Source: Bryoerythrophyllum caledonicum (taxonomy: Eukaryota; Streptophyta; Bryopsida; Pottiales; Pottiaceae). Taken from it: DNA of 64,000 nt. The stretch lies in assembly GCA_963971425.1 (NCBI GenBank), contig OZ020524.1:18045845-18109844 (forward strand), in the 5' to 3' direction. Shown piece after piece: positions 1 through 64,000 of this stretch (position 1 is its first letter; the number at the start of each line of letters is the position of its first letter). The translations under genes were made by a program, and so were the position numbers. Below the pieces are notes generated by a model. It made no database searches and was not told the DNA's origin. It saw nothing but the letters and a program-made list of their open reading frames with translations.

Positions 1-819
1 TACAGACTACTGTAATGAAAACTACAAATGTGGAACGTAAATCAGAAAGTTTCCGTAACTAAATCTTCATGAAACATCAAAATCTAATGACACACGACTT
101 CGCTATCGCAGGCTCTTACACCAAGATCAAGCGGTGAACCACAATGACCATCTCCAATAACAAAGCATCGAAAACAAAAAGAACGTCAAAAACATCAAAA
201 ACAATCGGTGGCTCTGGTAACTTTTGTCAATCCACTATACTTGAAGATCTGTCACTAACCTGAATAAACAGATTATCTGAGGTCTCTAGTAACAGATCAA
301 GACTTAGTTTAATCACATCCTTCAAATCTTGGTTATCCAATTCAGTTTTCGCTTTGACAAATCTGCAATACGATTGTTTCAACAAAAGTGCTCTCAGCGA
401 CATCGTTTAAATGAGGAAAAGCACCCGCAGCTATTGTGGCATAGCAACAAAGCAAATTCTTCATGCAAGCACTTCACCATAACATGTCTGCGAATGTCTA
501 GATGTCCACTCAAATTCCGAAATCACAAGACATCAAAATCGAGGTAAACATGACACTAATACTACGTCGAGTAAACGAACAACGTGAAGAGAAGCACATT
601 CTTTAACTCAGAGAATCGGTGCCAAACACGAAAACGTCATATCTGATAATGCTTAACCTGCCACTATAAGCTAGCTCTACGACATTGATTTCCCTACAGC
701 TGCATATGAGTTAAAATCCTCCCTAAAGCACTCATGAAATCCAAAGCTCTTTTGAGATTGAAAAAGTTGCACTTCTTTGAAATTTCTTCCTTCAATACAG
801 GTTCCACACGGAAACATTA
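1..819. other. No gene recognised
   Basis: Mixed-composition DNA with only short chance ORFs on both strands. It could hold downstream exons or 3' UTR of the minus-strand gene whose exon lies at 820-1191, but no exon was convincing. Confidence 0.4.
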
Positions 820-1191
820 TCATCCCAGATTTTTAGATACAAAACAGATGCCCTGGACAAAAAGTACCAAGGAGATAAAAACAATAAAGGCCAGAAGAAC
901 GCACGCATTTATGACAGGTATCCATTTCGTGGTAGCAAGGCGGGCAGCGGGACTGTCCACATGTAATATCTCCTCCTTCAAAGTAGTCACCAACTTGTGA
1001 AACTTCTGAGGCTCTTCCTTGACTTCGTTTACCATCCAATGAGGAAGCCACGCATTATAAATATGCATTTTCTTTTCCTTCATCTGCTCTTCTTTTTTCT
1101 GCGCCTCGAGCGCCGTTTTCATTGAGAAGGCTTCAGTTTCCATACCTGTCAACACAGGTGGTGCAGCAGCAATCACATCTGCAAATCCCAT
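820..1191 (-). CDS. Possible small single-pass membrane protein or exon, function unknown
   Basis: A 123-codon minus-strand ORF. The N-terminal part begins MGFADVIAAAPPV. A charged middle (about residues 25-45, Lys/Glu-rich, EAQKKEEQMKEKKM) looks helical. Near the C-terminus (about residues 90-115) is a strongly hydrophobic stretch, VINACVLLAFIVFISLVLFV, fitting one transmembrane helix, so the product would be tail-anchored or a bitopic membrane protein. The composition looks coding and there is no obvious repeat match. I do not recognise the family. The first ATG sits just after a sequence resembling an intron acceptor, so this may be an internal or terminal exon of a larger gene that starts near the GC-rich stretch at 2.6 kb. 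No function is assigned. Confidence 0.4.
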   Translation of the reverse strand: MGFADVIAAAPPVLTGMETEAFSMKTALEAQKKEEQMKEKKMHIYNAWLPHWMVNEVKEEPQKFHKLVTTLKEEILHVDSPAARLATTKWIPVINACVLLAFIVFISLVLFVQGICFVSKNLG

Positions 1192-2580
1192 CTTGACGTG
1201 ATACGGGAATCAAACTCCAGAATTATCAGTTATTCCTCTCAGGAATAGGATCCTGGCAACGTTTGCATCATTATTGATGCCACCACCCTCAGAGCTGCTT
1301 CCAGTGAAATCTTCGACGAGAATAAAATAGTGCTCGTTTCTGATAATTCCTCCCAAACAAAGCAAAACGAGCGATCAATTTCCAAAGAGACACTCAGCAC
1401 AACGAACACGATGTACAAAATAACATCCATAGCAGAAAGGTTGCGACAACGACTGTACCCTAATTCAATTGATGAGCTCACAAATGCCCTTAAACTAATG
1501 TCAATCACATGCGTAACAGAACCGTAGCTATTGCTAGTGAAAGTGCAAACATGTCGAAGGGAAACGTATTGAATTGAATTTCGTCTTTCGCACTTATAAG
1601 GAGTCTCCATGCAAGGGCGAAGCTAGCACCAATTGGACTTCTCAAAATGCGAAGCCGAGGCTAATTAGGGCTACCTTCGGGAAGCCTGCCGGAAGTTCCG
1701 CCTGTTATATTAGAACAGATATTACAACTAGGAGTGACTAGTTAGTCAACCATCTAGACCCTGACATAAGCAAACGAGATTTCTGTTGAATAATGCAAGC
1801 CAGTCTAATGCTCCAACTCATATTCTAGCAACCATAGCTCTTTAACAATATTCCGTTCCATGAATGCATCAGTGACCATAACAGAAGCACGAAGACGATC
1901 AGGAAGTTCCAACTACGCTGCAACTTCAAGCAAAATAAGCCTGTAATGGATTCTAGATGAAATGTGAGAATCTAATTAGACAAAGCCATAGCCAACGGGC
2001 AGAGAAAGAACGATCGCCTAATGACTACGCTCTCTCACAGACCGCCCGTGACAAGCCTCCGAACAACAAACAACATCTAATAATTCCGTTCCTCCTTAGT
2101 CTCCCAACCAGAACCTAATCCGCAACCATAGTCCAAAATAGAACGCGCCATAGGAACATAATTGCGCGTCTCAAATGGCATTCTAGCATTAATCACTCAT
2201 AACGAACATCCAAGCGCCTCTTCCGCAACGACTTTACCTCTGCTGAGACACCAATCCCGCACTTGCAACCAATTCCTGAAACCGCTTCACACAGGCTTCC
2301 CATCGTCCAACCAAAACACCGCTACCGCTCCCGGAACAAAGCCACCATCCACGCAAGCCGCTTACCGATACTAACCGCACAAAAACTAGCGCAATCCAGC
2401 ATCCAATTCAAAGACACACACTCTCGTCCTCCTGAAAACGTAATCCTCCAGCTCCCGTCGCCCACTCCCTCACTACATTACAAAGAGCCTTACCTCAAGC
2501 AAAGAACATCCAACGCCAATTAGAAACGAGCGCGCTCCAGAATCGTCCCCGGAAGCGCACGCATCTAGACTCCAGAATTG
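1192..2580. other. No coding region supported; possible introns or 5' region of the minus-strand gene
   Basis: Short overlapping ORFs on both strands have no consistent frame or domain. The stretch lies between the minus-strand exon at 820-1191 and the GC-rich stretch at 2.6 kb, so it may be intronic. Confidence 0.35.
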
Positions 2581-2870
2581 AAGCCGGCTCAAGATGGAGA
2601 GAGTGATCTACGAGTGGCGGCGACCAGGGGCTAACGTATGGCGATCGAGAGGAGGGAGCCTCAGAAGCGTAACCGCCTGTCGAAGGCCGGCGGTGCCTGG
2701 ATCGTGGCAGGAGCCACGGCGTCGTCGGAGACGCTGCGGCAGCAGCAGCAGCAGCGCAAGGAAAGCGTCGTCGGAGAAGAACGAGGGCCTCGCTGCAGAC
2801 AAGTGAGACAACTCCTCCAAAACAGAGGACGACTGAAAAACAGTTACTCCACCTAAACCCGGCACACTAC
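2581..2870. promoter_or_regulatory. GC-rich upstream stretch with a short GCA repeat
   Basis: Composition shifts to GC-rich, with a (GCA)n run at about 2738-2757. ORFs are open on both strands, as expected from GC richness alone. It may be a shared promoter and first-exon region between the minus-strand exon at 820-1191 and the zinc-finger gene at 3231. No single reading frame is supported. Confidence 0.3.
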
Positions 2871-2908
2871 ATTACCTCCACCGAGATGTCCCTCCTTCGT
2901 AAATGATA

Positions 2909-3161
2909 TGACGGTTTAAGGTATACGCCACAGAAGGAAGGAAAAATCTCGGCGGAACCAAAACCCGACGTTCACGGCACCTAAAGTCTACGGCGATCGA
3001 AGATTATGTCAGGTGACAGTTTTGAGAGAGGGCACGGTCATAGGGAGCAGCGCGGGTTTAAGTGAAGTGACGGATTTTAGATGCTCGATCTCAGTCGAAA
3101 TCCGTCACTGTAGATATTTGCAGATTTTGTAGTGAAGGATTTCGGGTACAGTGACGGTTTT
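2909..3161 (+). promoter_or_regulatory. Cluster of GTGACGGWTTT motifs upstream of the zinc-finger gene
   Basis: TGACGGTTT-like motifs occur at 2909, 3013, 3067, 3132 and 3151. One copy at 3067-3077 pairs perfectly with AAATCCGTCAC at 3098-3108, an 11-bp inverted repeat with a 20-nt spacer. TGACG is a known core for plant bZIP (TGA-type) factors. All copies lie within 330 bp upstream of the ATG at 3231, so a promoter role is inferred. Confidence 0.4.
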
Positions 3162-3230
3162 GGGAGGGAGACTCACAACTGGTTAAGGGTTGTGTGAATC
3201 TGCTCGCCAGCTTGTGGGCCTTAGGCAGCG

Positions 3231-4311
3231 ATGGCGTCCTGCTGCTTCTCTAATTCCATCTCTCACTCCCTACTCCCAGTTCAATTGAGTAGTACACTCT
3301 ACGCATGTCAGAAGAATCGAGATTCGGTGCAACGGAAGTCCGTATTCGGTCTCAGGACGGGGTTGGTCGAGTGCGGCGGCGCGAGGCCGCTTCAGAAAGA
3401 TGTCTTGGGGATAAGGAAGCGTAGGGCGAGAATGAGCGTGTGTAGAGGGAGTTTAACTGACCTTACGGTGTTCCTGTTGCTGGCGGATATAGATCCAGAG
3501 AATTTGCAGAATTTAATAGTTGGGGCGAGTGTCTTGGTTGCCACTTCTGCTTCTCTTTATTACGGCCTCCAGGTAAATCATTCGTCTCACCCCAAATGCG
3601 TTATGAACCATCGGAATGTTTGGTGTGAATCGTCGTTCTCTGTCAGATACAGTTAGCGGCTCTTGTATATCGCCCCAAGATAGATGATGAAGGAGTTTCT
3701 ATTGTATGCGGATAGAGAATGTTAAGGAATGCTGTCGTCCTTGTTAATTTGGTTAATTTGGCGGAGGAGGTGAGAGCTGTGAATTCTTCTTAGTAACGGA
3801 GTGAACGGGAATCCAATGCAGGGTGAACCAGTAACATGCGCCAAGTGTGGAGGAAACGGTAAGCTGCATTCTTTCTCCTTGCTAGTAGTAGAAGCTTGCA
3901 TTCTTCAGTAAACATACTCTGTGTTTCTGTCTGCTTTTTCTGTGTTTTTTCAAAAGAGTTTCTGCCACTTCGAGCTGTGTGATTAGTTGGAGATTCATGG
4001 CTCTCAAGTATCATTATTTGTTTGCACTAGGAGGAACAAAATGTGTATTCTGCGTAGACGGCAAAATGAAGACTGAAGGCGGAATAACAGATTGTCGCGT
4101 CTGCAAGGGAGTAGGTAAAATATCTGTTAAACTTGGAAATTCATTTCCTTGAAAAGTCTCGGATCTCTTTCTGAAACGGTGAACTTGCTTCTGAATGTAG
4201 TACTTGCAGCAATTGTTGTTTCGTAATTGACATCAGGAAATGGCTTTGTGTTCAACAGGCTTGATTCTTTGCAAAACATGTAAAGGGTCTGGATACTCTC
4301 GACGTATGTGA
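3231..4311 (+). CDS. Plastid DnaJ-type zinc-finger protein (BSD2/LQY1-like group), four exons
   Basis: Predicted exons are 3231-3572, 3822-3858, 4031-4114 and 4259-4311; all introns are GT-AG and the phases agree. The product is 171 residues. Residues 1 to about 85 are rich in Ser and Arg and look like a plastid transit peptide. Residues about 92-112 ([19 protein letters not shown]) form one membrane helix. The C-terminal half has four CxxC pairs, at about 120/123, 131/134, 148/151 and 159/162, in a DnaJ cysteine-rich arrangement ([28 protein letters not shown]), ending YSRRM. There is no J domain. This matches small plant plastid proteins of the DnaJ cysteine-rich superfamily, which act as zinc-dependent chaperone or disulfide factors for photosynthetic complexes. 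The closest kin, from memory, is the group around Arabidopsis At5g17840. The protein probably sits in a plastid membrane, likely the thylakoid. Exon borders are inferred from splice signals and family fit. Confidence 0.85.
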
Positions 4312-4857
4312 CGCTGTATATGTACACAGAATAGACTAGTTTCGCTTAGAAGTCAGATTGGACTTTAGTTCTTCTTTGATTTTATTCCTTATTTAGTAGA
4401 ATTGGATGTAAAAATCCACCCAAAGAGTCATATTTGAAAGTTGAGAGAGTGTATTTGACCTAATTTGAGTGGTTAACCCTTACACGTTTGAGAAGCCACA
4501 TTTGGGTTGCAACATGATGTTTTCGATGTATTTTACATACAAGGTGTAAGAAATGATGTATACAATAGTTTCAACAGTTTGTATTTGTGTTGGGCCCAAA
4601 TGTGTGACACATGGTATTTCAAATTTAGATCGTTATTGCAATTGCTACATGTTTGAGATGTTGTAAAATGGTCATGTATTCTACATGTATGATGTTGTAT
4701 TCGAACATGATAAGGTTCAGATATTGAAATGATCTCGAAATGAATGTTAGTTGAAGAATCTTCAATTTGAAGGTGTTACTGTGTCTTGCCAAATTTTTAT
4801 ACATGTTTTGCATACTGAGTAAAATATGTGATCGTGTGTATGGTCCCCCATAGACCT
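4312..4857. other. 3' flank of the zinc-finger gene, no further gene seen
   Basis: AT-rich DNA with no coding signal; the 3' UTR and terminator of the upstream gene should lie here. Confidence 0.4.
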
Positions 4858-4861
4858 TTAA

Positions 4862-5662
4862 CCCTTTAGCGCCAAGGAAGCTCGAAATGGGACTCCAGAG
4901 GTGCTCAAACTCAATTTGCACAAAATCCATGAGGAACTAGGCTTTGAGATATGAGGTTTACATTTGCGCACTCGTTACACGAACACTCTCCAACAATGAG
5001 ATCATGATTTGGATTTATAGAACTCTTGGAAAAGCTAGGAATACAACACAAAATACACCATATACACTCAAATACAGTGAATACAGTGAATACTATGCCA
5101 CATACTATGTTGTATTTCACACACATGCACATTGATTTTGGTCTTAAATTTTCGATTGAACTTGGTCTTTAAGACATTCTTCATTGTTTAGTGATTGTTG
5201 ATCTCTCTCCTCACATACGAAACTTCCGTTTCGATTCGTATAAGGTTGGAACATTTTTGTATACAACCCAGTAGGAAAAAGAAAAAAAATCACCAATAAT
5301 TGGGTATAAATATTTTCTTCACATATAATATGTCAATGCCAAGCTATCAACCTAGTGCACATGTGAACCGATCTAATTCAAAGTAAAAAAATTCTTGCAA
5401 GACTCTATTGATAGTTAAAGTAGTACACCCTCCAAATTCCACAGTTTTCACTACCAATATATGGTAACTTTAAACACTATAATCTATTCCATCAACGGTT
5501 GGATGTTGTGCAAAATTTCCCCAAAGTTGAGATCATGGGTTAAGTTCAATTTTGTAAGGTTAGATATTAATATTAGTCATTGTATTTCCATCAATTCTGG
5601 TTCAAAGAAAAAAATCAGCAGAATTCTTAGTTTCTCCAGAAACATCCCTGGGTGCTGAAGGG
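4862..5662. mobile_element. TTAA-flanked miniature transposon, family 1, copy a (801 bp)
   Basis: The ends are inverted: CCCTTTAGCGCC at the left and GGTGCTGAAGGG at the right. TTAA lies on both sides (4858-4861 and 5663-5666), as expected for a 4-bp target duplication. The interior is non-coding and resembles 24954-25730 along its length (shared stretches such as tcaatttgca and ctaggctttgagat). TTAA duplication with CCCT-type ends is the hallmark of piggyBac-like elements; no transposase is present, so family membership is inferred. Confidence 0.6.
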
Positions 5663-5666
5663 TTAA

Positions 5667-6844
5667 GGGTTAAGGCCTTTGGAATTGAAGTATTTGGATG
5701 TAGAATTTACAACTAGCAAGAACTTTTAATGATGAATATTCATAGAATATTTAATGATGGATATTTTTAGGATTTTCAATTATTTCCAAAAAATCAAGGC
5801 CCAATAAAAATACCTTCCAAATTTGATCCAACCATATTGAATTTTTGAAAACTTTTTCAAAATTGATATATGTTGATTTTTAATATAACTTTTTTGATTG
5901 GTAGAAACATATTCAGGACTCTTTTGCACACAAAATTGGTAAGTTTACAATTGTTATAGTATAAAACACCTTAGAATACATTTTGTATAATCATTGCTAT
6001 TTATAAGGCATTGAAATTTGTACACTTTTGCTCAATGACTACAATGTGACAAGTTCATGTTGTAGGCTGCAAATGTTTTGAAAACCTATAGTCTCATGTT
6101 TCATTTTGAAATTTTGACATCATTTCTAAATTTTACATGGTGTTTATATCTATATTGTTCTCATTTTCTTTCAAAGATCATAAATTTGATTTTATAAGAC
6201 ATGATTCGAACCTGAATAAGTTGACAAATGTGACTGAATGATTGAGACACCATATTGTGCAACTACCTCAAAACCTCCAATCATCTTAGTACAATATAAA
6301 TATCAATAATCATATTGTAACCAATCTCCTCAATTTTCTTGGACATTTATAATTGTAGATGCAAACATGTTTATTAATGGGCCCACGGAAGCTTGCAAAT
6401 ATGTCCCATTTCTACTCTTGAAACTTTTATATTTGTCTCATCTTTTGCTAGAAATACCATGAGCAGACTTGTAATACCATGGGCCATTTTGTGGCTATTT
6501 ATATTTATTCAACATACTACAAATTTCAATGTGTTTACCTAATAAGAACTCGATTCACTTTACATTTGACATCATAGTCAATGTAATGAAATACCACATG
6601 AATTGAAATGGAATTAGGTTGCACATTTGTCTTTTCCTATTTTATCATGTTCTTAGCTAAAGAAATTGCTACTACATTGTCCGTGTACATGTGACCTCTA
6701 TCATTAGATTTAACTAAGCTACTATGTCTTGAACAATGTTCCAAATGCACTTATATAATAGGCTCTTACTATATTGTTGCAAAACTTAAGAGGCTTTTCC
6801 AATCGGTATAACTTGGATCAGTTTTGGAAAATAACACTTTCTGT
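5667..6844. other. AT-rich DNA, nothing recognised
   Basis: No ORF above background and no clear repeat partner in the window was noticed. Confidence 0.4.
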
Positions 6845-7315
6845 TGTGTCTTCTTCTTCTTCAGAAGAAGAACTTTGTTTCCCACGAGCGAGCTGGAGTG
6901 AATCAAGTGTTTGTTCGTCCCACTACTAAACCAATGTCCGCCAGACATAGGTTTAGTAGTATGGAACTACTTTCCCTTCTCGAGGATAGACATTATATAA
7001 CCAGTAACTAGTAACCAATAACCGGTAACCATTAACCAAAGACCAAGGATCAAATTAGAGCCACATGGCATAATCTGAAGAGATGAGATGTAGAAGTTGA
7101 GTGTGTGCTTTCGGGAGGTTTTAGGAGGAATCATTTAATTTGGGAAAAGGTTGGTTATTTTCAATTTTTGCTTGAGTAAGAGAATGGACATTGCATGTTG
7201 GATAGCAATGGTGTTAATTTTTGTGAATGTCTTTTTAATTGGATTAATGGGGATATTGAATGTTTTTTTGAGACTTTTCATAAGAGGATAAAGGTAGTGG
7301 CTCCAGGAATGCTAT
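6845..7315 (-). mobile_element. LINE 3' end (C-terminus of ORF2 plus 3' UTR), copy A
   Basis: On the minus strand the stretch encodes the tail of the same protein seen at 56095-57437 (INTIAIQHAMSILLLKQKL) and then the shared 3' UTR. The element ends at the left in a GAA/TTC-rich tail near 6850-6870. It is 5'-truncated, as is usual for LINE copies. The shared 3' UTR motif (accagtaactagtaacc region and a 'gtttagtagtatgg' stretch) also occurs at about 20.8 and 56.2 kb. Confidence 0.65.
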
Positions 7316-7982
7316 CATGTAAGCGGTGAGTGGTGAGCACTGAATTTTTGATTATTTTTTCCAAAGTATATTTTCAAATTTTGAAAGGAAAGCCTATGGC
7401 TGTAGGTTATATTTAGGCTACATTAACATTTGAAAATAAACATGTAAGAATTTACAACAACTAGATACTTGGACATATTGAAGTTTGAATGTTTGAGGTT
7501 TTTATTGCAACAATTTAAGTAAATACGTAGTAGAAGCAAAATTTGGCAATTTTATTGAAGACACTAATCATTTAATGTCTCGGTCATATCCTTATAATAC
7601 CTAGGTGATATCCATGTAATACCTAGTTGATATCCGTTGTGTTAAGTCTACTTCAAATTGAAAAATTAAATACTTCAATTGAAAGTATCCGAAAACGAGA
7701 AATATGTGCACTATGAAACATTTAACACGTGAGATACGTTACAAATTTGCAATAGATATTTGATCCCAATCAAATTGAATACTCTTGTAATAAGAAGATT
7801 TTGAATCATTTTGGCATCCATATACTATAGAAATTCTAGAACATTCAGATGCTCGTGTCATGAGGTTTAGGGAATGAAGGTAGTCCTCACTACTTCTCCT
7901 GCGGTCCTACCTCCTCACATTCCACATACTCCAAGGATGTGTCGAGGCTCGTTTGGATTTTCAGGCACAAATGTAACCATTC
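7316..7982. other. AT-rich DNA with a short tandem motif at 7583-7641
   Basis: Mostly featureless. At 7583-7641 a unit like TGATATCCATGTAATACCTAG repeats about three times at 22-24-bp spacing and closes with TGATATCCGTTGTGT. A related array is at 13315-13396. Confidence 0.45.
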
Positions 7983-8460
7983 TTGAATTGAATGGCCCTC
8001 CGTAGCTCCAATCCTTCCGCCACTAAGATAGGAGATGTGCTTGATACCATAATGCTAAGTCATCGGAAGGCCACGGATTGGCTGCAGGATTGCACCGTCG
8101 AAGTCTTGTCAGGGTATGGGACTTCAAACTCCTCAATCGTTAGAGTATGGAAAGAACCATCAAGGAATATGACATTGCGCGGTTTGCAGTTGCGGATCCA
8201 CTGACTAGAACTAAGCTGATGCCGACTTCGTAAAAACGTGTGTAAAAGTGGATGGTGCTTTAGCCAATGCTCGTCATCATCATCTCCTACAGTCCTTCCA
8301 TCACAATATTTTGTCCCCACTCTCTATAAGGCCAATCGCAGAGATGCTCTGATTGCAGTGCTATCAACGAGCCGTTGGATTTGCTTTGAGGTGACTCGAA
8401 ATTGCATTGTTTGGAAGAGGTTTGGCGGAAGGGCATCAAACCCCTACTGATATTGGAATA
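7983..8460 (+). pseudogene. Possible coding relic, unrecognised
   Basis: A stretch of higher GC than its AT-rich surroundings. Frames at 7992-8204 (MALRSSNPSATKIGDVLD...) and 8238-8450 have a more coding-like composition. No domain is recognised and no splice model is convincing. It could be a decayed exon of a mobile element or a captured gene fragment. Confidence 0.25.
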
Positions 8461-9898
8461 ATCCAAAATAATAAAGCTTAAGGAGGGTGCACTCTTAAAA
8501 TTAGAATGTGCTAACCTAATTAGAAAATTACAACGTTGCAAAGATGAAAAGATTGTACAATCATGTAAATAAATGTTTTTTAAACTATAAAACTACATCT
8601 TACGGTAGCTATTTGTTCGTGCTTGTGGGCCAACCATACTTCAACAGACGGTGTCGTGGAGAGCGAATTTGCCTTGAGAAAACACCGGGTTCTTGGCTGC
8701 TACCTGTTTTAGTCAAAAGATAAGGAAGATGCAACAAATATAAACTTCTTCAATAAACAATGATGTCCAAAGCCTTGATCTTCATCAAAAATTGAATTCT
8801 TGGTTCATCTTGACAAATCCTTGCAAGTAGTCAAACATACTAGTTGTATAAACTTGGGGAAATAGAACCCCTCCTCACTAAATCAGATAGTTCTACTTCA
8901 TATATCATTACATAAGAACATGCAATAGCTTTTTGAAAAGCTAATACAGTAAGGCTCCTATATGCAAATTTTCAATACAAAAAATTTAATACAACTACTT
9001 CTATGAAGAGTCAAAGTCCCTGCTTTTAATTTCTCAAGGCAGTCAACCCTTTCTCATTCAAAATAGCATAACTCTTGCAATATAATTTAAAATAAAAAGT
9101 GTAATAGCTTTTTGTAGAGCTAACAACAAGATGTACTAGCGGCAAAAGTTTCAACTCTACGACTCTATACACAATGAACTATGGTTGCTCAAAGTCACTA
9201 CCTAAAACTTGTGGAGAAAGCCGCTCCTCCATGAACACCCCTTCAATTGATTAAGTTCCACAGCTCCGTAGTAACTTGGATTTGAGCTTCAAATAGCTCA
9301 TTGAAAAGCTATTACAATTATTTTTATACAAATTAAGTTTCACAATCTCAATCCTTGCGCACGGATTTCCACATAGAATCGAAGTTACTGCTCTTGAAAC
9401 TCATGGTAGCGGTACCTTTCTTTATTCAAATCCACACGATGGCTTTCACATAACTCCAATTGGAGCGTGTGATAGTTTATAAGAAAGCTATTAACAAGAA
9501 CTATAACAAATTTCTAAAAATTGACATCAAACCTAAAAAAACTCTACCTGCCACTAGAAAATCAGAGCGTCTTTAAGTACTAAAGGAAGAAAGAGGGGAG
9601 GGAGGAGGGAAGGAAAGCCAAGGGTCAACATGAGCCCATGCCTCCCTAGCCTTACTTCTGATTCATCCTCGATCACCAAAGTCAATTCACCTCCAAATCT
9701 CATCCTTATCTCCCCACATAAGCCTAGATTGACTTTTATTTCCTATCCTATAACTCTACTACTAGCTGGCTCTACATTTGTCCCCTCTAAAATAACACCA
9801 AACCTTATATCTCTTATTTTTACTTTGAACTAAAATATCATAGCACTATGTTTAAGTTTTTTGATCTTTGAAGCAATTGGGAAACAATTTAAATCTCT
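8461..9898. other. AT-rich DNA, no gene seen
   Basis: Only short chance ORFs. A purine-rich run (gaaggaagaaagaggggaggg) lies near 9585-9615. Confidence 0.4.
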
Positions 9899-9901
9899 TC
9901 A

Positions 9902-9931
9902 GAGTCGCGGTGCAGTCACCGATCGCGACTC
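9902..9931. repeat. Inverted repeat GAGTCGCG / CGCGACTC
   Basis: A perfect 8-bp stem with a 14-nt loop at the start of a GC-richer patch (9900-10165). The patch has a minus-strand ORF of 88 codons without a recognised domain. It is not a tRNA: no T-loop consensus is present. Confidence 0.35.
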
Positions 9932-10165
9932 AATTGGCTGGCTGAGCATATCCGTTGTAAAATGCCGGTCTCGGATTGATGCCTTGGCCTGTCTGAGTGA
10001 CAAATACCCACGTGGTCCGGGGACTACTGAAATATGAGCAACTAATAGCCTGTGGATACCTCTAAACCCTGAGCTATTAACAAGTGCAGTAAATGCCCTC
10101 CAACATAAACTTCTCGCCTTGTAAGGTATAATTGAGGATAAAACCGTTTGTCTTATTCTCCACAA

Positions 10166-10727
10166 CTACCCTTATCAACTAAATTCTCCATTTTTCTTCT
10201 CAATCTGAATTTTTATATTATATTGTATTATATTGTATAGCATCACGACAATGGGATAAATTTTAATTCATTAGAGTTGTTATACTCAACTGTCACTAGG
10301 TAATTTGTAAGTAAAATAAAACAATGTGGTATAAGTTGAATGGATTGAGAAAAGAATGAACTAGAATTGTTATTCACAAATTTATTTGGAATGACATACG
10401 AAGATAAAATGGAACATCTTGGTTTTGACACCAAAGAATCATAGGTTGGCGATGATATAGACAAAAACCAAATCATACAATGGCGATGATAAAAACAAGT
10501 GCTGCCATCGCGTCTCCAATATTTGCATCTCAAAGATTCAAACAAAACGGTTGTAGCAGGTTGTTCACATCGTTTGACAAGTGTCAGAGGATCCTTGAGT
10601 CATCCCAAACAAAGCTGTCAATGACAAAGACCGACTGCAACAACCAAAGTCACATCATTGGTTAATAAATGCTTCAGTCGGAATTTATAAAGTACAATGC
10701 AAAATTTAAAACTAAGTAGTGAAGAAC
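10166..10727. other. No gene recognised
   Basis: AT-rich DNA downstream of the minus-strand methylase-like relic; it may hold its 3' part, but no exon was identified. Confidence 0.35.
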
Positions 10728-12690
10728 TTACTTACAGTGTCTCTTTGAAGCAGTCTTTACCTCCAACTTGTCGTCATCAACCTCCACTGGGAGCTTCCGA
10801 GAGCCCTCTTCCACCGTCGGTACTGGTGCCAACTCAACATCCATAGTGCAAGGAATCAAAGGGCAGAGGATCTCCTCAACAAGTTCTATGTCTTCCTCCA
10901 ATACCAAAATGTAGCGTTTGAGGGCTTTGCAGGCCTTGATAGACGCTCCTTCACAAAACAAATAAGTACAACAGTGTAAGCATAAAAACGTGACAAAATA
11001 TTAAACATATGTATTGAAAGATGAAAAAATACTAATCAGTAGACACAGTGATGTCTAATACGATGTCGTCCTCCCATGTGCAAAGATCGATAAGCGCAGC
11101 TGTCATAAGTTTCGTGAACGTTTCTTGTGCACCACGCCATGACACGAGGCTTCCCCGTCTCATGGTCAATGTGTCCTGTGTGATCAGATTGGTAAAATGG
11201 CCATTTGAAGAAAGTTCAATCCCATCCCTCTACAACTTCATCCTGTCAAAAAAAGAAAAAAGAACCGCCGGCTCTAACTTCCTCACGAAGCACTTCAAAA
11301 GAAAGCACTTGTGAGTGCGTCCGCGGTGACCATCGCGTAAGAGTGGTAGTCCGATGATGGCACCCACTTTGTCTCCTCGGCAAATCCTATCAAACTTGCC
11401 CAGACAAAAAGTTAATTGGAAATGAACTTCAACTCCGGATGGAACACAATAAGTAAGCGCCTCATTACGAAGCAACGCCCCAACCATCTTGAAAGCACGA
11501 TAAATCTAGGGGGATTTTTTCCTCCTCCCTTCGACAACCGGGTTAGAAGCTTGTTCCAAGCAAGGATGTCATGGCCGCCATCAACATCGGGGATTGGAAA
11601 ATCCTTAGGGACATCAAACAAAACCATGTCCGCCAAACCTAAAGCAGTTTAATGCCTCATGACGTCGTTGCCTGAAGTCCAAGTGTTCCTTCAGAAACAT
11701 ACGCATCTTTGTCCAAGGTGCCAGGTTGTCACCCTCCTCAGGGACACTGTCAAACAAAAGCATAATAAAGAAGGCACTCTCAGACATCACCTTCACTACA
11801 ATGCTAGATTCCACGAGATCGATAACGGGAATCGAGTACACCGACTGGGATGGCTTTGCAACAAAGGTGGAGGGTCGGCGGCTAGCTGAGGGTGAAATAT
11901 CCAACGTATGTGCAACCGGTAGACGGACTCCAAATCCTCCAAACCCTCCTAGTTGAGTAAATAGCTTTTCGGGCCCTTCCTTGGCCACCAATGCTGCAAA
12001 TTCCTTGCACCTCTCTTTTGTCACCTTCTTCTCTTTCTTCGCGGTCTCCTTCTCTAGTCTGGCCACCTCCCTCCCTTGTTCCTTGATTTTTGCCTTCGTC
12101 GCCTTCTCAACAGCCTTGGCCTTGGCCTTCTTATAGAGCTTATAATCCTCTGCTGTAGCTAGAGGAGCCACGGACAAGGGAACCATGTTGTTATCTATAG
12201 CAAAGATACTCAAGGATTCGTAGGCCACACAAAACTAAACCTAATATCCGGGGGTGGGATTGGTCTCCCTCATCTCCAAGTACCAGGGACATTGTAGAAG
12301 GTGGTAACAAGAGAATCGACGCCTCTAAGAATCCGTAAAGATACACTCCAATGCAGAAGTGTCCGTCCACTTTGTAATGTGGATGGGCAAATCCCGAGAA
12401 GGCAAGACTCCACTATCCACCAACATCCTCCAAAAATAACACATGCGAATGTGCTTCACTATCTACTTGCAATGCTTTTGTGCCATGAACTTCTCACCCT
12501 TTGAGAATAAGCCACCCTTCCCGATATGGCTGTAGAACACATTTGTCCACAGTGTGATGTTCTTGGCCTCGATCTATTTCCCATTGTTAGGAATTGGATT
12601 TGGACACACCTCCGTATTGAGGACGATATTGTCCTTATGAATGAACTCAGCAAAGAGCTTCTTGCACTCTTCTTCCAGCTACAACAGACA
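10728..12690 (-). pseudogene. Decayed transposon-borne gene with a DNA-methylase-like segment
   Basis: Successive coding stretches lie on the minus strand in transcription order from about 12690 down to 10728. Around 11614-12228 is a Lys/Glu-rich coiled-coil region (KAKAKAVEKATKAKIKEQGR) and a Gly/Pro linker. Around 11412-11660 is ADMVLFDVPKDFPI, resembling a degenerate DPPW/DPPY catalytic motif of N6/N4 DNA methylases. Around 11230-11480 is a conserved block (KVGAIIGLPLLRDGHRGRTH). Around 11040-11200 is DIVLDITVST, and after an intron the exon 10728-10961 continues ASIKACKALKRYILVLEEDI; together these read like the SAM-binding FxGxG and acidic-loop motifs of such methylases. The copy is broken by several stops. 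The methylase reading is my inference from motif order. It resembles the protein region at 41.2-42.8 kb in the large transposon only in general layout. The source element and its ends were not identified. Confidence 0.5.
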
Positions 12691-13624
12691 ATACAGATGG
12701 TAAGAATATTAGAGAAGATACAATATTATTTGTAAATAATTAGACAATATAGAATAAAGGAACGTATCGTAGCCCAAAACACAACCTTATCAATTTAGCC
12801 ACAAAGTCCTTGTCCGATGCTGGCGACACTAGAGAAGTTGTACTCAAGCTTACTATACTTACTCAAACTCAACTACATGCACCATGGCCCTTTGAATCTC
12901 GCAGCTATCCTTGCGGTAGCAATGAGCTGGAGTTTCTCTGGTGTCATCTCCAAGCACACTTGATACACATAAAAGTGTCGATTCACCTGAAGTAAGAGAG
13001 GCTTCAAAGTCGTATTCTTAAAATAATCTATGTTTTTAGATTGCTCATGTGAAGCATCCTAGAATACATGTTCAATTAGCATTTGATTTCATGACTATGA
13101 TTAATAGTCATGATTTCACATAATATATCTAGTTATATTATTTTGAGCAGTAAAATCTTATACTACACATGCATTACACTAGGCAGAGATCAATTTTGTA
13201 CATAATTAATTAGAAATGGAGACTCTCATTATTGTGGGAAATTCCTAAAGATTTGTGCAGGTAATGTTATCCATGGAATGCAAAGGTGAACCGTGAGATC
13301 CGCATAATACATAAATGATATCCATATAAATCTAGGATGGTACCAATTTAATACCAATGCGATATCCATTTAATATCTAAGTGATATCTGTTGTGTCCAA
13401 ATCAGTGGGAGAGAAAAAAAAGAATAGATATTGTTCAAAATTTACCACTTTGTACAGTATTCTACCACAATGTTGTCATTTGTAAAAGAAAAAATCTCCT
13501 CCTAAACCGAATATGCCCTGCTACTAAAATTGAGGTTTTAGAAAAAAATATGGAATATGAAGTAGATTATAACCCAAGCACCGCAAGAAGAAGGCCAAAA
13601 TAAAGAAAAAATCCTATGGCACAA
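12691..13624. other. AT-rich DNA with a short tandem motif at 13315-13396
   Basis: No gene. At 13315-13396 units like GATATCCATTTAATATCTAAG repeat three to four times and end TGATATCTGTTGTGT, matching the array at 7583-7641 in the same orientation. The two could be subterminal repeats of one element family. Confidence 0.4.
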
Positions 13625-13868
13625 AACACCATATTTATTATATTGAGAGATTTCCAGGTTTTTGAAAGGTATGAATGGTTTTCCCAATAGTAATTTTTTT
13701 GTGCACTTTCGGATTGACTCAAGTTGAATATGTATCCATATTGTCGATATTGGACAAATTGCATTGTGCAAATTCACTAAACATTTATATGTTTAGGTCA
13801 ACTTAAGCTTCAAATATTATTTAGGAAGGCTCCCGAGTCCCAATCTCCCAATATAATGAATATGGTGT
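13625..13868. mobile_element. MITE with ATATTCATTATATTGGGAGAT termini, copy 1 (244 bp)
   Basis: The two ends are inverted copies, ACACCATATTTATTATATTG at the left and CAATATAATGAATATGGTGT at the right. CACAA flanks both sides (13620-13624 and 13869-13873), a likely 5-bp target duplication. The inside is non-coding. An inverted relative lies at 31526-31751. Confidence 0.6.
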
Positions 13869-14402
13869 CACAAGTAACCACGGTTACAGGATAATTTCTT
13901 ATTTTAGTAATATTCTCAAAATGTGTGACCAAAATTTGTAGTTTTATTGAAACAACCATAAATTTCACATTTTTCCAAAAAAACAACTTTTTTTCCTTAT
14001 TTCGAAATTTTTATGCTCGCCGCTCATCGCTCAGAAGATAGCGTGCTGCGTCGTTGGTGCAAGAAAACATTATAAAAAGAGGTAATGTACATGTCTAAAT
14101 GAAGCTTGTGATTGTTCAATGAAGTAATTAAAATATTGGATTTCTAATTTGTTGCCCAAGAAACCTGACCTTCAGAGAAATCCCCTTAAAAAAGTGTCAC
14201 TACGCTGGCAACCATGTCATTTTTTCATTGATCTGCAAATTCCTCCTTTAGTAGACTCCTCATTAGTGTAAATTTCCACTAGACATGAGTCACTTTCAAG
14301 TTTCGGCCAATCACATTCCAAAACTTTTCTTGAATTCTTGACCAACAGTCCTCTTTGCCGTAGTGTAAAGGTGCACTTAGAGCTGCAAGCATTTGAGGTT
14401 AA

Positions 14403-14698
14403 CCCTTTAACAACAAAGGGTCCAAAAAGTGGTCGATGAAACCGGCTTTTAAAAAGCCACCGTTGATTGAACCATTGAATTGATTTGCGTTGCTCCAAAC
14501 GGTGATGCGTTTTGCTTTACTCCATCTAACCCATCTTCCTCATCTCCAATCGGTTGAGGCATTAACGAACTACAATGATTTCTGTGGAAAAAAGTCTACA
14601 ATGAAATGTACCACCATGTAGATGTTCACTTTTTTTGCTATTGATCTATTACATTTGTAGATTTTCCAGGCTCCCATGCAATGCCTCATCGTCAAAGA
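14403..14698. mobile_element. TTAA-flanked miniature transposon, family 3, copy a
   Basis: Left flank TTAA at 14399-14402, left end CCCTTTAACAACAAAGGG. The right end is decayed relative to the copy at 30986-31284. The same insertion is in both duplicated blocks, so it predates the duplication. Confidence 0.55.
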
Positions 14699-15470
14699 AT
14701 TGACAAAATCACTATCCCTAGCTCGTTTGCAATAACCCTAAACCCCAAACCTAATCCTAAAACCTAAAACTGACGTCATACATGTATGACGTCCGTCATC
14801 TCTGCTTCTCACATGGAAGTAATGAATATCGACGACTGATTGTGCACTTAAATTGATACCTTGAAGACTATACACTATTAACAATATACTGAGCTACCTT
14901 GAATACTATACACATGAAGTTATTCACCATATTGGCAGTTCAAGACGAGTTCAAAGCCTCTAAAACTGCCAAAAGAATGATTCATCTCTCCATGACACAT
15001 GAGTCTGAAACTCTCAACTGAAAGACGTTCTCAGAATTTAAGATGATTCAAATGCCTGACATAAGGTTCAAAACAAACATGTGTCGATTTGTTTATATTC
15101 ATACCATTAGCTCAATCAAATCAGTGTACCTCACAGAGAATACTACCTCCTCTTCCAAGGTCCGGTAGACTACGTGATGCATCGAACCAGTTGACGAGGA
15201 CGTAAATTGTTAGATACTGTACAAGTAGATTGCATCCACATAATCTGTTGAACACCCAAAGTGTGGACTCTACCTTGAGGAACCGTCTTCTAACTCTACC
15301 TTCGATTACTAAGTGACCATACCAATCAGTGCAACGGAACATTGTCAAAAGAGGTACAGTACATGTCTGCATGAAGCTCTCGCCTCTGGGTATACTATCT
15401 AGACTCATAGTTATGATCGCGCGCTACGTAGTGAGAGAGGCCTTCATATCAGCCACAGTGCACCGGCCCC

Positions 15471-15836
15471 ATGACCACGCCCATGGAGAAGCAGCTGGCC
15501 GCGGTGGGCGCTCTTGTGCCCCCATTCGACACCATCAGCAGCTCCACAAACGTAATCTTCAGCTTCACTAGCGGCCTCAAGAGTACTCCCCCTAGTCTTG
15601 ATCGACTGGACCCCGGCGACTTGTACAAGTATCCAGCAGCCGCCCCAGCTGATCCCTCATCCTTGAAGCCGGAACTACTTCTGTCGCACACCTGCTCTTC
15701 AATTGGCCGCAACGTCGACGTCAGCCTCTTACTGGCACCCATGTCAACCCAAATATTATGTAAAGACCTGATCGAAAACGTCACAACTGGTCACCTCATG
15801 TGTGCTGAAATCACCTTCAAGTTCAGGCTCCCATGA
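15471..15836 (+). CDS. Small protein of unknown function, 121 aa
   Basis: A complete ORF in the duplicated block, in GC-richer DNA. It reads MTTPMEKQLAAVGALVPPFD and ends ITFKFRLP. It has no transmembrane segment and no domain I recognise. The last 80 or so codons are conserved in frame in copy 2 (50725-50970), but the N-terminal half is missing there because of a deletion of about 270 bp. Conservation of frame in a young duplicate is weak evidence for coding. It may be an exon of a decayed larger gene. Confidence 0.4.
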   Translation: MTTPMEKQLAAVGALVPPFDTISSSTNVIFSFTSGLKSTPPSLDRLDPGDLYKYPAAAPADPSSLKPELLLSHTCSSIGRNVDVSLLLAPMSTQILCKDLIENVTTGHLMCAEITFKFRLP

Positions 15837-16680
15837 CAGTAGAAAGAAATCAGATGGACACATGTTTTGACGAGTTCATGCATGATCTAGACACAAGTTC
15901 ATTCACGGCTCTGGAACTTGGCCCACTCCCTGGAACTGCTCCTCACATGAGTGAAGTCCTATACCCGATATCACCGCAGTATCACACATTTATCGCCTCG
16001 ATATGACCTAGGTATCCTCCATGTGCTTGGCGTGTTGACTATATCGTATGCTGACGAGGGACATAAGCTGGGTGTGATGGCCAGGTCGCCTTTCTTTTTA
16101 GCAAGAGGGAAGCAGGCATAATTCTGGGGGTGCGAGATAATGTCCAACAGTTGTGAAGAGCAGGTTGAAGAGTGCGTCGACGAGCACTGTGAGCCTGAGC
16201 CCGTGCTACTTTTGATACCGCTCACTAATCAGGATTCTCAAATGTCTTTACGCAAAAGGCTGGGACGATGAATTTCTATATGGTATTTGCACCGAGGTAG
16301 AAACGTGCGGTGAGATGAATCGCGGCGTGCATCGTGAGTGCGCACTCCGGCCGCCTTTGGGACTTGGTGGCGGTGACCCATTCCTGGCTGCTAGGACGGA
16401 CGGACGGAGGACGCGCTTCGTCCTTGTGTCGTCGTCTGTCTGTCTCCCTGGGTTCTCCGTCGACGGAGTTCTTCCGGGCAGGCTCTTCACGGTCGTCCAC
16501 CTCCTTTCAGTCCGTCCGGGACGTGCCCTGACCCAAAAACCTGGTTTGGCCAAAAAGTACTCTAAAATTAAAAAATAAAAACTAGTAGGTGATAACATGA
16601 GTAGAGCCCTTCAACGTCAGTTGGGAACCGTATATACAGGCACGTGTTTTTATAGAATACAAAATTTTGTATATTACCAT

Positions 16681-16845
16681 GCTACAGACGTACTTACCTT
16701 ACCACATAGTACAGACTTGCCAACAATGCTACAGACGTGCATACCTTGTTACAGACGTGCTTAACTTGCTTACAATGCTACAGACGTGCTTACCTTGTTA
16801 CAGACGTGCTTACGATGCTACAGACGTGCTTACCATGCGAAATTG
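16681..16845. repeat. Tandem minisatellite, unit like CTACAGACGTGCTTACCTTG
   Basis: About eight imperfect copies of an 18-20-bp unit about 0.5 kb upstream of the NXPE-like transcription unit. Copy 2 of the block has a shorter array at 51832-51955. Confidence 0.7.
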
Positions 16846-16859
16846 TTCAGTCTTGTTTA

Positions 16860-17147
16860 CGTTTGCTCGAGCTGTGGATTAGACTTGCACGGGCGTCCAG
16901 ACAGAGAGTGAGAGAGCAAATAATCCCTTCAGCGGGTACGACGGACTCTTGTGGAGTCTTCGATACAGCTTCAGTAGTCTGCTGCAGCTGTCGATCAATT
17001 TCTGTTCAACCTTCAGCTTATCAAATTTTTCAGCAGGTCGAAAATGTCAGCAGTTCAATAGAGGGGCCTGGATTCCAGATAAACGGAGGGACTTTCGGGA
17101 ATCCAGCAGCTCTAATTGACAGTTTGAAGCAGCTTTACTTACCATAA
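16860..17147 (+). other. Conserved open frame upstream of the NXPE-like gene, unrecognised
   Basis: A frame ending NPAALIDSLKQLYLP is kept in both duplicated blocks (copy 2 ends at 52270). Its start runs back into the minisatellite, where the copies differ in length. It could be a short uORF-like protein or an accident of recent duplication. No domain seen. Confidence 0.25.
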
Positions 17148-17280
17148 CGACGACATCTTTCGCTTTAACACGATATCCCCACCCTGTGTACACCCCCCGC
17201 GCGCAGTGTTCGCTTTCGCCTTCGCCTGACCGATCCCCGATGCCGCCTTAAGTCATTCCCGCTCCCTGGCTCGTCCCGGT

Positions 17281-19560
17281 ATGCTCCAGCATCGCACTGC
17301 TCACTTGTCCTCCATCGCCAAGAACCCCTACCTCTACAGGTATGTTCTCACCTTGTCAATGTTCAGTCACTTTGATGTCACTGTGGAGCTTGTGCATGTG
17401 CTGTGAGAATGACTGAGTTACGACTTACATATTAGTAGACGCAGAGAAACGACGCATTTAGTTTTCAGAGGTGTCTGTTGCAAGTTAGGTTGCAGCGAAA
17501 CGATGAATTCAGCTGATAAAGTTCATCGTCTCTACATGCTCATTCATGCACATCCCCTTCGCTTTCCCTGAAGAACGGATATTACAACAAGATAGTAGGC
17601 ACATCGGAGCACGGAGGGAAAGCAAGATCTGCACAGTTGGCGATACCCAAGTTCAAATAGGTCATGTTTCCAATAATCTATTATCTGATCTGAAACAACC
17701 CCTTCAGGATTAGCGTAAGTACCTCGTGATTGCTTTTGTTGATGCTTTGAAAGGGTATGGTTTGAGGGAAACTGCTCACCGATCTCTACAGCAGTATGTT
17801 TAGAGACTGGATTCAAGCTTTGCAGGTTGTTTGAAGTTTTGGATTCGGCGATTTATCTTTTCCACGATATTGTCGTTGCAGGTGAGACAATACCAGTAAA
17901 ATCAATGCCCGAGATCAAGAAACCAGCAGGCCGGAAAAGGGCGATGGGATCGGTGATCGGGCCATCGGTAATTGCCGCCTTCGTGACCCTGGCAATGACA
18001 CTGGTTCTATACTGGTCTCAGGCGACAGCGCTCGCCGGACCGACATGGCTGGCGCGAATGGTCGCTCAACCTCGCAACAAGTCTACCATCGTCTTCACTC
18101 CACCACCACCATTCCAGAACATCACAGGCAAGCTCCTCGATGAGTTAGCGCGGAACGGCACGACGCAATGCCACAACCAACGAACAAACAGCACCAAGGT
18201 GATCGGACTCCCGGAAAACCCCACTCTCTCCACCAACACACTCCACAGATTCTGGCTGCAGTCCTACACGCACGACGGCGCACCCCGATGCGCAGGCGGC
18301 GACTATTACGAGCTCGACCTCTCGAGCCCGCTCTGGAAGTCCCGGCCTGGAATCACTGACCTCCAGAACGGCACCTACGCAGTGGAGCTCCTCGTCCCGG
18401 ACGCCTTCGCCGGCGAAACCTTCAACTTCTCTGCGCACCTCCTCTTCGACGCGTACCACGGCCTCGACTTCGACGGATCGCCCTTCCAGATCGTCAAACT
18501 CACAGCCTCCCTCACCATAACCTTCGTCACCACAAACTCGAGCGCTTCCTCCGCAATCTCGAGCGCTGCCTCGAATCTCAACCGATGCAACTCCGCCAAA
18601 GATTTCTCCTCCCCGGAGTGGCGCGGCCGGTGGACTCGCCACCCCCTCGCGAACGAAACCTGCGCTCCCGACGCAGCAGGTCGCTACTTACACTGCTTCA
18701 ACTCCTCCGAGGTCCCCTGCCGCAACCCGACGTGGTGCTCCGGCGACATCTCTCGCCTCGAGAGCATCGGCTGGTCCTACAGCGCGCATTGCGCGTTCCA
18801 CATCTTCTCCCAGAGCGAGGCCTGGGACTGCCTGGCGGGCCGCTACCTCTTCTTCTGGGGCGACTCCAACCACCAGGACACCATCCGCAACCTCCTCACT
18901 CTCATCCTCGGCATCTCGCCCCCTCCTGGCCGCGGCCTGAACAACTTCAACATCGACCGCGCCTTCCAGAGTTGGTTCCGAAACCCTAGCAACCTGGACC
19001 AGGAGCTCCGCATCACGAGCCACTTCAACGGCCACCCGGAGGTCCACGGCAACTGCTACGGCTTAGACTCCCTCCACAACGACCACCAGCTCTACCGCAA
19101 CCACATCCGCGCCTACTTCCAATCCAATCACTACCCAGACACCGTCATCATGAACTCCGGCCTCCACGACGGCCTTCGCCACAGAAACCTCGACGCCTAC
19201 GTCAAGAGCGTGGAGAATGCGCTCGAGTTTTGGCAGGGCATCTTCACCAACGTGAAAGGCGAGACGCCAAATCTCATCTACAGGACGACGGTGACGCCCG
19301 CGGTCTGGTCGCGAGGAACACAGGTCAATCCGCACAAACTCGAAGTCTACAACCGCGTCATAGTGGAGAAGGTGACGGCAGCGTTTCCCGCCGTGAAACT
19401 GGTGGACGCCTTCGACATGACGTTTCCCTTTCATTACGATACCCGCTTCAGCGATGGCCGCCACTACGGTCGCCCTCCGAAAGACGGCAACAACGGGCCA
19501 CATTATTTCGTTGATCTTATGGTGGCGCATGTTCTTTTGAATGCTATATGTAAACCCTAA
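17281..19560 (+). CDS. NXPE/PC-esterase-like type II membrane protein, copy 1
   Basis: The main exon runs to the TAA at 19558-19560. The conservative start is ATG 17905, giving 551 residues. An upstream exon, 17281-17339, splices in frame to 17826 (donor AG|gtatgt, acceptor gcag|G) and would add an N-terminal extension beginning MLQHRTAHLSSIAK; both copies keep this option. Numbering from 17905: a basic N-terminus, one signal-anchor helix at about 18-37 (VIAAFVTLAMTLVLYW), a filamin-like beta domain at about 165-225 (NGTYAVELLVPDAF), then an SGNH/PC-esterase domain. GDS is at 319-321 (FFWGDSNHQD) and the DxxH motif at 517-520 (DGRH). The layout matches NXPE-like proteins, related to the TBL/PC-esterase fold that handles O-acyl groups on glycans. 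It is likely a Golgi or secretory enzyme with its catalytic domain in the lumen. Substrate unknown. Many Asn-X-Ser/Thr sites support a luminal domain. Confidence 0.8.
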
Positions 19561-19881
19561 ACCCTAGGTAAGGTGTGTTAAGAAACATTCAATGCTGCAC
19601 TGCTTGTTTCTGCTTCCCACAGGTTTTACATTAAGGGTTTAGGTTCTACGATTTGGGTGCAGTTCTTTTCACGGATCAGACAGGTTTTTAAATCAGTCGG
19701 GGAGCGATGCTTCGGATAATATGCTTCCAGCTTAGCCTTGGTGAAGTTGTGAAGTACTACATCGAGGTGAATTTGGATGACCATGGGACAATGATAAGCA
19801 TGGATGGTATTCATCGATGCTTTTCATTAAGGTGTCGAATCATTGTGCGTAACTGGTGCCTTGCTCGTAAGAGCATCCTCA

Positions 19882-20272
19882 GAGCATCTCCACCCCAAGA
19901 CGGAGAACCACCAAATTGGAGTTTTGTGAGGTCAAAAAGTTGCACCCATCACCTCAAAACGGGGAAACTTTATAAAATTTTAGAAGTTTTGGTGCATGGC
20001 ACACCAAAAGCTCCTTGGATGGGGGGAGTGCGCCATTTTTTGATGTTGGTGACACACCCATACCCTCGCGACACGTGGCGCCATGTCATTGATGTCGACA
20101 CGTGGTGCCGTGTCATTGGTGGCGGGAGGTAAAAGGTCAAAGCATGTTTTTGGGTAAAATTTTTTGGAGCTTGGGGTGGAGCCAAGCAAGCACCAAACTC
20201 CAAACCACTCCTGGAGTGAAATTTTTTTTCTGTCCTAGCGTGGAAAATTCCATGCCAGGAGTGGAGATGCTC
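19882..20272. mobile_element. MITE with GAGCATCTCCAC ends, copy 1 (391 bp)
   Basis: Ends are GAGCATCTCCACCCC and its inverse GGAGTGGAGATGCTC. TCA flanks both sides (19879-19881, 20273-20275). The matching site in copy 2 of the duplicated block (near 55685) has a single TCA, so the insertion and its 3-bp duplication are directly visible. A 3-bp TCA/TAA duplication suggests a PIF/Harbinger-type non-autonomous element. A related element lies inverted at 54803. Confidence 0.8.
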
Positions 20273-20275
20273 TCA

Positions 20276-20699
20276 ATGCATCCACGGAATAACCACCCTC
20301 AACCGCAAAAGTCAGTGATGTATAGCGAGCCCAAGAAGAATGAGGGAAGGATAGAGGGCATCGTGCCTCAACCCAGCACGACTTTTATAGTTGCTACTTG
20401 ACATGAACAACCACTTCACATCCGACGTGGCAACAAGACCACGCAACACCGATTGTAGTCGACGCGGAAGGTTCAGGTTCAACGGTTTAGAGACAGATAT
20501 TGAGGGCTCTGAAAGGGTAGCAAATTTGGCATGTATAAGGCCAAACTTTGCGAGCCATGATATGTTGAGGGTTTGTTAATGGATGGATTGAGACAAGGTT
20601 AACGTTACTACCTTGAAAACTACGGTTCACGGTCGGATTCACAGTACACATTAAAGATGCTCCAACTACACTAGCATTGATATTTAGTGTTTGGAGCAC
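20276..20699. other. 3' flank of NXPE-like gene copy 1, non-coding
   Basis: Duplicated in copy 2 at about 55690-56094. No ORF is conserved in both. Confidence 0.4.
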
Positions 20700-21012
20700 T
20701 AATTATGAACCCTAAAGAAGAAGAAGCATTGCGGTCCCCAAAAGGAGGCCGGCGTGAATGAGTGTCTGTTCGTTCCACTACCAAATCCATGTCCAATGGA
20801 CAATTTAGTATTATGGAACTACTCCCTCTTCTTGAGGGTAGACACTATGTGACCGGTAACTAATAACCACTAAGTATGAACCAAGGACCAATAAGAGCCA
20901 TAAAGGCTCAATTTCAAAAGGTGGTCTATAAAGCGGTTTTTATGTGCATTTTGAAGGGTTATTTACGAGGTATCTTGTGATTTTGGGAGAGGTTGATTAT
21001 TTTCAAGTTTTA
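20700..21012 (-). mobile_element. LINE 3' end, copy B (inside duplicated block 1)
   Basis: The minus strand carries the shared LINE 3' UTR and the last codons of ORF2 (KLENNQPLPKSQD). The 3' tail is TTC-rich (near 20713-20727). It is the same insertion as 56095-57437 in block 2, but here homology stops at about 21012. Confidence 0.65.
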
Positions 21013-22247
21013 TCTTGTCTACATGAAAACAATAGAATTTGGAAAAGAATGGCAATGAGATTTTCGACGAGTTCTTGTAATTGATCTGCATGCAATGAGA
21101 GAAATTGTAGGTTAGAAAAACCACTGACGTATTTGTCATCTCCATTTGCGCTTTAGTTATCAACAATGACGGTATTTACATCCTGGGACTCTACATGTTG
21201 CGATCAACAAAATTATTTTGTTTATCAAGACACACTAAGTGTACCATACTGGGTGTATTGTTTTCATTTTATTTTTATTTTAAAGTAAAATAAGACATTT
21301 TATTTTTCTAAAATGACACCCAACATCTAATATTTATAAATATTTCATAAATGTTAATAATTTTGGCAAATAAATGTAATATATAAAATAATAAATGTAA
21401 TATCTAATGTTATAAATAAACATACTAATGAATTTAATGTGTGAATATATGGAATATAAAAATCTAATAAATTAATTAACAGAGAAATAAATAAACAAAT
21501 AAATCAATCATTTAATCAACATATGTAATCTACCTATATAATAGGCGTCAATCTGTCTATCCGCCGCTCCCGGTCACGTGACCTTTCTTTCTTGATTTTG
21601 ACCTCTTGATGTGAAAGATGAGGCACGATGATGCACTCTTCTTGACTCTTGATATTAGGTAGTAACCTAATGACTCTTGATTTTGACCTCTTGATGTGAA
21701 GCATTTTCTCCTATATTAGGCAAGTGATACTTCTGTGCACAAAGGGTCGATCAAAATGCAAATGTAAAACAAATGTACTTTATTTTTGGAGCGGATTTGA
21801 GCTTATAGGTTTTAAAATACAAAACATACAAACGTAAATTTAACACACCACCCTCCGCTCTTCCCGTCGGGACGACAGGTACCAACCCTAGTAAATATTA
21901 AAATATATAACCAAATAGATAAATAAGACAATTGAATGAATCAATGATCACATAAAATAAATAAATAAATGCGATGAATAAATGAATGTAACAAATCATC
22001 AAAATTTGCAATATATTAATGTAATATACACAATATATAGCATATATACATAATATTTTATGTATCAAATGTTATATATATATAAATGCAAATAAATTTT
22101 CATAAATAAATGAAATATACAACTTGTAATTAACATCATAAAGTACAATTATTACTTCATAGGTTAATAACTTGAAAACTTTCATCAAGTACAATCTTCA
22201 CTTTAAATTTAATGAGTTGTAAACCCTAAATCCCTAAAATCTTGTGT
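21013..22247. other. Very AT-rich DNA with AATA-type simple repeats
   Basis: Runs of aaataaataaat and similar dominate 21240-22160. The only structured feature is the Helitron-like element inside. Confidence 0.5.
21529..21891. mobile_element. Small non-autonomous Helitron-like element (363 bp)
   Basis: Starts TCTACCTATATAATAGG and ends GGTACCAACCCTAG, between a host A and a host T, as Helitrons do. Just before the end is a GC-rich self-complementary stretch (CCCGTCGGGACGACAGG). GC content is higher than the flanks. No helicase is present. Confidence 0.5.
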
Positions 22248-22251
22248 TTAA

Positions 22252-23365
22252 CCTCTAAAGGACCAAGTATCAAAAATGGACTTTTTGAAAGTTCGGTCGG
22301 GTTTCCATGGTGTCAATTTCTTACATTCCTCTTTGAAATTTTTACTATTGAAGGGTAGTAGTAAAATCTTGATGGAAGAATAATCTGTTCCTAAGTCCAA
22401 CATTTAATGAAAAAGTTATAGGGTTTTAAATTCCAAACGGGGAGAGCGGGCAACGTTGGACACCTCGAAAACTTTTGCTAGGACACTATTGAATATGAGA
22501 TTTTCATTACTCGCTAGTTATATTATTTCCTTTCACATTGTCAATAAAAGTCTTGTCTTTAGTGAAAAATAGCATATTAACACAAGTCAAACATTTTCAT
22601 ACATTGGCACACATTGTCGGGCAAAGTACCAAAAAAAATTCTTCTTTTCCACATTCAACTTAGAGATCTTCATGTTTTTTACTTTCTATTTTTCCACAAC
22701 AGTTGAGTTATTCGTAAAGGGAACCGGTCTTTTCTCCTCCTTTTTTCATGCAAAAGAGAACCTAACCTGTATTTGAGTGTAGCCGCAAATTAATCTTGTG
22801 AAATAAATTCAGGATTTGAGGGTTTTATGGAGGTGTTATTTATGGCACAAATGGCACAAATCTCCCAAAAACAAACGACAATGTTGAACGTCATGACACT
22901 CTGGCATGTATCCTACAATCTTAGAGTTGTGCATGACTTGAAGGGTCAGAGTTTGCTTAAAATAAAAGCCAGGCACAAACGGGAGTTTGGGAATTCTAGG
23001 GTATGTTAATTATGCTACACCCCTCTTCTACCTCTAAAAATTGGTCTATAAGGAACTAACATCATGCTTAACACAATGGTAATGAATATAGACCTTGTGT
23101 AGTGCAAAAATTTGACACCAAGTGAAGTCAAAGTCAGCTGATCTACTCAACGCCGGGCAGAAAATGGACCATTTGCTTGACTTTAAACACTATAATCTTT
23201 CGACATGTGCGGAGTTTCTTTTATGAAATTTTGTGAGTATGTTAATTAATAAGTATGGATTGAGATCCTACAGTCAAATCTAGGAGTAAAATTTTGTATT
23301 TTCTTTTGTATTCATTGCACTAGAATGAGTAGTTTTGGTGTGAAACTATCATGGTACCTTAGGGG
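22252..23365. mobile_element. TTAA-flanked element, family 2, copy a (1114 bp)
   Basis: Flanked by TTAA at 22248-22251 and 23366-23369. Ends are CCTCTAAAGGACCAAG and GGTACCTTAGGGG. It resembles 61143-62086 over most of its length (for example tcaaacattttcatacattg). No ORF of note. Confidence 0.6.
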
Positions 23366-23369
23366 TTAA

Positions 23370-24300
23370 GGATTAGTTAGTGTATTGTGAGATGCTTTAC
23401 TAAAACTGTTGAACAAACCACTTTATGACTTACAAATCTATGTCCCCGCTATAGTTGTCAAATTAACCTCATTGTGACCTCTAAATTGCATATCTTATTA
23501 TGAACTCGAAGTTACATGCCTAATTACGACCCTTAGACACACCACGCACTCTGAATTCTCAAGCAAATTTAACGAACATCCTCAGACAACACCTCTGTGA
23601 GCTGAATGATTGGAGAAGCTCGATGAGTAAGTATACGAACCTGAGTAGGGGACCTGTAGTCTTGTATGCGGCCAACCCAAGTGTTCCTCCGGGTTGTGAA
23701 TTGATCACGATTGCAGAAGCAGCTAAGCGTTCTCGATCACGCTTGTGGCTGCGAGAAGGACATTAGAAATCAGCAACATGGCACAGGAAGGATTTGTAAG
23801 GCTCACTTAGATCACCGGCCTCGTACACGACATGTTCTAGTTCGTTCAGGCGATTCTAGCGCATCCAGACTCAAACTAGAGAATGACTCACCCTTTCGGT
23901 CACTAGATCAAACTTATCAAAGAGAACGAGGCATCCCAGATTCCCAGTGCAATAGATGTAAGGCCCATTACCTTCTTGTTCAATTTGGTTGCAAAGATGA
24001 CCTCTCAATCGATGTTAGTGAAGCTATAGTAAGTGTGGCTTTAGCCGCGTCAACTTCTTAAATCTTGAGAGTTCTAAACCCACACTGAACTGCCCTAGCC
24101 GGTTCTAGAGATTGATCAAGCAGCAGCACAAGAACACAAGAATGTCGGCACCAGCTCGATCAGAAGAAGCTCTGTACGAGAACAAGCTAAATCAGAAGCA
24201 TGGCTCAGCAAAGATACAGACAACTGAGGCAGACAAGGAGCAAATGTTGCATCATCGATCAATGATGTATCAGCATATGTAGGAGCAGAACTGAAGTCTA
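23370..24300. other. Unresolved, a 116-codon open frame at 23711-24061 without recognised domain
   Basis: The open frame has scattered Cys and His but starts without ATG and has no known motif. The stretch is otherwise non-coding. Confidence 0.25.
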
Positions 24301-24306
24301 TACGTA

Positions 24307-24334
24307 CGCGGACAATGAACTCTCTTTGTCCGCG
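24307..24334. repeat. Short hairpin CGCGGACAA / TTGTCCGCG
   Basis: A perfect 9-bp stem with a 10-nt loop, in the GC-rich patch just ahead of the rRNA-like fragment. Function unknown. Confidence 0.45.
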
Positions 24335-24490
24335 AGCGATGTCGGCGGGTTGCTTCCAGGAAGTTGCTAAGGTTCAGGTGCAAGTCGGGGACGGGCCTCG
24401 GAAGTGCCCAGCCGGTCCTCGTTACCGAGCTCCCTCGCTCGGAGAGGATAGGCCCCAACCTGATCTCCTGGTGGTGCATGAATCCCTGGT

Positions 24491-24534
24491 GGTAGTAATT
24501 CTAGAGCTAATACGTGCACAAACTCCCGACTTGG
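24491..24534 (+). rRNA. Fragment of nuclear 18S rRNA gene (not functional)
   Basis: Contains GTAATTCTAGAGCTAATACG followed by tgcacaaactcccgactt, the well-known conserved stretch near the 5' end of eukaryotic 18S rRNA. Only about 40 bp match, so this is an rDNA-derived scrap. Confidence 0.7.
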
Positions 24535-24780
24535 CTCGCCAGGAAGGGGAATGGGGAGAAGTGTGGGCTGGGGGGTTACATTCAGGTTGGATTATGAGGA
24601 TATCATAATCACTCCGTTTGGTGGAAATGTAAATTTCTGTTGCTATCCAGGCTCCCCCTTCTCGGAGAGGAGAGGCCTGCCTGATCTGCTACGGAAATCC
24701 TCATGGAGGGCGTAAATCCTCCTGGAGCCTACCCTTTAAGACTTTTGGGAACGAGACGGTCTTCGGTAGTGCCCAGCCGG

Positions 24781-24880
24781 TTCCTCGTTACCGAGCTCCC
24801 TCCCTCCCTCGTTACCGAGCTCCCTCCCTCCCTCGTTACTGAACTCTCTCCCTCCCTCGTTACTGAGCTCCCTCCCGAGG
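24781..24880. repeat. Tandem repeat, 24-bp unit CTCGTTACCGAGCTCCCTCC
   Basis: About four copies in a row with few changes. Related single motifs lie at about 24418 and 25797. Confidence 0.75.
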
Positions 24881-24953
24881 ACTGACGTTGTTGTGGTTGA
24901 GCTTGATTGGACTCGTGGCGGGGGCAAAAATCATCCTGGAGCCTACCCTTTAA

Positions 24954-25730
24954 CCTTTACCGCCCAGGAAGCCCAAAATGGGTCTCTGGAGGTGCTAAGA
25001 CTCAATTTGCATGAAATCCATGAGGAATTAGGCTTTGAGATACGAGGTTCAGATATGCGCACTCGTTACATGTTCAACAATCATATCATGATTTGGAGTA
25101 ATAGAACTCATGGAAAAGCTAGGAACACAACAGAAAATACTTCGAATACACTAGATTACAGTGAATACAGTGATCACCCATGCCGCATACTATGTTGTAT
25201 TTCACACACATACACATTGATTTTGGTCTTCTTTGTCTATAAGACATTCTTCATTGTTTTGTGATTGTTGATCCCTCTCCTCACATACAAAACTTCCGCT
25301 TTGATCCGTATAAGTTTGGAACATTTTTGTATACAATCAAGTAAACAAAAGCAAAAAAATCATCAATAATTGTTTGTAAATATTTTCTTCACATGTGATA
25401 TGTCAATGCAAAGCTATCAACTTAGTGCACATTTGAAGTGATTTTATTCAAAGTACAAATATTCTTGGAAGAATCTATTGATGGTTAAAGTAGTACCCCC
25501 TCCAAAATCCACATTTTTCACTACCAATATACGGTAACTTTAAACACTATAATCTATTCCATCAATCGTTGGATGTTGTGCAAATTCTCTCCAAAGTTTA
25601 GGTCATGGTTTGAGTTCAATTATGAAAGGTTAGATACTAAAATAAGGCATTATTTCCATCAAATCTAGTGTAAAGAAAAAAATCAGGAGAAATCTTTATT
25701 TTTCCAGAAACATAGCTGGCCGGTAAAGGG
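24954..25730. mobile_element. TTAA-flanked miniature transposon, family 1, copy b (777 bp)
   Basis: Flanked by TTAA at 24950-24953 and 25731-25734. Ends are CCTTTACCGCC and GGCCGGTAAAGGG. Same family as 4862-5662. It sits inside a GC-rich repeat: the flanks on both sides share 'gtgcccagc' and 'ttaccgagctcc'-like motifs. Confidence 0.6.
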
Positions 25731-25994
25731 TTAAGACTTTTGGGGACGAGATGGTCCTCGACATGAGACGACGGGCCTTGGTAGTGCCCAGCTGTTTCTT
25801 GTTACCAAGCTCCTCTCCTCCTCCTCATTCAACCTTTGTCCTCGGCATGTCACCAGGGGTTCTCGTCACCGAGACTCTACTCTTCCTCCTCTTCATTCGG
25901 GACCTCGTGCCTGCCTTGCAACTCGGCTGCCTTGCATCTCAGTCCTTGTCCCCTTGTAGGCTTGTACCTCGGCACCTTGTGGCTGCATTGCTTC

Positions 25995-26715
25995 TTGATT
26001 ATGTAATTCTTAACATCCTCCTATGTATTTGCAAATCAAAAACGTTGCTGCCACATCTCTCGTGGAAATGCACCTGATTGATGATACGGAGGTAGTGTTG
26101 AAGGATACTAGCGGGAAGAATTGTATAGGACTCTCTCCCAAGGTTGCATCCTTGGCCGAGTGTGAAGCAATCTCTCTCGCGGATGTTGCCCGTTTTGACA
26201 GGAAACCCCCCACGCTCGGAGTTACCAGGTGGGGGAGGAGGTGGTGGGGCCAAAACCTGGCCCCTATTTTGATTTTGGATGGGGCCCTAAATTTAGCAAG
26301 GAGGGGACACATACACTAAATTGGAGCCGTAGGCCCCAATTTAGTGATAAAAAAAGCCAAAAAAAGCCTCTGACCCCCCCAAAATGGGAGGGCCAGAAAA
26401 ATGAGCCCATGCAATAAAGACGGGCCCCACCTCGGGTAACTCCGAGCGTGGGGGGTTTCCTGTCCGTGCCGATGTTGCCAAGGTGGAGTTTCCACTCGCA
26501 TCTCCAGAGGTAGGTGGCAGTGAGCAGGAACCATTTTGGTATTTTATTATAAAATTTAGGCAAAGTTTGATTTCTATGTACTAATTTAAACTGGCATTCT
26601 TTATAGTTAGAGCATGCTACCATCAAAGCTATAAAAGATACGCTCAACTTTGCCAAACTAACCATCGATTGGATTGCAAACAATGAGATCTTTCCAATTG
26701 AAGACTACATTGAGA
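25995..26715 (+). pseudogene. Coding relic of unknown family, split by a MITE
   Basis: Before the MITE, the frame reads VAATSLVEMHLIDDTEVVLK and continues to AISLADVA; after it, the frame resumes KVEFPLASPEV. A second exon-like stretch at about 26608-26718 reads AIKDTLNFAKLTIDWIANN. The composition is clearly coding. I do not recognise the family; it could be a host gene fragment or part of a larger element. Confidence 0.45.
26191..26470. mobile_element. MULE-type MITE, copy a (280 bp), 9-bp TSD
   Basis: A 30-bp perfect inverted repeat (starting GACAGGAAACCCCCCACG at 26197 and mirrored to 26464) lies 6 bp inside the ends. GATGTTGCC flanks both sides (26182-26190 and 26471-26479). A 9-bp duplication is typical of Mutator-like elements. 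It interrupts the coding relic at 25995-26715. Confidence 0.8.
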
Positions 26716-26719
26716 AGTA

Positions 26720-27000
26720 GCGGATTAATGTCTAGGAGAACACGTTCTATCATTGAGTCCCTTAAACATGGGGTACTGATGTTGGATCATTGTTGTATTA
26801 TAATCAAGATACCACTGAAGAGCATAGTTTGAAGCACAGTTTTAGTACAACATAAATTTACAATTATTGAAAAATTATTGTACTTTCTATAAAAAGTATT
26901 CATAATCCAAGCCAATGAAGAACTGCCACATCAATGTATGCATTGGGCTTAAATATATTAAATGTTCAAATATATAGAGTGCCACGTGTGGCACTCCGTC
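26720..27000. other. No gene seen
   Basis: AT-rich spacer between the coding relic and the TTCCGGAA-rich element. Confidence 0.4.
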
Positions 27001-27002
27001 CC

Positions 27003-30000
27003 CACATGGTGCCGGAAGTTAACCTTAAATTCCGGCCAAAACAAAAAAAATTGCTAATTAGTTACGATAGTTCGTGCTGGAATACAGCCTATAGTCTTCA
27101 TGTAAGAATAAAGCCGGATGGACTTGGCTGCAAGCCCTAATTGAGCCTAAAGCTGCTAAACGCGGACCCGGAGTAATTAACGGAATTCCGGGTCAGTCTG
27201 TTATCCGGAACCGTCAGCTGGAGCGGTCACCATCAACAGTCATCATGAGCCGTAGTAACGGCCCGACTACAGAAGGCTGGGGTTCGGAGGGAAACTCTTT
27301 CTTTTCACTTCGTCTCCGCGTGTTGAGGTTTTTCTCCAGCGCTCTTTCTCTTTCTCTCTCACTCTTACGGTTTTCTAACCGATTGCCGTTAGGGTTTAAA
27401 GCATAGACGGTTAGAACGGACGTGCGTCCGTTAGGGAAGGTTTGTGTGAGGACGGTGCGTGTAGGGACAACATCGAGGGAAAGTAAGGAATTAGGTTTAT
27501 TCGATGAAGACGGTTCCCATGGCCAAGAAGAAGCGGACTGATAGAGATGGGCGCCGCCGAAGAGACGAAGAGCCGGCCATTGCGCTCCCTCCCTTAACCC
27601 GCGATATTCCAGACATCCCAGCAGACCCGGACGAGTATAGCCTGCTGAAGGAGAGCCTGAAGACGAGGGTTTGCTCGAAGTTGCTTGGGGCATCCGGGAG
27701 GAGGTCTACGTCCGAGAACTTGTAGGCACCCCGGACGAGAAGTACAAGGGGTTGATGCGAGCCCATCCGGAACTCTAGGGAGTTCCGGAATGGTCTCAAG
27801 CGTACGACTTCCAGGCGGGCTGCACCAAGGTGGTGGAACGGCGGGACGAGTTCTTGACGGACGAATTTGAGGGACCAACGGACCCGAAAGATGGCTACAA
27901 CCTGCAAGAGCTTCGGCACGAGGACGCCCAGCTCGTGCTAGGGTTTTTAAACCCTATCTTCCATTCGGAATAGCCGAGACGGGTGGTGGCAAAGTGGGCC
28001 TGCACATTCTCCAAAGCACTTCGAGGGAAGATAGTTGTAGACTGGGGTACGCTCATGACTGAGATGACCAACCGTCTCGTGGCCAATCTCCAGAAGGTGA
28101 AGAAATCGGCAACACCTCTGGCCTCATATGTGGTGCACCTCTACTATCACCACCAGCAGCTAACTTCGGCGGAGGGCAAGCAGTACGACGAGATTCTCAA
28201 CTTCCAGAAATATGGAGGTGACGAGTCGGAGGAGGAAGAATCCGGAGGGAAAGAGCCTGTGCCGGAAGCAACAACCACAAGCATTCCGGAAGGCCGGAGG
28301 GCTCCGAACAGACCTCGGGGAAAGGAGCCAGTGCCGGAGGGTCCGGAGACCCTCAGCTCATCCGCGCTGATGTGGTCAACTGGAGTCAATTCTGGAGGTG
28401 CCGATTGATGTGGTCAACTGGAGTCAACTCTTCACCGAACTGGTGGAGAAGGAGAAGAAGGTGACCCGGACCAACATCATCCGGTTTCTCCGGGATCAAG
28501 CGGAGAAGATGGGGCGGACCTAAGAGCAGATGAAGCTCCTGGTTGACAACATCACCCAGGTGCTTCCAGAAGGCCCAATAGCACCAGTACCGGAAGAATC
28601 CACGACCGCGGAAGGGACCACGGTCCCTCCGGAACCACCGACCAAGACAACTCCAGCTCCGGGTACCTCCGCGAATCCGGAGTCTCTCGAAATTCAATCA
28701 CCTCGGACCCCGAGGAAGGGTATCTTACCTCCCAACCCGAGTACGAGTGAGATCCTGAAGAAGCTTCCGGATCTGCTGTCGCCACCCAACATGCGTATGC
28801 CAGATCCTTCGGGGGGAGGCGACCTCCCGGCACCACCAAAGTCCGTGTCCTGGAGATTGGCGCCCGGACCAAGGAGTCCTTCCGGAAGCTACAGAGACTT
28901 GGTCCGGGAGACCAGGTCGGCTTTCGAGACGGAACCACTAGCGCCTCCTATTCCGGAAGGTTCACCGGAACAGCCACCTCCACCGCCGGCCTCCACAACT
29001 TTGGTGGCAGGGATTTCTCTAGCGGCCGGACCATCCACACGGAAGACCAACCTTTCCTCCGTGACATCGAAGAAGGCGAAGGGTTAGCAGCAGACTCCGG
29101 TGAAGATCTCCCCCTCCCGCAAGAGTGGGAGAAACCGGGGACCAGGTGCTCCGACTTAGATTAGTTAGGTTTAGTATTTTTTTTGGATTTAGATTCTGGA
29201 TCAGTAGCGATTAACGATGGGGCCCCAAGTGCACCCAGCTGCTGACGGAATCGGCTGCTAGTTTTGTAGTTAGAATCGGAATTCCGGAGACGGAACTGTT
29301 TCGAGATTTTAAGATCTGAGATCCGATCTGGAACTTTTCCAGATTTCTCGGATCTATTAGATAAGATCTAGCGGACTTCCTGTAGGATAGCTAGGAGGAA
29401 GGCTAAGTTTAGCAGGAACTTAGTTAGTACTTAGTAGAGAGGTTTGGGAAATACCCTTTCATCTTGTTCTTCTCACCTGAAAATATATGTTGCCCTTTTG
29501 TACTTAGACTTGCTATCTTGTACTTGTGGTGTGATGTGTGGAACTTCGTGAGCGATGGATCCATTCTTGTGTATGTGGTTGCGTAGTATTCTTCCGGAGT
29601 GGAGTGATACAATTATTTTGCTAGAGGGAAACTGGTCCGGATTTGTGTCAAGAGATCGCCTGTGAGAGTTGGAGGGCTATTGCTGCTCTTAGACTTAGAC
29701 TTAGTCTAGGAGCAGCAATCAAATCACCAGTTAGCAACGTAGGGAGAGTGGTGTTCGGTCACTATAAGTTCCGGACAATGGGTGCCTAGCCACTTTAAGT
29801 CACAGGGCAGTGGGAAATCCAGCCACTTACACAAAATAGGATTAGTGGACTCCGGCCACTCGCTTAAAAACTCCAAGAGACTCTCTCAGGAGGAACAGAG
29901 ACAAATCAAACTACCCTCCAGACTTCCGGAAATTACTTTCCGGAAATCGTTGTACAAAATCCGGACTCCGAAAGGATCTGGATCTACCCTACATAAGTAA

Positions 30001-30145
30001 AGATTATAGTTAACTTATAAACGAATTGCTATGATGAGATTAGTAATTCAGAGTATTTGGAAAAGAACATTAGGTCTCTGTGGGAACGAAACCGGAGTGG
30101 TTACTTTGGAAGCACTTAGTGACGATTGGGTGCATTCCGGAGGGA
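27003..30145 (+). mobile_element. Broken element rich in TTCCGGAA motifs, family unresolved
   Basis: The stretch has a distinct composition: CCGGA/TCCGG occurs dozens of times, often as the full palindrome TTCCGGAA, and ends abruptly near 30145. Open stretches on the plus strand (for example 27983-28408 and 28530-29087) encode a hydrophilic protein, first a helical part (RGKIVVDWGTLMTEMTNRLV), then a long Pro/Glu/Ser/Thr-rich region. The layout resembles the gag-like or linker-rich ORFs of plant mobile elements. No polymerase, integrase or transposase motif was found and no terminal repeats were identified. It is broken, with several breaks, and looks moderately old. Confidence 0.45.
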
Positions 30146-30149
30146 TACT

Positions 30150-30639
30150 GTCTCTACAAACAACAACACCACGTATGCAAACCAGCAATAAATCCACGTA
30201 AACACTCTTGCTACATTAGAAGCCACATACATACAATGGACTTCCACTTTGGCAGATGGATGATGATCCTACATGGCAAAAAGGATTGCTTCTAAGAATC
30301 TATTACTCTTCCAGAGTCATTGCGCCCATTAAATTTTTTCATAGTAATTGTTTAGTCATATGGGTCATGACTCGTGAACAAGTATACAAAGAAGCAAATT
30401 TGCAATAATGGAAGTCCTTGATTTTGATAGTGAAACTGATATGATGATATGTATGTCTTACAACTTAGGTATTTTGGGATACACATAGAATTTTAAAAAA
30501 ATTATCCATGTAAATTTGAATCGTCTTTTTTATTTTTATTTCAAACACACTCCAATTAAAAGTATTTGGCCTAGGTTTTGTGGAAAAGAAGCTTCATTGA
30601 TAAGAGAGAGGGCAATCTCTTGATTACCAAGTGACTACA
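30150..30639. other. No gene seen
   Basis: AT-rich DNA between the TTCCGGAA-rich element and the second duplicated block. Confidence 0.4.
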
Positions 30640-31522
30640 CCAACCAGTGCAAGAAAACATTGTCAAAAGAGGTAATGTACATATTTGAAAGAAGCTTGTG
30701 ATTATTCAATGAAGTACTTAAAATATTGGATTTCTTACCCGTTGCCCAAGAATCTTGACCTCCGAAGAACTCCCCTTAAAAAAGTGTCACCATGTTGGCA
30801 GCCATGTCATTTTTTCATTGACCTGCAAATTCCTCATCCAGTAGACTCCTCACTTGTGTAAATTTCCACTAGACATGAGTCACTTTCGGCCAATCACATT
30901 CCAAAACTTTCCTTGAATTCTTGACCAATGGTCTTCTTTGTCGTTGTGTAAAGGTGGAGTTAGAGCTACAAGCACTCCAGCTTAATCCTTTGACAACATT
31001 TAAGGGTCCAAAAAGTGGTCAATGAAACCGGTTTTTAGGGCGCCACCGCTGATTGAACCGTTGGATTGATTTTCATTGGTCCAAGTGGTGATGCGCTTTG
31101 CTTTACTCCATCTAACTCATCTTCCCATCTCCAATCGATTAAGGCATTAACGAACTACAATGATTTCTGTGAAAAAAGTCTACAATGAAATGTACCTCTG
31201 TGTAGATGTTGTTCACTTTTCTGCTATTGATCTATTACATTCCTAGATTTTCCAGGGCCCATATAAGGCCTCATCGTTAAAGGGTTAACCTAAAACCGAA
31301 TAAAGCCCAGGTTAATAAGCCCATGTATGACGTCTGTCGTCTATACTTATGACATGGTAATTATGAATATTGACGGCTGATTGTGCACTTAAATTGATAT
31401 TCAAACCAAGTTGAAGACTATACACTATTAACAATATACTGAGCTACCTTGAATACTATACACATGAAGTTATTCACCATATTGGCAAATCAAGACGAGT
31501 TCAACGCCTCTAAAATTGCCAA
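30640..31522 (+). repeat. Segmental duplication, copy 2, left part
   Basis: Matches 14055-14970 throughout, including the shared family-3 miniature element. Homology to copy 1 stops at about 31522 (attgccaaaa) and resumes at about 49572. Confidence 0.8.
30986..31284. mobile_element. TTAA-flanked miniature transposon, family 3, copy b (299 bp)
   Basis: TTAA flanks at 30982-30985 and 31285-31288. Ends are TCCTTTGACAAC and ATCGTTAAAGGG. Orthologous to the insertion at 14403-14698. Confidence 0.6.
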
Positions 31523-31525
31523 AAA

Positions 31526-31751
31526 TACCATATTCATTATATTGGGAGATTGGGAGCCTTCCAAAATATTATATGAAGCTTAAGTCGACCTAAACATGGA
31601 AATGTTTAGTGAATTTATACAATGAAATTTGTCCTCTATGTACAATATGGGTACATATTCAGCTCGAGTCGAGCTGAATGTGCACAAACAATTTCTATTG
31701 GGAAAACCATTCATACCTTTCAAAGTCCTAGAAATCTCCCAATATAATGAA
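31526..31751. mobile_element. MITE with ATATTCATTATATTGGGAGAT termini, copy 2
   Basis: Inverted relative to 13625-13868. The left end is ATACCATATTCATTATATTG. The right end, CAATATAATGAATAT, runs straight into the left terminus of the large transposon, so its last few bases are missing or overlapped. Confidence 0.6.
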
Positions 31752-31782
31752 TATAACGGATATTTAACTAAATATGGACAAA
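31752..31782 (+). repeat. Left terminal inverted repeat of the large transposon
   Basis: Starts TATAACGGATATTTAACTAA and ends TATGGACAAA. All 31 bp match the reverse complement of 48449-48479. A second partial motif, TTATGGACCAAA, follows inside. Confidence 0.92.
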
Positions 31783-32002
31783 TCGACCAATTATGGACCA
31801 AAAAAAAACTTGGACTCGAATTTCATTTCCTATATCATACAAAAAAACAAGAAAATATAGGCTAAATCCTAAGGATATACATTGGAAATTGCGTTCCACC
31901 AAACATTGTTCCACTCAAAACTATAATAACTATCCCATATCATTATGAAGTCTCTTCAAAACCAATAGAATCCTTAAATTTAAACGTTGGCCGTTAATCC
32001 AC

Positions 32003-32120
32003 AAAATCTAAAGATTCTCTAAAAACCTAAAGATTCTCCGTAGATCCTAAATATTCTCCCAGACCCTAAATATTCCTCTTGAACCCTAAAGAATCTCCAT
32101 ATGCCCTAAGGAATCTCAAA
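32003..32120. repeat. Subterminal repeats, unit like CCTAAAKATTCTC
   Basis: Six imperfect copies at about 20-bp spacing, 250-370 bp inside the left end (ctaaagattctc, cctaaatattctc, ccctaaagaatctc and so on). Such arrays in DNA transposons often bind transposase. No equivalent array was noticed near the right end. Confidence 0.6.
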
Positions 32121-32959
32121 GACAAAATTAAAGGTCGGGGGCCAGCCGACAAAGATTAAGGAGGAATCAGAATCACCGAATATATTGATTGAAGAAATCT
32201 CATTATAAAAAAAGGTGATAAAAAAAACTCCAATGATCAAACAATATATTCAAAAAATGGCATGAAAATAAGGTGATTATTTGGAATTTGAACAAAAAAT
32301 ATGCAGCGATGAGAGGTGGTCAAAATGATAACGAAGAACGTGGCTTGACCTTCGAGTACAAAAGTCGGCCGGTACCCGACGGACAAGAGAGAGTTTAGTG
32401 GATTTCAAACAAAGTAGGAGCCCAGTAGGCAGCTCGCAAAAGTAGTAGCAGATGGCAGAATGATCTTCTGAAAAACTAAGGAAACACTTGGAGAATAAAG
32501 GCCCGAGTAAGTAGAGCAAACATATGATCTCCAAATTCCAAAAAGAAAAGGTTGTCGGATGGCAGCCGATAAGAAGAACTTCAATGAATAAGAATGAAAT
32601 CCAGTCCACAGAATATTGTAAATAAAACATCCAAAAATGGCCATCAAGAGGATACAATGATAACAAAATTAGTGTAGAAGACAACACAATGACAGCAGAG
32701 AGAAGACAACACACGGACAAAAGTCTGTTGAACTCATATGACACACAGGATTCTACCAAGCACAACATCAAAACAGAAAGGCTAAAACCACGCTTGATTA
32801 AAAAGAAGTACATCAAGGATAAGATCCGAATAGAGCGCGATATTTTAGTAAAACTGAACGTTACAATTGGAGGTGTCCCAAAGTCGGTAGCAGTATGGAA
32901 AATCGATTAGAGAAAAGCAACTACAGGGGACTATTTACAAGCTGAACTATACTGCACAT

Positions 32960-33385
32960 CTACCAGTTCTTGCGCCATGCAGGAGCGTACATATCGTAGT
33001 CCACGTCCGAACTGGTGTCGCATCCGGTCTCAAACGCATTGTTCGAAAAGCTTGAAAATGAATCGCTGTCAACGTTTCCAATAGCCCAGAAGTCCAACTC
33101 CTCCGATCCATTGCAGTAGCGATCCTCTTCATCAGAGCATCCCAACTCAGCATTGACATGAAGACCGCCATCGTCGTCGGAATCGCCATCGACATCGGAC
33201 TCCCCTTCGTCAAGTACATCTTCATCGTTCCTGACAGTCGACAGAACAGTGCTATCCACAGAGTTCACAGACACCACACTATCCTGCGACTCTGCCTCCC
33301 TGGCAACTCTAGCCGCATTTGCCTCCCTCTCCTCCCTTTCCTCTCTCGCTCTCCTAACAATTGCCATACTACGAGTCTCAACCAT
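32960..33385 (-). CDS. Acidic protein with basic N-terminus, in the large transposon
   Basis: An uninterrupted 141-codon ORF reading MVETRSMAIVRRAREEREER. Residues about 10-32 are Arg/Glu-rich and could form a coiled coil. Residues 35-130 are very acidic and Ser-rich (DEGESDVDGDSDDDGG), and it ends APAWRKNW. It lies between the 3' end of the transposase-like gene and the left terminus, on the same strand. It has no known domain. Acidic tails like this are seen in DNA-mimic and nuclear accessory proteins, but that is only analogy. Unlike the two long genes it has no internal stop. It may also be an exon of a longer transcript, because T-rich intron-like DNA follows. Confidence 0.55.
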   Translation of the reverse strand: MVETRSMAIVRRAREEREEREANAARVAREAESQDSVVSVNSVDSTVLSTVRNDEDVLDEGESDVDGDSDDDGGLHVNAELGCSDEEDRYCNGSEELDFWAIGNVDSDSFSSFSNNAFETGCDTSSDVDYDMYAPAWRKNW

Positions 33386-34050
33386 GTCGTCAGCCGGAAG
33401 CAGAATCAGACTAAGAAACTAAGAAAACGAGCAAAAACAATACACTCCAATCTGTTGCAAGAAAAAATCCAGAAACACAGAATCAAATGAAGACAATGAG
33501 ACACTGCACATACAGTGAATCCTCGAATTTATAATTCACTTGCCGCAAATTGCGCATCAACTATAATTACTCATGTACAACTACCCATCTACTCGTCATA
33601 ATGATATCGACCAATACACGTGCCACATATTTCAGTCCTTCCCTCACACGCACGAAGACTTTGACCACAAAAAAAAGATCAAACTGCATGAGCAAAATAA
33701 AGTGGCTGTCGGCTGGCAGCCGACAAGAACAACACCAGCTATTCATAATGAGAACCAGTCAGATGAGTTACTTGACAAAAGTATCAATGGCCAAAATATG
33801 GCAGATATTACTGTTCCAGGCACCATTCAAATTAATAAATGATAAACAAAGTACATTGGACAGAACATTTATTCGTCGGCTGGCAACCGACCAAAAAAGC
33901 AATCAATCGCCAATGCCATGAATAGCGACTCCACCTCCCTCCAAACAAGCCTTCTAGTGGGATACGGTGGGTCTTAGGCGGCCCACGCTTACTATGAGAC
34001 GGGTAGCGATGCGAGAATAGAACGATATTACAGTTCTGAACATCTGGATC

Positions 34051-37000
34051 TCATTGTTCCCGTTCCCACCGCCTATTCCAGCACTCCTTTCCAATGATCT
34101 TCTTAGAATCTTTCTTGGTCGTCAGTGGAACCCACCATTCAACCTTGAAGTTCCCGTAAGAATCCCCAGAAGTGTGGTTAACGCACTCCAATACCCGGCC
34201 CATCCACACAGGAAGGTAATGACCAGTGCAAAGAACAAAATCACCAAGAAGAACATCACGAAACGGATTGAAGGTTAATTTCGGACGGCTCATCTGGGCC
34301 GCAGAAGGGTAAGGGTCGGGTTCATCTTCTGGTGTGACATCCGAGCTAGAAATATTAGCATCGGGAAATGACGATGCGCGAGCATGATCACGCACCCAGT
34401 CCGATTTCGGCCAAAATCCTTCACGCAGACTGTCGGGATTAGTAGGGAGAGGTCCAGAAATAAGTTGTAAAAGACACTCCCAATATGCAATAAAAGGTGC
34501 CATATCCGCGGCATATCTTTTGTCTCGAACCATGCCGGTCCTCCAGAACTCAATATACTTTGCAATTTCGTTCTTGATAAAGGACTGCTTCTCGTTGTTT
34601 CCACTGGCCCTGGCAACCTCCTTTTCCTTGTTACGCTTCGATTCGCTGACAAGAACGTCACCCCGAAGCGGCTTGAAAGGGACTGGTTTCGGATCACCGA
34701 TCGGAAGGCTAGGTCTCCCGAATTGATCCGTCTTCCACATCTTCATAGGCTTATCTGATTGCAAATTACAAAAAATTTAGACAAAAACAAGGAAGCAATG
34801 AAATCAAAGGAATAGAAGACAAACGAAGCACAAAAGGAAAAATCCGTCGGCTGGCAGCCGATGGGAAAGTAACAAGATAATTAGCAGAAAATGATAGAAA
34901 ACAGAAAGATGACGAAAAATAAATGAGCCACACCCGGAGGGAGCCATGATGAATCCGTCACACTTCTCTTGTATCTCATGACCGGCCATCCCGCATCTTC
35001 ACCTTCCTCTTCAACGTAAAATTTGAAAAGGTGCATCTCACCAAGACCGACAAGTTTATTCTTGCCGTCGTGATGGTAATCAGCAATGAAACTTTTAAAA
35101 TCAGCAACCTCTTGAACAAATTCAGGAATAAAGGCTACTGTGTGCTGAGAATCCATGAAAGATTTCATGAGATCAGCTAAGCAGTATGTGTTTTTCCGTT
35201 TGATGAATTTCAAAAGATAACTAAAATGCGCGTCAATGTCCTCATGAGTGTGGCCGACAATCAAGAATCCCAAAGTCACTTCCTTAAAAATTCGTCTGGC
35301 TGTGAGAAGCAAGTAGAAGGCCATGACGAACCTGTTCTTGTTATCCTTTGCAGAGTTATCAAGTTAGAGATACAGCTTCCGAGGAAGCTTAACTTCCGGT
35401 TAAGCGAGGGAAGCAACTGGGAGGGAATCGCCCCTTGCTTCTGGAATCGACGAACTACATCTGGATTTACCGCGGAGTAGAGCTTCAAAGAACGAATTTT
35501 GTGGTGGACTTATAAAAAGCTGCTTAGACTCTCGTACAGGTCGGCGCTCCAAGGCCCGAAGAACACGGCAGATAGATGAGATTGTGAAATTGGAGTCATC
35601 GGGCCATAAGGATGTCGAGTAATGCGCATACCCACCGTCGCCGTGACCGTGAGCTAGCATGCCAGTACATGAAATAGGAATCTGTCCAAGACCCGCGGTC
35701 GCCTTCGTAATCCGCTGCATTCTTGCAATGGCCGTCTTAGAAGTGTCTATCTTGTCGTGAATAATGCAGAGAAACTCAGAAGGGTAATTTATGGACTGAG
35801 ATGTCCATCCAGAGTACACATTACGGCAAGCACTTTGGTAGTTGAGATGCCGCGCCCGATCATCATACAGTGCTTGCCATTCGTCAGACCCGCGAGTATA
35901 TTTGGCAAGAAACTCAACCAGATAGTCACACTTGGTACATCTCGAAAAATTGCTTCCAACGGCCTTTACCTCAACATTCTGAAAAAACTTCCGTTTCAAT
36001 TGACTAACAGCAGATTGCGAAATCGGCTTGACACAGCATTCAGAGTTCACTTGGAATCGACAGAGAAAGCGATCAAGACTAATGATGCAAAATTTGAGAG
36101 ATGCAAAAATAGACATGCATCGGCTGCCAGCCGACAAAATGGGTTTCAGGAGCAACTCACATCCGCAAGTAGAATGAATGTAGAACATTACCAAGTTGGA
36201 CATGTCACGGAGATGATTCCAGTTCATCGCAGCTGGTAGAACCATTAGAGATGCAACCCTCTTGTTGTCGATGACTCGAAACTCATTTGGCATATGGTCT
36301 GCATTATCATTAATGATTCTGGAAAGGGTCCCACGAGCCTGAACAGTCTGAGCCCTGGGGCACAGAATTCCAGCATTGCCATGACAACCGTTTACACGTC
36401 CGTTGAACTAATCCGATTTGTACTTGTAGTATGCAGACTTGGAGACGCCATGAATGCGAAACCAGGCAACTTCACAAACATCGACGTCATGCAGAGTGAT
36501 GAAGGGTTTCCGGAAGCCCAGAACTTCGTGTAACTGGCCCTGAACAGCGTACACAGTTTCACGCCGTTGCTCGAAGCTAGAGGAGTAGAATTGCTGGCGG
36601 ATTTTACATGTGTCCGCCCAAAGAAATATCTGACAACATCGTCTCGAACAACACTTTTTTTAACTAAGAAGCTGACAATCAACTTTGGATTGGAGGCGTC
36701 GAAACTTGGTAATAGAAACATCGCTATTCTGCTTAAGCTTCCGTTTCATACCTCTGTATGGATCCTTCGCCACCCCCTCGAGCTCGTCATCTTTACATGT
36801 GGTTTGATTGTGCTCAGAGCAGTGGATAAGGCACTCAAATAGGAGTGGACCACCTTCCAGGCGCGTGTGCAAAATCTTCCAGTGGAGCGTGGTCATTTGA
36901 AGATCTTCATGCTCAGAAACAAAGAGCACGCCCACGTCAGTGTCACCCAATATGTCCGCATCACATGCCTCATGCGGGAGACAAACTTGAATCATCGCCC

Positions 37001-37979
37001 GCCCAACTAATTCGAAGTTATTGTCGAGCAAGTGGCAGTACATGTTCCTCCATTGTGGTTGATCCGGATACAAAAACTGATCACATTTGATCCCTGAAGG
37101 GAAGGATGCCTCAATTGGTGGTAGGTCAGTCGGGCGTCGGCTGCCAGCCGACGGAACGTTCTCATATCCTTCTCGGCTTGCTTCGGAGTCGCTACCTGAA
37201 TCCCCATCGAATCTCGTGGACACTTGAAAAGTGCCGTCATCATATATCCTGTCGCCGCGGTCGTCGTCATCCAAAGCGCCTGACATCTCACTCAATAGAG
37301 ATTCATCAGCTGAGTCGAATCCAGTGTCGTCACCGACCTGCGTGGGGCGAACTTGATAGCGACTCCAAAGAACAAGGTTACCCATCCTGTCTCCAAGAGT
37401 GCTCACCTCAGGGAGCTCGCAGTATGCGGTATGCGTGAGGAACTTGACATTTACTGTCTGGACTCGGACAACTAAAAAGAAGTTGTAGGGAATTAGGAAC
37501 CCTTTCCACGATCCCTTCGGTGAGCACTCGTCGATAACTCCTACACTGGCACAACAATTTTGACCCATGACATCAACAAGTAGGGCAACCTCCATGCCGT
37601 CACGAAGATTTAGAAAAGACAGAACTGGTTTGTTATCCTCAACGGGTTGCAATATGGATTCCGGTGGATCCTCAATGAGCTCGTCGATGATACCAAATGG
37701 CCGAAGGTCAGCCGCCTCCCAATCGATTGACCGGCCACAACATTCGCAAAGCATGGTTAATCCATCAGCTGGAAAAGGAATTGGCATTTCCATCGAATCG
37801 GAAACATCGATCACCTTGACACGAATAATCCATGGATCCCTGAGAATGATTTGTTGAACCACTGCGCGACCAACAAAGTAGAGGCCCGAGTGTGTTAGGG
37901 CGACTTGAACGCCTTTGCAAGGCTTCCATTGACCTGATTTTCCGTTCTTCATAAACGATAGAATGGGTCCGCAATCCAT
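34051..37979 (-). pseudogene. DUF7869-type transposase-like gene of the large transposon
   Basis: Transcription order is from 37979 down. The first long exon (36660-37979) begins MDCGPILSFMKNGKSGQWKP and has two segments resembling the plant transposon DUF8039 pattern, separated by an acidic linker. Next comes a Cys-rich segment (about 36560-36660, CCSRRCC...ADTC) and a conserved helical block. Then the core: CTKCDYLVEF near 35940, IIHDKIDTSKTA near 35755, GHGDGGYAHYS near 35620, LDNSAKDNKNRF near 35350 and VGHTHEDIDAHF near 35240. The Asp/Glu residues in these last motifs fit a DDE-type catalytic triad. The C-terminal exon (34051-34764) has FKVEWWVPL and a Trp-rich tail, typical of this family. 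Clear introns are at 36079-36191 and about 34755-34933; each holds one palindrome copy. The copy has a few internal stops. Family assignment rests on recalled DUF7869 proteins of plants and animals. The upstream boundary may extend beyond 37979, because a palindrome and acceptor-like site precede the ATG. Confidence 0.75.
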
Positions 37980-39813
37980 GTCCTAGAATGCAAACTTCGC
38001 TTCGTCGGCTAGAAGCCAACAAAAAATATCGATAAAATTGTCCAATGGACAACGCATCCAACTCGAGAATGGCTCACAAATAGAGTGAAGGCGAATGAAT
38101 GCGTCAGTGAGTCAAAATCGATGCTTTTGGTTTTAGGATTAGGGTTCAAGATTAGGGTTTGAGGTGAACTTCCAATGGATTTCAGTGCATTCGCATGAGA
38201 CTTGGGAAATTGCGAATCGGAATGAGCATGTTCGTGATTTCATGGAAAGTAGAAGCAGACTGGGAAGGACCACTTTTGTGCACAGATTCGGATGCCAGTG
38301 TTTAGGGTATCAAGACTTCAGAAATTCAGGTGTTCTATGCAGATATGACGTTAAGGTGACGCAACAAGGTTGACTTACACAGAATCAAAATGTGACTCAA
38401 AATCAGGAAAGCTGCAGGACAATACTAGGATTGTGCAGATATCTTGCAAGAGTTGTTCAACCTGGGAAATACCTTGACACCCTAATCGATTTCACAGTGA
38501 TGAAGTACGATTTTACCTAACATGGAATCTGAGCTCTAATATGAGATTGCACTGAACAGTACTACACCATAAATGATTGCCTACATCATACATGAACGCC
38601 GACTTCTAGAAAGTTCTTGTGAACGTGCAACATGAAGAATGCTGGATTGCTAAAACGAGCCACTTCAGAACAGTGTAGGGCGGACAATCAAATCTGAGAC
38701 AAGAACTGTACGACAGGAAAGCGTGTGAGGGCAGCTGCAATAAAGTGAAGCAGAAGAGAAATGACAGAGGATTCGCAGTAGATGCGTTGATATCCATCTC
38801 TCAACTGAACCATGTGCGTGAAAGTTCATTTTGAAATTTCGCGCCAGAATCACCTTCAAGGATTCGCGCCAAGAAATTCGCGCGCGTTCATTCTTGGACT
38901 ACAAATTCAAAAACGAACCGAATTGAATACTAAACTTTAATACGAAATTTGAAAAGATTTTCCACAAAATCAAAAACAAAATCTAAATGACAGGGATGAA
39001 TGAATCGAATCCGGAAGCCAAACTGAGAAGAAATTACAAAAAATCAATGAATATATGAAAGTGATATTTAAGAAAATCAAAATTTGAATACTAAATTGAA
39101 AGTTACATCAGAACAAAAAAATGATAAGTACATTTGAATATTTTTTATAAAAAAATTATAAATAAAATCGAAAATGCCAACTGTAAATCCAACTGGTTGG
39201 ATGAAAACGGTTAGACTACCGAGACTATCAGACAATCAGACTACCGAGACTCATTGATGGCCTTTCGATTTAGGTCGAAAGATGATCGAACAGTCGCGGC
39301 GTTCAGATTCGACGAGGTATAAAAAGTCAGGCATCCACCAAACCGGGTCATTTGCAATCTAGTCTTCCAGGTTTAGTTAAGCAGCTTCTGGATTAGGTAG
39401 TAAAGTTTTTCCTCTGAATCCATCCACGGCCACTTGATGTAGTGTTTCCGGCAGTTGAAGAGAGCAGTGGAGGAGCACCGAGCACGCGGAACGAGTTGGA
39501 GGAGCTCCTGCGCTAAAGTCCAAAACATCAGCCGACGGGATTTTTCCAGCAGCCGACAAAATGTCTTCAGTCGATAGGTATGATTTTCTATAACCGTTGG
39601 CTGCCAGCCGACGGAAAGCTGTATGTTTTGTCGATTTTCCATTTGTTGATTCCGTCGAACGTAATATTGCAAGATATTGCAGCAACTGTGCTGCTAGCCG
39701 ATGGTATTCTTAAGTGTCGGCTGGCAGCCGACGGAAATGTCTTCCGTCGGCTGCCAGCCGACAACATACGTCACGGACGCGGCTCATGAGCAAAGCTCGC
39801 TCATTTGTTGCGC
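37980..39813. promoter_or_regulatory. Divergent intergenic region of the large transposon
   Basis: Lies between the two divergent genes. A TATA box (TATAAAAAG) at 39318-39326 points to the plus-strand gene. Its 5' leader (about 39350-39813) carries three good palindromes and two half-sites, the densest cluster in the element. The part 38900-39230 is AT-rich. A palindrome at 38004 lies just upstream of the transposase-like ATG. Confidence 0.6.
39318..39326 (+). promoter_or_regulatory. TATA box for the plus-strand gene
   Basis: TATAAAAAG about 490 bp ahead of the first ATG of the coherent frame (39814), leaving room for a leader or a 5' intron. Confidence 0.5.
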
Positions 39814-42800
39814 ATGTTTAGTAAGCTGAAGTGGTTGTTTGGGCCTTGTATTTGTGAGGATGAGGCGGTCTCGCTCAATAATCAGGTACCGAAATCCACA
39901 TTCGAGGCTCATCTTGAATTGACAGAATGGGGCATTTCCTAGGGGGCGGGGGAGGTGACTGAAATGGGAATAAACGGGAAGCATGTGGGCAAGAGTTTTC
40001 TTGGTGGAAACCTGGTCGCTGTAATGGATATTATGGAAGATCCCGAGGACGACGGCTGTATTTGACTTCTACTGAAGGTGAAGGTTCGAGTGGCCGACGA
40101 CGAACCGGAGTCTTATGTTGTTCGAATTCGGTGGGCCCTCTGCTCACAAGAGCTATGCACGTCGGCTCAGGAGGTGGACATGCAATTTAACGACGTGTTC
40201 TCAGAGAGCCGCTTGGAATTGGTGGAGTGCTTTATGCAGGCAAATGACCAGAGAGTGGCGCTGAATGGCGGATCTGAGGGGCGGGGGAGACTGAAAGTTG
40301 CGAAGAAGCCAAGGGCCTCAAAAAAGGCTAGCAGTTCAGCACTGACTGTTGTTGTTGCGGCATCTGATAAGGCTCCAAAGAAGCGGGCGTCTAAAAAAAC
40401 TGCAAAGGAGAAGACGGTGGCTGAAGCCCTAGTATGTCTAAACAACCTCTCATCAAATACCAATAGTAAGGAGGTCGAGGAGATGTACAACACGGTCGAG
40501 AAAGGATTGGAGCGTTGTTATCCGTTTGGGCAGCGGGTTCTGCTAGTTAAGATTCATTCGTCAAAGATCCACCGTGCACCCCATGAAATGGTTTACCGTG
40601 AACTCGTCGAAAGGCGCCTCGACCAACTCCGGGTCATCTACAAAGCCGTTGGTCCTTGGAGGGCAAAACCGCCACTATATTGCGTTCCTCTGCGTGCTCC
40701 ATCAAGTTTTGCTCAAGATGGCAAGGAGTTAAAGGGTATGGAACTTCTTCGCAGGAGCGTACCAAAGATGATGGAGGACCAAGTTCATTTCGGCAGTCAG
40801 ACCTACAGGTGGTATGAAGAACCAAATTGTCATTGGTTCATGAATCATCATTGGTGGGCAGCACACTTATTCTGTGTGTAAGGAGCTCGGGGAGTTGGAG
40901 GACCCCGAATCTTCGAGAACTAAGTATTTTATGGAGTGGGACATTATTGTACTCTGGTCGAATACTCAAGACGACCTGGTGAAAATTTTGAACCTCCTGA
41001 ACGTTGATGTTGCTAAGAAGAAAGCGGAAGAGACCTACGTTCCCCAACTTCGGAGAATGCGGGAGAGGTGGGTTGAGCTCGGACGCGTTGACAAGCTTCA
41101 AGACCATACTGCCTAGAAGGTACTTATACTGCTTACTTGTTTGTTCATGCTATTTGTGTAGTGTGGCTTCAACGTATCTCACCGTCGGCTGCCAGCCGAC
41201 AGCCTGACATTTCATGGAGCCTGACTCTATTCAATCTGATTGTTGCAGGATTTCTGCAAGAATCACCTCACTGTAACTATGAGTAAGGCTAAAGATGTGG
41301 AGACTCAGAAGCTTCCCCTTGTTTTCGTTCCTGATGACCTCTACAACAAGTGGCAAGTGGTTTTTACCGCCTGGCAGATGGGTCAATTAATTGGTGAGAA
41401 CGGTCAACCTCCTCTGCAAATTCCACGAATTCCGTAGCGCGACATCACGTTCACGGACCTTTCGTACCTTGTCAACCTGCGTGACGAGGACTCCATGAAG
41501 CTTGCTGAGGCGATCCTGGATAAGAAGGTGTATATTAAGGTGAACGCAGGAAAGGAGAAGAGGATTGTTGGTGTGTGGATGAAGTCGTAGGTAAAGGATG
41601 TGAAGATGAACTACATCATCAAGAATGAATTGATGCTGAAGTACCACGATTATCCACTCAAGAAGCCTGGGGAGTCCAAATATGTTCCGTGGGCGTATGA
41701 GTAGTTTACGTTGCTTGCCGCTGAGAAGGGTATCAACGATGAAACCCTTGATAACATCCGACGCGAGTTGAAGTAGACCAATGTCGGCGCTGCATTCCTG
41801 AAGGGGAGGAACAACGGTATTACTCCGACAACTAATGAGGCCCCGCCCGAGTTTTGGTCTGCCGTGAAGAAGTACGCCGTTCTTTGTGATGAGGATTTGG
41901 TTGATGAGTTCGCCATTCGCTTTGATGTTCGCGTTGCAAAGGGGCTTGTCGAACTGGTGAAGAAGATCGACGACAAGGGCGACGTGCAACTCGAGAAGGG
42001 AGCTTGCGAGATGTTCGTTGTGTTCGGATTTGACGAAGCAGGGGAATCGATCTTTATTGGCAGAGACAGGCTCAAAGCAGTTGTGCAGAGGGTGCTTTGA
42101 GTGACTGATGATGAGCAGTCTGAGATTTTCGCTCCCACAATTCTCATAACTGACAACAACTCCAGTTTCCAAATTGAGTCGGAATGTCGCAGTTCGACTG
42201 GGATTTGTGTTGTCCACACAATTCGTTACCTCCCTGACAGTAGCCGGAAGTTTAAGGTATCGGCCATGCACGATAGGCCTCTAGCTAACGTCGGAATCCT
42301 CTACAACAAACCGAGCAATGAGCGTGAAAGATTCAGCCAGTTCAAGAAGGTGACAGGATTGACGAAGCCTCTTAATCATGTCTATGACGACGCTGCATCG
42401 CCCTCCACAGAGAGTTGGTGTGGAGATGTGTGCAATCCTTGCATGGGTTTGCTCACAGCAATTTTGAGTCCCACCTTAGCGGTGAAGGAATCAAACCTCA
42501 CCGTCTTTAATACCTGGGGCGGTGGAAATGTCACAGCTTTGGCCTTGGTTGGTTTCTTTACCCCTTGTCGTGCTTGCTTTTGTTTTTAGTCCCACATTTT
42601 ACCGATTCATGTCATTTCATCGGCTGGCAGCCGACAGTTTTTTACAGCCGGTTTCTGACTTTTCTTTTTGTATTTTTGCTCAGCGGGCGAAACAACTGTA
42701 ATTGAGTTTGTGCACAAGGAGGCTGACGTTGCTATTGCGAAGGAGCGCGATAAGAACATGTCATTTCTCCCGCAGCCGTCCGATGATCCTAATCGAATCA

Positions 42801-43560
42801 CCTGGCCTCATCAGTCGGAGTCATCAATTGGGGTTACTCGGCTTGGAGAGAATTTAGCGCCGCCCCCGGAGGTTGTGAAAGACGATGATTTTTCTCTTGC
42901 TGCTATGAAGGTAGTGGAAGAGTTCGTGGTCCAATCCACCCAGGCATCCGTATCACGGAATTCGTTGGATGTGTATGATTTATCGGACGACCAGATTTTG
43001 GATCGTGACATCGGGTTGAGTGAAGAGAAGCCTACTCTGGAACATCCATATACCCCTATCGGCGGAGTACATCAGTCAGCTGTGCCGGATGTATTGCCAA
43101 CTAGTGGAAGAGGCGATGCCAGCCGGTTCTGTCGTCATCAATTTGGCCGAGCAACCGCAAGTTGAAACACTTGTCCGGACTGTCCGTACATCTGTGGCAG
43201 TTCCAAATGCAAAGACTGTCCATCCTTCGAATCTCGCAAGGGATCCTGCTGCTCGGAGAACGATTACTCCGGATTCTAGAGTCGTCCAGCCGGGACCTCA
43301 GAAAGATGTTCCCGTGATTTCGACGGGTACTGACGTCCCTCCTGGAAGTCCTAAAGCAAAGAAGTTGAAGATTAGCAGTAAAACTTCTGGGAAGAAGCAG
43401 GCGACGTCTCCATTGGCAAAGATGAAGGGTTCTGTTGCAAAGCGCGGTGCAAGAAGCAATTCTTCTTCAAGACCGAACACCCCAATGATCCCCGATGGCG
43501 ATGATCACCCCAACGGGCCTATGTCTCCTGTCATGAATCCTGCAGGCAATCCATTTGGAG
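39814..43560 (+). pseudogene. Plus-strand gene of the large transposon, N-terminal half: basic region and DNA-methylase-like segment
   Basis: The coherent frame starts MFSKLKWLFGPCICEDEAVS at 39814. It continues through 40078-40881 (QFNDVFSESRLELVECFM, then a Lys/Ala/Ser-rich stretch KKPRASKKASSSALTV that could be nuclear-targeting or DNA-binding). After the intron 41120-41248 it reads DFCKNHLTVTMSKAK onward. The stretch 42100-42760 resembles an N6/N4 DNA methylase: LANVGILYNKPSNER in the place of a DPPY motif, then FNTWGGGNVTALALV, and across the intron 42552-42683 in phase AGETTVIEFVHKEADVAIA. This matches the usual FxGxG SAM-binding turn followed by an acidic residue and a helix. The catalytic motif looks degenerate. 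Then comes a Ser/Pro/Lys-rich linker (to 43560). The copy is broken by about ten stops over the whole gene, nearly all TAG. The methylase reading is inference. Confidence 0.5.
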
Positions 43561-46500
43561 GTTAGTTTTTTAGTTAGCTTACTGTAGATTTAGAATTTAG
43601 TGACTTAGCGTGCAACTAATTTTCTGAAATAATTTTATACCGCAATGATTCTGTGCTCAGCTACATTGCTACTTCTATGTTTGATTTTATGAATTATTTT
43701 CTGACGTTGTCAAATCTTTCGAGATGGTTCATTGGCTGGCAGCCGACCTTGGATCTAATGTCCTGTAAATGGTCTTTCTTTAAATCAGTTGATCAGCGGA
43801 TTGGTACTCCTATACTCGATGCTTATGGTATAGTGGAGCAAGTTCATGCAGATCGAGAATCTGAACCGTTTGAGCACATGGTTCAGATGGGTTTGACACC
43901 CCTCAAAGATTATTTCCTTGTACTAGAATTGAATGGTTTGGTTCTCACGCATGGTGCCGATCGTGTTACAAAGTTCCGGCCTCACACCCAAGAATTTCTC
44001 AAGTACTGTGTTGATAATTTTTCTGTTGTGATTTGGAGTTCCGAAAGTCCGGATGGAGTGGGGACTCTTCTAAACGACCTGCAAGATCAGTTCAAATTCA
44101 TTCTCAAGAGAATCAAACATATCTTCGATAATACCGATTGCGATGTAGCTCGGTATACTGATGATGGTAAAAAATTCTACCTCAAGACGCTATCAATACT
44201 ATTTCTTAGTTATGGGGATTTAATAGGGAAAGGAGCCAATAGCGCCAACACCCTTTTTATTGACGTTCATCCGTACTCGAACGTCAAGAATTCTCCATAT
44301 AACGCCATTCATCAGTTACCCTACACTCTCACTTCAACTTAGATTGCCAGAGAGAGTTCGGAAGCTCTCTCGGTGATAACTTCCTTTCTGAGTGCGTTGA
44401 AGGAATTGGGTTGGTCTGTTCCTTTGTACACCTCTACTGTGGACTACCTTATTTTGGTGAAGAAGTCTGCCTTGCCTTTTTAGAGTGACAAGCCTCGTCG
44501 TCCTTGTCCGCAACTTGCGATTCCGGAATTGAGTGCTGAGCTCTCAACCAGTGTGGATATGGTCATGCCTGATGCTGCCGTTGCCGCTCCTGTGCCTCAT
44601 GGCCGCAGGGTGACCTTCCTTGTACCTAAGCCTGTCAACCTTAATAGGACTCGGCTGGTTGCGGTCCCTCGGAATCCTCGATTACTACCAGGACAGCCGG
44701 AGTGGGAGCAGTATGTTTGGTCCTTTCCAAGCGAGAAGCGTCAAAGGTCTCCTCCAAGTAGACATTAGGTCAATACGTCGGCTGCCAGCCGACGCTGAAA
44801 TTCATTCCATTTCTTTTCGTGACATTTGTCATGACTGTGGAATTTTTTATAGTTCGCAGAGTGATACTATCTTTGTATGAATGTTTACCCATAATAAACA
44901 TCGATTGTAATGATCTCAACTTCCTATGCACTTGATGGGACCTTAATTCATACATCGTCATTGATTCATTTCTCCAGGTTAACTCTAGAGTTGGCGACGC
45001 AAGTGAGTGGTCTTTATCGCTCCGCGCCGGACCATCTGATAAGGTCAATAAGTACTTCCTTGTCTTATCTTTGAACGGTCTCTTGATGGCGCAAGGTGTT
45101 GGAGCCAACCGGAAATGGCATACCATCTTTCAGCCTATGCTGAAAGAGTTTCTCGAGTTCTGTGTTTCCAACTTCACTATGGCACTTTGGAGTGACCAAT
45201 CCAGCTCTTTCCTGAAATTACAAACGTTAGCTCTTGAGGGACAGTGTGGCATCGTTAGTGAAATTAGACATCGTTTCCACAACAACTTCTACGACACAGT
45301 GACTACATCGTTCAACGGCCGGACTCTTTACATTCGAAGGCTTTCAACCTTGTTTCCGCATCCGTCCGGCCTATTAGGCACTGGGGCAAATAGCTTAAAC
45401 ACTCTTCTACTCGGCTGCTGCCGTTTTTCTAGTGTCCGAAACAGTCTCCTCAATGTCATGCATCCATTGACATTCGATCTGACCTCGAAGGAGACCGTGA
45501 AGAATGTCGTTCTTCCTAGTGTCGTTAATTTCCTTTCTGATTTGGTTTCTTCGGGATTGCCGGTTCCTGAGTTTGTATGCGAGAACATCGATTTGACCGG
45601 ATATCCTCGTCTTTGGCCCGATGACCCAAAGTGGGCTGAATACGTCGAAGCTTACCCCAGCTCGATGCATCTCAACATATCTTTCTCTTAGGATAGAAGG
45701 GTGGGCTGGCAGCCGACGCCCTTTAATGGTCATTTTGTTAGACCTTTATTGACTTGTAGTAACTACAATTTTTTTGGTAATAAAGCTCTTTCAAATTTTT
45801 GATCAGTCATTTGTGATTGGTGCCTCACTGAATTCATGCATGTTTGCTTTATTGACTTCATATGCAAAGTTCATTCCTTGAAGTCGGAGTTCCTGGGGAT
45901 ATTTTGCACCAGCTTGCCGTTGCGACTGATGAGGGAGACATTGACTTGACGGATATCTCCCCGCGCTTCAGCGGTTTCCAGTCACTATTGGGAGATTACG
46001 AAAGACTGGAGCATCAAGATGTCAGTGGTGCCTCTTGTGGTCGTGGATTTCATGTCGATTCTGGCCAATGTTCACTTCAGCGTGGCGGGGAGCCTGCAGT
46101 TGTTTTCGAACCTTCTGTTGTAGTTGAGATCGGGTCGCCAATTCGTTTTGGGAATGTCGCTCTCGTTTCCGGCTCCACCCGCTGTCACATTGAGGAGGTG
46201 GACATGGACGATTTAGTTTCGGATGGTGTTTGTTTTGTTGGTGTCAATGTCGTTGGCTCCCAGCCGACACCATCGTCTGCTTCAGTTCCCGCTAACGACC
46301 TCAGCTCCGGTGTGGTTCCTAGGAACATTCAGGTGGGTCCTTCAAGCTACTACCTCGTCCTTGAACTAAGGGGGCTTCTCTACGCCGAAAGTTTTGTTTG
46401 TCGTGGCAATGCAAAGAGGAAGAGCTTTTATCAGAAATCTAGGCCTGGGCTTCGAGAGTTCCTTGCTTTCTGCCAGTCGTCCTTTTCGTTGGCCTTTTGG

Positions 46501-48036
46501 TCAACCGATACGTTTAGAGAGATCCATCGACACATGGATCACTTGTTCCATGTATTTCCCGACTTGCGAAAGGACACAAAAGTGTTGGGCACTTCCTACT
46601 GTGATTCCTCTGCGACCAAGAATCCCACAACTTCAGTTGCTCTGCTGCTGAAAAGGTTGGCCCGATTGTTTTCTAACAGACGCTTTTTAATCGGGCCTGA
46701 TGCGAATGAGCAGAACACGCTTCTCGTTGATCTCTTTCCTCTCCAGAATATCCTCAATAGCCCCTATAGTGCTATTCATCCTTCTCTATTTAAGTATAAT
46801 ATTCCAGAGATCTTAGTTCCCGGGATGTAGCCGTATCATTTGAGTGCATTAATTCCCTTTCTCTCGGGACTTTTGAAGTCTGGGGTTAATGTACAGGAGT
46901 ACTGCCGTTTGAATTGGGAATTCGGAACTTCTCGACTGCACCCTAGGTCGTTTCAGCATCAAAAGTACAGGGAGGTCATCTATCCCCACGCCTTGGATTT
47001 CGACGCGCCATATTGTCCCGATGAAGTGGTATCGAAGCTATTAATTGCCTACTCGAACTGAGTATCCATTAGTTTTAGAATGGGTTTTTCTGAGTTTCTT
47101 TTCCTCTTTACTACTATTGACAATCGGAAACTGATCCTTCATTACCTTCTAATTTCTTAACTTTTGCGATCTTATGATGTATTTCCTAATTCCAGTTTTT
47201 CTGTGTGTATGTATTGCCTTTATCACATGTCTGTTCTTCATCCCTTATGATGGTCATGTGCATTGTTTTGCACCGTCGGCTGGCAGCCGACGGTATAGTG
47301 TTTTCATCCATCCTGAATATTCGGCATCATGACGATTGTCTTCTTTTTTATTTTCCAGGGGTCATCGTTTTATTTCAAATGCTTATATGGAACCCCTTCA
47401 CCGTATCGAAAGTGTGTTGTCCTATGTGTCAATGGGCTCCTTTGCTTTGTAAAACCACGTGTGCCAACTTCTGGAGCTTGCACTCGTGAGAATATTGTTC
47501 GCCGGCCGGGCCTGAAGAAACTTTTTGATATGTTGCTCCCTTGCTTTGACGTCATGCTTTGGTCAACGCTACCGATGGAGGACTTACAACTTGTCTTGCG
47601 GCATATTCTTCATGTTGGCGTTATGGAGAGGCTGTCATTTGTCTATAGCAGACGTCACTTAGCTCAGGGCAAAAATTTCCCTTAGAGTTACAAAACGATG
47701 TCGATTCTTTCTAAGAGGAATCATACTCGTTATGTCTGCCTGCCTCATCAAGTTCTGTTCGTGGATGTGAACCCAAGGTCTCTCCGGAAAAACCCCGACA
47801 ACATTTGTTATATTCCCTGGCCGTTTAAGGGTCATTTGAGCCTTCGAGGCAATGACCATGCTATTCCTAACGTGGTGACCGACATCCTTCCCTTCATCCA
47901 TCCGCTTCACAGATTTTCAAGCGTCCCTGAATATTTGAAGCAAGCACATCGACATGGTCAGTCTCATTGGGCGGTTTCAAAGGCGCATGAGTGTGGGCGG
48001 ACAGTTGTTCGATGGGACGAAATTGAATGGTACTAG
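43561..48036 (+). pseudogene. Plus-strand gene of the large transposon, C-terminal half: four FCP1-like domains
   Basis: After the intron 43561-43788 come four repeats of an FCP1/HAD-phosphatase-like domain. Domain 1 (about 43905-44340): YFLVLELNGLVLTH, FRPHTQEFLKYC, VVIWSS, NTLFIDVHPYSNVKNSPYNA. Domain 2 (about 45050-45690): YFLVLSLNGLLMA, FLEFCVSNFTMALWS, NTLLLGCCRF. Domain 3 (about 46340-46820): YYLVLELRGLLYA, RPGLREFLAFC, LAFWST, NTLLVDLFPL. Domain 4 (about 47385-48030): CVVLCVNGLLCF, RPGLKKLFDML, VMLWST, VLFVDVNPR. Plant FCP1-like proteins have D-L-N-G at motif 1 and I-D-D at the last motif; here motif 1 reads ELNG, SLNG, ELRG and CVNG, so the nucleophile Asp is absent in all four. They are likely binding modules, not phosphatases. 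Introns end at 43788, 44977, about 45860 and about 47359, each with one palindrome. One further palindrome (46252) is translated in frame. Confidence 0.65.
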
Positions 48037-48448
48037 GTCTTCTTCTTCGGCTGCCAGCCGATGGTCTTTAAATTAGTTTTTGTCTGTGATTTGAAGGATG
48101 CATTTCGTGATGTTCATGACACTGAACATTTGTGTTGTATAATTTGATTTAGAGTGTTCATGTACGGTTTATTAGTTTTCGATCAACTTCAATCTAGGAT
48201 GGTTTTCTTCTACGAAGTTGTATTTTTTAGTTTTCGAGATGTTATCTTTTTGGTTGGCTGCCAGCTGACACTGTAATTTGTTCGGATCATAATACATCTC
48301 TTTTTAGCAACTGGTATATCTTTTATTGCAACATCGAATTTGTCCATTGTGTTTTTCTTGCTTTAATACTTTGCCCTCTGCTGCCCGCCGACTGATTTTT
48401 TTTCTCAGTGACTTGCTTTTGACTCGTTTTTTTATTTCTGGACTTTGT

Positions 48449-48479
48449 TTTGTCCATATTTAGTTAAATATCCGTTATA
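48449..48479 (-). repeat. Right terminal inverted repeat of the large transposon
   Basis: Ends TTAGTTAAATATCCGTTATA on the plus strand, the exact inverse of the left terminus. Confidence 0.92.
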
Positions 48480-49571
48480 CATTAGCAAAATAATGAGCCC
48501 TCTTAGAGCCCTTTAATTTTTGACAGTGTTAGGATTTATTGAGCCTAGGCTAGGTAAAGAAGAAGTATGTGTGAAGTGTCGCTACCTTGTCTGACTTTCA
48601 TGTTGGACAAGCACTAAACGCCACAAATGACGTGTATTTAATAGTGGTTCCCAAAATTGAACTGGCATAGTACCACAATATTTTAATGGTTTTGTGGTGT
48701 TGGGTACCATCATGACTGAATGGATTATTGTTTCCAGCATTTGGATTTCACCTGTTTTCAACTAATGAGGTAATTTGGAATATGTCTGATTACAACACAA
48801 GAAGTTGAGGTATGAGTTTGGCCCTAACAATAGTTTATTGGAATATCACATGATATATGCTGATTCCATTTGAGGATTACTAAATATGAATGGACAAGTC
48901 TATGACTAAATCAATTTTTATTGATGCCTTGACTAGTTTAACCCTTATTGTTTCCTTTTCTATTGTTCTTAGCAGATCTGCTCAATTTGTTATTCATTCT
49001 TTTATCTCTTTATAATTTTCTTTTCCCTTCCAATTTTTGTGTCAATTGTAAAAAATGTGGAGGATATGATACACATAATTACTACTGTCATGTTCCTAGT
49101 TGTAGCCACTTGATAAAAAAACTGACCTAATATCGCTTTGCAGGTCATTAAAAATGTGAAAACTTCTTTGTTGCCATTCAAAACCTAGAAAACCAGCACT
49201 TTGTAGCTACATCCAGATTCCTCATGTTGCAAACACGCCCAAATTGGGATATTAAAAATTCTAGTATACGGGCCAGACTTACAATAAAAAAAACCTTCTA
49301 AGTGAAAACGTCACCCTCTGATGTACTAGACTTGAGATTAAAATACACAAAGAAATAAGCATGGTAATTTGTACATCATTTTTAACAGCCAATGGAGGCT
49401 GGACACGCCAATGACAGCCATCATTGATGTCAGAGCTTTGGGTGAGGGAGAGTAGGTTGGCAGGGCATTTTTCATATCCCAAAGTACACATTAAAACCTT
49501 TGTTGGGGTCCCAGTGAAAGTGGTCTGGAGGGGGCATCTAGAGGGTTCATTATTTTGCTAATGTGGTGTTC
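48480..49571. other. Inserted DNA to the right of the large transposon, no gene seen
   Basis: Absent from duplicated block 1, so it arrived with or beside the transposon. AT-rich with no coding frame. It shows no clear continuation of the MITE at the transposon's left side. Confidence 0.4.
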
Positions 49572-49609
49572 AAAGGAATGATTCATCTCTTCATGACACA
49601 TGAGTCTGA

Positions 49610-50414
49610 GGGGGATTTCACATGCGGACCGTGGTCCAAACTATGTCAAGGACCAAACTATGTTGAGAGGCCAAGTTTTGGAGTTGGAAAAAAAATTTAA
49701 AATATGTAATTTGCAGAGTTTGGGTCGTTGTAGTGTGAAAGCCCGAGGGACAGAGTTGAGAGGCCGAGACCCATACCACTTGGCAAATTTTTAGTTAATT
49801 TCTACTTCTTAAGGGTCTTATTTTTATGAAAGTTTTCTCTCACATTCTCTAGCCATGAAGTCTACAAGGTATCACATTTCTGGTAAAAAAAATCAAGAAA
49901 ATGGTCAAGATGCTCATTACACAAAAAAATTCCAACATAATCACTGGCACAGAAAAATTCAAGTAAAAACATTTAGGTGAAAATTCGAATTAAAAATTCC
50001 AAGTTAAAATCTTAGGTTAAAAAGTTGAGTAAAAAAGTTGGATAAAAAATCTGGATAAAGGAATTGGGTAAAATATTTCAGGGTAAAACAAGTTACTATT
50101 TTAATCTAATGTCCAATTTTAACATGAAATCTTGTCAAATCTTGATATTTTATTGAAATAAATGTTTGGCACCTCGGCAAGAGTTTGATCTGAACGAGAA
50201 TAGATACCCAAACTTCTCTTGAGGGACCAAACTCTCGGCGCCAAAACCTCCAAAAAGTGTTGCCATGTAGGCATTTCAGACGGCCTTGGCCTCTCGACCC
50301 TTGCTTCGTGTGTGAAAGCCGAGAGGCCGACCAAGGCCGATTTTGAGGCTCTAGACCAATCAAATTGCAAGTAGTACTCGGCCTCTTGACCCTTGGTCCG
50401 CGTGTAAAACCCCC
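49610..50414. mobile_element. TIR element with 3-bp TSD, copy 1 (805 bp)
   Basis: Starts GGGGGATTTCACATGCGGACC and ends with the inverse GGTCCGCGTGTAAAACCCCC. TGA flanks both sides (49607-49609, 50415-50417). Block 1 has the empty site with a single TGA near 15015. The inside is non-coding. A 3-bp TGA/TCA duplication and G-rich ends suggest a PIF/Harbinger-like non-autonomous element; CACTA-type is the alternative. Confidence 0.85.
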
Positions 50415-50724
50415 TGAAACTCTCAACTGAAAGACTTCTCAGAATTTTAGATAATTCAAATGCCTGACATAAGGATCAAAACAAACATGTGTTGATTTGT
50501 CCATGTTCATACCATTAGCTCAATCAAATCAGTGTACCTCACAGAGAATACTACCTCCTCTTCCAAGGTCCGGTAGACTACGTGATGCATCGAACCAGTT
50601 GACGAGGACGTAAATTGTTAGATACTGTACAAGTAGATTGTATCCACATAATCTGTTGCAAATTCAAAGTGTGGACTCTAGAGTACGTGCTCAAGAGTAC
50701 TCAAGAGTACTCAAGAGTACTCCC

Positions 50725-50970
50725 CCTAGACTTGATCGACTGGACCCCGGCGACTTGTACAAGGATCCAGCAGCCGCCCCAGCTGATCCCTCATCCTTGA
50801 AGCCGGAACTACTACTGTCGCACACCTGCTCTTCAATTGGCCGCAACGTCGACGTCAGCCTCTTACTGGCACCCATGTCAACCCAAATACTATGTAAAGA
50901 CCTGATCGAAAACGTCACAACTGATCATCTCATGTCTACTGAAATCACCTTCAAGTTCAGGCTCCCATGA
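50725..50970 (+). pseudogene. Second copy of the 121-aa unknown ORF, 5' part deleted
   Basis: Keeps the C-terminal 80 or so codons of the ORF at 15471-15836 (LDRLDPGDLYKDPAAAPADP onward) but lacks the original start. The deletion joint carries a short CAAGAGTACT tandem repeat. Confidence 0.5.
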
Positions 50971-51831
50971 CAGTAGAAAGAAATCAGATGACACATGCTT
51001 TGACGAGTTCATGCATGACCTAGACACAAGTTCATTCACGGCTCTGGAACTTGGCCCACTCCCTGGAACTGCTCCTCACATGAGTGAAGTCCTATACCCG
51101 ATATCACCGCAGTATCACACATTTATCGCCTCGATATGACCTAGGTATCCTCCATGTGCTTGGCGTGTGAATATATCGTATGCTGACGAGAGACATAAGC
51201 TGGGCGTGATGGCAAGGACGCCTTTCTTGTTAGCAAAAGGGAAGCAGGCATAATTCTGGGGGTGCGAGAAAATGTCCAACAGTTGTGAAGAGCAGGTTGA
51301 AGAGTGCGTCGACGAGCACTGTGAGCCTGAGCCCGTGCTACTTTTGATACCGCTCACTAATCAGGATTCTCAAATGTCTTTACGTAAAAGGCTGTGACCA
51401 TGAATTTCTATATGGTATCTGCACCGAGGTAGAAACGTGCGGTAATATGAATCGCGACGTGCATCATGAGTGCTCACTCCGGTCCGCCTTGGGGACTTGG
51501 TGGCGTAGACCGTTCCTGGATGCTGGAACGGACGGACGGACGGAGGACGCGCTTCGTCCTTGCGTCGTCGTCGGTCTGTCTCCCTGGGTTCTCCCTGGGT
51601 TCTCCGTCGACGGAGTTCTTCTCGGTCGCAGGCTCTTCTCGGTCGTCCACCTCCTTTCAGTCCGTCCGGGACGTGCCCTCACCCAAAAACCTGGTTTGGC
51701 CTAAAAGCACTCTAAGAATAAAAATTTAAAAACTAGTAAGTGATAAAACGAGTTTAGCCCTTAAACGTCAGTTGGGAACCGTATACACAGGCACGTGTTT
51801 TTGTACAATACAAAATATTGTATTTTACAAC

Positions 51832-51955
51832 GGTACAGACGTACTTTCCGTACTACAGACTTGCTTACAATGCTAGCAGACGTGCTCACCTTGTTACAGA
51901 CGTGCTTACCTTGCTACAGACGTGCTTACGATGCTACAGACGTGCTTACCATGCG
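51832..51955. repeat. Tandem minisatellite, copy 2
   Basis: The same 18-20-bp CTACAGACGTGCTTAC unit as at 16681-16845, with fewer copies. Confidence 0.65.
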
Positions 51956-52403
51956 AAACTGTTTGGTCGTATTTACGTTTGCTCGAGCTGTGGATTAGAC
52001 TTGCACGGGCATCTGGCGTCCAGACAGAGAGTGAGAGAGCGTATAATCCCTTCAGCGGGGACGAAGGACTATTGTGGAGTCTTCGATACAGCTTTAGTAG
52101 TCTGCTGCAGCTGTCGATCAATTTCTGTTCAACCTTCAGCTTATCAAATTTTTCAGCAGGTCGAAAATGTCAGCAGTTCAATAGAGGGGCCTGGATTCCA
52201 GATAAACGGAGGGACTTTCGGGAATCCAGCAGCTCTAATTGACAGTTTCAACCAGCTTTACACACCATAACGACGACATCTTTCGCTTTGACACGATATC
52301 CCCACCCTGTGTACACCCCCCGCGCGCAGTGTTCGCTTTCGCCTTCGCCTGACCGATCCCCGATGCCGCCTTAAGTCATTCCCGCTCCCTGGCTCGTCCC
52401 GGT

Positions 52404-54677
52404 ATGCTCCAGCATCGCACTGCTCACTTGTCCTCCATCGCCAGGAACCCCTACCTCTACAGGTATGTTCTCACCTTGTCAATGTTCTGCCACTTTGATG
52501 TCATTGTGGAGCTTGTGCATGTGCTGTGAGAATGACTGAGTTACGTCTTACATATTAGTAGACGCAGAGAAACGATGCATTTAGTTTTCAGAGGTGTCTG
52601 TTGCAAGTTAGGTTGCAGCGAAACGATGAATTCAGCTGATAAAGTTCATCGTCTCTACTTGCTCATTCATGCACATCCCCTTCGCTTTCCCTGAAGAACG
52701 GATATTACAACAAGATAGTAGGCACATCGGAGCACGGAGGGAAAGCAAGATCTGCACAGTTGGCGATACCCAAGTTCAAATAGGTCATGTTTCCAATAAT
52801 CTATTATCCGATCTGAAACAACCCCTTCAGGATTAGCATAAGTACCTCGTGATTGCTTTTGTTGATGCTTTGAAAGGATATGGTTCGAGGGAAACTGCTC
52901 ACCAATCTCTACAGTAGTATGTTTAGAGACTGGATTCAAGCTTCGCAGGTTGTTTGAAGTTTTGGATTCGGCGATTTATCTTTTCCACGATATTGTCGTT
53001 GCAGGTGAGACAATACCAGTAAAATCAATGCCCGAGATCAAGAAACCAGCAGGCCGGAAAAGGGCGATGGGATCGGTGATCGGGCCATCGGTAATTGCCG
53101 CCTTTGTGACCCTGGCAATGACACTGGTTCTATACTGGTCTCAGGCGAAAGCGCTCGCCGGACCGACAAGGCTGGCGCGAATGGCCGCTCAACCTCGCAA
53201 CAAGTATTATACCATGGTCTTCACTCCACCATCGCCATTCCAGAACATCACAGGCAAGCTCCTCGATGAGCTAGCGCGGAACGGCACGACGCAATGCCAC
53301 AACCAACGAACAAACAGCACCAAGGTGATCGGACTCCCGGAGAACCCCACTCTCTCCACCAACACACTCCACAGATTCTGGCTGCAGTCCTACACGCACG
53401 ACGGCGCACCCCGATGCGCAGGCGGCGACTATTACGAGCTCGACCTCTCGAGCCCGCTCTGGAAGTCCCGGCCTGGAATCACGGACCTCCAGAACGGCAC
53501 CTACGCAGTGGAGCTCCTCGTCCCGGACGCCTTCGTCGGCGAAACCTTCAACTTCTCTGCGCACCTCCTCTTCGACGCGTACCACGGCCTCGACTTCGAC
53601 GGATCGCCCTTCCAGATCGTCAAACTCACAGCCTCCCTCACCATAACCTTCGTCACCACAAACTCGAGCGCTTCCTCCGCAATCTCGAGCGCTGCCTCGA
53701 ATCTCAACCGATGCAACTCCGCCAAAGATTTCTCCTCCCCGGAGTGGCGCGGCCGGTGGACTCGCCACCCCCTTGCGAACGAAACCTGCGCTCCCGACGC
53801 AGCAGGTCGCTACTTACACTGCTTCAACTCCTCCGAGGTCCCCTGCCGCAACCCGACGTGGTGCTCCGGCGACATCTCTCGCCTCGAGAGCATCGGCTGG
53901 TCCTACAGCGCGCACTGCGCGTTCCACATCTTCTCCCAGAGCGAGGCCTGGGACTGCCTGGCGGGCCGCTACCTCTTCTTCTGGGGCGACTCCAACCACC
54001 AGGACACCATCCGCAACCTCCTCACTCTCATCCTCGGCATCTCGCCCCCTCCTGGCCGCAACGTGGCCCACTTCTCCGTCGACCGCGCCTTCCAGAGCTG
54101 GTTCCGAAACCCTAGCAACCTGGACCAGGAGCTCCGCATCACGAGCCACTTCAACGGCCACCCGGAGGTCCACGGCAACTGCTACGGCTTAGACTCCCTC
54201 CACAACGACCACCAGCTCTACCGCAACCACATCCGCGCCTACTTCCAATCCAACCACTACCCGGACACCGTCATCATGAACTCCGGCCTCCACGACGGCC
54301 TCCGCCACAGAAACCTCGACGCCTACATCAAGAGCGTGGGGAATGCGCTCGAGTTTTGGCAGGACATCTTCACCAACGTGGAAGGCGAGACGCCTAATCT
54401 CGTCTACAGGACGACGGTGACGCCCGCGGGCAGGTCGCGAGGAATGCAGGCCAATCCCCACAAACTCGAAGTCTACAACCGCGTCATAGTTGAGAAGGTG
54501 ACGGCAGCGTTTCCCGCCGTGAAACTGGTGGACGCCTTCGACATGACGTTTCCCTTTCATTACGACAACAGCTTCAGCGATGGCGGCCACTATGGTCGCG
54601 CTCCGGGCAACGGGCTTCGTTACTCCGTTGACGTTATGGTAGCGCATGTTCTTTTGAATGCTATATGTAAACCCTAA
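52404..54677 (+). CDS. NXPE/PC-esterase-like type II membrane protein, copy 2
   Basis: Paralogue of 17281-19560. The conservative start is ATG 53028 (549 residues); the optional upstream exon is 52404-52462. The domain order is unchanged: membrane anchor, filamin-like beta domain, SGNH/PC-esterase domain with GDS in FFWGDSNHQD and a DxxH motif reading DGGH. Most of the protein is identical to copy 1. Differences cluster in three places: after the anchor (KYYTMVFTPPSPF against KSTIVFTPPPPF), just after the GDS block (RNVAHFSVDRAF against RGLNNFNIDRAF), and around the catalytic His (SDGGHYGRAPGN against SDGRHYGRPPKD). The frame is intact, so both copies may be active. The clustering near the active site hints at gene conversion with another paralogue or at altered substrate choice. 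Confidence 0.8.
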
Positions 54678-54802
54678 ACCCTAGGTCAGGTTTGCTGGCC
54701 ACAGGTTTTAAATTTAGGGTTTAGATTTTACGATTTGGGTGCAATTCTTTTTCACAGATCAGACAGGTTTTTAAATCAGTCGGCAAGAGGTGCTTCTGGT
54801 AA

Positions 54803-55181
54803 GAGCATCTCCACTCCTAGCGTGGAATTTTCCGCGCTAGGTCGGAAAATCTACTCCACGCCAAGAGTGGTTTAGGGTTTGGAGTAGTAAGAGCTCCACC
54901 GCAATGCTCCAAAATTTTCAACCCGCATAAATGCTTTCACCTTTCACCTCCCACCACCAATGACACGGCGCCACGTGTCGCCATCAAGGACATGGCGCCA
55001 CATGTCGCAAGGGTATGGGTGTGTCACCAACATCAAAAAATGGCACGCTCCCCCCATCCAAGGAGATTTTGGTGTGCCACGCACCAAAACTTCTAAAATA
55101 TTATAAAGTTTCCCCGATTTGAGGAGTTGGGTGCAACCTTTTGACCTCACAAAACTCCAATTTGGTGGTTCTCTGTCTCCG
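54803..55181. mobile_element. MITE with GAGCATCTCCAC ends, copy 2 (inverted)
   Basis: Starts GAGCATCTCCACTCC after TAA (54800-54802). It runs antiparallel to 19882-20272. Its far end is missing, replaced by the element at 55182-55532. The flanking TAA reappears at 55534-55536, so the pair sits at one target site. Confidence 0.7.
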
Positions 55182-55532
55182 GGTTAAGCTCCCCCATAAC
55201 CAACCAAAACCCATAGCCAACGCCTATAAAATTGGGGCATATCCAACCCTCTTCCATCCCATTATCACCAACTCAGCTCCAAATGGAGGTTTGCTATTAG
55301 TCAAGACCCTTACTTTTGGTCGTTGGTTAGGGGGGGTACCTACTGCTAGACACCCATGAAACATGGTTGCAGAGTTTGAAAATTCATAACTAATTCAATT
55401 TTCATTGGAAAAATATGGAATCACTTGGGTTGGATTTGTACTTCTATTGGCTATCACTGAAAAATAATAGCATAATTATCTCCTCTGTATATATGCTCAT
55501 TCCTTAATTTGTCGGTTTTAGGGGGGCTTACC
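55182..55532. mobile_element. Second MITE nested at the end of the first (about 351 bp)
   Basis: Ends are GGTTAAGCTCCCCCATAACC and GGTTTTAGGGGGGCTTACC, imperfect inverted repeats. No partner elsewhere in the window was noticed. Confidence 0.5.
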
Positions 55533-56094
55533 TTAATATGCTTCCAATTTAGCCTTGTGAAGTTGTGAAGTACGACATTGAGGTGAATTTGGATGACCAT
55601 GGGTCAATGATAAGCATGGATGATATTCATCGATGCTTTTCATTAAGGTCTCACATCACTGTCCGTATGTTGCTCGCAAGAGCATCGTCAATGCATCCAT
55701 GGAATATCCATTGTGAACTGCAAAAGTCAGTGATGGTAGCTAGCCTAGGAAGAATGGAGGGAAGGATTGAGGGCATTGTGCCTCAACCCGGCTCGACTCG
55801 TACGGTTGCTACTCCACTTAAACAACCATCTCACATCCAACGTGGCAACCAGACCACGCAACACCGATTGTAGTCAACACGGAAGGTCCGGGTTCCACAG
55901 TTTCGAGAAAGACGTTGAAGGCTGTGAAAGGGTGGCAAATTTCGCATGTAGAAGGCCAAACTTTGTGAGCCATGAAATGTTGAGGGTTTATTTACTGGGT
56001 GGGTTGAGACAAGGTTAATGTTAGTACCCTGAAAGTTGCGATTCAGGGTCGGATTCACGGTATGCATTAAATGCTCTAACTACACTGACATTGG

Positions 56095-57437
56095 TATTTA
56101 GTGTTTGGAGCACTATTTATAAACTCTAAAGCAAAAGAAGAAGCACTCCGGTCCCCAAAAAGAGGCTGACGTGAATGAAGGTCTGATCATTCCACTACCA
56201 AATCCATGTCCATTGGACATAGGTTTATATTAAGGAACTACACCCCCTTCTTCAGGGTAGACACTATGTGATCGGTAACTAGTAACCAGAAACCATGAAC
56301 CAAGGACGAGCAAGAGCCACAAAGGCTCATTTTCAAAAGGTGGTCTAAAGAGCGGTTCTTATGTGCATTTTGAAGGGTTGTTTACAAGGTATCTTGTGAT
56401 TCCGAGAGAGGTTGATTATTTTCAAGTTTTTGCTTGTGTAGAAGTACAGACATTGCATGTTGCATAGCAATGATGTTGATTTGTGTGAATGTATTTCTAA
56501 TTTGAATAGTAGGGATATTAAATGTTTTTTTGATGCTTTTCATTAAGGGGATAAAGGCAGTGGCTCTAGCACTAGCAGTAATGACAATGAGGGGTTCAAC
56601 TTTCCATCCAAGCACTACTATATTATTAATAAGTGGTTGGTACTTATTAATTTTGTTTTTGATTGCTTCTAGGGAGAATCTGTCATTACAATATTTGAAC
56701 TCAATAAATTGGATAGTAAGGTTTGGATTTATATATTCTTGTGGGGGGTCATTGTATGGTAGTCCTCCAATGCATACTATGTGTGATTTAAATCTGACAC
56801 TATTATGACATCTTCGGGTTCTACATGTGCATGGCAGTAGCCACGGGGAGGCCGTATTTTCTTGTGGGTTGTAGTTGAAGGTTCCGGCACTCATAAGTAT
56901 GAAGCAACGGGATGTGTTTGAGGATACATTTAGCTTTCAAATTTCCCATATTGCTTTATTGTGTCTTTTGACAATTAAGAAGTATATGTGGTGATTTTGG
57001 CATTTAAGGAGTACGTGTAGCCATGTGTCTGGGTCTGTGGAGGAGCATATTGGGCATGTTGTAGGAGGAGCATTATTGGAGGACCTATATTTGGGGTGTC
57101 TTCCATAGATGGCCACCTTTATCTTTGGAAGTAGTATGGGATAGCATGGGCATGTTCATAGGAATCTTTAGCTAATTTATCCGCAAGTTGTTTGTTTTCC
57201 TCTATGTTGACATGGGCTCTAACTTTATGGAGAGTTGTAATTTGTATTCAATTTTGACCTTAGTGTTAGAATGACTTGGTCAAGGTGGCTATTGTGAAGG
57301 GTGGGGTGTGTTCTTCGTGTGTTTAATAGATATAAGACATCTGTACATTGTGTGAAGATGTGCGCAAGTTCATTAGTGATTTGTGTAGCAATAATTTGGA
57401 GGGTTTTATGGTACCGAGTCTGAGTAGAGACAACAGA
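56095..57437 (-). mobile_element. LINE 3' part with C-terminal RNase H, copy C
   Basis: On the minus strand, from right to left: an RNase H tail (LHKVRAHVNIEENKQLADKL near 57200), a Cys/His knuckle (CPIC followed by H..L..C..H near 57000), then the ORF at 56382-56894 (SPWLLPCTCRTRRCHN, NNIVVLGWKVEPLIV, ending LHKQKLENNQPLSESQD), and a 3' UTR ending in a TTC-type tail near 56120. This is the C-terminal part of a LINE ORF2 of a type carrying RNase H. It is truncated at its 5' side, where a CACTA-like hairpin element begins, and has a frameshift or stop between the RNase H and the knuckle. Confidence 0.75.
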
Positions 57438-57664
57438 CACTACACTAAAGATCACATTTAGTGTATGTCACACTAAGGTACTTATAAATGCTATAACTTT
57501 TTACTCTTGATGAATATTTTAACTAAGAGCACAACTATCAATACTACTCAAAGAGATGCATCATTATAGACATAGTCGATAATAATATTCATCAAGAGTA
57601 AAAAGTTATAGCATTTATAAATCAATTAGTGTGACATACACTAAATGTAACCTTTAGTGTAGTG
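57438..57664. mobile_element. CACTA-like hairpin MITE (227 bp)
   Basis: The ends read CACTACACTAAAG and CTTTAGTGTAGTG. The inverted repeat extends about 38 bp with few mismatches (ACATTTAGTGTATGTCACACT), followed by an inner one (gctataactttttactcttg). It lies at the broken 5' side of the LINE. A 3-bp duplication was not clear. Confidence 0.6.
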
Positions 57665-57947
57665 GTGCAGCCGTACAATTTTGGAGAAGGAGTGTATTGG
57701 GAAGGCGGCATTATCTCGGCTGTGACTAGATCCTCCTGCAATTGCACACTGGTACTCGGGCAGCAAGTGCAGCCCACAGTCCGAAAGGTCTGGATTGCAC
57801 TCGGAGGTTCTTGTCCAAATGCATGAAAGAAAATGCACGAGATTCGCGTAAGCGTTCGCAGCACCTACCTTGGGGATGAAGTGGACAAGGATGAATCCCT
57901 CTCACCGTCGCCCCGTAGATCCCGAACCTAGGTTTTCCCGAACCTAT
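57665..57947. other. Unresolved, GC-richer DNA with minus-strand open frames
   Basis: Open frames on the minus strand (for example 57641-57838) have a coding-like look, but no domain could be named. It may be captured coding DNA or further LINE sequence. Confidence 0.25.
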
Positions 57948-58786
57948 GGATAGGGTATTGACAGGGCCTGAACCCAAACCCTCCCTCTTCGTTCACCCTC
58001 CCTCCTTCATTCTCTCGCGATCGCCCTCTCGCTGCTATTGCTCGGTGAGGGTGGCTGTTGCTCGGTGTTGGTGGAAGGAATGTGAGTGTTGGGTGCGAGT
58101 TGTTTACGTGTATGGGTGGGTGTTGGGTGCGAAAGTTAGGTGATCTAGAGATGTAGGTGATCTAATCGTTGTTTTTTGCAATGCTGTAGAGCTCTGTTCG
58201 TGGTGTTCGTGGGCGTGGGCGTGGTGTTCGGTGCGGTAGTGTCAGATCGGGTGCACTGCCCGAGATCGTGAACTATACAAGGTGATGATTCAAACCTAGA
58301 TCTCTAAATCCTAGCTTCGAGTTTGTAGCGACTTGGCGACTTGGTGACTTTGTGTCGGGCTGCACACGACGAGCGCGGGCGTGACGGGCTTCTCCGCCTG
58401 CACCTTCTTGCCGGATCGCTCCTCTTCTGATCACTTCGGACGATTGTGATGAGTACGCGGAGATTATCATAAACAACTCATTGCCACCTCAGAACCTAGA
58501 GCTTCCATATGTTAGACGTGGGGCAGATCGCAATGAAAGCGTGCTCATGCCGAGAAGTCCTGTCTCTCGTCGTTGTGTCATATCTTAGCATGGCTTTCTT
58601 GTCTTGCAGCGTTGTACTTTTGGGGTTTCAGATACCGTTTACTGGGATAGGGTATTGACAGCGAAAGTTTCTCGGTTTTTGTTTTGAATATAGGTGGAGT
58701 GGTTGTTTTCTTAGAGCGTGAACATGGACAACACGGACGTTCTTTCTGCTTCAGCACTCATTGGTACGTCTCATTCCCACTCTAGT

Positions 58787-58825
58787 GCTGTGATGCCGCA
58801 TTTGTGGCATCACAGCTTTTTTTTT
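58787..58825 (+). other. Stem-loop followed by T9
   Basis: GCTGTGATGCC pairs perfectly with GGCATCACAGC around an 8-nt loop, followed by nine T. The shape recalls an RNA polymerase III stop after a hairpin, but no polymerase III promoter or RNA gene was recognised upstream. Confidence 0.4.
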
Positions 58826-59756
58826 GGCTTCATTTTTCTTGATCAGTACCCTATCCGTCAAATAATCGGACTTGTGCGTTTGTTTTTTGCCTACAGTACT
58901 TACAAGTGAAGGGGGACTTTGGAGGATCTTGTTTGGCCCATAATTGTTCCATATTGAAATCCTGAAACACCTCGACAGAAAATATGCACAACATGGAAGA
59001 GCGCGATTTTACATATTCTTTTGTCAGTACCCTATCTTAGTATAATGGTCGCACTCTACGACCATTGGCTGAAGCAGACATAAATGGATTCTCACAATGC
59101 AAAGACAGTATCCTATCCACAGTTATTGAAGATTTAGGACGATGAATCCGTTGAGAACAATAGACCATGAAACATAGTTCAAACCATGAAGTTTGTACTA
59201 CTCCTAGTAAGGAAAGATTCAAAGAATTGTTCAAAGTCGAACCCTAAAACCTGACAATACCCTATCACATAGACCCGCAGAAAATTTGATATATTTGTGG
59301 AGAATGAAGCTACTTAAGCAATAAACAAAGCAAAGTTAGAGAAAGCATATATTACCTTGGAGTGCTCTTCAAGAAAGTATGGATGATTGAAAGAATAATG
59401 GACTCTTACAATGGTATTGAGGTGCACCACACTCCTCCAAAAAGAACGATGTAGAAGAGAACTTGGGGATGTTGTTCAAAAATTGAGATCCCCTTTTTTA
59501 GAGAACTCATTCCTTGAAGGAGAACACCATGGAGACGTAGTAAGCAAATTAGGTATTAAAATGTTGCAATTGTTTGAAGTTTTGAATAACACTGAAGTGC
59601 ATTGAAGGGAATTGAACAAGTATATTTCTCTACTTAAAAAATTTGTTTAGAATTTTTTTAAAACCTGTAACTATGATGTTTTATTCTAATACACCCAATT
59701 AGTCTAGGATGGTACAACAATTTCCAACAGTTTAACCAAATGAATGCAAAAGAATA

Positions 59757-60129
59757 TTGAACGAAATACGTGTAGGAGTATAAATAGCTTGCTTAAAACT
59801 TATAAGCGAAGCTAGTGGAGGGGAAAAAGAAAAATAAAAGGAAAAAAAAAATAAAAAATGTAGATTGAACGAAATACGTGTAGGAGTATAAATAGTTTGC
59901 TTTAAATTTTGAAACAAAGTGAATGGAGGGAAAAAATAAAAATAAAAGGAAAAAGAAAAAACAAAAAAAAAGATTGAACGAAATACGTGTAGGAGTATAA
60001 TTAGTTTGCTTTAAATTTTATAGCAAAGTGAATGGAGGGAAAAAAGAAAAATAAAAGGACAAAGGGAAAAAGAAAAAAAGATTGAACGAAAATCGTGTAA
60101 GAGTATAAATAGTTCTATTTAAATTTTGG
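59757..60129 (+). repeat. 108-bp tandem repeat with TATAAATAG in each unit
   Basis: Units start at 59757, 59865, 59974 and 60082 with TTGAACGAAATACGTGTAGG, followed by TATAAATAG (varied in unit 3) and a purine-rich tail (gaaaaataaaagg). The fourth unit is partial. Confidence 0.85.
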
Positions 60130-60547
60130 TATATGAGAATGTGTCCAAAAAATTGAAGTGAAATAAATTAATTATAAGAACATGGATTTTATTATTCAAA
60201 CTTAAAAACCTACTGAATGAAAAATTTGTATTCAAAATAAAATAGAATACTTTATATCTAGATTATTAATTTATCTTTTATTAAAAAATAGGTTTAAATA
60301 TTTAGAGCGAGTTTGAAGTACTTTGCATTTACTAAAATTTAACATGAAGGTAGTGAGCATTATAATGAAAACCCCAAATTATAAACTGCACAGCCTCAAT
60401 TTAGAATCCTAAAGTTGTAGTGTGTGAACAAGGAACCCTAATATGTGATATTCTACAACCCTAAGTTTCAAACTGAACGTGGATGAAGATTGTACGGGAT
60501 AGGGTATTGACAGCTCCATCACAACTCCCCTATCAATACCCTATCCA

Positions 60548-61079
60548 ATTTTTATAGCACAGATCTGACCCCACATTAGCGGTTTTTTTTAATGTGGTGA
60601 TGGCTAAATTAGAGTTTATTTTTAAAAATAAAAAAATCTATCCTTATTTGGGATTTTCAGTATATAATTCATTATTTGGAGAATTTTGGAAGAATGTGGC
60701 ATCTCCCATATATGCACATGCCACCTCAACTAGTAGATTTTAAATTATAAACCATATTTAGTGGACACAAGGGACACATGGGACACATGGGCGCCACCTA
60801 CCTATCATACATAATTGGAAAGGGGGGAGACAAACACTTTCCCCCCATTTCCGCCCACAACCTACCTCCTTCCTTTTTTCTAAACGTAGGTTTGGAGATG
60901 GCTCCATCCCCTTCTCATCCTTTAAAAAATTACTGCCACCTAGTTACTTAGGTGCTACGAACCGTTGCCCACGAGATTCCACCAAAAGCGTTTACTTGGA
61001 TTGTTCTTTACACCAACAGAAATTCATAAGCTGCAAAGATTACCAAGTTCTTTCAAACTTCATCGTGGAGTACTGTACC
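60548..61079. other. AT-rich DNA leading to an unrecognised open frame
   Basis: An open frame at 60965-61085 (reading RFHQKRLLGLFFTPTEIHKL) is cut by the MITE at 61089. No family recognised. Confidence 0.3.
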
Positions 61080-61088
61080 GTGATGATG

Positions 61089-62312
61089 GGCGTGGACAGG
61101 ATATCTCTACGCTCGGACTTACCCGAGGTGGGCCCATCTTAACCCCTAAAGGACCAAGTGTCCAAAACGGGCTTTTTGAAAATTCGGTCAGGTTCCTATG
61201 CTGTCAATTTCAAACATTCATCTTTGAAATTCTTACCATAGAAGGGCATTACCAAGACCTTAGTGGGAAAACAATTTTTTCCTAAATTGGACATTTGATG
61301 AAAAAGTGATAGGGTTTTTAATTTCAAATGGGGAGGGCGGGCACCTCGGGCACCTCCAAAAACTTTTGATAGGACACTCGACTGAAAGTGAGATTTTCAA
61401 TACTCGCAAGTAATATTATTTCCCTTCATGCTGTCAAAAAAAAGTTCTTGTCTTTAGTGAAAAATAGCATACCAACCCAAGTCAAACATTTTCACACATT
61501 GTCACTCATTGTCGGGCAAGGTACCAAAAAAACTTCTTATTTTCCACATGAAACCTAGAGATCTTCATTTTTTCACTTTTCATTTTTTCCACAACAATAT
61601 GTAATGTAAACCTTCTTATTAACCATTCGGATTATCAATCGAAAACATATTAAGTTCAAAAAAAATTAAAGTGTGAATTAACAAATTTTGAGCCTCCACT
61701 CCTTGCACACTTGTTTTGAATATGCTACACCCCGTCTCTACCTCTAAAAATTGGTGTGTTAGGAGCTAACATCATGCTTAACAAGATGGTAATAGATTTA
61801 GACCTTGTGTAGTGAAATTTTTTGACACCAAGTGAAGTCAAAGTCTGCTGATCCACTTAACGCAGGGAAGAAAATGAACCATTTGCTTGACTTCAAACAC
61901 TATAATCTTTCAATCTGTGCGGCCAAAGTTTATGAAATTTTGTACATGTATTACTTAATAAGCCTTTATTGAGATCCTACGGTCAGAACTAAAAATAAAA
62001 GTTTTCGTTACCTTCTCTATTCATTGCACTAGAATCCATTAATTTTGAAGTGTTTTTGGTGTAAAACTGCCTTGGTACCTAAGGGGTTAATTGCATGGGG
62101 TCATTTTTCTAGCCCTCTTATTTTGGGGGGTCTAGAGGCTTTTTTGGATCTGTTTTGATAAATTTGGGGCCTATGGCCATTGTTTACCCTCGTGAACCCC
62201 CTATTGTTATATATAGGACCCCATCCAGAAAACAAAATAGGGGTCGGATTTGGCCCCACCACCTTGTGGCTCCATGCAGTAAGTCCGAGCGTGGGGATAT
62301 CCTGTCAAATCG
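61089..62312. mobile_element. MULE-type MITE, copy b, with a TTAA element nested inside
   Basis: Outer ends resemble copy a at 26191-26470 in inverted orientation (GACAGGATATCTCTACGCTC at 61095 and GAGCGTGGGGATATCCTGTC near the right end). GTGATGATG flanks both sides (61080-61088 and 62313-62321), a 9-bp target duplication. Without the nested insert the element would be about 276 bp, close to copy a. Confidence 0.8.
61143..62086. mobile_element. TTAA-flanked element, family 2, copy b (944 bp), nested
   Basis: TTAA flanks at 61139-61142 and 62087-62090. Ends are CCCCTAAAGGACCAAG and CTTGGTACCTAAGGGG, inverted. Same family as 22252-23365. It lies inside the MULE-type MITE and is therefore younger than it. 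Confidence 0.7.
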
Positions 62313-62524
62313 GTGATGATGTGGATATACGCTAAATTCACAATTGTGTGAAAACCGCCACCATAAGTTTTTTACCTTGTGACAGAATTTTGATGATGGT
62401 GCCGAAGGGTAAAACCAGGAAGCTGAAGAGGGTGTCGACGAAGTCCTTGCCGGTCTCTAGAAACAACACTTGCTTCGTCGTCCTTCTGCTCTTGAACACC
62501 ATCACTTTGAAGGTGGTGGTGCAG

Positions 62525-62670
62525 CGTTGTAGCCTCGAAAGGGGGAAGTAGTTCCATCCTGCTAATCTTTTGTTCAGTGGGCATCGTTTTAGTAAGTGGA
62601 ACGAACAGACACTCTATTCACACCGGCCTCCTTCGAAAACCGGAGTTCTTTTTCTTCTTCTTCTTATTGA
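62525..62670 (+). mobile_element. LINE 3' end, copy D (opposite strand)
   Basis: Shares the LINE 3' UTR end (ggaacgaacagacactct, ccggcctcctt) with copies A-C, ending in a TTC-repeat tail at about 62649-62665. Only the 3' terminus is present. Confidence 0.6.
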
Positions 62671-63225
62671 CGGCCAGGGTCTGCTGGTAACTTCAATTTC
62701 CTACACGGTCTTTGAAATGTGGGGGCGGCGCATGTTTAAAAGGCGGCTTCGTACTTTCTAGAACAAAATCCAGCTCGTTTATCAATCATTCACAATCTGG
62801 TTGCATCCTGGGCAATTTAACCCTTTAAGGCCAATCGACAGTGTATGGGTCGTTTTGGCGCGAACGTACTCGCGGTGGTTGGGAGTACAGGCCACCTCAG
62901 AGGAAAAAACAGACCATGACTTAGAGGTGGAGGAAGATGAGCACCTGTTGAGACCATCGCCTTAGCAATCTGTGCAAGCATCGGTGAGCTGCACATATAT
63001 TATTTATGTGCGGCCCATGCAACAACAAGTGCAATTCGTCAGATGAAGCTGACCATCTTCAGCTTCGAATGTCGTTTAGAACTTCTTTTTCCAGTTGAAG
63101 TGATGTGTTTCATGTAACTTTTCTTCTAATTGCTATTTGAAGAAAAGAGTCTCTATAAGCACTTGTCACCGTTCACACCGCTTCACAGTTTCTGCTACTT
63201 GGTCTTCAAAGGAACTACTCACTCA
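62671..63225. other. No gene recognised
   Basis: Only short open frames. Contains the lone TTAA-type terminus at 62817. Confidence 0.35.
62817..62840. repeat. Lone TTAA-CCCTTTAAGGCC terminus
   Basis: TTAA followed by CCCTTTAAGGCCAATCG looks like the left end of another TTAA-type element; no matching right end was seen before the window ends. Confidence 0.35.
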
Positions 63226-63942
63226 GGGGGTTTCACACTTGGACCAAGGTACCAAAGGGCCAAATTATGTTGAGGTGTTGGATTTTGGAGTTGGGAAAAA
63301 ATATTTAAAATATGCAATTTGTGGAGTTTGGCACCTTGTAGTATGAAAGCCCAACGTACCAAGTTGAGAGGCCATGACCCAAACTACTTGGCAAATTCCA
63401 AGTCTGTTTTTACTTCTTAAATGCCCTTATTGTAAAAAAAAATCCTCTCTCAATTTCTTTAGTCATGGAGCCTAGAAGAGAAGACATTTTTTGTTTAAAA
63501 AATCAAGAAAATTGTCAAAATGCTCATTACTCAAGCTTTCTAGCACAAGCATTGGCAAAGAAATTTTTTTGGTAAAATAATTCAAGTGAAATTTGAATAA
63601 AAAATTCTAGGTAAAAAAGGTTGGATAAAAAAAACGAGGATAAAATAAGTTGTTCTTTTAATCTTGTCAAATCTTAATATCTTAATGAGAAAAATGTTTG
63701 ACACCTTGGCAAGAGTTTGGCCCTCCAAACGAGAATAAAACCCAAACTTCCCTAACAGGTCCAAACTCTTGGCGCCAAAACCTCCAAAAAGTGTTGTCAT
63801 GTAGGCATTATAGATGCCCTTGCCCTCTCGACCTTTGGTCCGGGTGTGAAAGCCCAAGGTCCCGACCAAAGCCAATTTTGAGGCTCTAGACCAATTAAAT
63901 TGTTTGTAGCACTTGGTACCTTGGTCCAATATGAAACCTCCC
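63226..63942. mobile_element. TIR element with 3-bp TSD, copy 2 (717 bp)
   Basis: Starts GGGGGTTTCACACTTGGACC and ends GGTCCAATATGAAACCTCCC. TCA flanks both sides (63223-63225, 63943-63945). Same family as 49610-50414, with which it shares interior stretches such as ggcgccaaaacctccaaaaa. Confidence 0.8.
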
Positions 63943-64000
63943 TCAATGTCAAGGAAATCGGATGATTTACTGTGGTCTTCAACTCCTAATGGACTATGAT

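Follow-up and report, generated by a model that had tools for sequence, protein, structure and literature searches.

A 17-letter palindrome in the moss Bryoerythrophyllum caledonicum is confined to a DNA transposon and its derivatives, and we consider it probable that a dimeric DNA-binding protein uses this dyad as its family-specific operator, with anti-silencing or self-activation as the likeliest outcome. The sites are evenly spaced, resist change between subfamilies, are retained in MITEs (~340-bp derivatives of the element that carry no genes), and have switched symmetrically in a sister family. From these observations we infer that a protein binds the dyad, which protein this may be, and what its effect would be. 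The window that was analyzed is a 64-kb stretch of genomic DNA, in which the element is laid out as follows.

31755..48476: complete DNA transposon (~16.7 kb) between the two copies of an ATAT/ATAC target duplication (TSD)
31752..31782, plus strand: left TIR, 31 nt as found, the first 3 nt being flank
48449..48479, minus strand: right TIR, 31 nt as found, the last 3 nt being flank
34051..37979, minus strand: transposase-like gene, DUF7869 (PF25273), broken by stops in the window copy; 3' end provisional
34755..34933, minus strand: transposase intron with the palindrome at 34846; same junction in Ceratodon P0002
36051..36191, minus strand: transposase intron with the palindrome at 36119; compared in 15 further copies
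39798-41119, 41249-42547, 42684-43560, 43789-44768, plus strand: exons of the orphan gene, the last NIF-like
44979..45691, plus strand: second NIF-like frame, stop TAG in 9/9 copies
45862..47061, plus strand: third NIF-like frame, stop TAA/TGA in 9/9 copies
47360..48036, plus strand: fourth NIF-like frame, stop TAG in most copies

The left and right TIRs are 100% identical. The TSD of the window copy is one base off (3/4 bases match), and an intact 4-bp direct repeat flanks all seven insertions in which both ends are intact (E1, E3, E4, and the MITEs S1, S2, S3a, and S3b), with two additional MITEs further supporting this length. With its TIRs, TSD, multiple copies, and nonautonomous derivatives, the element has the hallmarks of a TIR DNA transposon. 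CACTA (En/Spm) elements have a TIR beginning CACTA and a 3-bp TSD, whereas the TIR of the moss element begins AACGGATATTT and its TSD is 4 bp. A 4-bp TSD is known also in Sola and Ginger, and we leave the superfamily unassigned on the basis of TSD length. A scan of element pieces against Pfam revealed no Mutator-type domain.

The original prediction counted 22 copies of the palindrome, and both this number and the positions hold at ≤3 mismatches, although just 7 of the 22 are exact; shuffled sequence gave a mean of 0.02 matches at the same threshold. All 22 lie within 32134..48392 of the window, at the following places.

32134..32150: left flank, 2 mismatches
32364..32380: 3 mismatches; 1 in copies E1, E4, and E7
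32554..32570: 2 mismatches; 0 in copies E1 and E3
33708..33724: exact
33875..33891: 1 mismatch
34846..34862: transposase intron, 1 mismatch
36119..36135: transposase intron, 1 mismatch
37136..37152: transposase coding linker, exact
38004..38020: shortly before the presumed transposase start codon (ATG), 3 mismatches; 1 in E1 and E4
39596, 39716, and 39746 (span 39596..39762): three palindromes in the plus-gene leader
41184..41200: plus-gene intron 1, exact
42619..42635: plus-gene intron 2, 1 mismatch
43731..43747: plus-gene intron 3, 2 mismatches; 0 in E1, E2, E4, E5, and E7
44777..44793: 8 nt past the first NIF stop, exact
45701..45717: 9 nt past the second NIF stop, 1 mismatch
46252..46268: coding linker of the third NIF frame, 2 mismatches
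47275..47291: spacer ahead of the fourth NIF frame, exact
48046 (2 mismatches), 48253 (2; 1 in E1, E3, and E8), and 48376 (3): three palindromes in the right flank (48046..48392)

The proposed restriction to the transposon was borne out, given that 112,804 bp outside element copies (the window flanks and the flanks in ten fetched stretches, excluding the E5 and E6 tiles) contained no match at ≤3 mismatches. A genome-wide count, which had been suggested as a check, returned 428 exact sites; of these 50 were listed and 46 read, and 43 of the 46 fell in copies or fragments of the element and the other 3 in MITEs. The central base across 144 site-copies was G in 74, C in 68, and another base in 2, and near-equal G and C centers are what a dyad predicts. 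The element contains two short tandem arrays (32008-32099 and 33166-33212), neither at a palindrome site, and a tandem-repeat origin of the palindromes was rejected on this ground.

The transposase-like gene matches PF25273 at 2.9e-29 (102.5 bits against a curated cutoff of 26), and its best Ceratodon DUF7869 protein is 51% identical over 92% of the query. Each of its two introns carries one palindrome, as predicted, and the introns themselves are backed by Ceratodon protein models, which skip sequence at both places; in the window copy, the acceptor AG of 36051..36191 is mutated. Both positions are common to the Ceratodon relatives P0001 and P0002 at 50-61% protein identity, indicating that the transposase introns are old, and the suggestion that introns were gained by palindrome insertion is therefore disfavored. 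The Ceratodon purpureus DUF7869 proteins, known here from protein models alone, resemble the moss element further in that peptides resembling the motif occur in their linkers, leader, and intron: P0001-P0005 yielded nine peptide windows at most one base away from the motif compared to 0.15 in shuffles, with none in P0005, and P0001-P0003 are close relatives and hence not independent. Peptides of this kind in Ceratodon are VGCPPT and VGGPPT, at KC19_7G136300 and M758_UG068900. No paper in the collection searched contained the word DUF7869.

The exons of the orphan gene are open in the majority sequence of eight copies, with no single copy having all of them open, and its NIF match has an E value of 9.7e-12. 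Homologue searches with the orphan gene and the third NIF frame found none, a solved-structure search with the first NIF frame (copy E3) gave no match, and AlphaFold models of two orphan-gene exons were unusable (mean pLDDT 30). A recoded genetic code was considered for the window frames, in which TAG and TAA account for most of the interruptions, and was rejected in favor of decay, given that other copies have sense codons at most of the same stops (CAG, CAA, TGG, TCG, TCA, CGA, or GAG). Six introns with one palindrome each had been proposed for the plus-strand gene. Three of them stand (41120-41248, 42548-42683, and 43561-43788), with splice sites kept in most copies compared, and the other three are spacers past conserved stops. 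The gaps holding 44777 and 45701 follow TAG stops in 9/9 copies and lack a conserved GT donor; the gap holding 47275 follows TAA/TGA in 9/9 copies, and a donor-like GT is nonetheless kept there.

One palindrome per intron is better described as one per noncoding gap, about every kilobase. Exactly one site was present in each of the eight small noncoding gaps (the three orphan-gene introns, the three post-stop spacers, and the two transposase introns), whereas throwing 20 sites at random into noncoding DNA in 200,000 draws gave a mean of 2.6 such gaps (P=8e-5), in agreement with the claim that the placement is too regular for chance. Across 14 of the 22 sites, the 13 intervals have a mean of 1,090 bp and a CV of 0.27. 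Only two sites (37136 and 46252) are in coding sequence, both in linkers, and the other 20 are noncoding.

Between subfamilies, the palindromes resist change while the surrounding gaps drift. The window copy differed from the consensus of E1-E4 and E8 at 6/136 bases in gap sites compared to 182/1259 in the rest of the gaps (Fisher P=5e-4). Picking the sites by how well the window copy matches biases this comparison in favor of that copy, but less so for E5, a ~20%-diverged copy in which gap sites differed at 2/68 bases and the rest at 148/838 (P=5.5e-4). Copy E7 displayed no clear site protection (7/136 versus 92/1257). Once a copy has inserted, its sites decay at least as quickly as the DNA around them, at 9/136 versus 30/1259 in copy E1, with E2, E3, and E8 alike and E4 equal.

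The MITEs that were read share the TIR and the palindrome with the element, with no BLAST match over 150 nt. They have two sites each, about 45-65 nt inside their ends, and in 68 of 87 MITE ends GTCGGC begins exactly 2 nt past fixed TIR-proximal sequence (the other 19 have no exact GTCGGC at that place).

The introns of other copies, which had been named as a place to look for the motif, revealed a second dyad. Among 15 further copies of the homologous transposase intron, 6 hold the first (A) dyad with 1-3 mismatches, and the other 9 belong to a different sequence type and carry GTCGGCGG-C-CCGCCGAC at 0-2 mismatches. This B dyad, GTCGGCGG-S-CCGCCGAC, differs from A by one symmetric change per arm that keeps the pairing, and the GTCGGC and GCCGAC arms are identical in both. 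A genome search made after the introns had been read found 197 exact B sites and none for the reversed control. On part of one contig (C1 up to 22.7 Mb), for which 50 A and 24 B sites were listed, no A site was within 20 kb of a B site. With the palindrome removed, one A and one B intron aligned no better than shuffles (13/200 reach the score); the nine B copies were set apart as a family partly by those same introns.

Several explanations could account for such sites, and of the roles originally listed, binding sites for a transposase or regulator are the best supported, while sites that block silencing would have the closest known parallel. That the dyad is the operator of a dimeric binder is, in our view, likely; that it serves in anti-silencing or self-activation, a role drawn by analogy, is a tentative proposal with close to even prospects. 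It is less likely that the sites are a cis requirement of the TNPA kind, at which the transposase or a helper assembles the ends and the internal sites are extras. The two sites retained in the MITEs read, one end at fixed spacing, fit this account, as does Spm/En, in which excision depends on subterminal repeats bound by TNPA, a protein that is also a regulator of transcription (PMC2613891). However, the ends of the full element are poor in sites, with none in the first 379 bp on the left and, on the right, a poor match at 84 bp followed by a 2-mismatch site at 207 bp, and introns and spacers far from both ends hold one each. Borrowing of a host activator through a host transcription factor operator is improbable. 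The outer arms GTCGG/CCGAC contain the DRE/CRT core of AP2/ERF proteins, and the arms unchanged between A and B agree with this, but a host factor offers no reason for two exclusive dyads in two families of one genome or for the absence of the motif from 112,804 bp of other DNA.

It is very unlikely that the palindromes act as RNA hairpins, with a 7-bp stem and a 3-nt loop, that affect splicing, transcript 3' ends, or RNA decay. The motif folds at -9.9 kcal/mol, it lies 8-9 nt after the stop codon at three of the four NIF frames, the A-to-B change preserves pairing, and positions 8 and 10, the presumed loop, are slightly more variable than the arms (17/144 changes each compared to an arm mean of 12). 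Against these points, in the 144 site-copies both partners of a pair have changed in 17 cases, of which just 5 restore pairing, with 170 changes being one-sided, and MITEs retain the sites without genes. We give still less weight to a functionless palindrome-bearing sequence spread by gene conversion or insertion, even though one element does hold many copies of one short motif, some degenerate. The resistance of the sites between subfamilies and their occurrence once per gap oppose it; in addition, the 24 longest non-TIR inverted matches in the element (of 55 pairs) contain the palindrome and extend little beyond it, and the dyad is kept in the homologous intron of two families whose remaining intron sequence is unalignable.

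Under the operator interpretation, a dimeric sequence-specific protein would bind the dyad, and it is probably encoded by the element itself, the candidates being the DUF7869 transposase and the orphan NIF-repeat protein. With sites about every kilobase, mostly in DNA without coding constraint, this protein could mark the entire 16.7-kb element, and MITEs with two retained sites would remain subject to it as well. Most likely, the element would in this way activate itself or be shielded from silencing along its full length, in the manner of VANC and VANDAL elements, perhaps also with help in transposition, as TNPA gives Spm/En. The palindrome thus resembles an address that lets a protein recognize its own transposon family.

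VANC motifs of Arabidopsis are short, concentrated in noncoding regions including introns, different between related VANDAL families, and rare in other TEs; the VANC21 motif, YAGTATTAY, is nonpalindromic and forms dense arrays of a single orientation, frequently within tandem repeats (PMC5735166, PMC10398659). The moss element is similar in having a family-specific motif that is noncoding at 20/22 sites and rare elsewhere. It differs in its mostly single dyads ~1 kb apart outside tandem arrays and in its DUF7869 transposase in place of the Mutator-like VANA, and its counterpart to protein binding and demethylation by VANC is putative. TNPA motifs of Spm/En (CACTA; PMC2613891) are likewise short and present in many copies, are needed in cis by nonautonomous copies, and vary between families, with an element-encoded binder that is known for TNPA and putative in the moss; they are subterminal, whereas in the moss element the sites occupy introns and spacers along its entire length. 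Among the literature matches listed, by title and start of abstract, there was no account of palindromes in introns of moss transposons.

In summary, our findings raise the possibility, which we put forward tentatively, of a moss transposon group in which each family has its own palindromic address at roughly one per noncoding gap, a self-recognition protein keeps the element and its MITEs unsilenced, and families split by symmetric changes in the two arms of the dyad. To our knowledge, how a transposon recognizes only itself along many kilobases has been answered so far mainly for Arabidopsis VANDALs. If our proposal is true, operator and binder would coevolve as in bacterial repressors, and sequence-specific anti-silencing would have arisen a second time in plants, independently of the Arabidopsis VANDALs and remote from them. 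Operator-binder coevolution is directly testable in this moss, whose genome contains two families with exclusive dyads one symmetric change apart.

The palindrome GTCGGCTGSCAGCCGAC (the A dyad) occurs seven times exactly in the window, and the original prediction of at least 22 copies confined to the transposon held: we found 22 at up to three mismatches, all within 32134-48392, against a mean of 0.02 in shuffled sequence. Half sites behaved in the same way (CAGCCGAC, 16/16 inside the element; GTCGGCTG, 9/9), and no match at up to three mismatches was found in 112,804 bp outside, made up of DNA flanking the element in the window and DNA flanking its copies in ten fetched stretches, with the tiles of element copies E5 and E6 excluded. 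The genome-wide count that had been proposed gave 428 exact sites (reversed control, 0); 46 of the first 50 listed were read, of which short elements accounted for 3 and copies or fragments of the element for the other 43. Across 144 site-copies, the central base was G in 74, C in 68, and another base in 2.

The element is bounded by 31-nt inverted repeats that are 100% identical. Clean 4-bp direct repeats flank each of the seven other insertions (three long, four short) that have kept both ends; they fix the element end at AACGGATATTT or at its form in the MITEs, the gene-less derivatives, two further examples of which agree; the duplication at the window copy is ATAT/ATAC. The minus-strand gene encodes a DUF7869 protein (PF25273, 2.9e-29), whose two best relatives are proteins of the moss Ceratodon purpureus (51% identity over 92% of the query for one, 50% over 88% for the other), which makes a moss host very probable. 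The plus-strand gene has at least four exons, the final one NIF-like (FCP1-type); a search found no known homologues of this orphan gene, which may be split or joined other than drawn, and predicted structure models were unusable. Three more NIF-like frames lie on the plus strand, making four in a row, an odd cargo for a transposon. Such phosphatases have a DxDx motif with the usual catalytic aspartates. The four frames of the window copy look catalytically dead, given that all lack this motif (LELNG, LSLNG, LELRG, and LCVNG), and the terminal stops of frames 1-3 are present in 9/9 copies. These and other features seen in the window are as follows.

17743-19560 and 52866-54677: two very similar open frames of ~604 aa flanking the element, one on each side, with weak NXPE4_C similarity below the cut-off; a local duplication
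32008-32099: close to the left end, a 19-bp CTAAAGATTCTCC-like unit repeated in tandem
32960-33418, minus strand: short acidic reading frame between the transposase end and the left end, also open in the majority sequence of the other copies
43788-48036, plus strand: the four NIF-like frames

The window copy is decayed, with most in-frame stops being sense codons in other copies. A changed genetic code for the in-frame stops (34884-48036) was rejected in favor of decay (CAG>TAG, TGG>TAG, CGA>TGA, and others).

Six plus-gene introns, each with one palindrome, had been proposed. There is indeed one site per gap, and three of the introns are supported by splice sites kept in most copies compared (single copies lack an AG or a GT), but the other three are spacers past stop codons. 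For 44777 and 45701, the gap starts after a stop seen in 9/9 copies and lacks a conserved donor; for 47275, it starts after a TAA or TGA seen in 9/9 copies. Both proposed transposase introns are supported, given that the Ceratodon models skip sequence at the same places, and each has one site. A fair statement is that all eight gaps, five of them supported introns and the other three spacers between frames, hold exactly one site each. When 20 sites (the 22 minus two coding ones) were thrown into the non-coding segments, using intron coordinates slightly different from the final ones, the mean was 2.6 one-site gaps, and all eight were reached at P=8e-5 (200,000 draws). Spacing from 33875 to 48046 averaged 1,090 bp (CV 0.27) over 14 of the 22 sites, the eight close-set or terminal ones being omitted.

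Element copies were sampled from twenty 10-kb tiles. The long or partial copies E1-E8 are 80-88% identical to the window copy, and E1-E4 are 95.5-96.2% identical to one another. Measured against a consensus of E1-E4 and E8, the sites in the eight gaps of the window copy had changed at 6/136 bases compared to 182/1,259 elsewhere in the gaps (Fisher P=5e-4), although picking sites by their match in the window copy biases this in its favor. The most divergent copy, E5, gave 2/68 versus 148/838 (P=5.5e-4) and E6 gave 7/102 versus 140/1,055; in E7 the difference was not clear (7/136 versus 92/1,257). Over all 20 aligned sites of the window copy (39716 and 39746 aligned poorly and were excluded), 19/340 site bases had changed compared to 656/4,787 in the remaining non-coding DNA (P=4e-6); for CpG positions the figures were 8/98 versus 58/284 (P=0.005). 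Protection was absent in the recent copies (E1, 9/136 versus 30/1,259; E2, E3, and E8 similar; E4 equal), and C>T or G>A made up 118/204 changes. This is the divergence pattern that sites selected during the activity of the family and later left to decay should show.

Four short elements of ~340 bp at three loci have element-like ends and 4-bp duplications, and each holds two palindromes (0-2 mismatches); beyond these features, BLAST gave no match over 150 nt between any of the four and the long element. A 26-nt sequence from one MITE end had 159 genomic matches at up to three mismatches. GTCGGC lay exactly 2 nt inward at 68 of 87 matches that were exact apart from a single free position (35 matches and, counted by hand, 52 of 57 one-mismatch rows); the other 19 had no exact GTCGGC there. 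Two MITE copies (L032 4719-5058 and L034 4971-5310, in fetched stretches) share flanks in opposite orientation, so the MITE was probably copied as part of a larger repeat that was duplicated.

Searching the genome with the Ceratodon protein, where 49 of 4,891 first-look candidates were scored and gave 158 matches, those listed forming 49 loci, exposed copies with a somewhat different protein. Our detailed examination covered one contig, C1, and the homologous second transposase intron at 15 of the 49 loci, picked by gap size and divergence with the sequences unseen. Nine of the 15 introns were of a second sequence type, judged by eye, and held GTCGGCGG-C-CCGCCGAC (the B dyad, 0-2 mismatches); six were of the first type with the first motif at 1-3 mismatches, and none had neither. 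The dyads differ by a single change per arm (T>G in one arm, A>C in the other), with symmetry kept. With the palindrome removed, one A intron and one B intron aligned no better than shuffles (13/200 reached the score). Searched for after the introns were read, the B dyad had 197 exact genomic sites (reversed control, 0). On C1 to 22.7 Mb, which both listings cover, none of the 50 A sites lay within 20 kb of any of the 24 B sites. Each of the six transposase copies listed for this stretch lay near one kind only, three with the nearest A site 79 to 1,080 bp away and three with the nearest B site at 88, 1,185, and 14,342 bp, and the other kind was at least 480 kb off.

Traces appear across genera, in the protein models of the Ceratodon and other relatives, some of which seem to read through introns and leaders. 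The motif, back-read through the code in relatives P0001-P0005, matched nine windows within one base compared to 0.15 in shuffled proteins, and three at two mismatches compared to 1.5; P0001-P0003 are close relatives, so these windows represent few independent events. P0005 had no such window. One of the nine windows, RRLPAD, was perfect and lies where P0003 apparently continues beyond its exon at the second intron; at that intron P0002 has VGGPPT, which the B dyad would encode.

Among described systems VANC comes closest: it binds short motifs in the non-coding DNA of VANDAL21, including introns, and brings about methylation loss along the element (PMC5735166, PMC10398659); TNPA of Spm/En is a second parallel (PMC2613891). 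Our element belongs to neither, differing from both in its transposase family and in the form and arrangement of its motif. A literature search, with subscription papers largely outside it, found no published account of this palindrome system.

Given that the dyad center is a free G or C and that symmetry survives the change between families, the site has what is, in sequence terms, the signature of a putative dimeric DNA-binding protein. Sister families share one genome yet have exclusive dyads, which points to a candidate binder that belongs to the family and not to the host. With sites covering the body and none in the leftmost 379 bp, the layout fits control of the whole element by such a binder better than it fits end recognition. 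That MITEs have kept their sites hints at a use of the site in mobility or in the control of mobility in trans.
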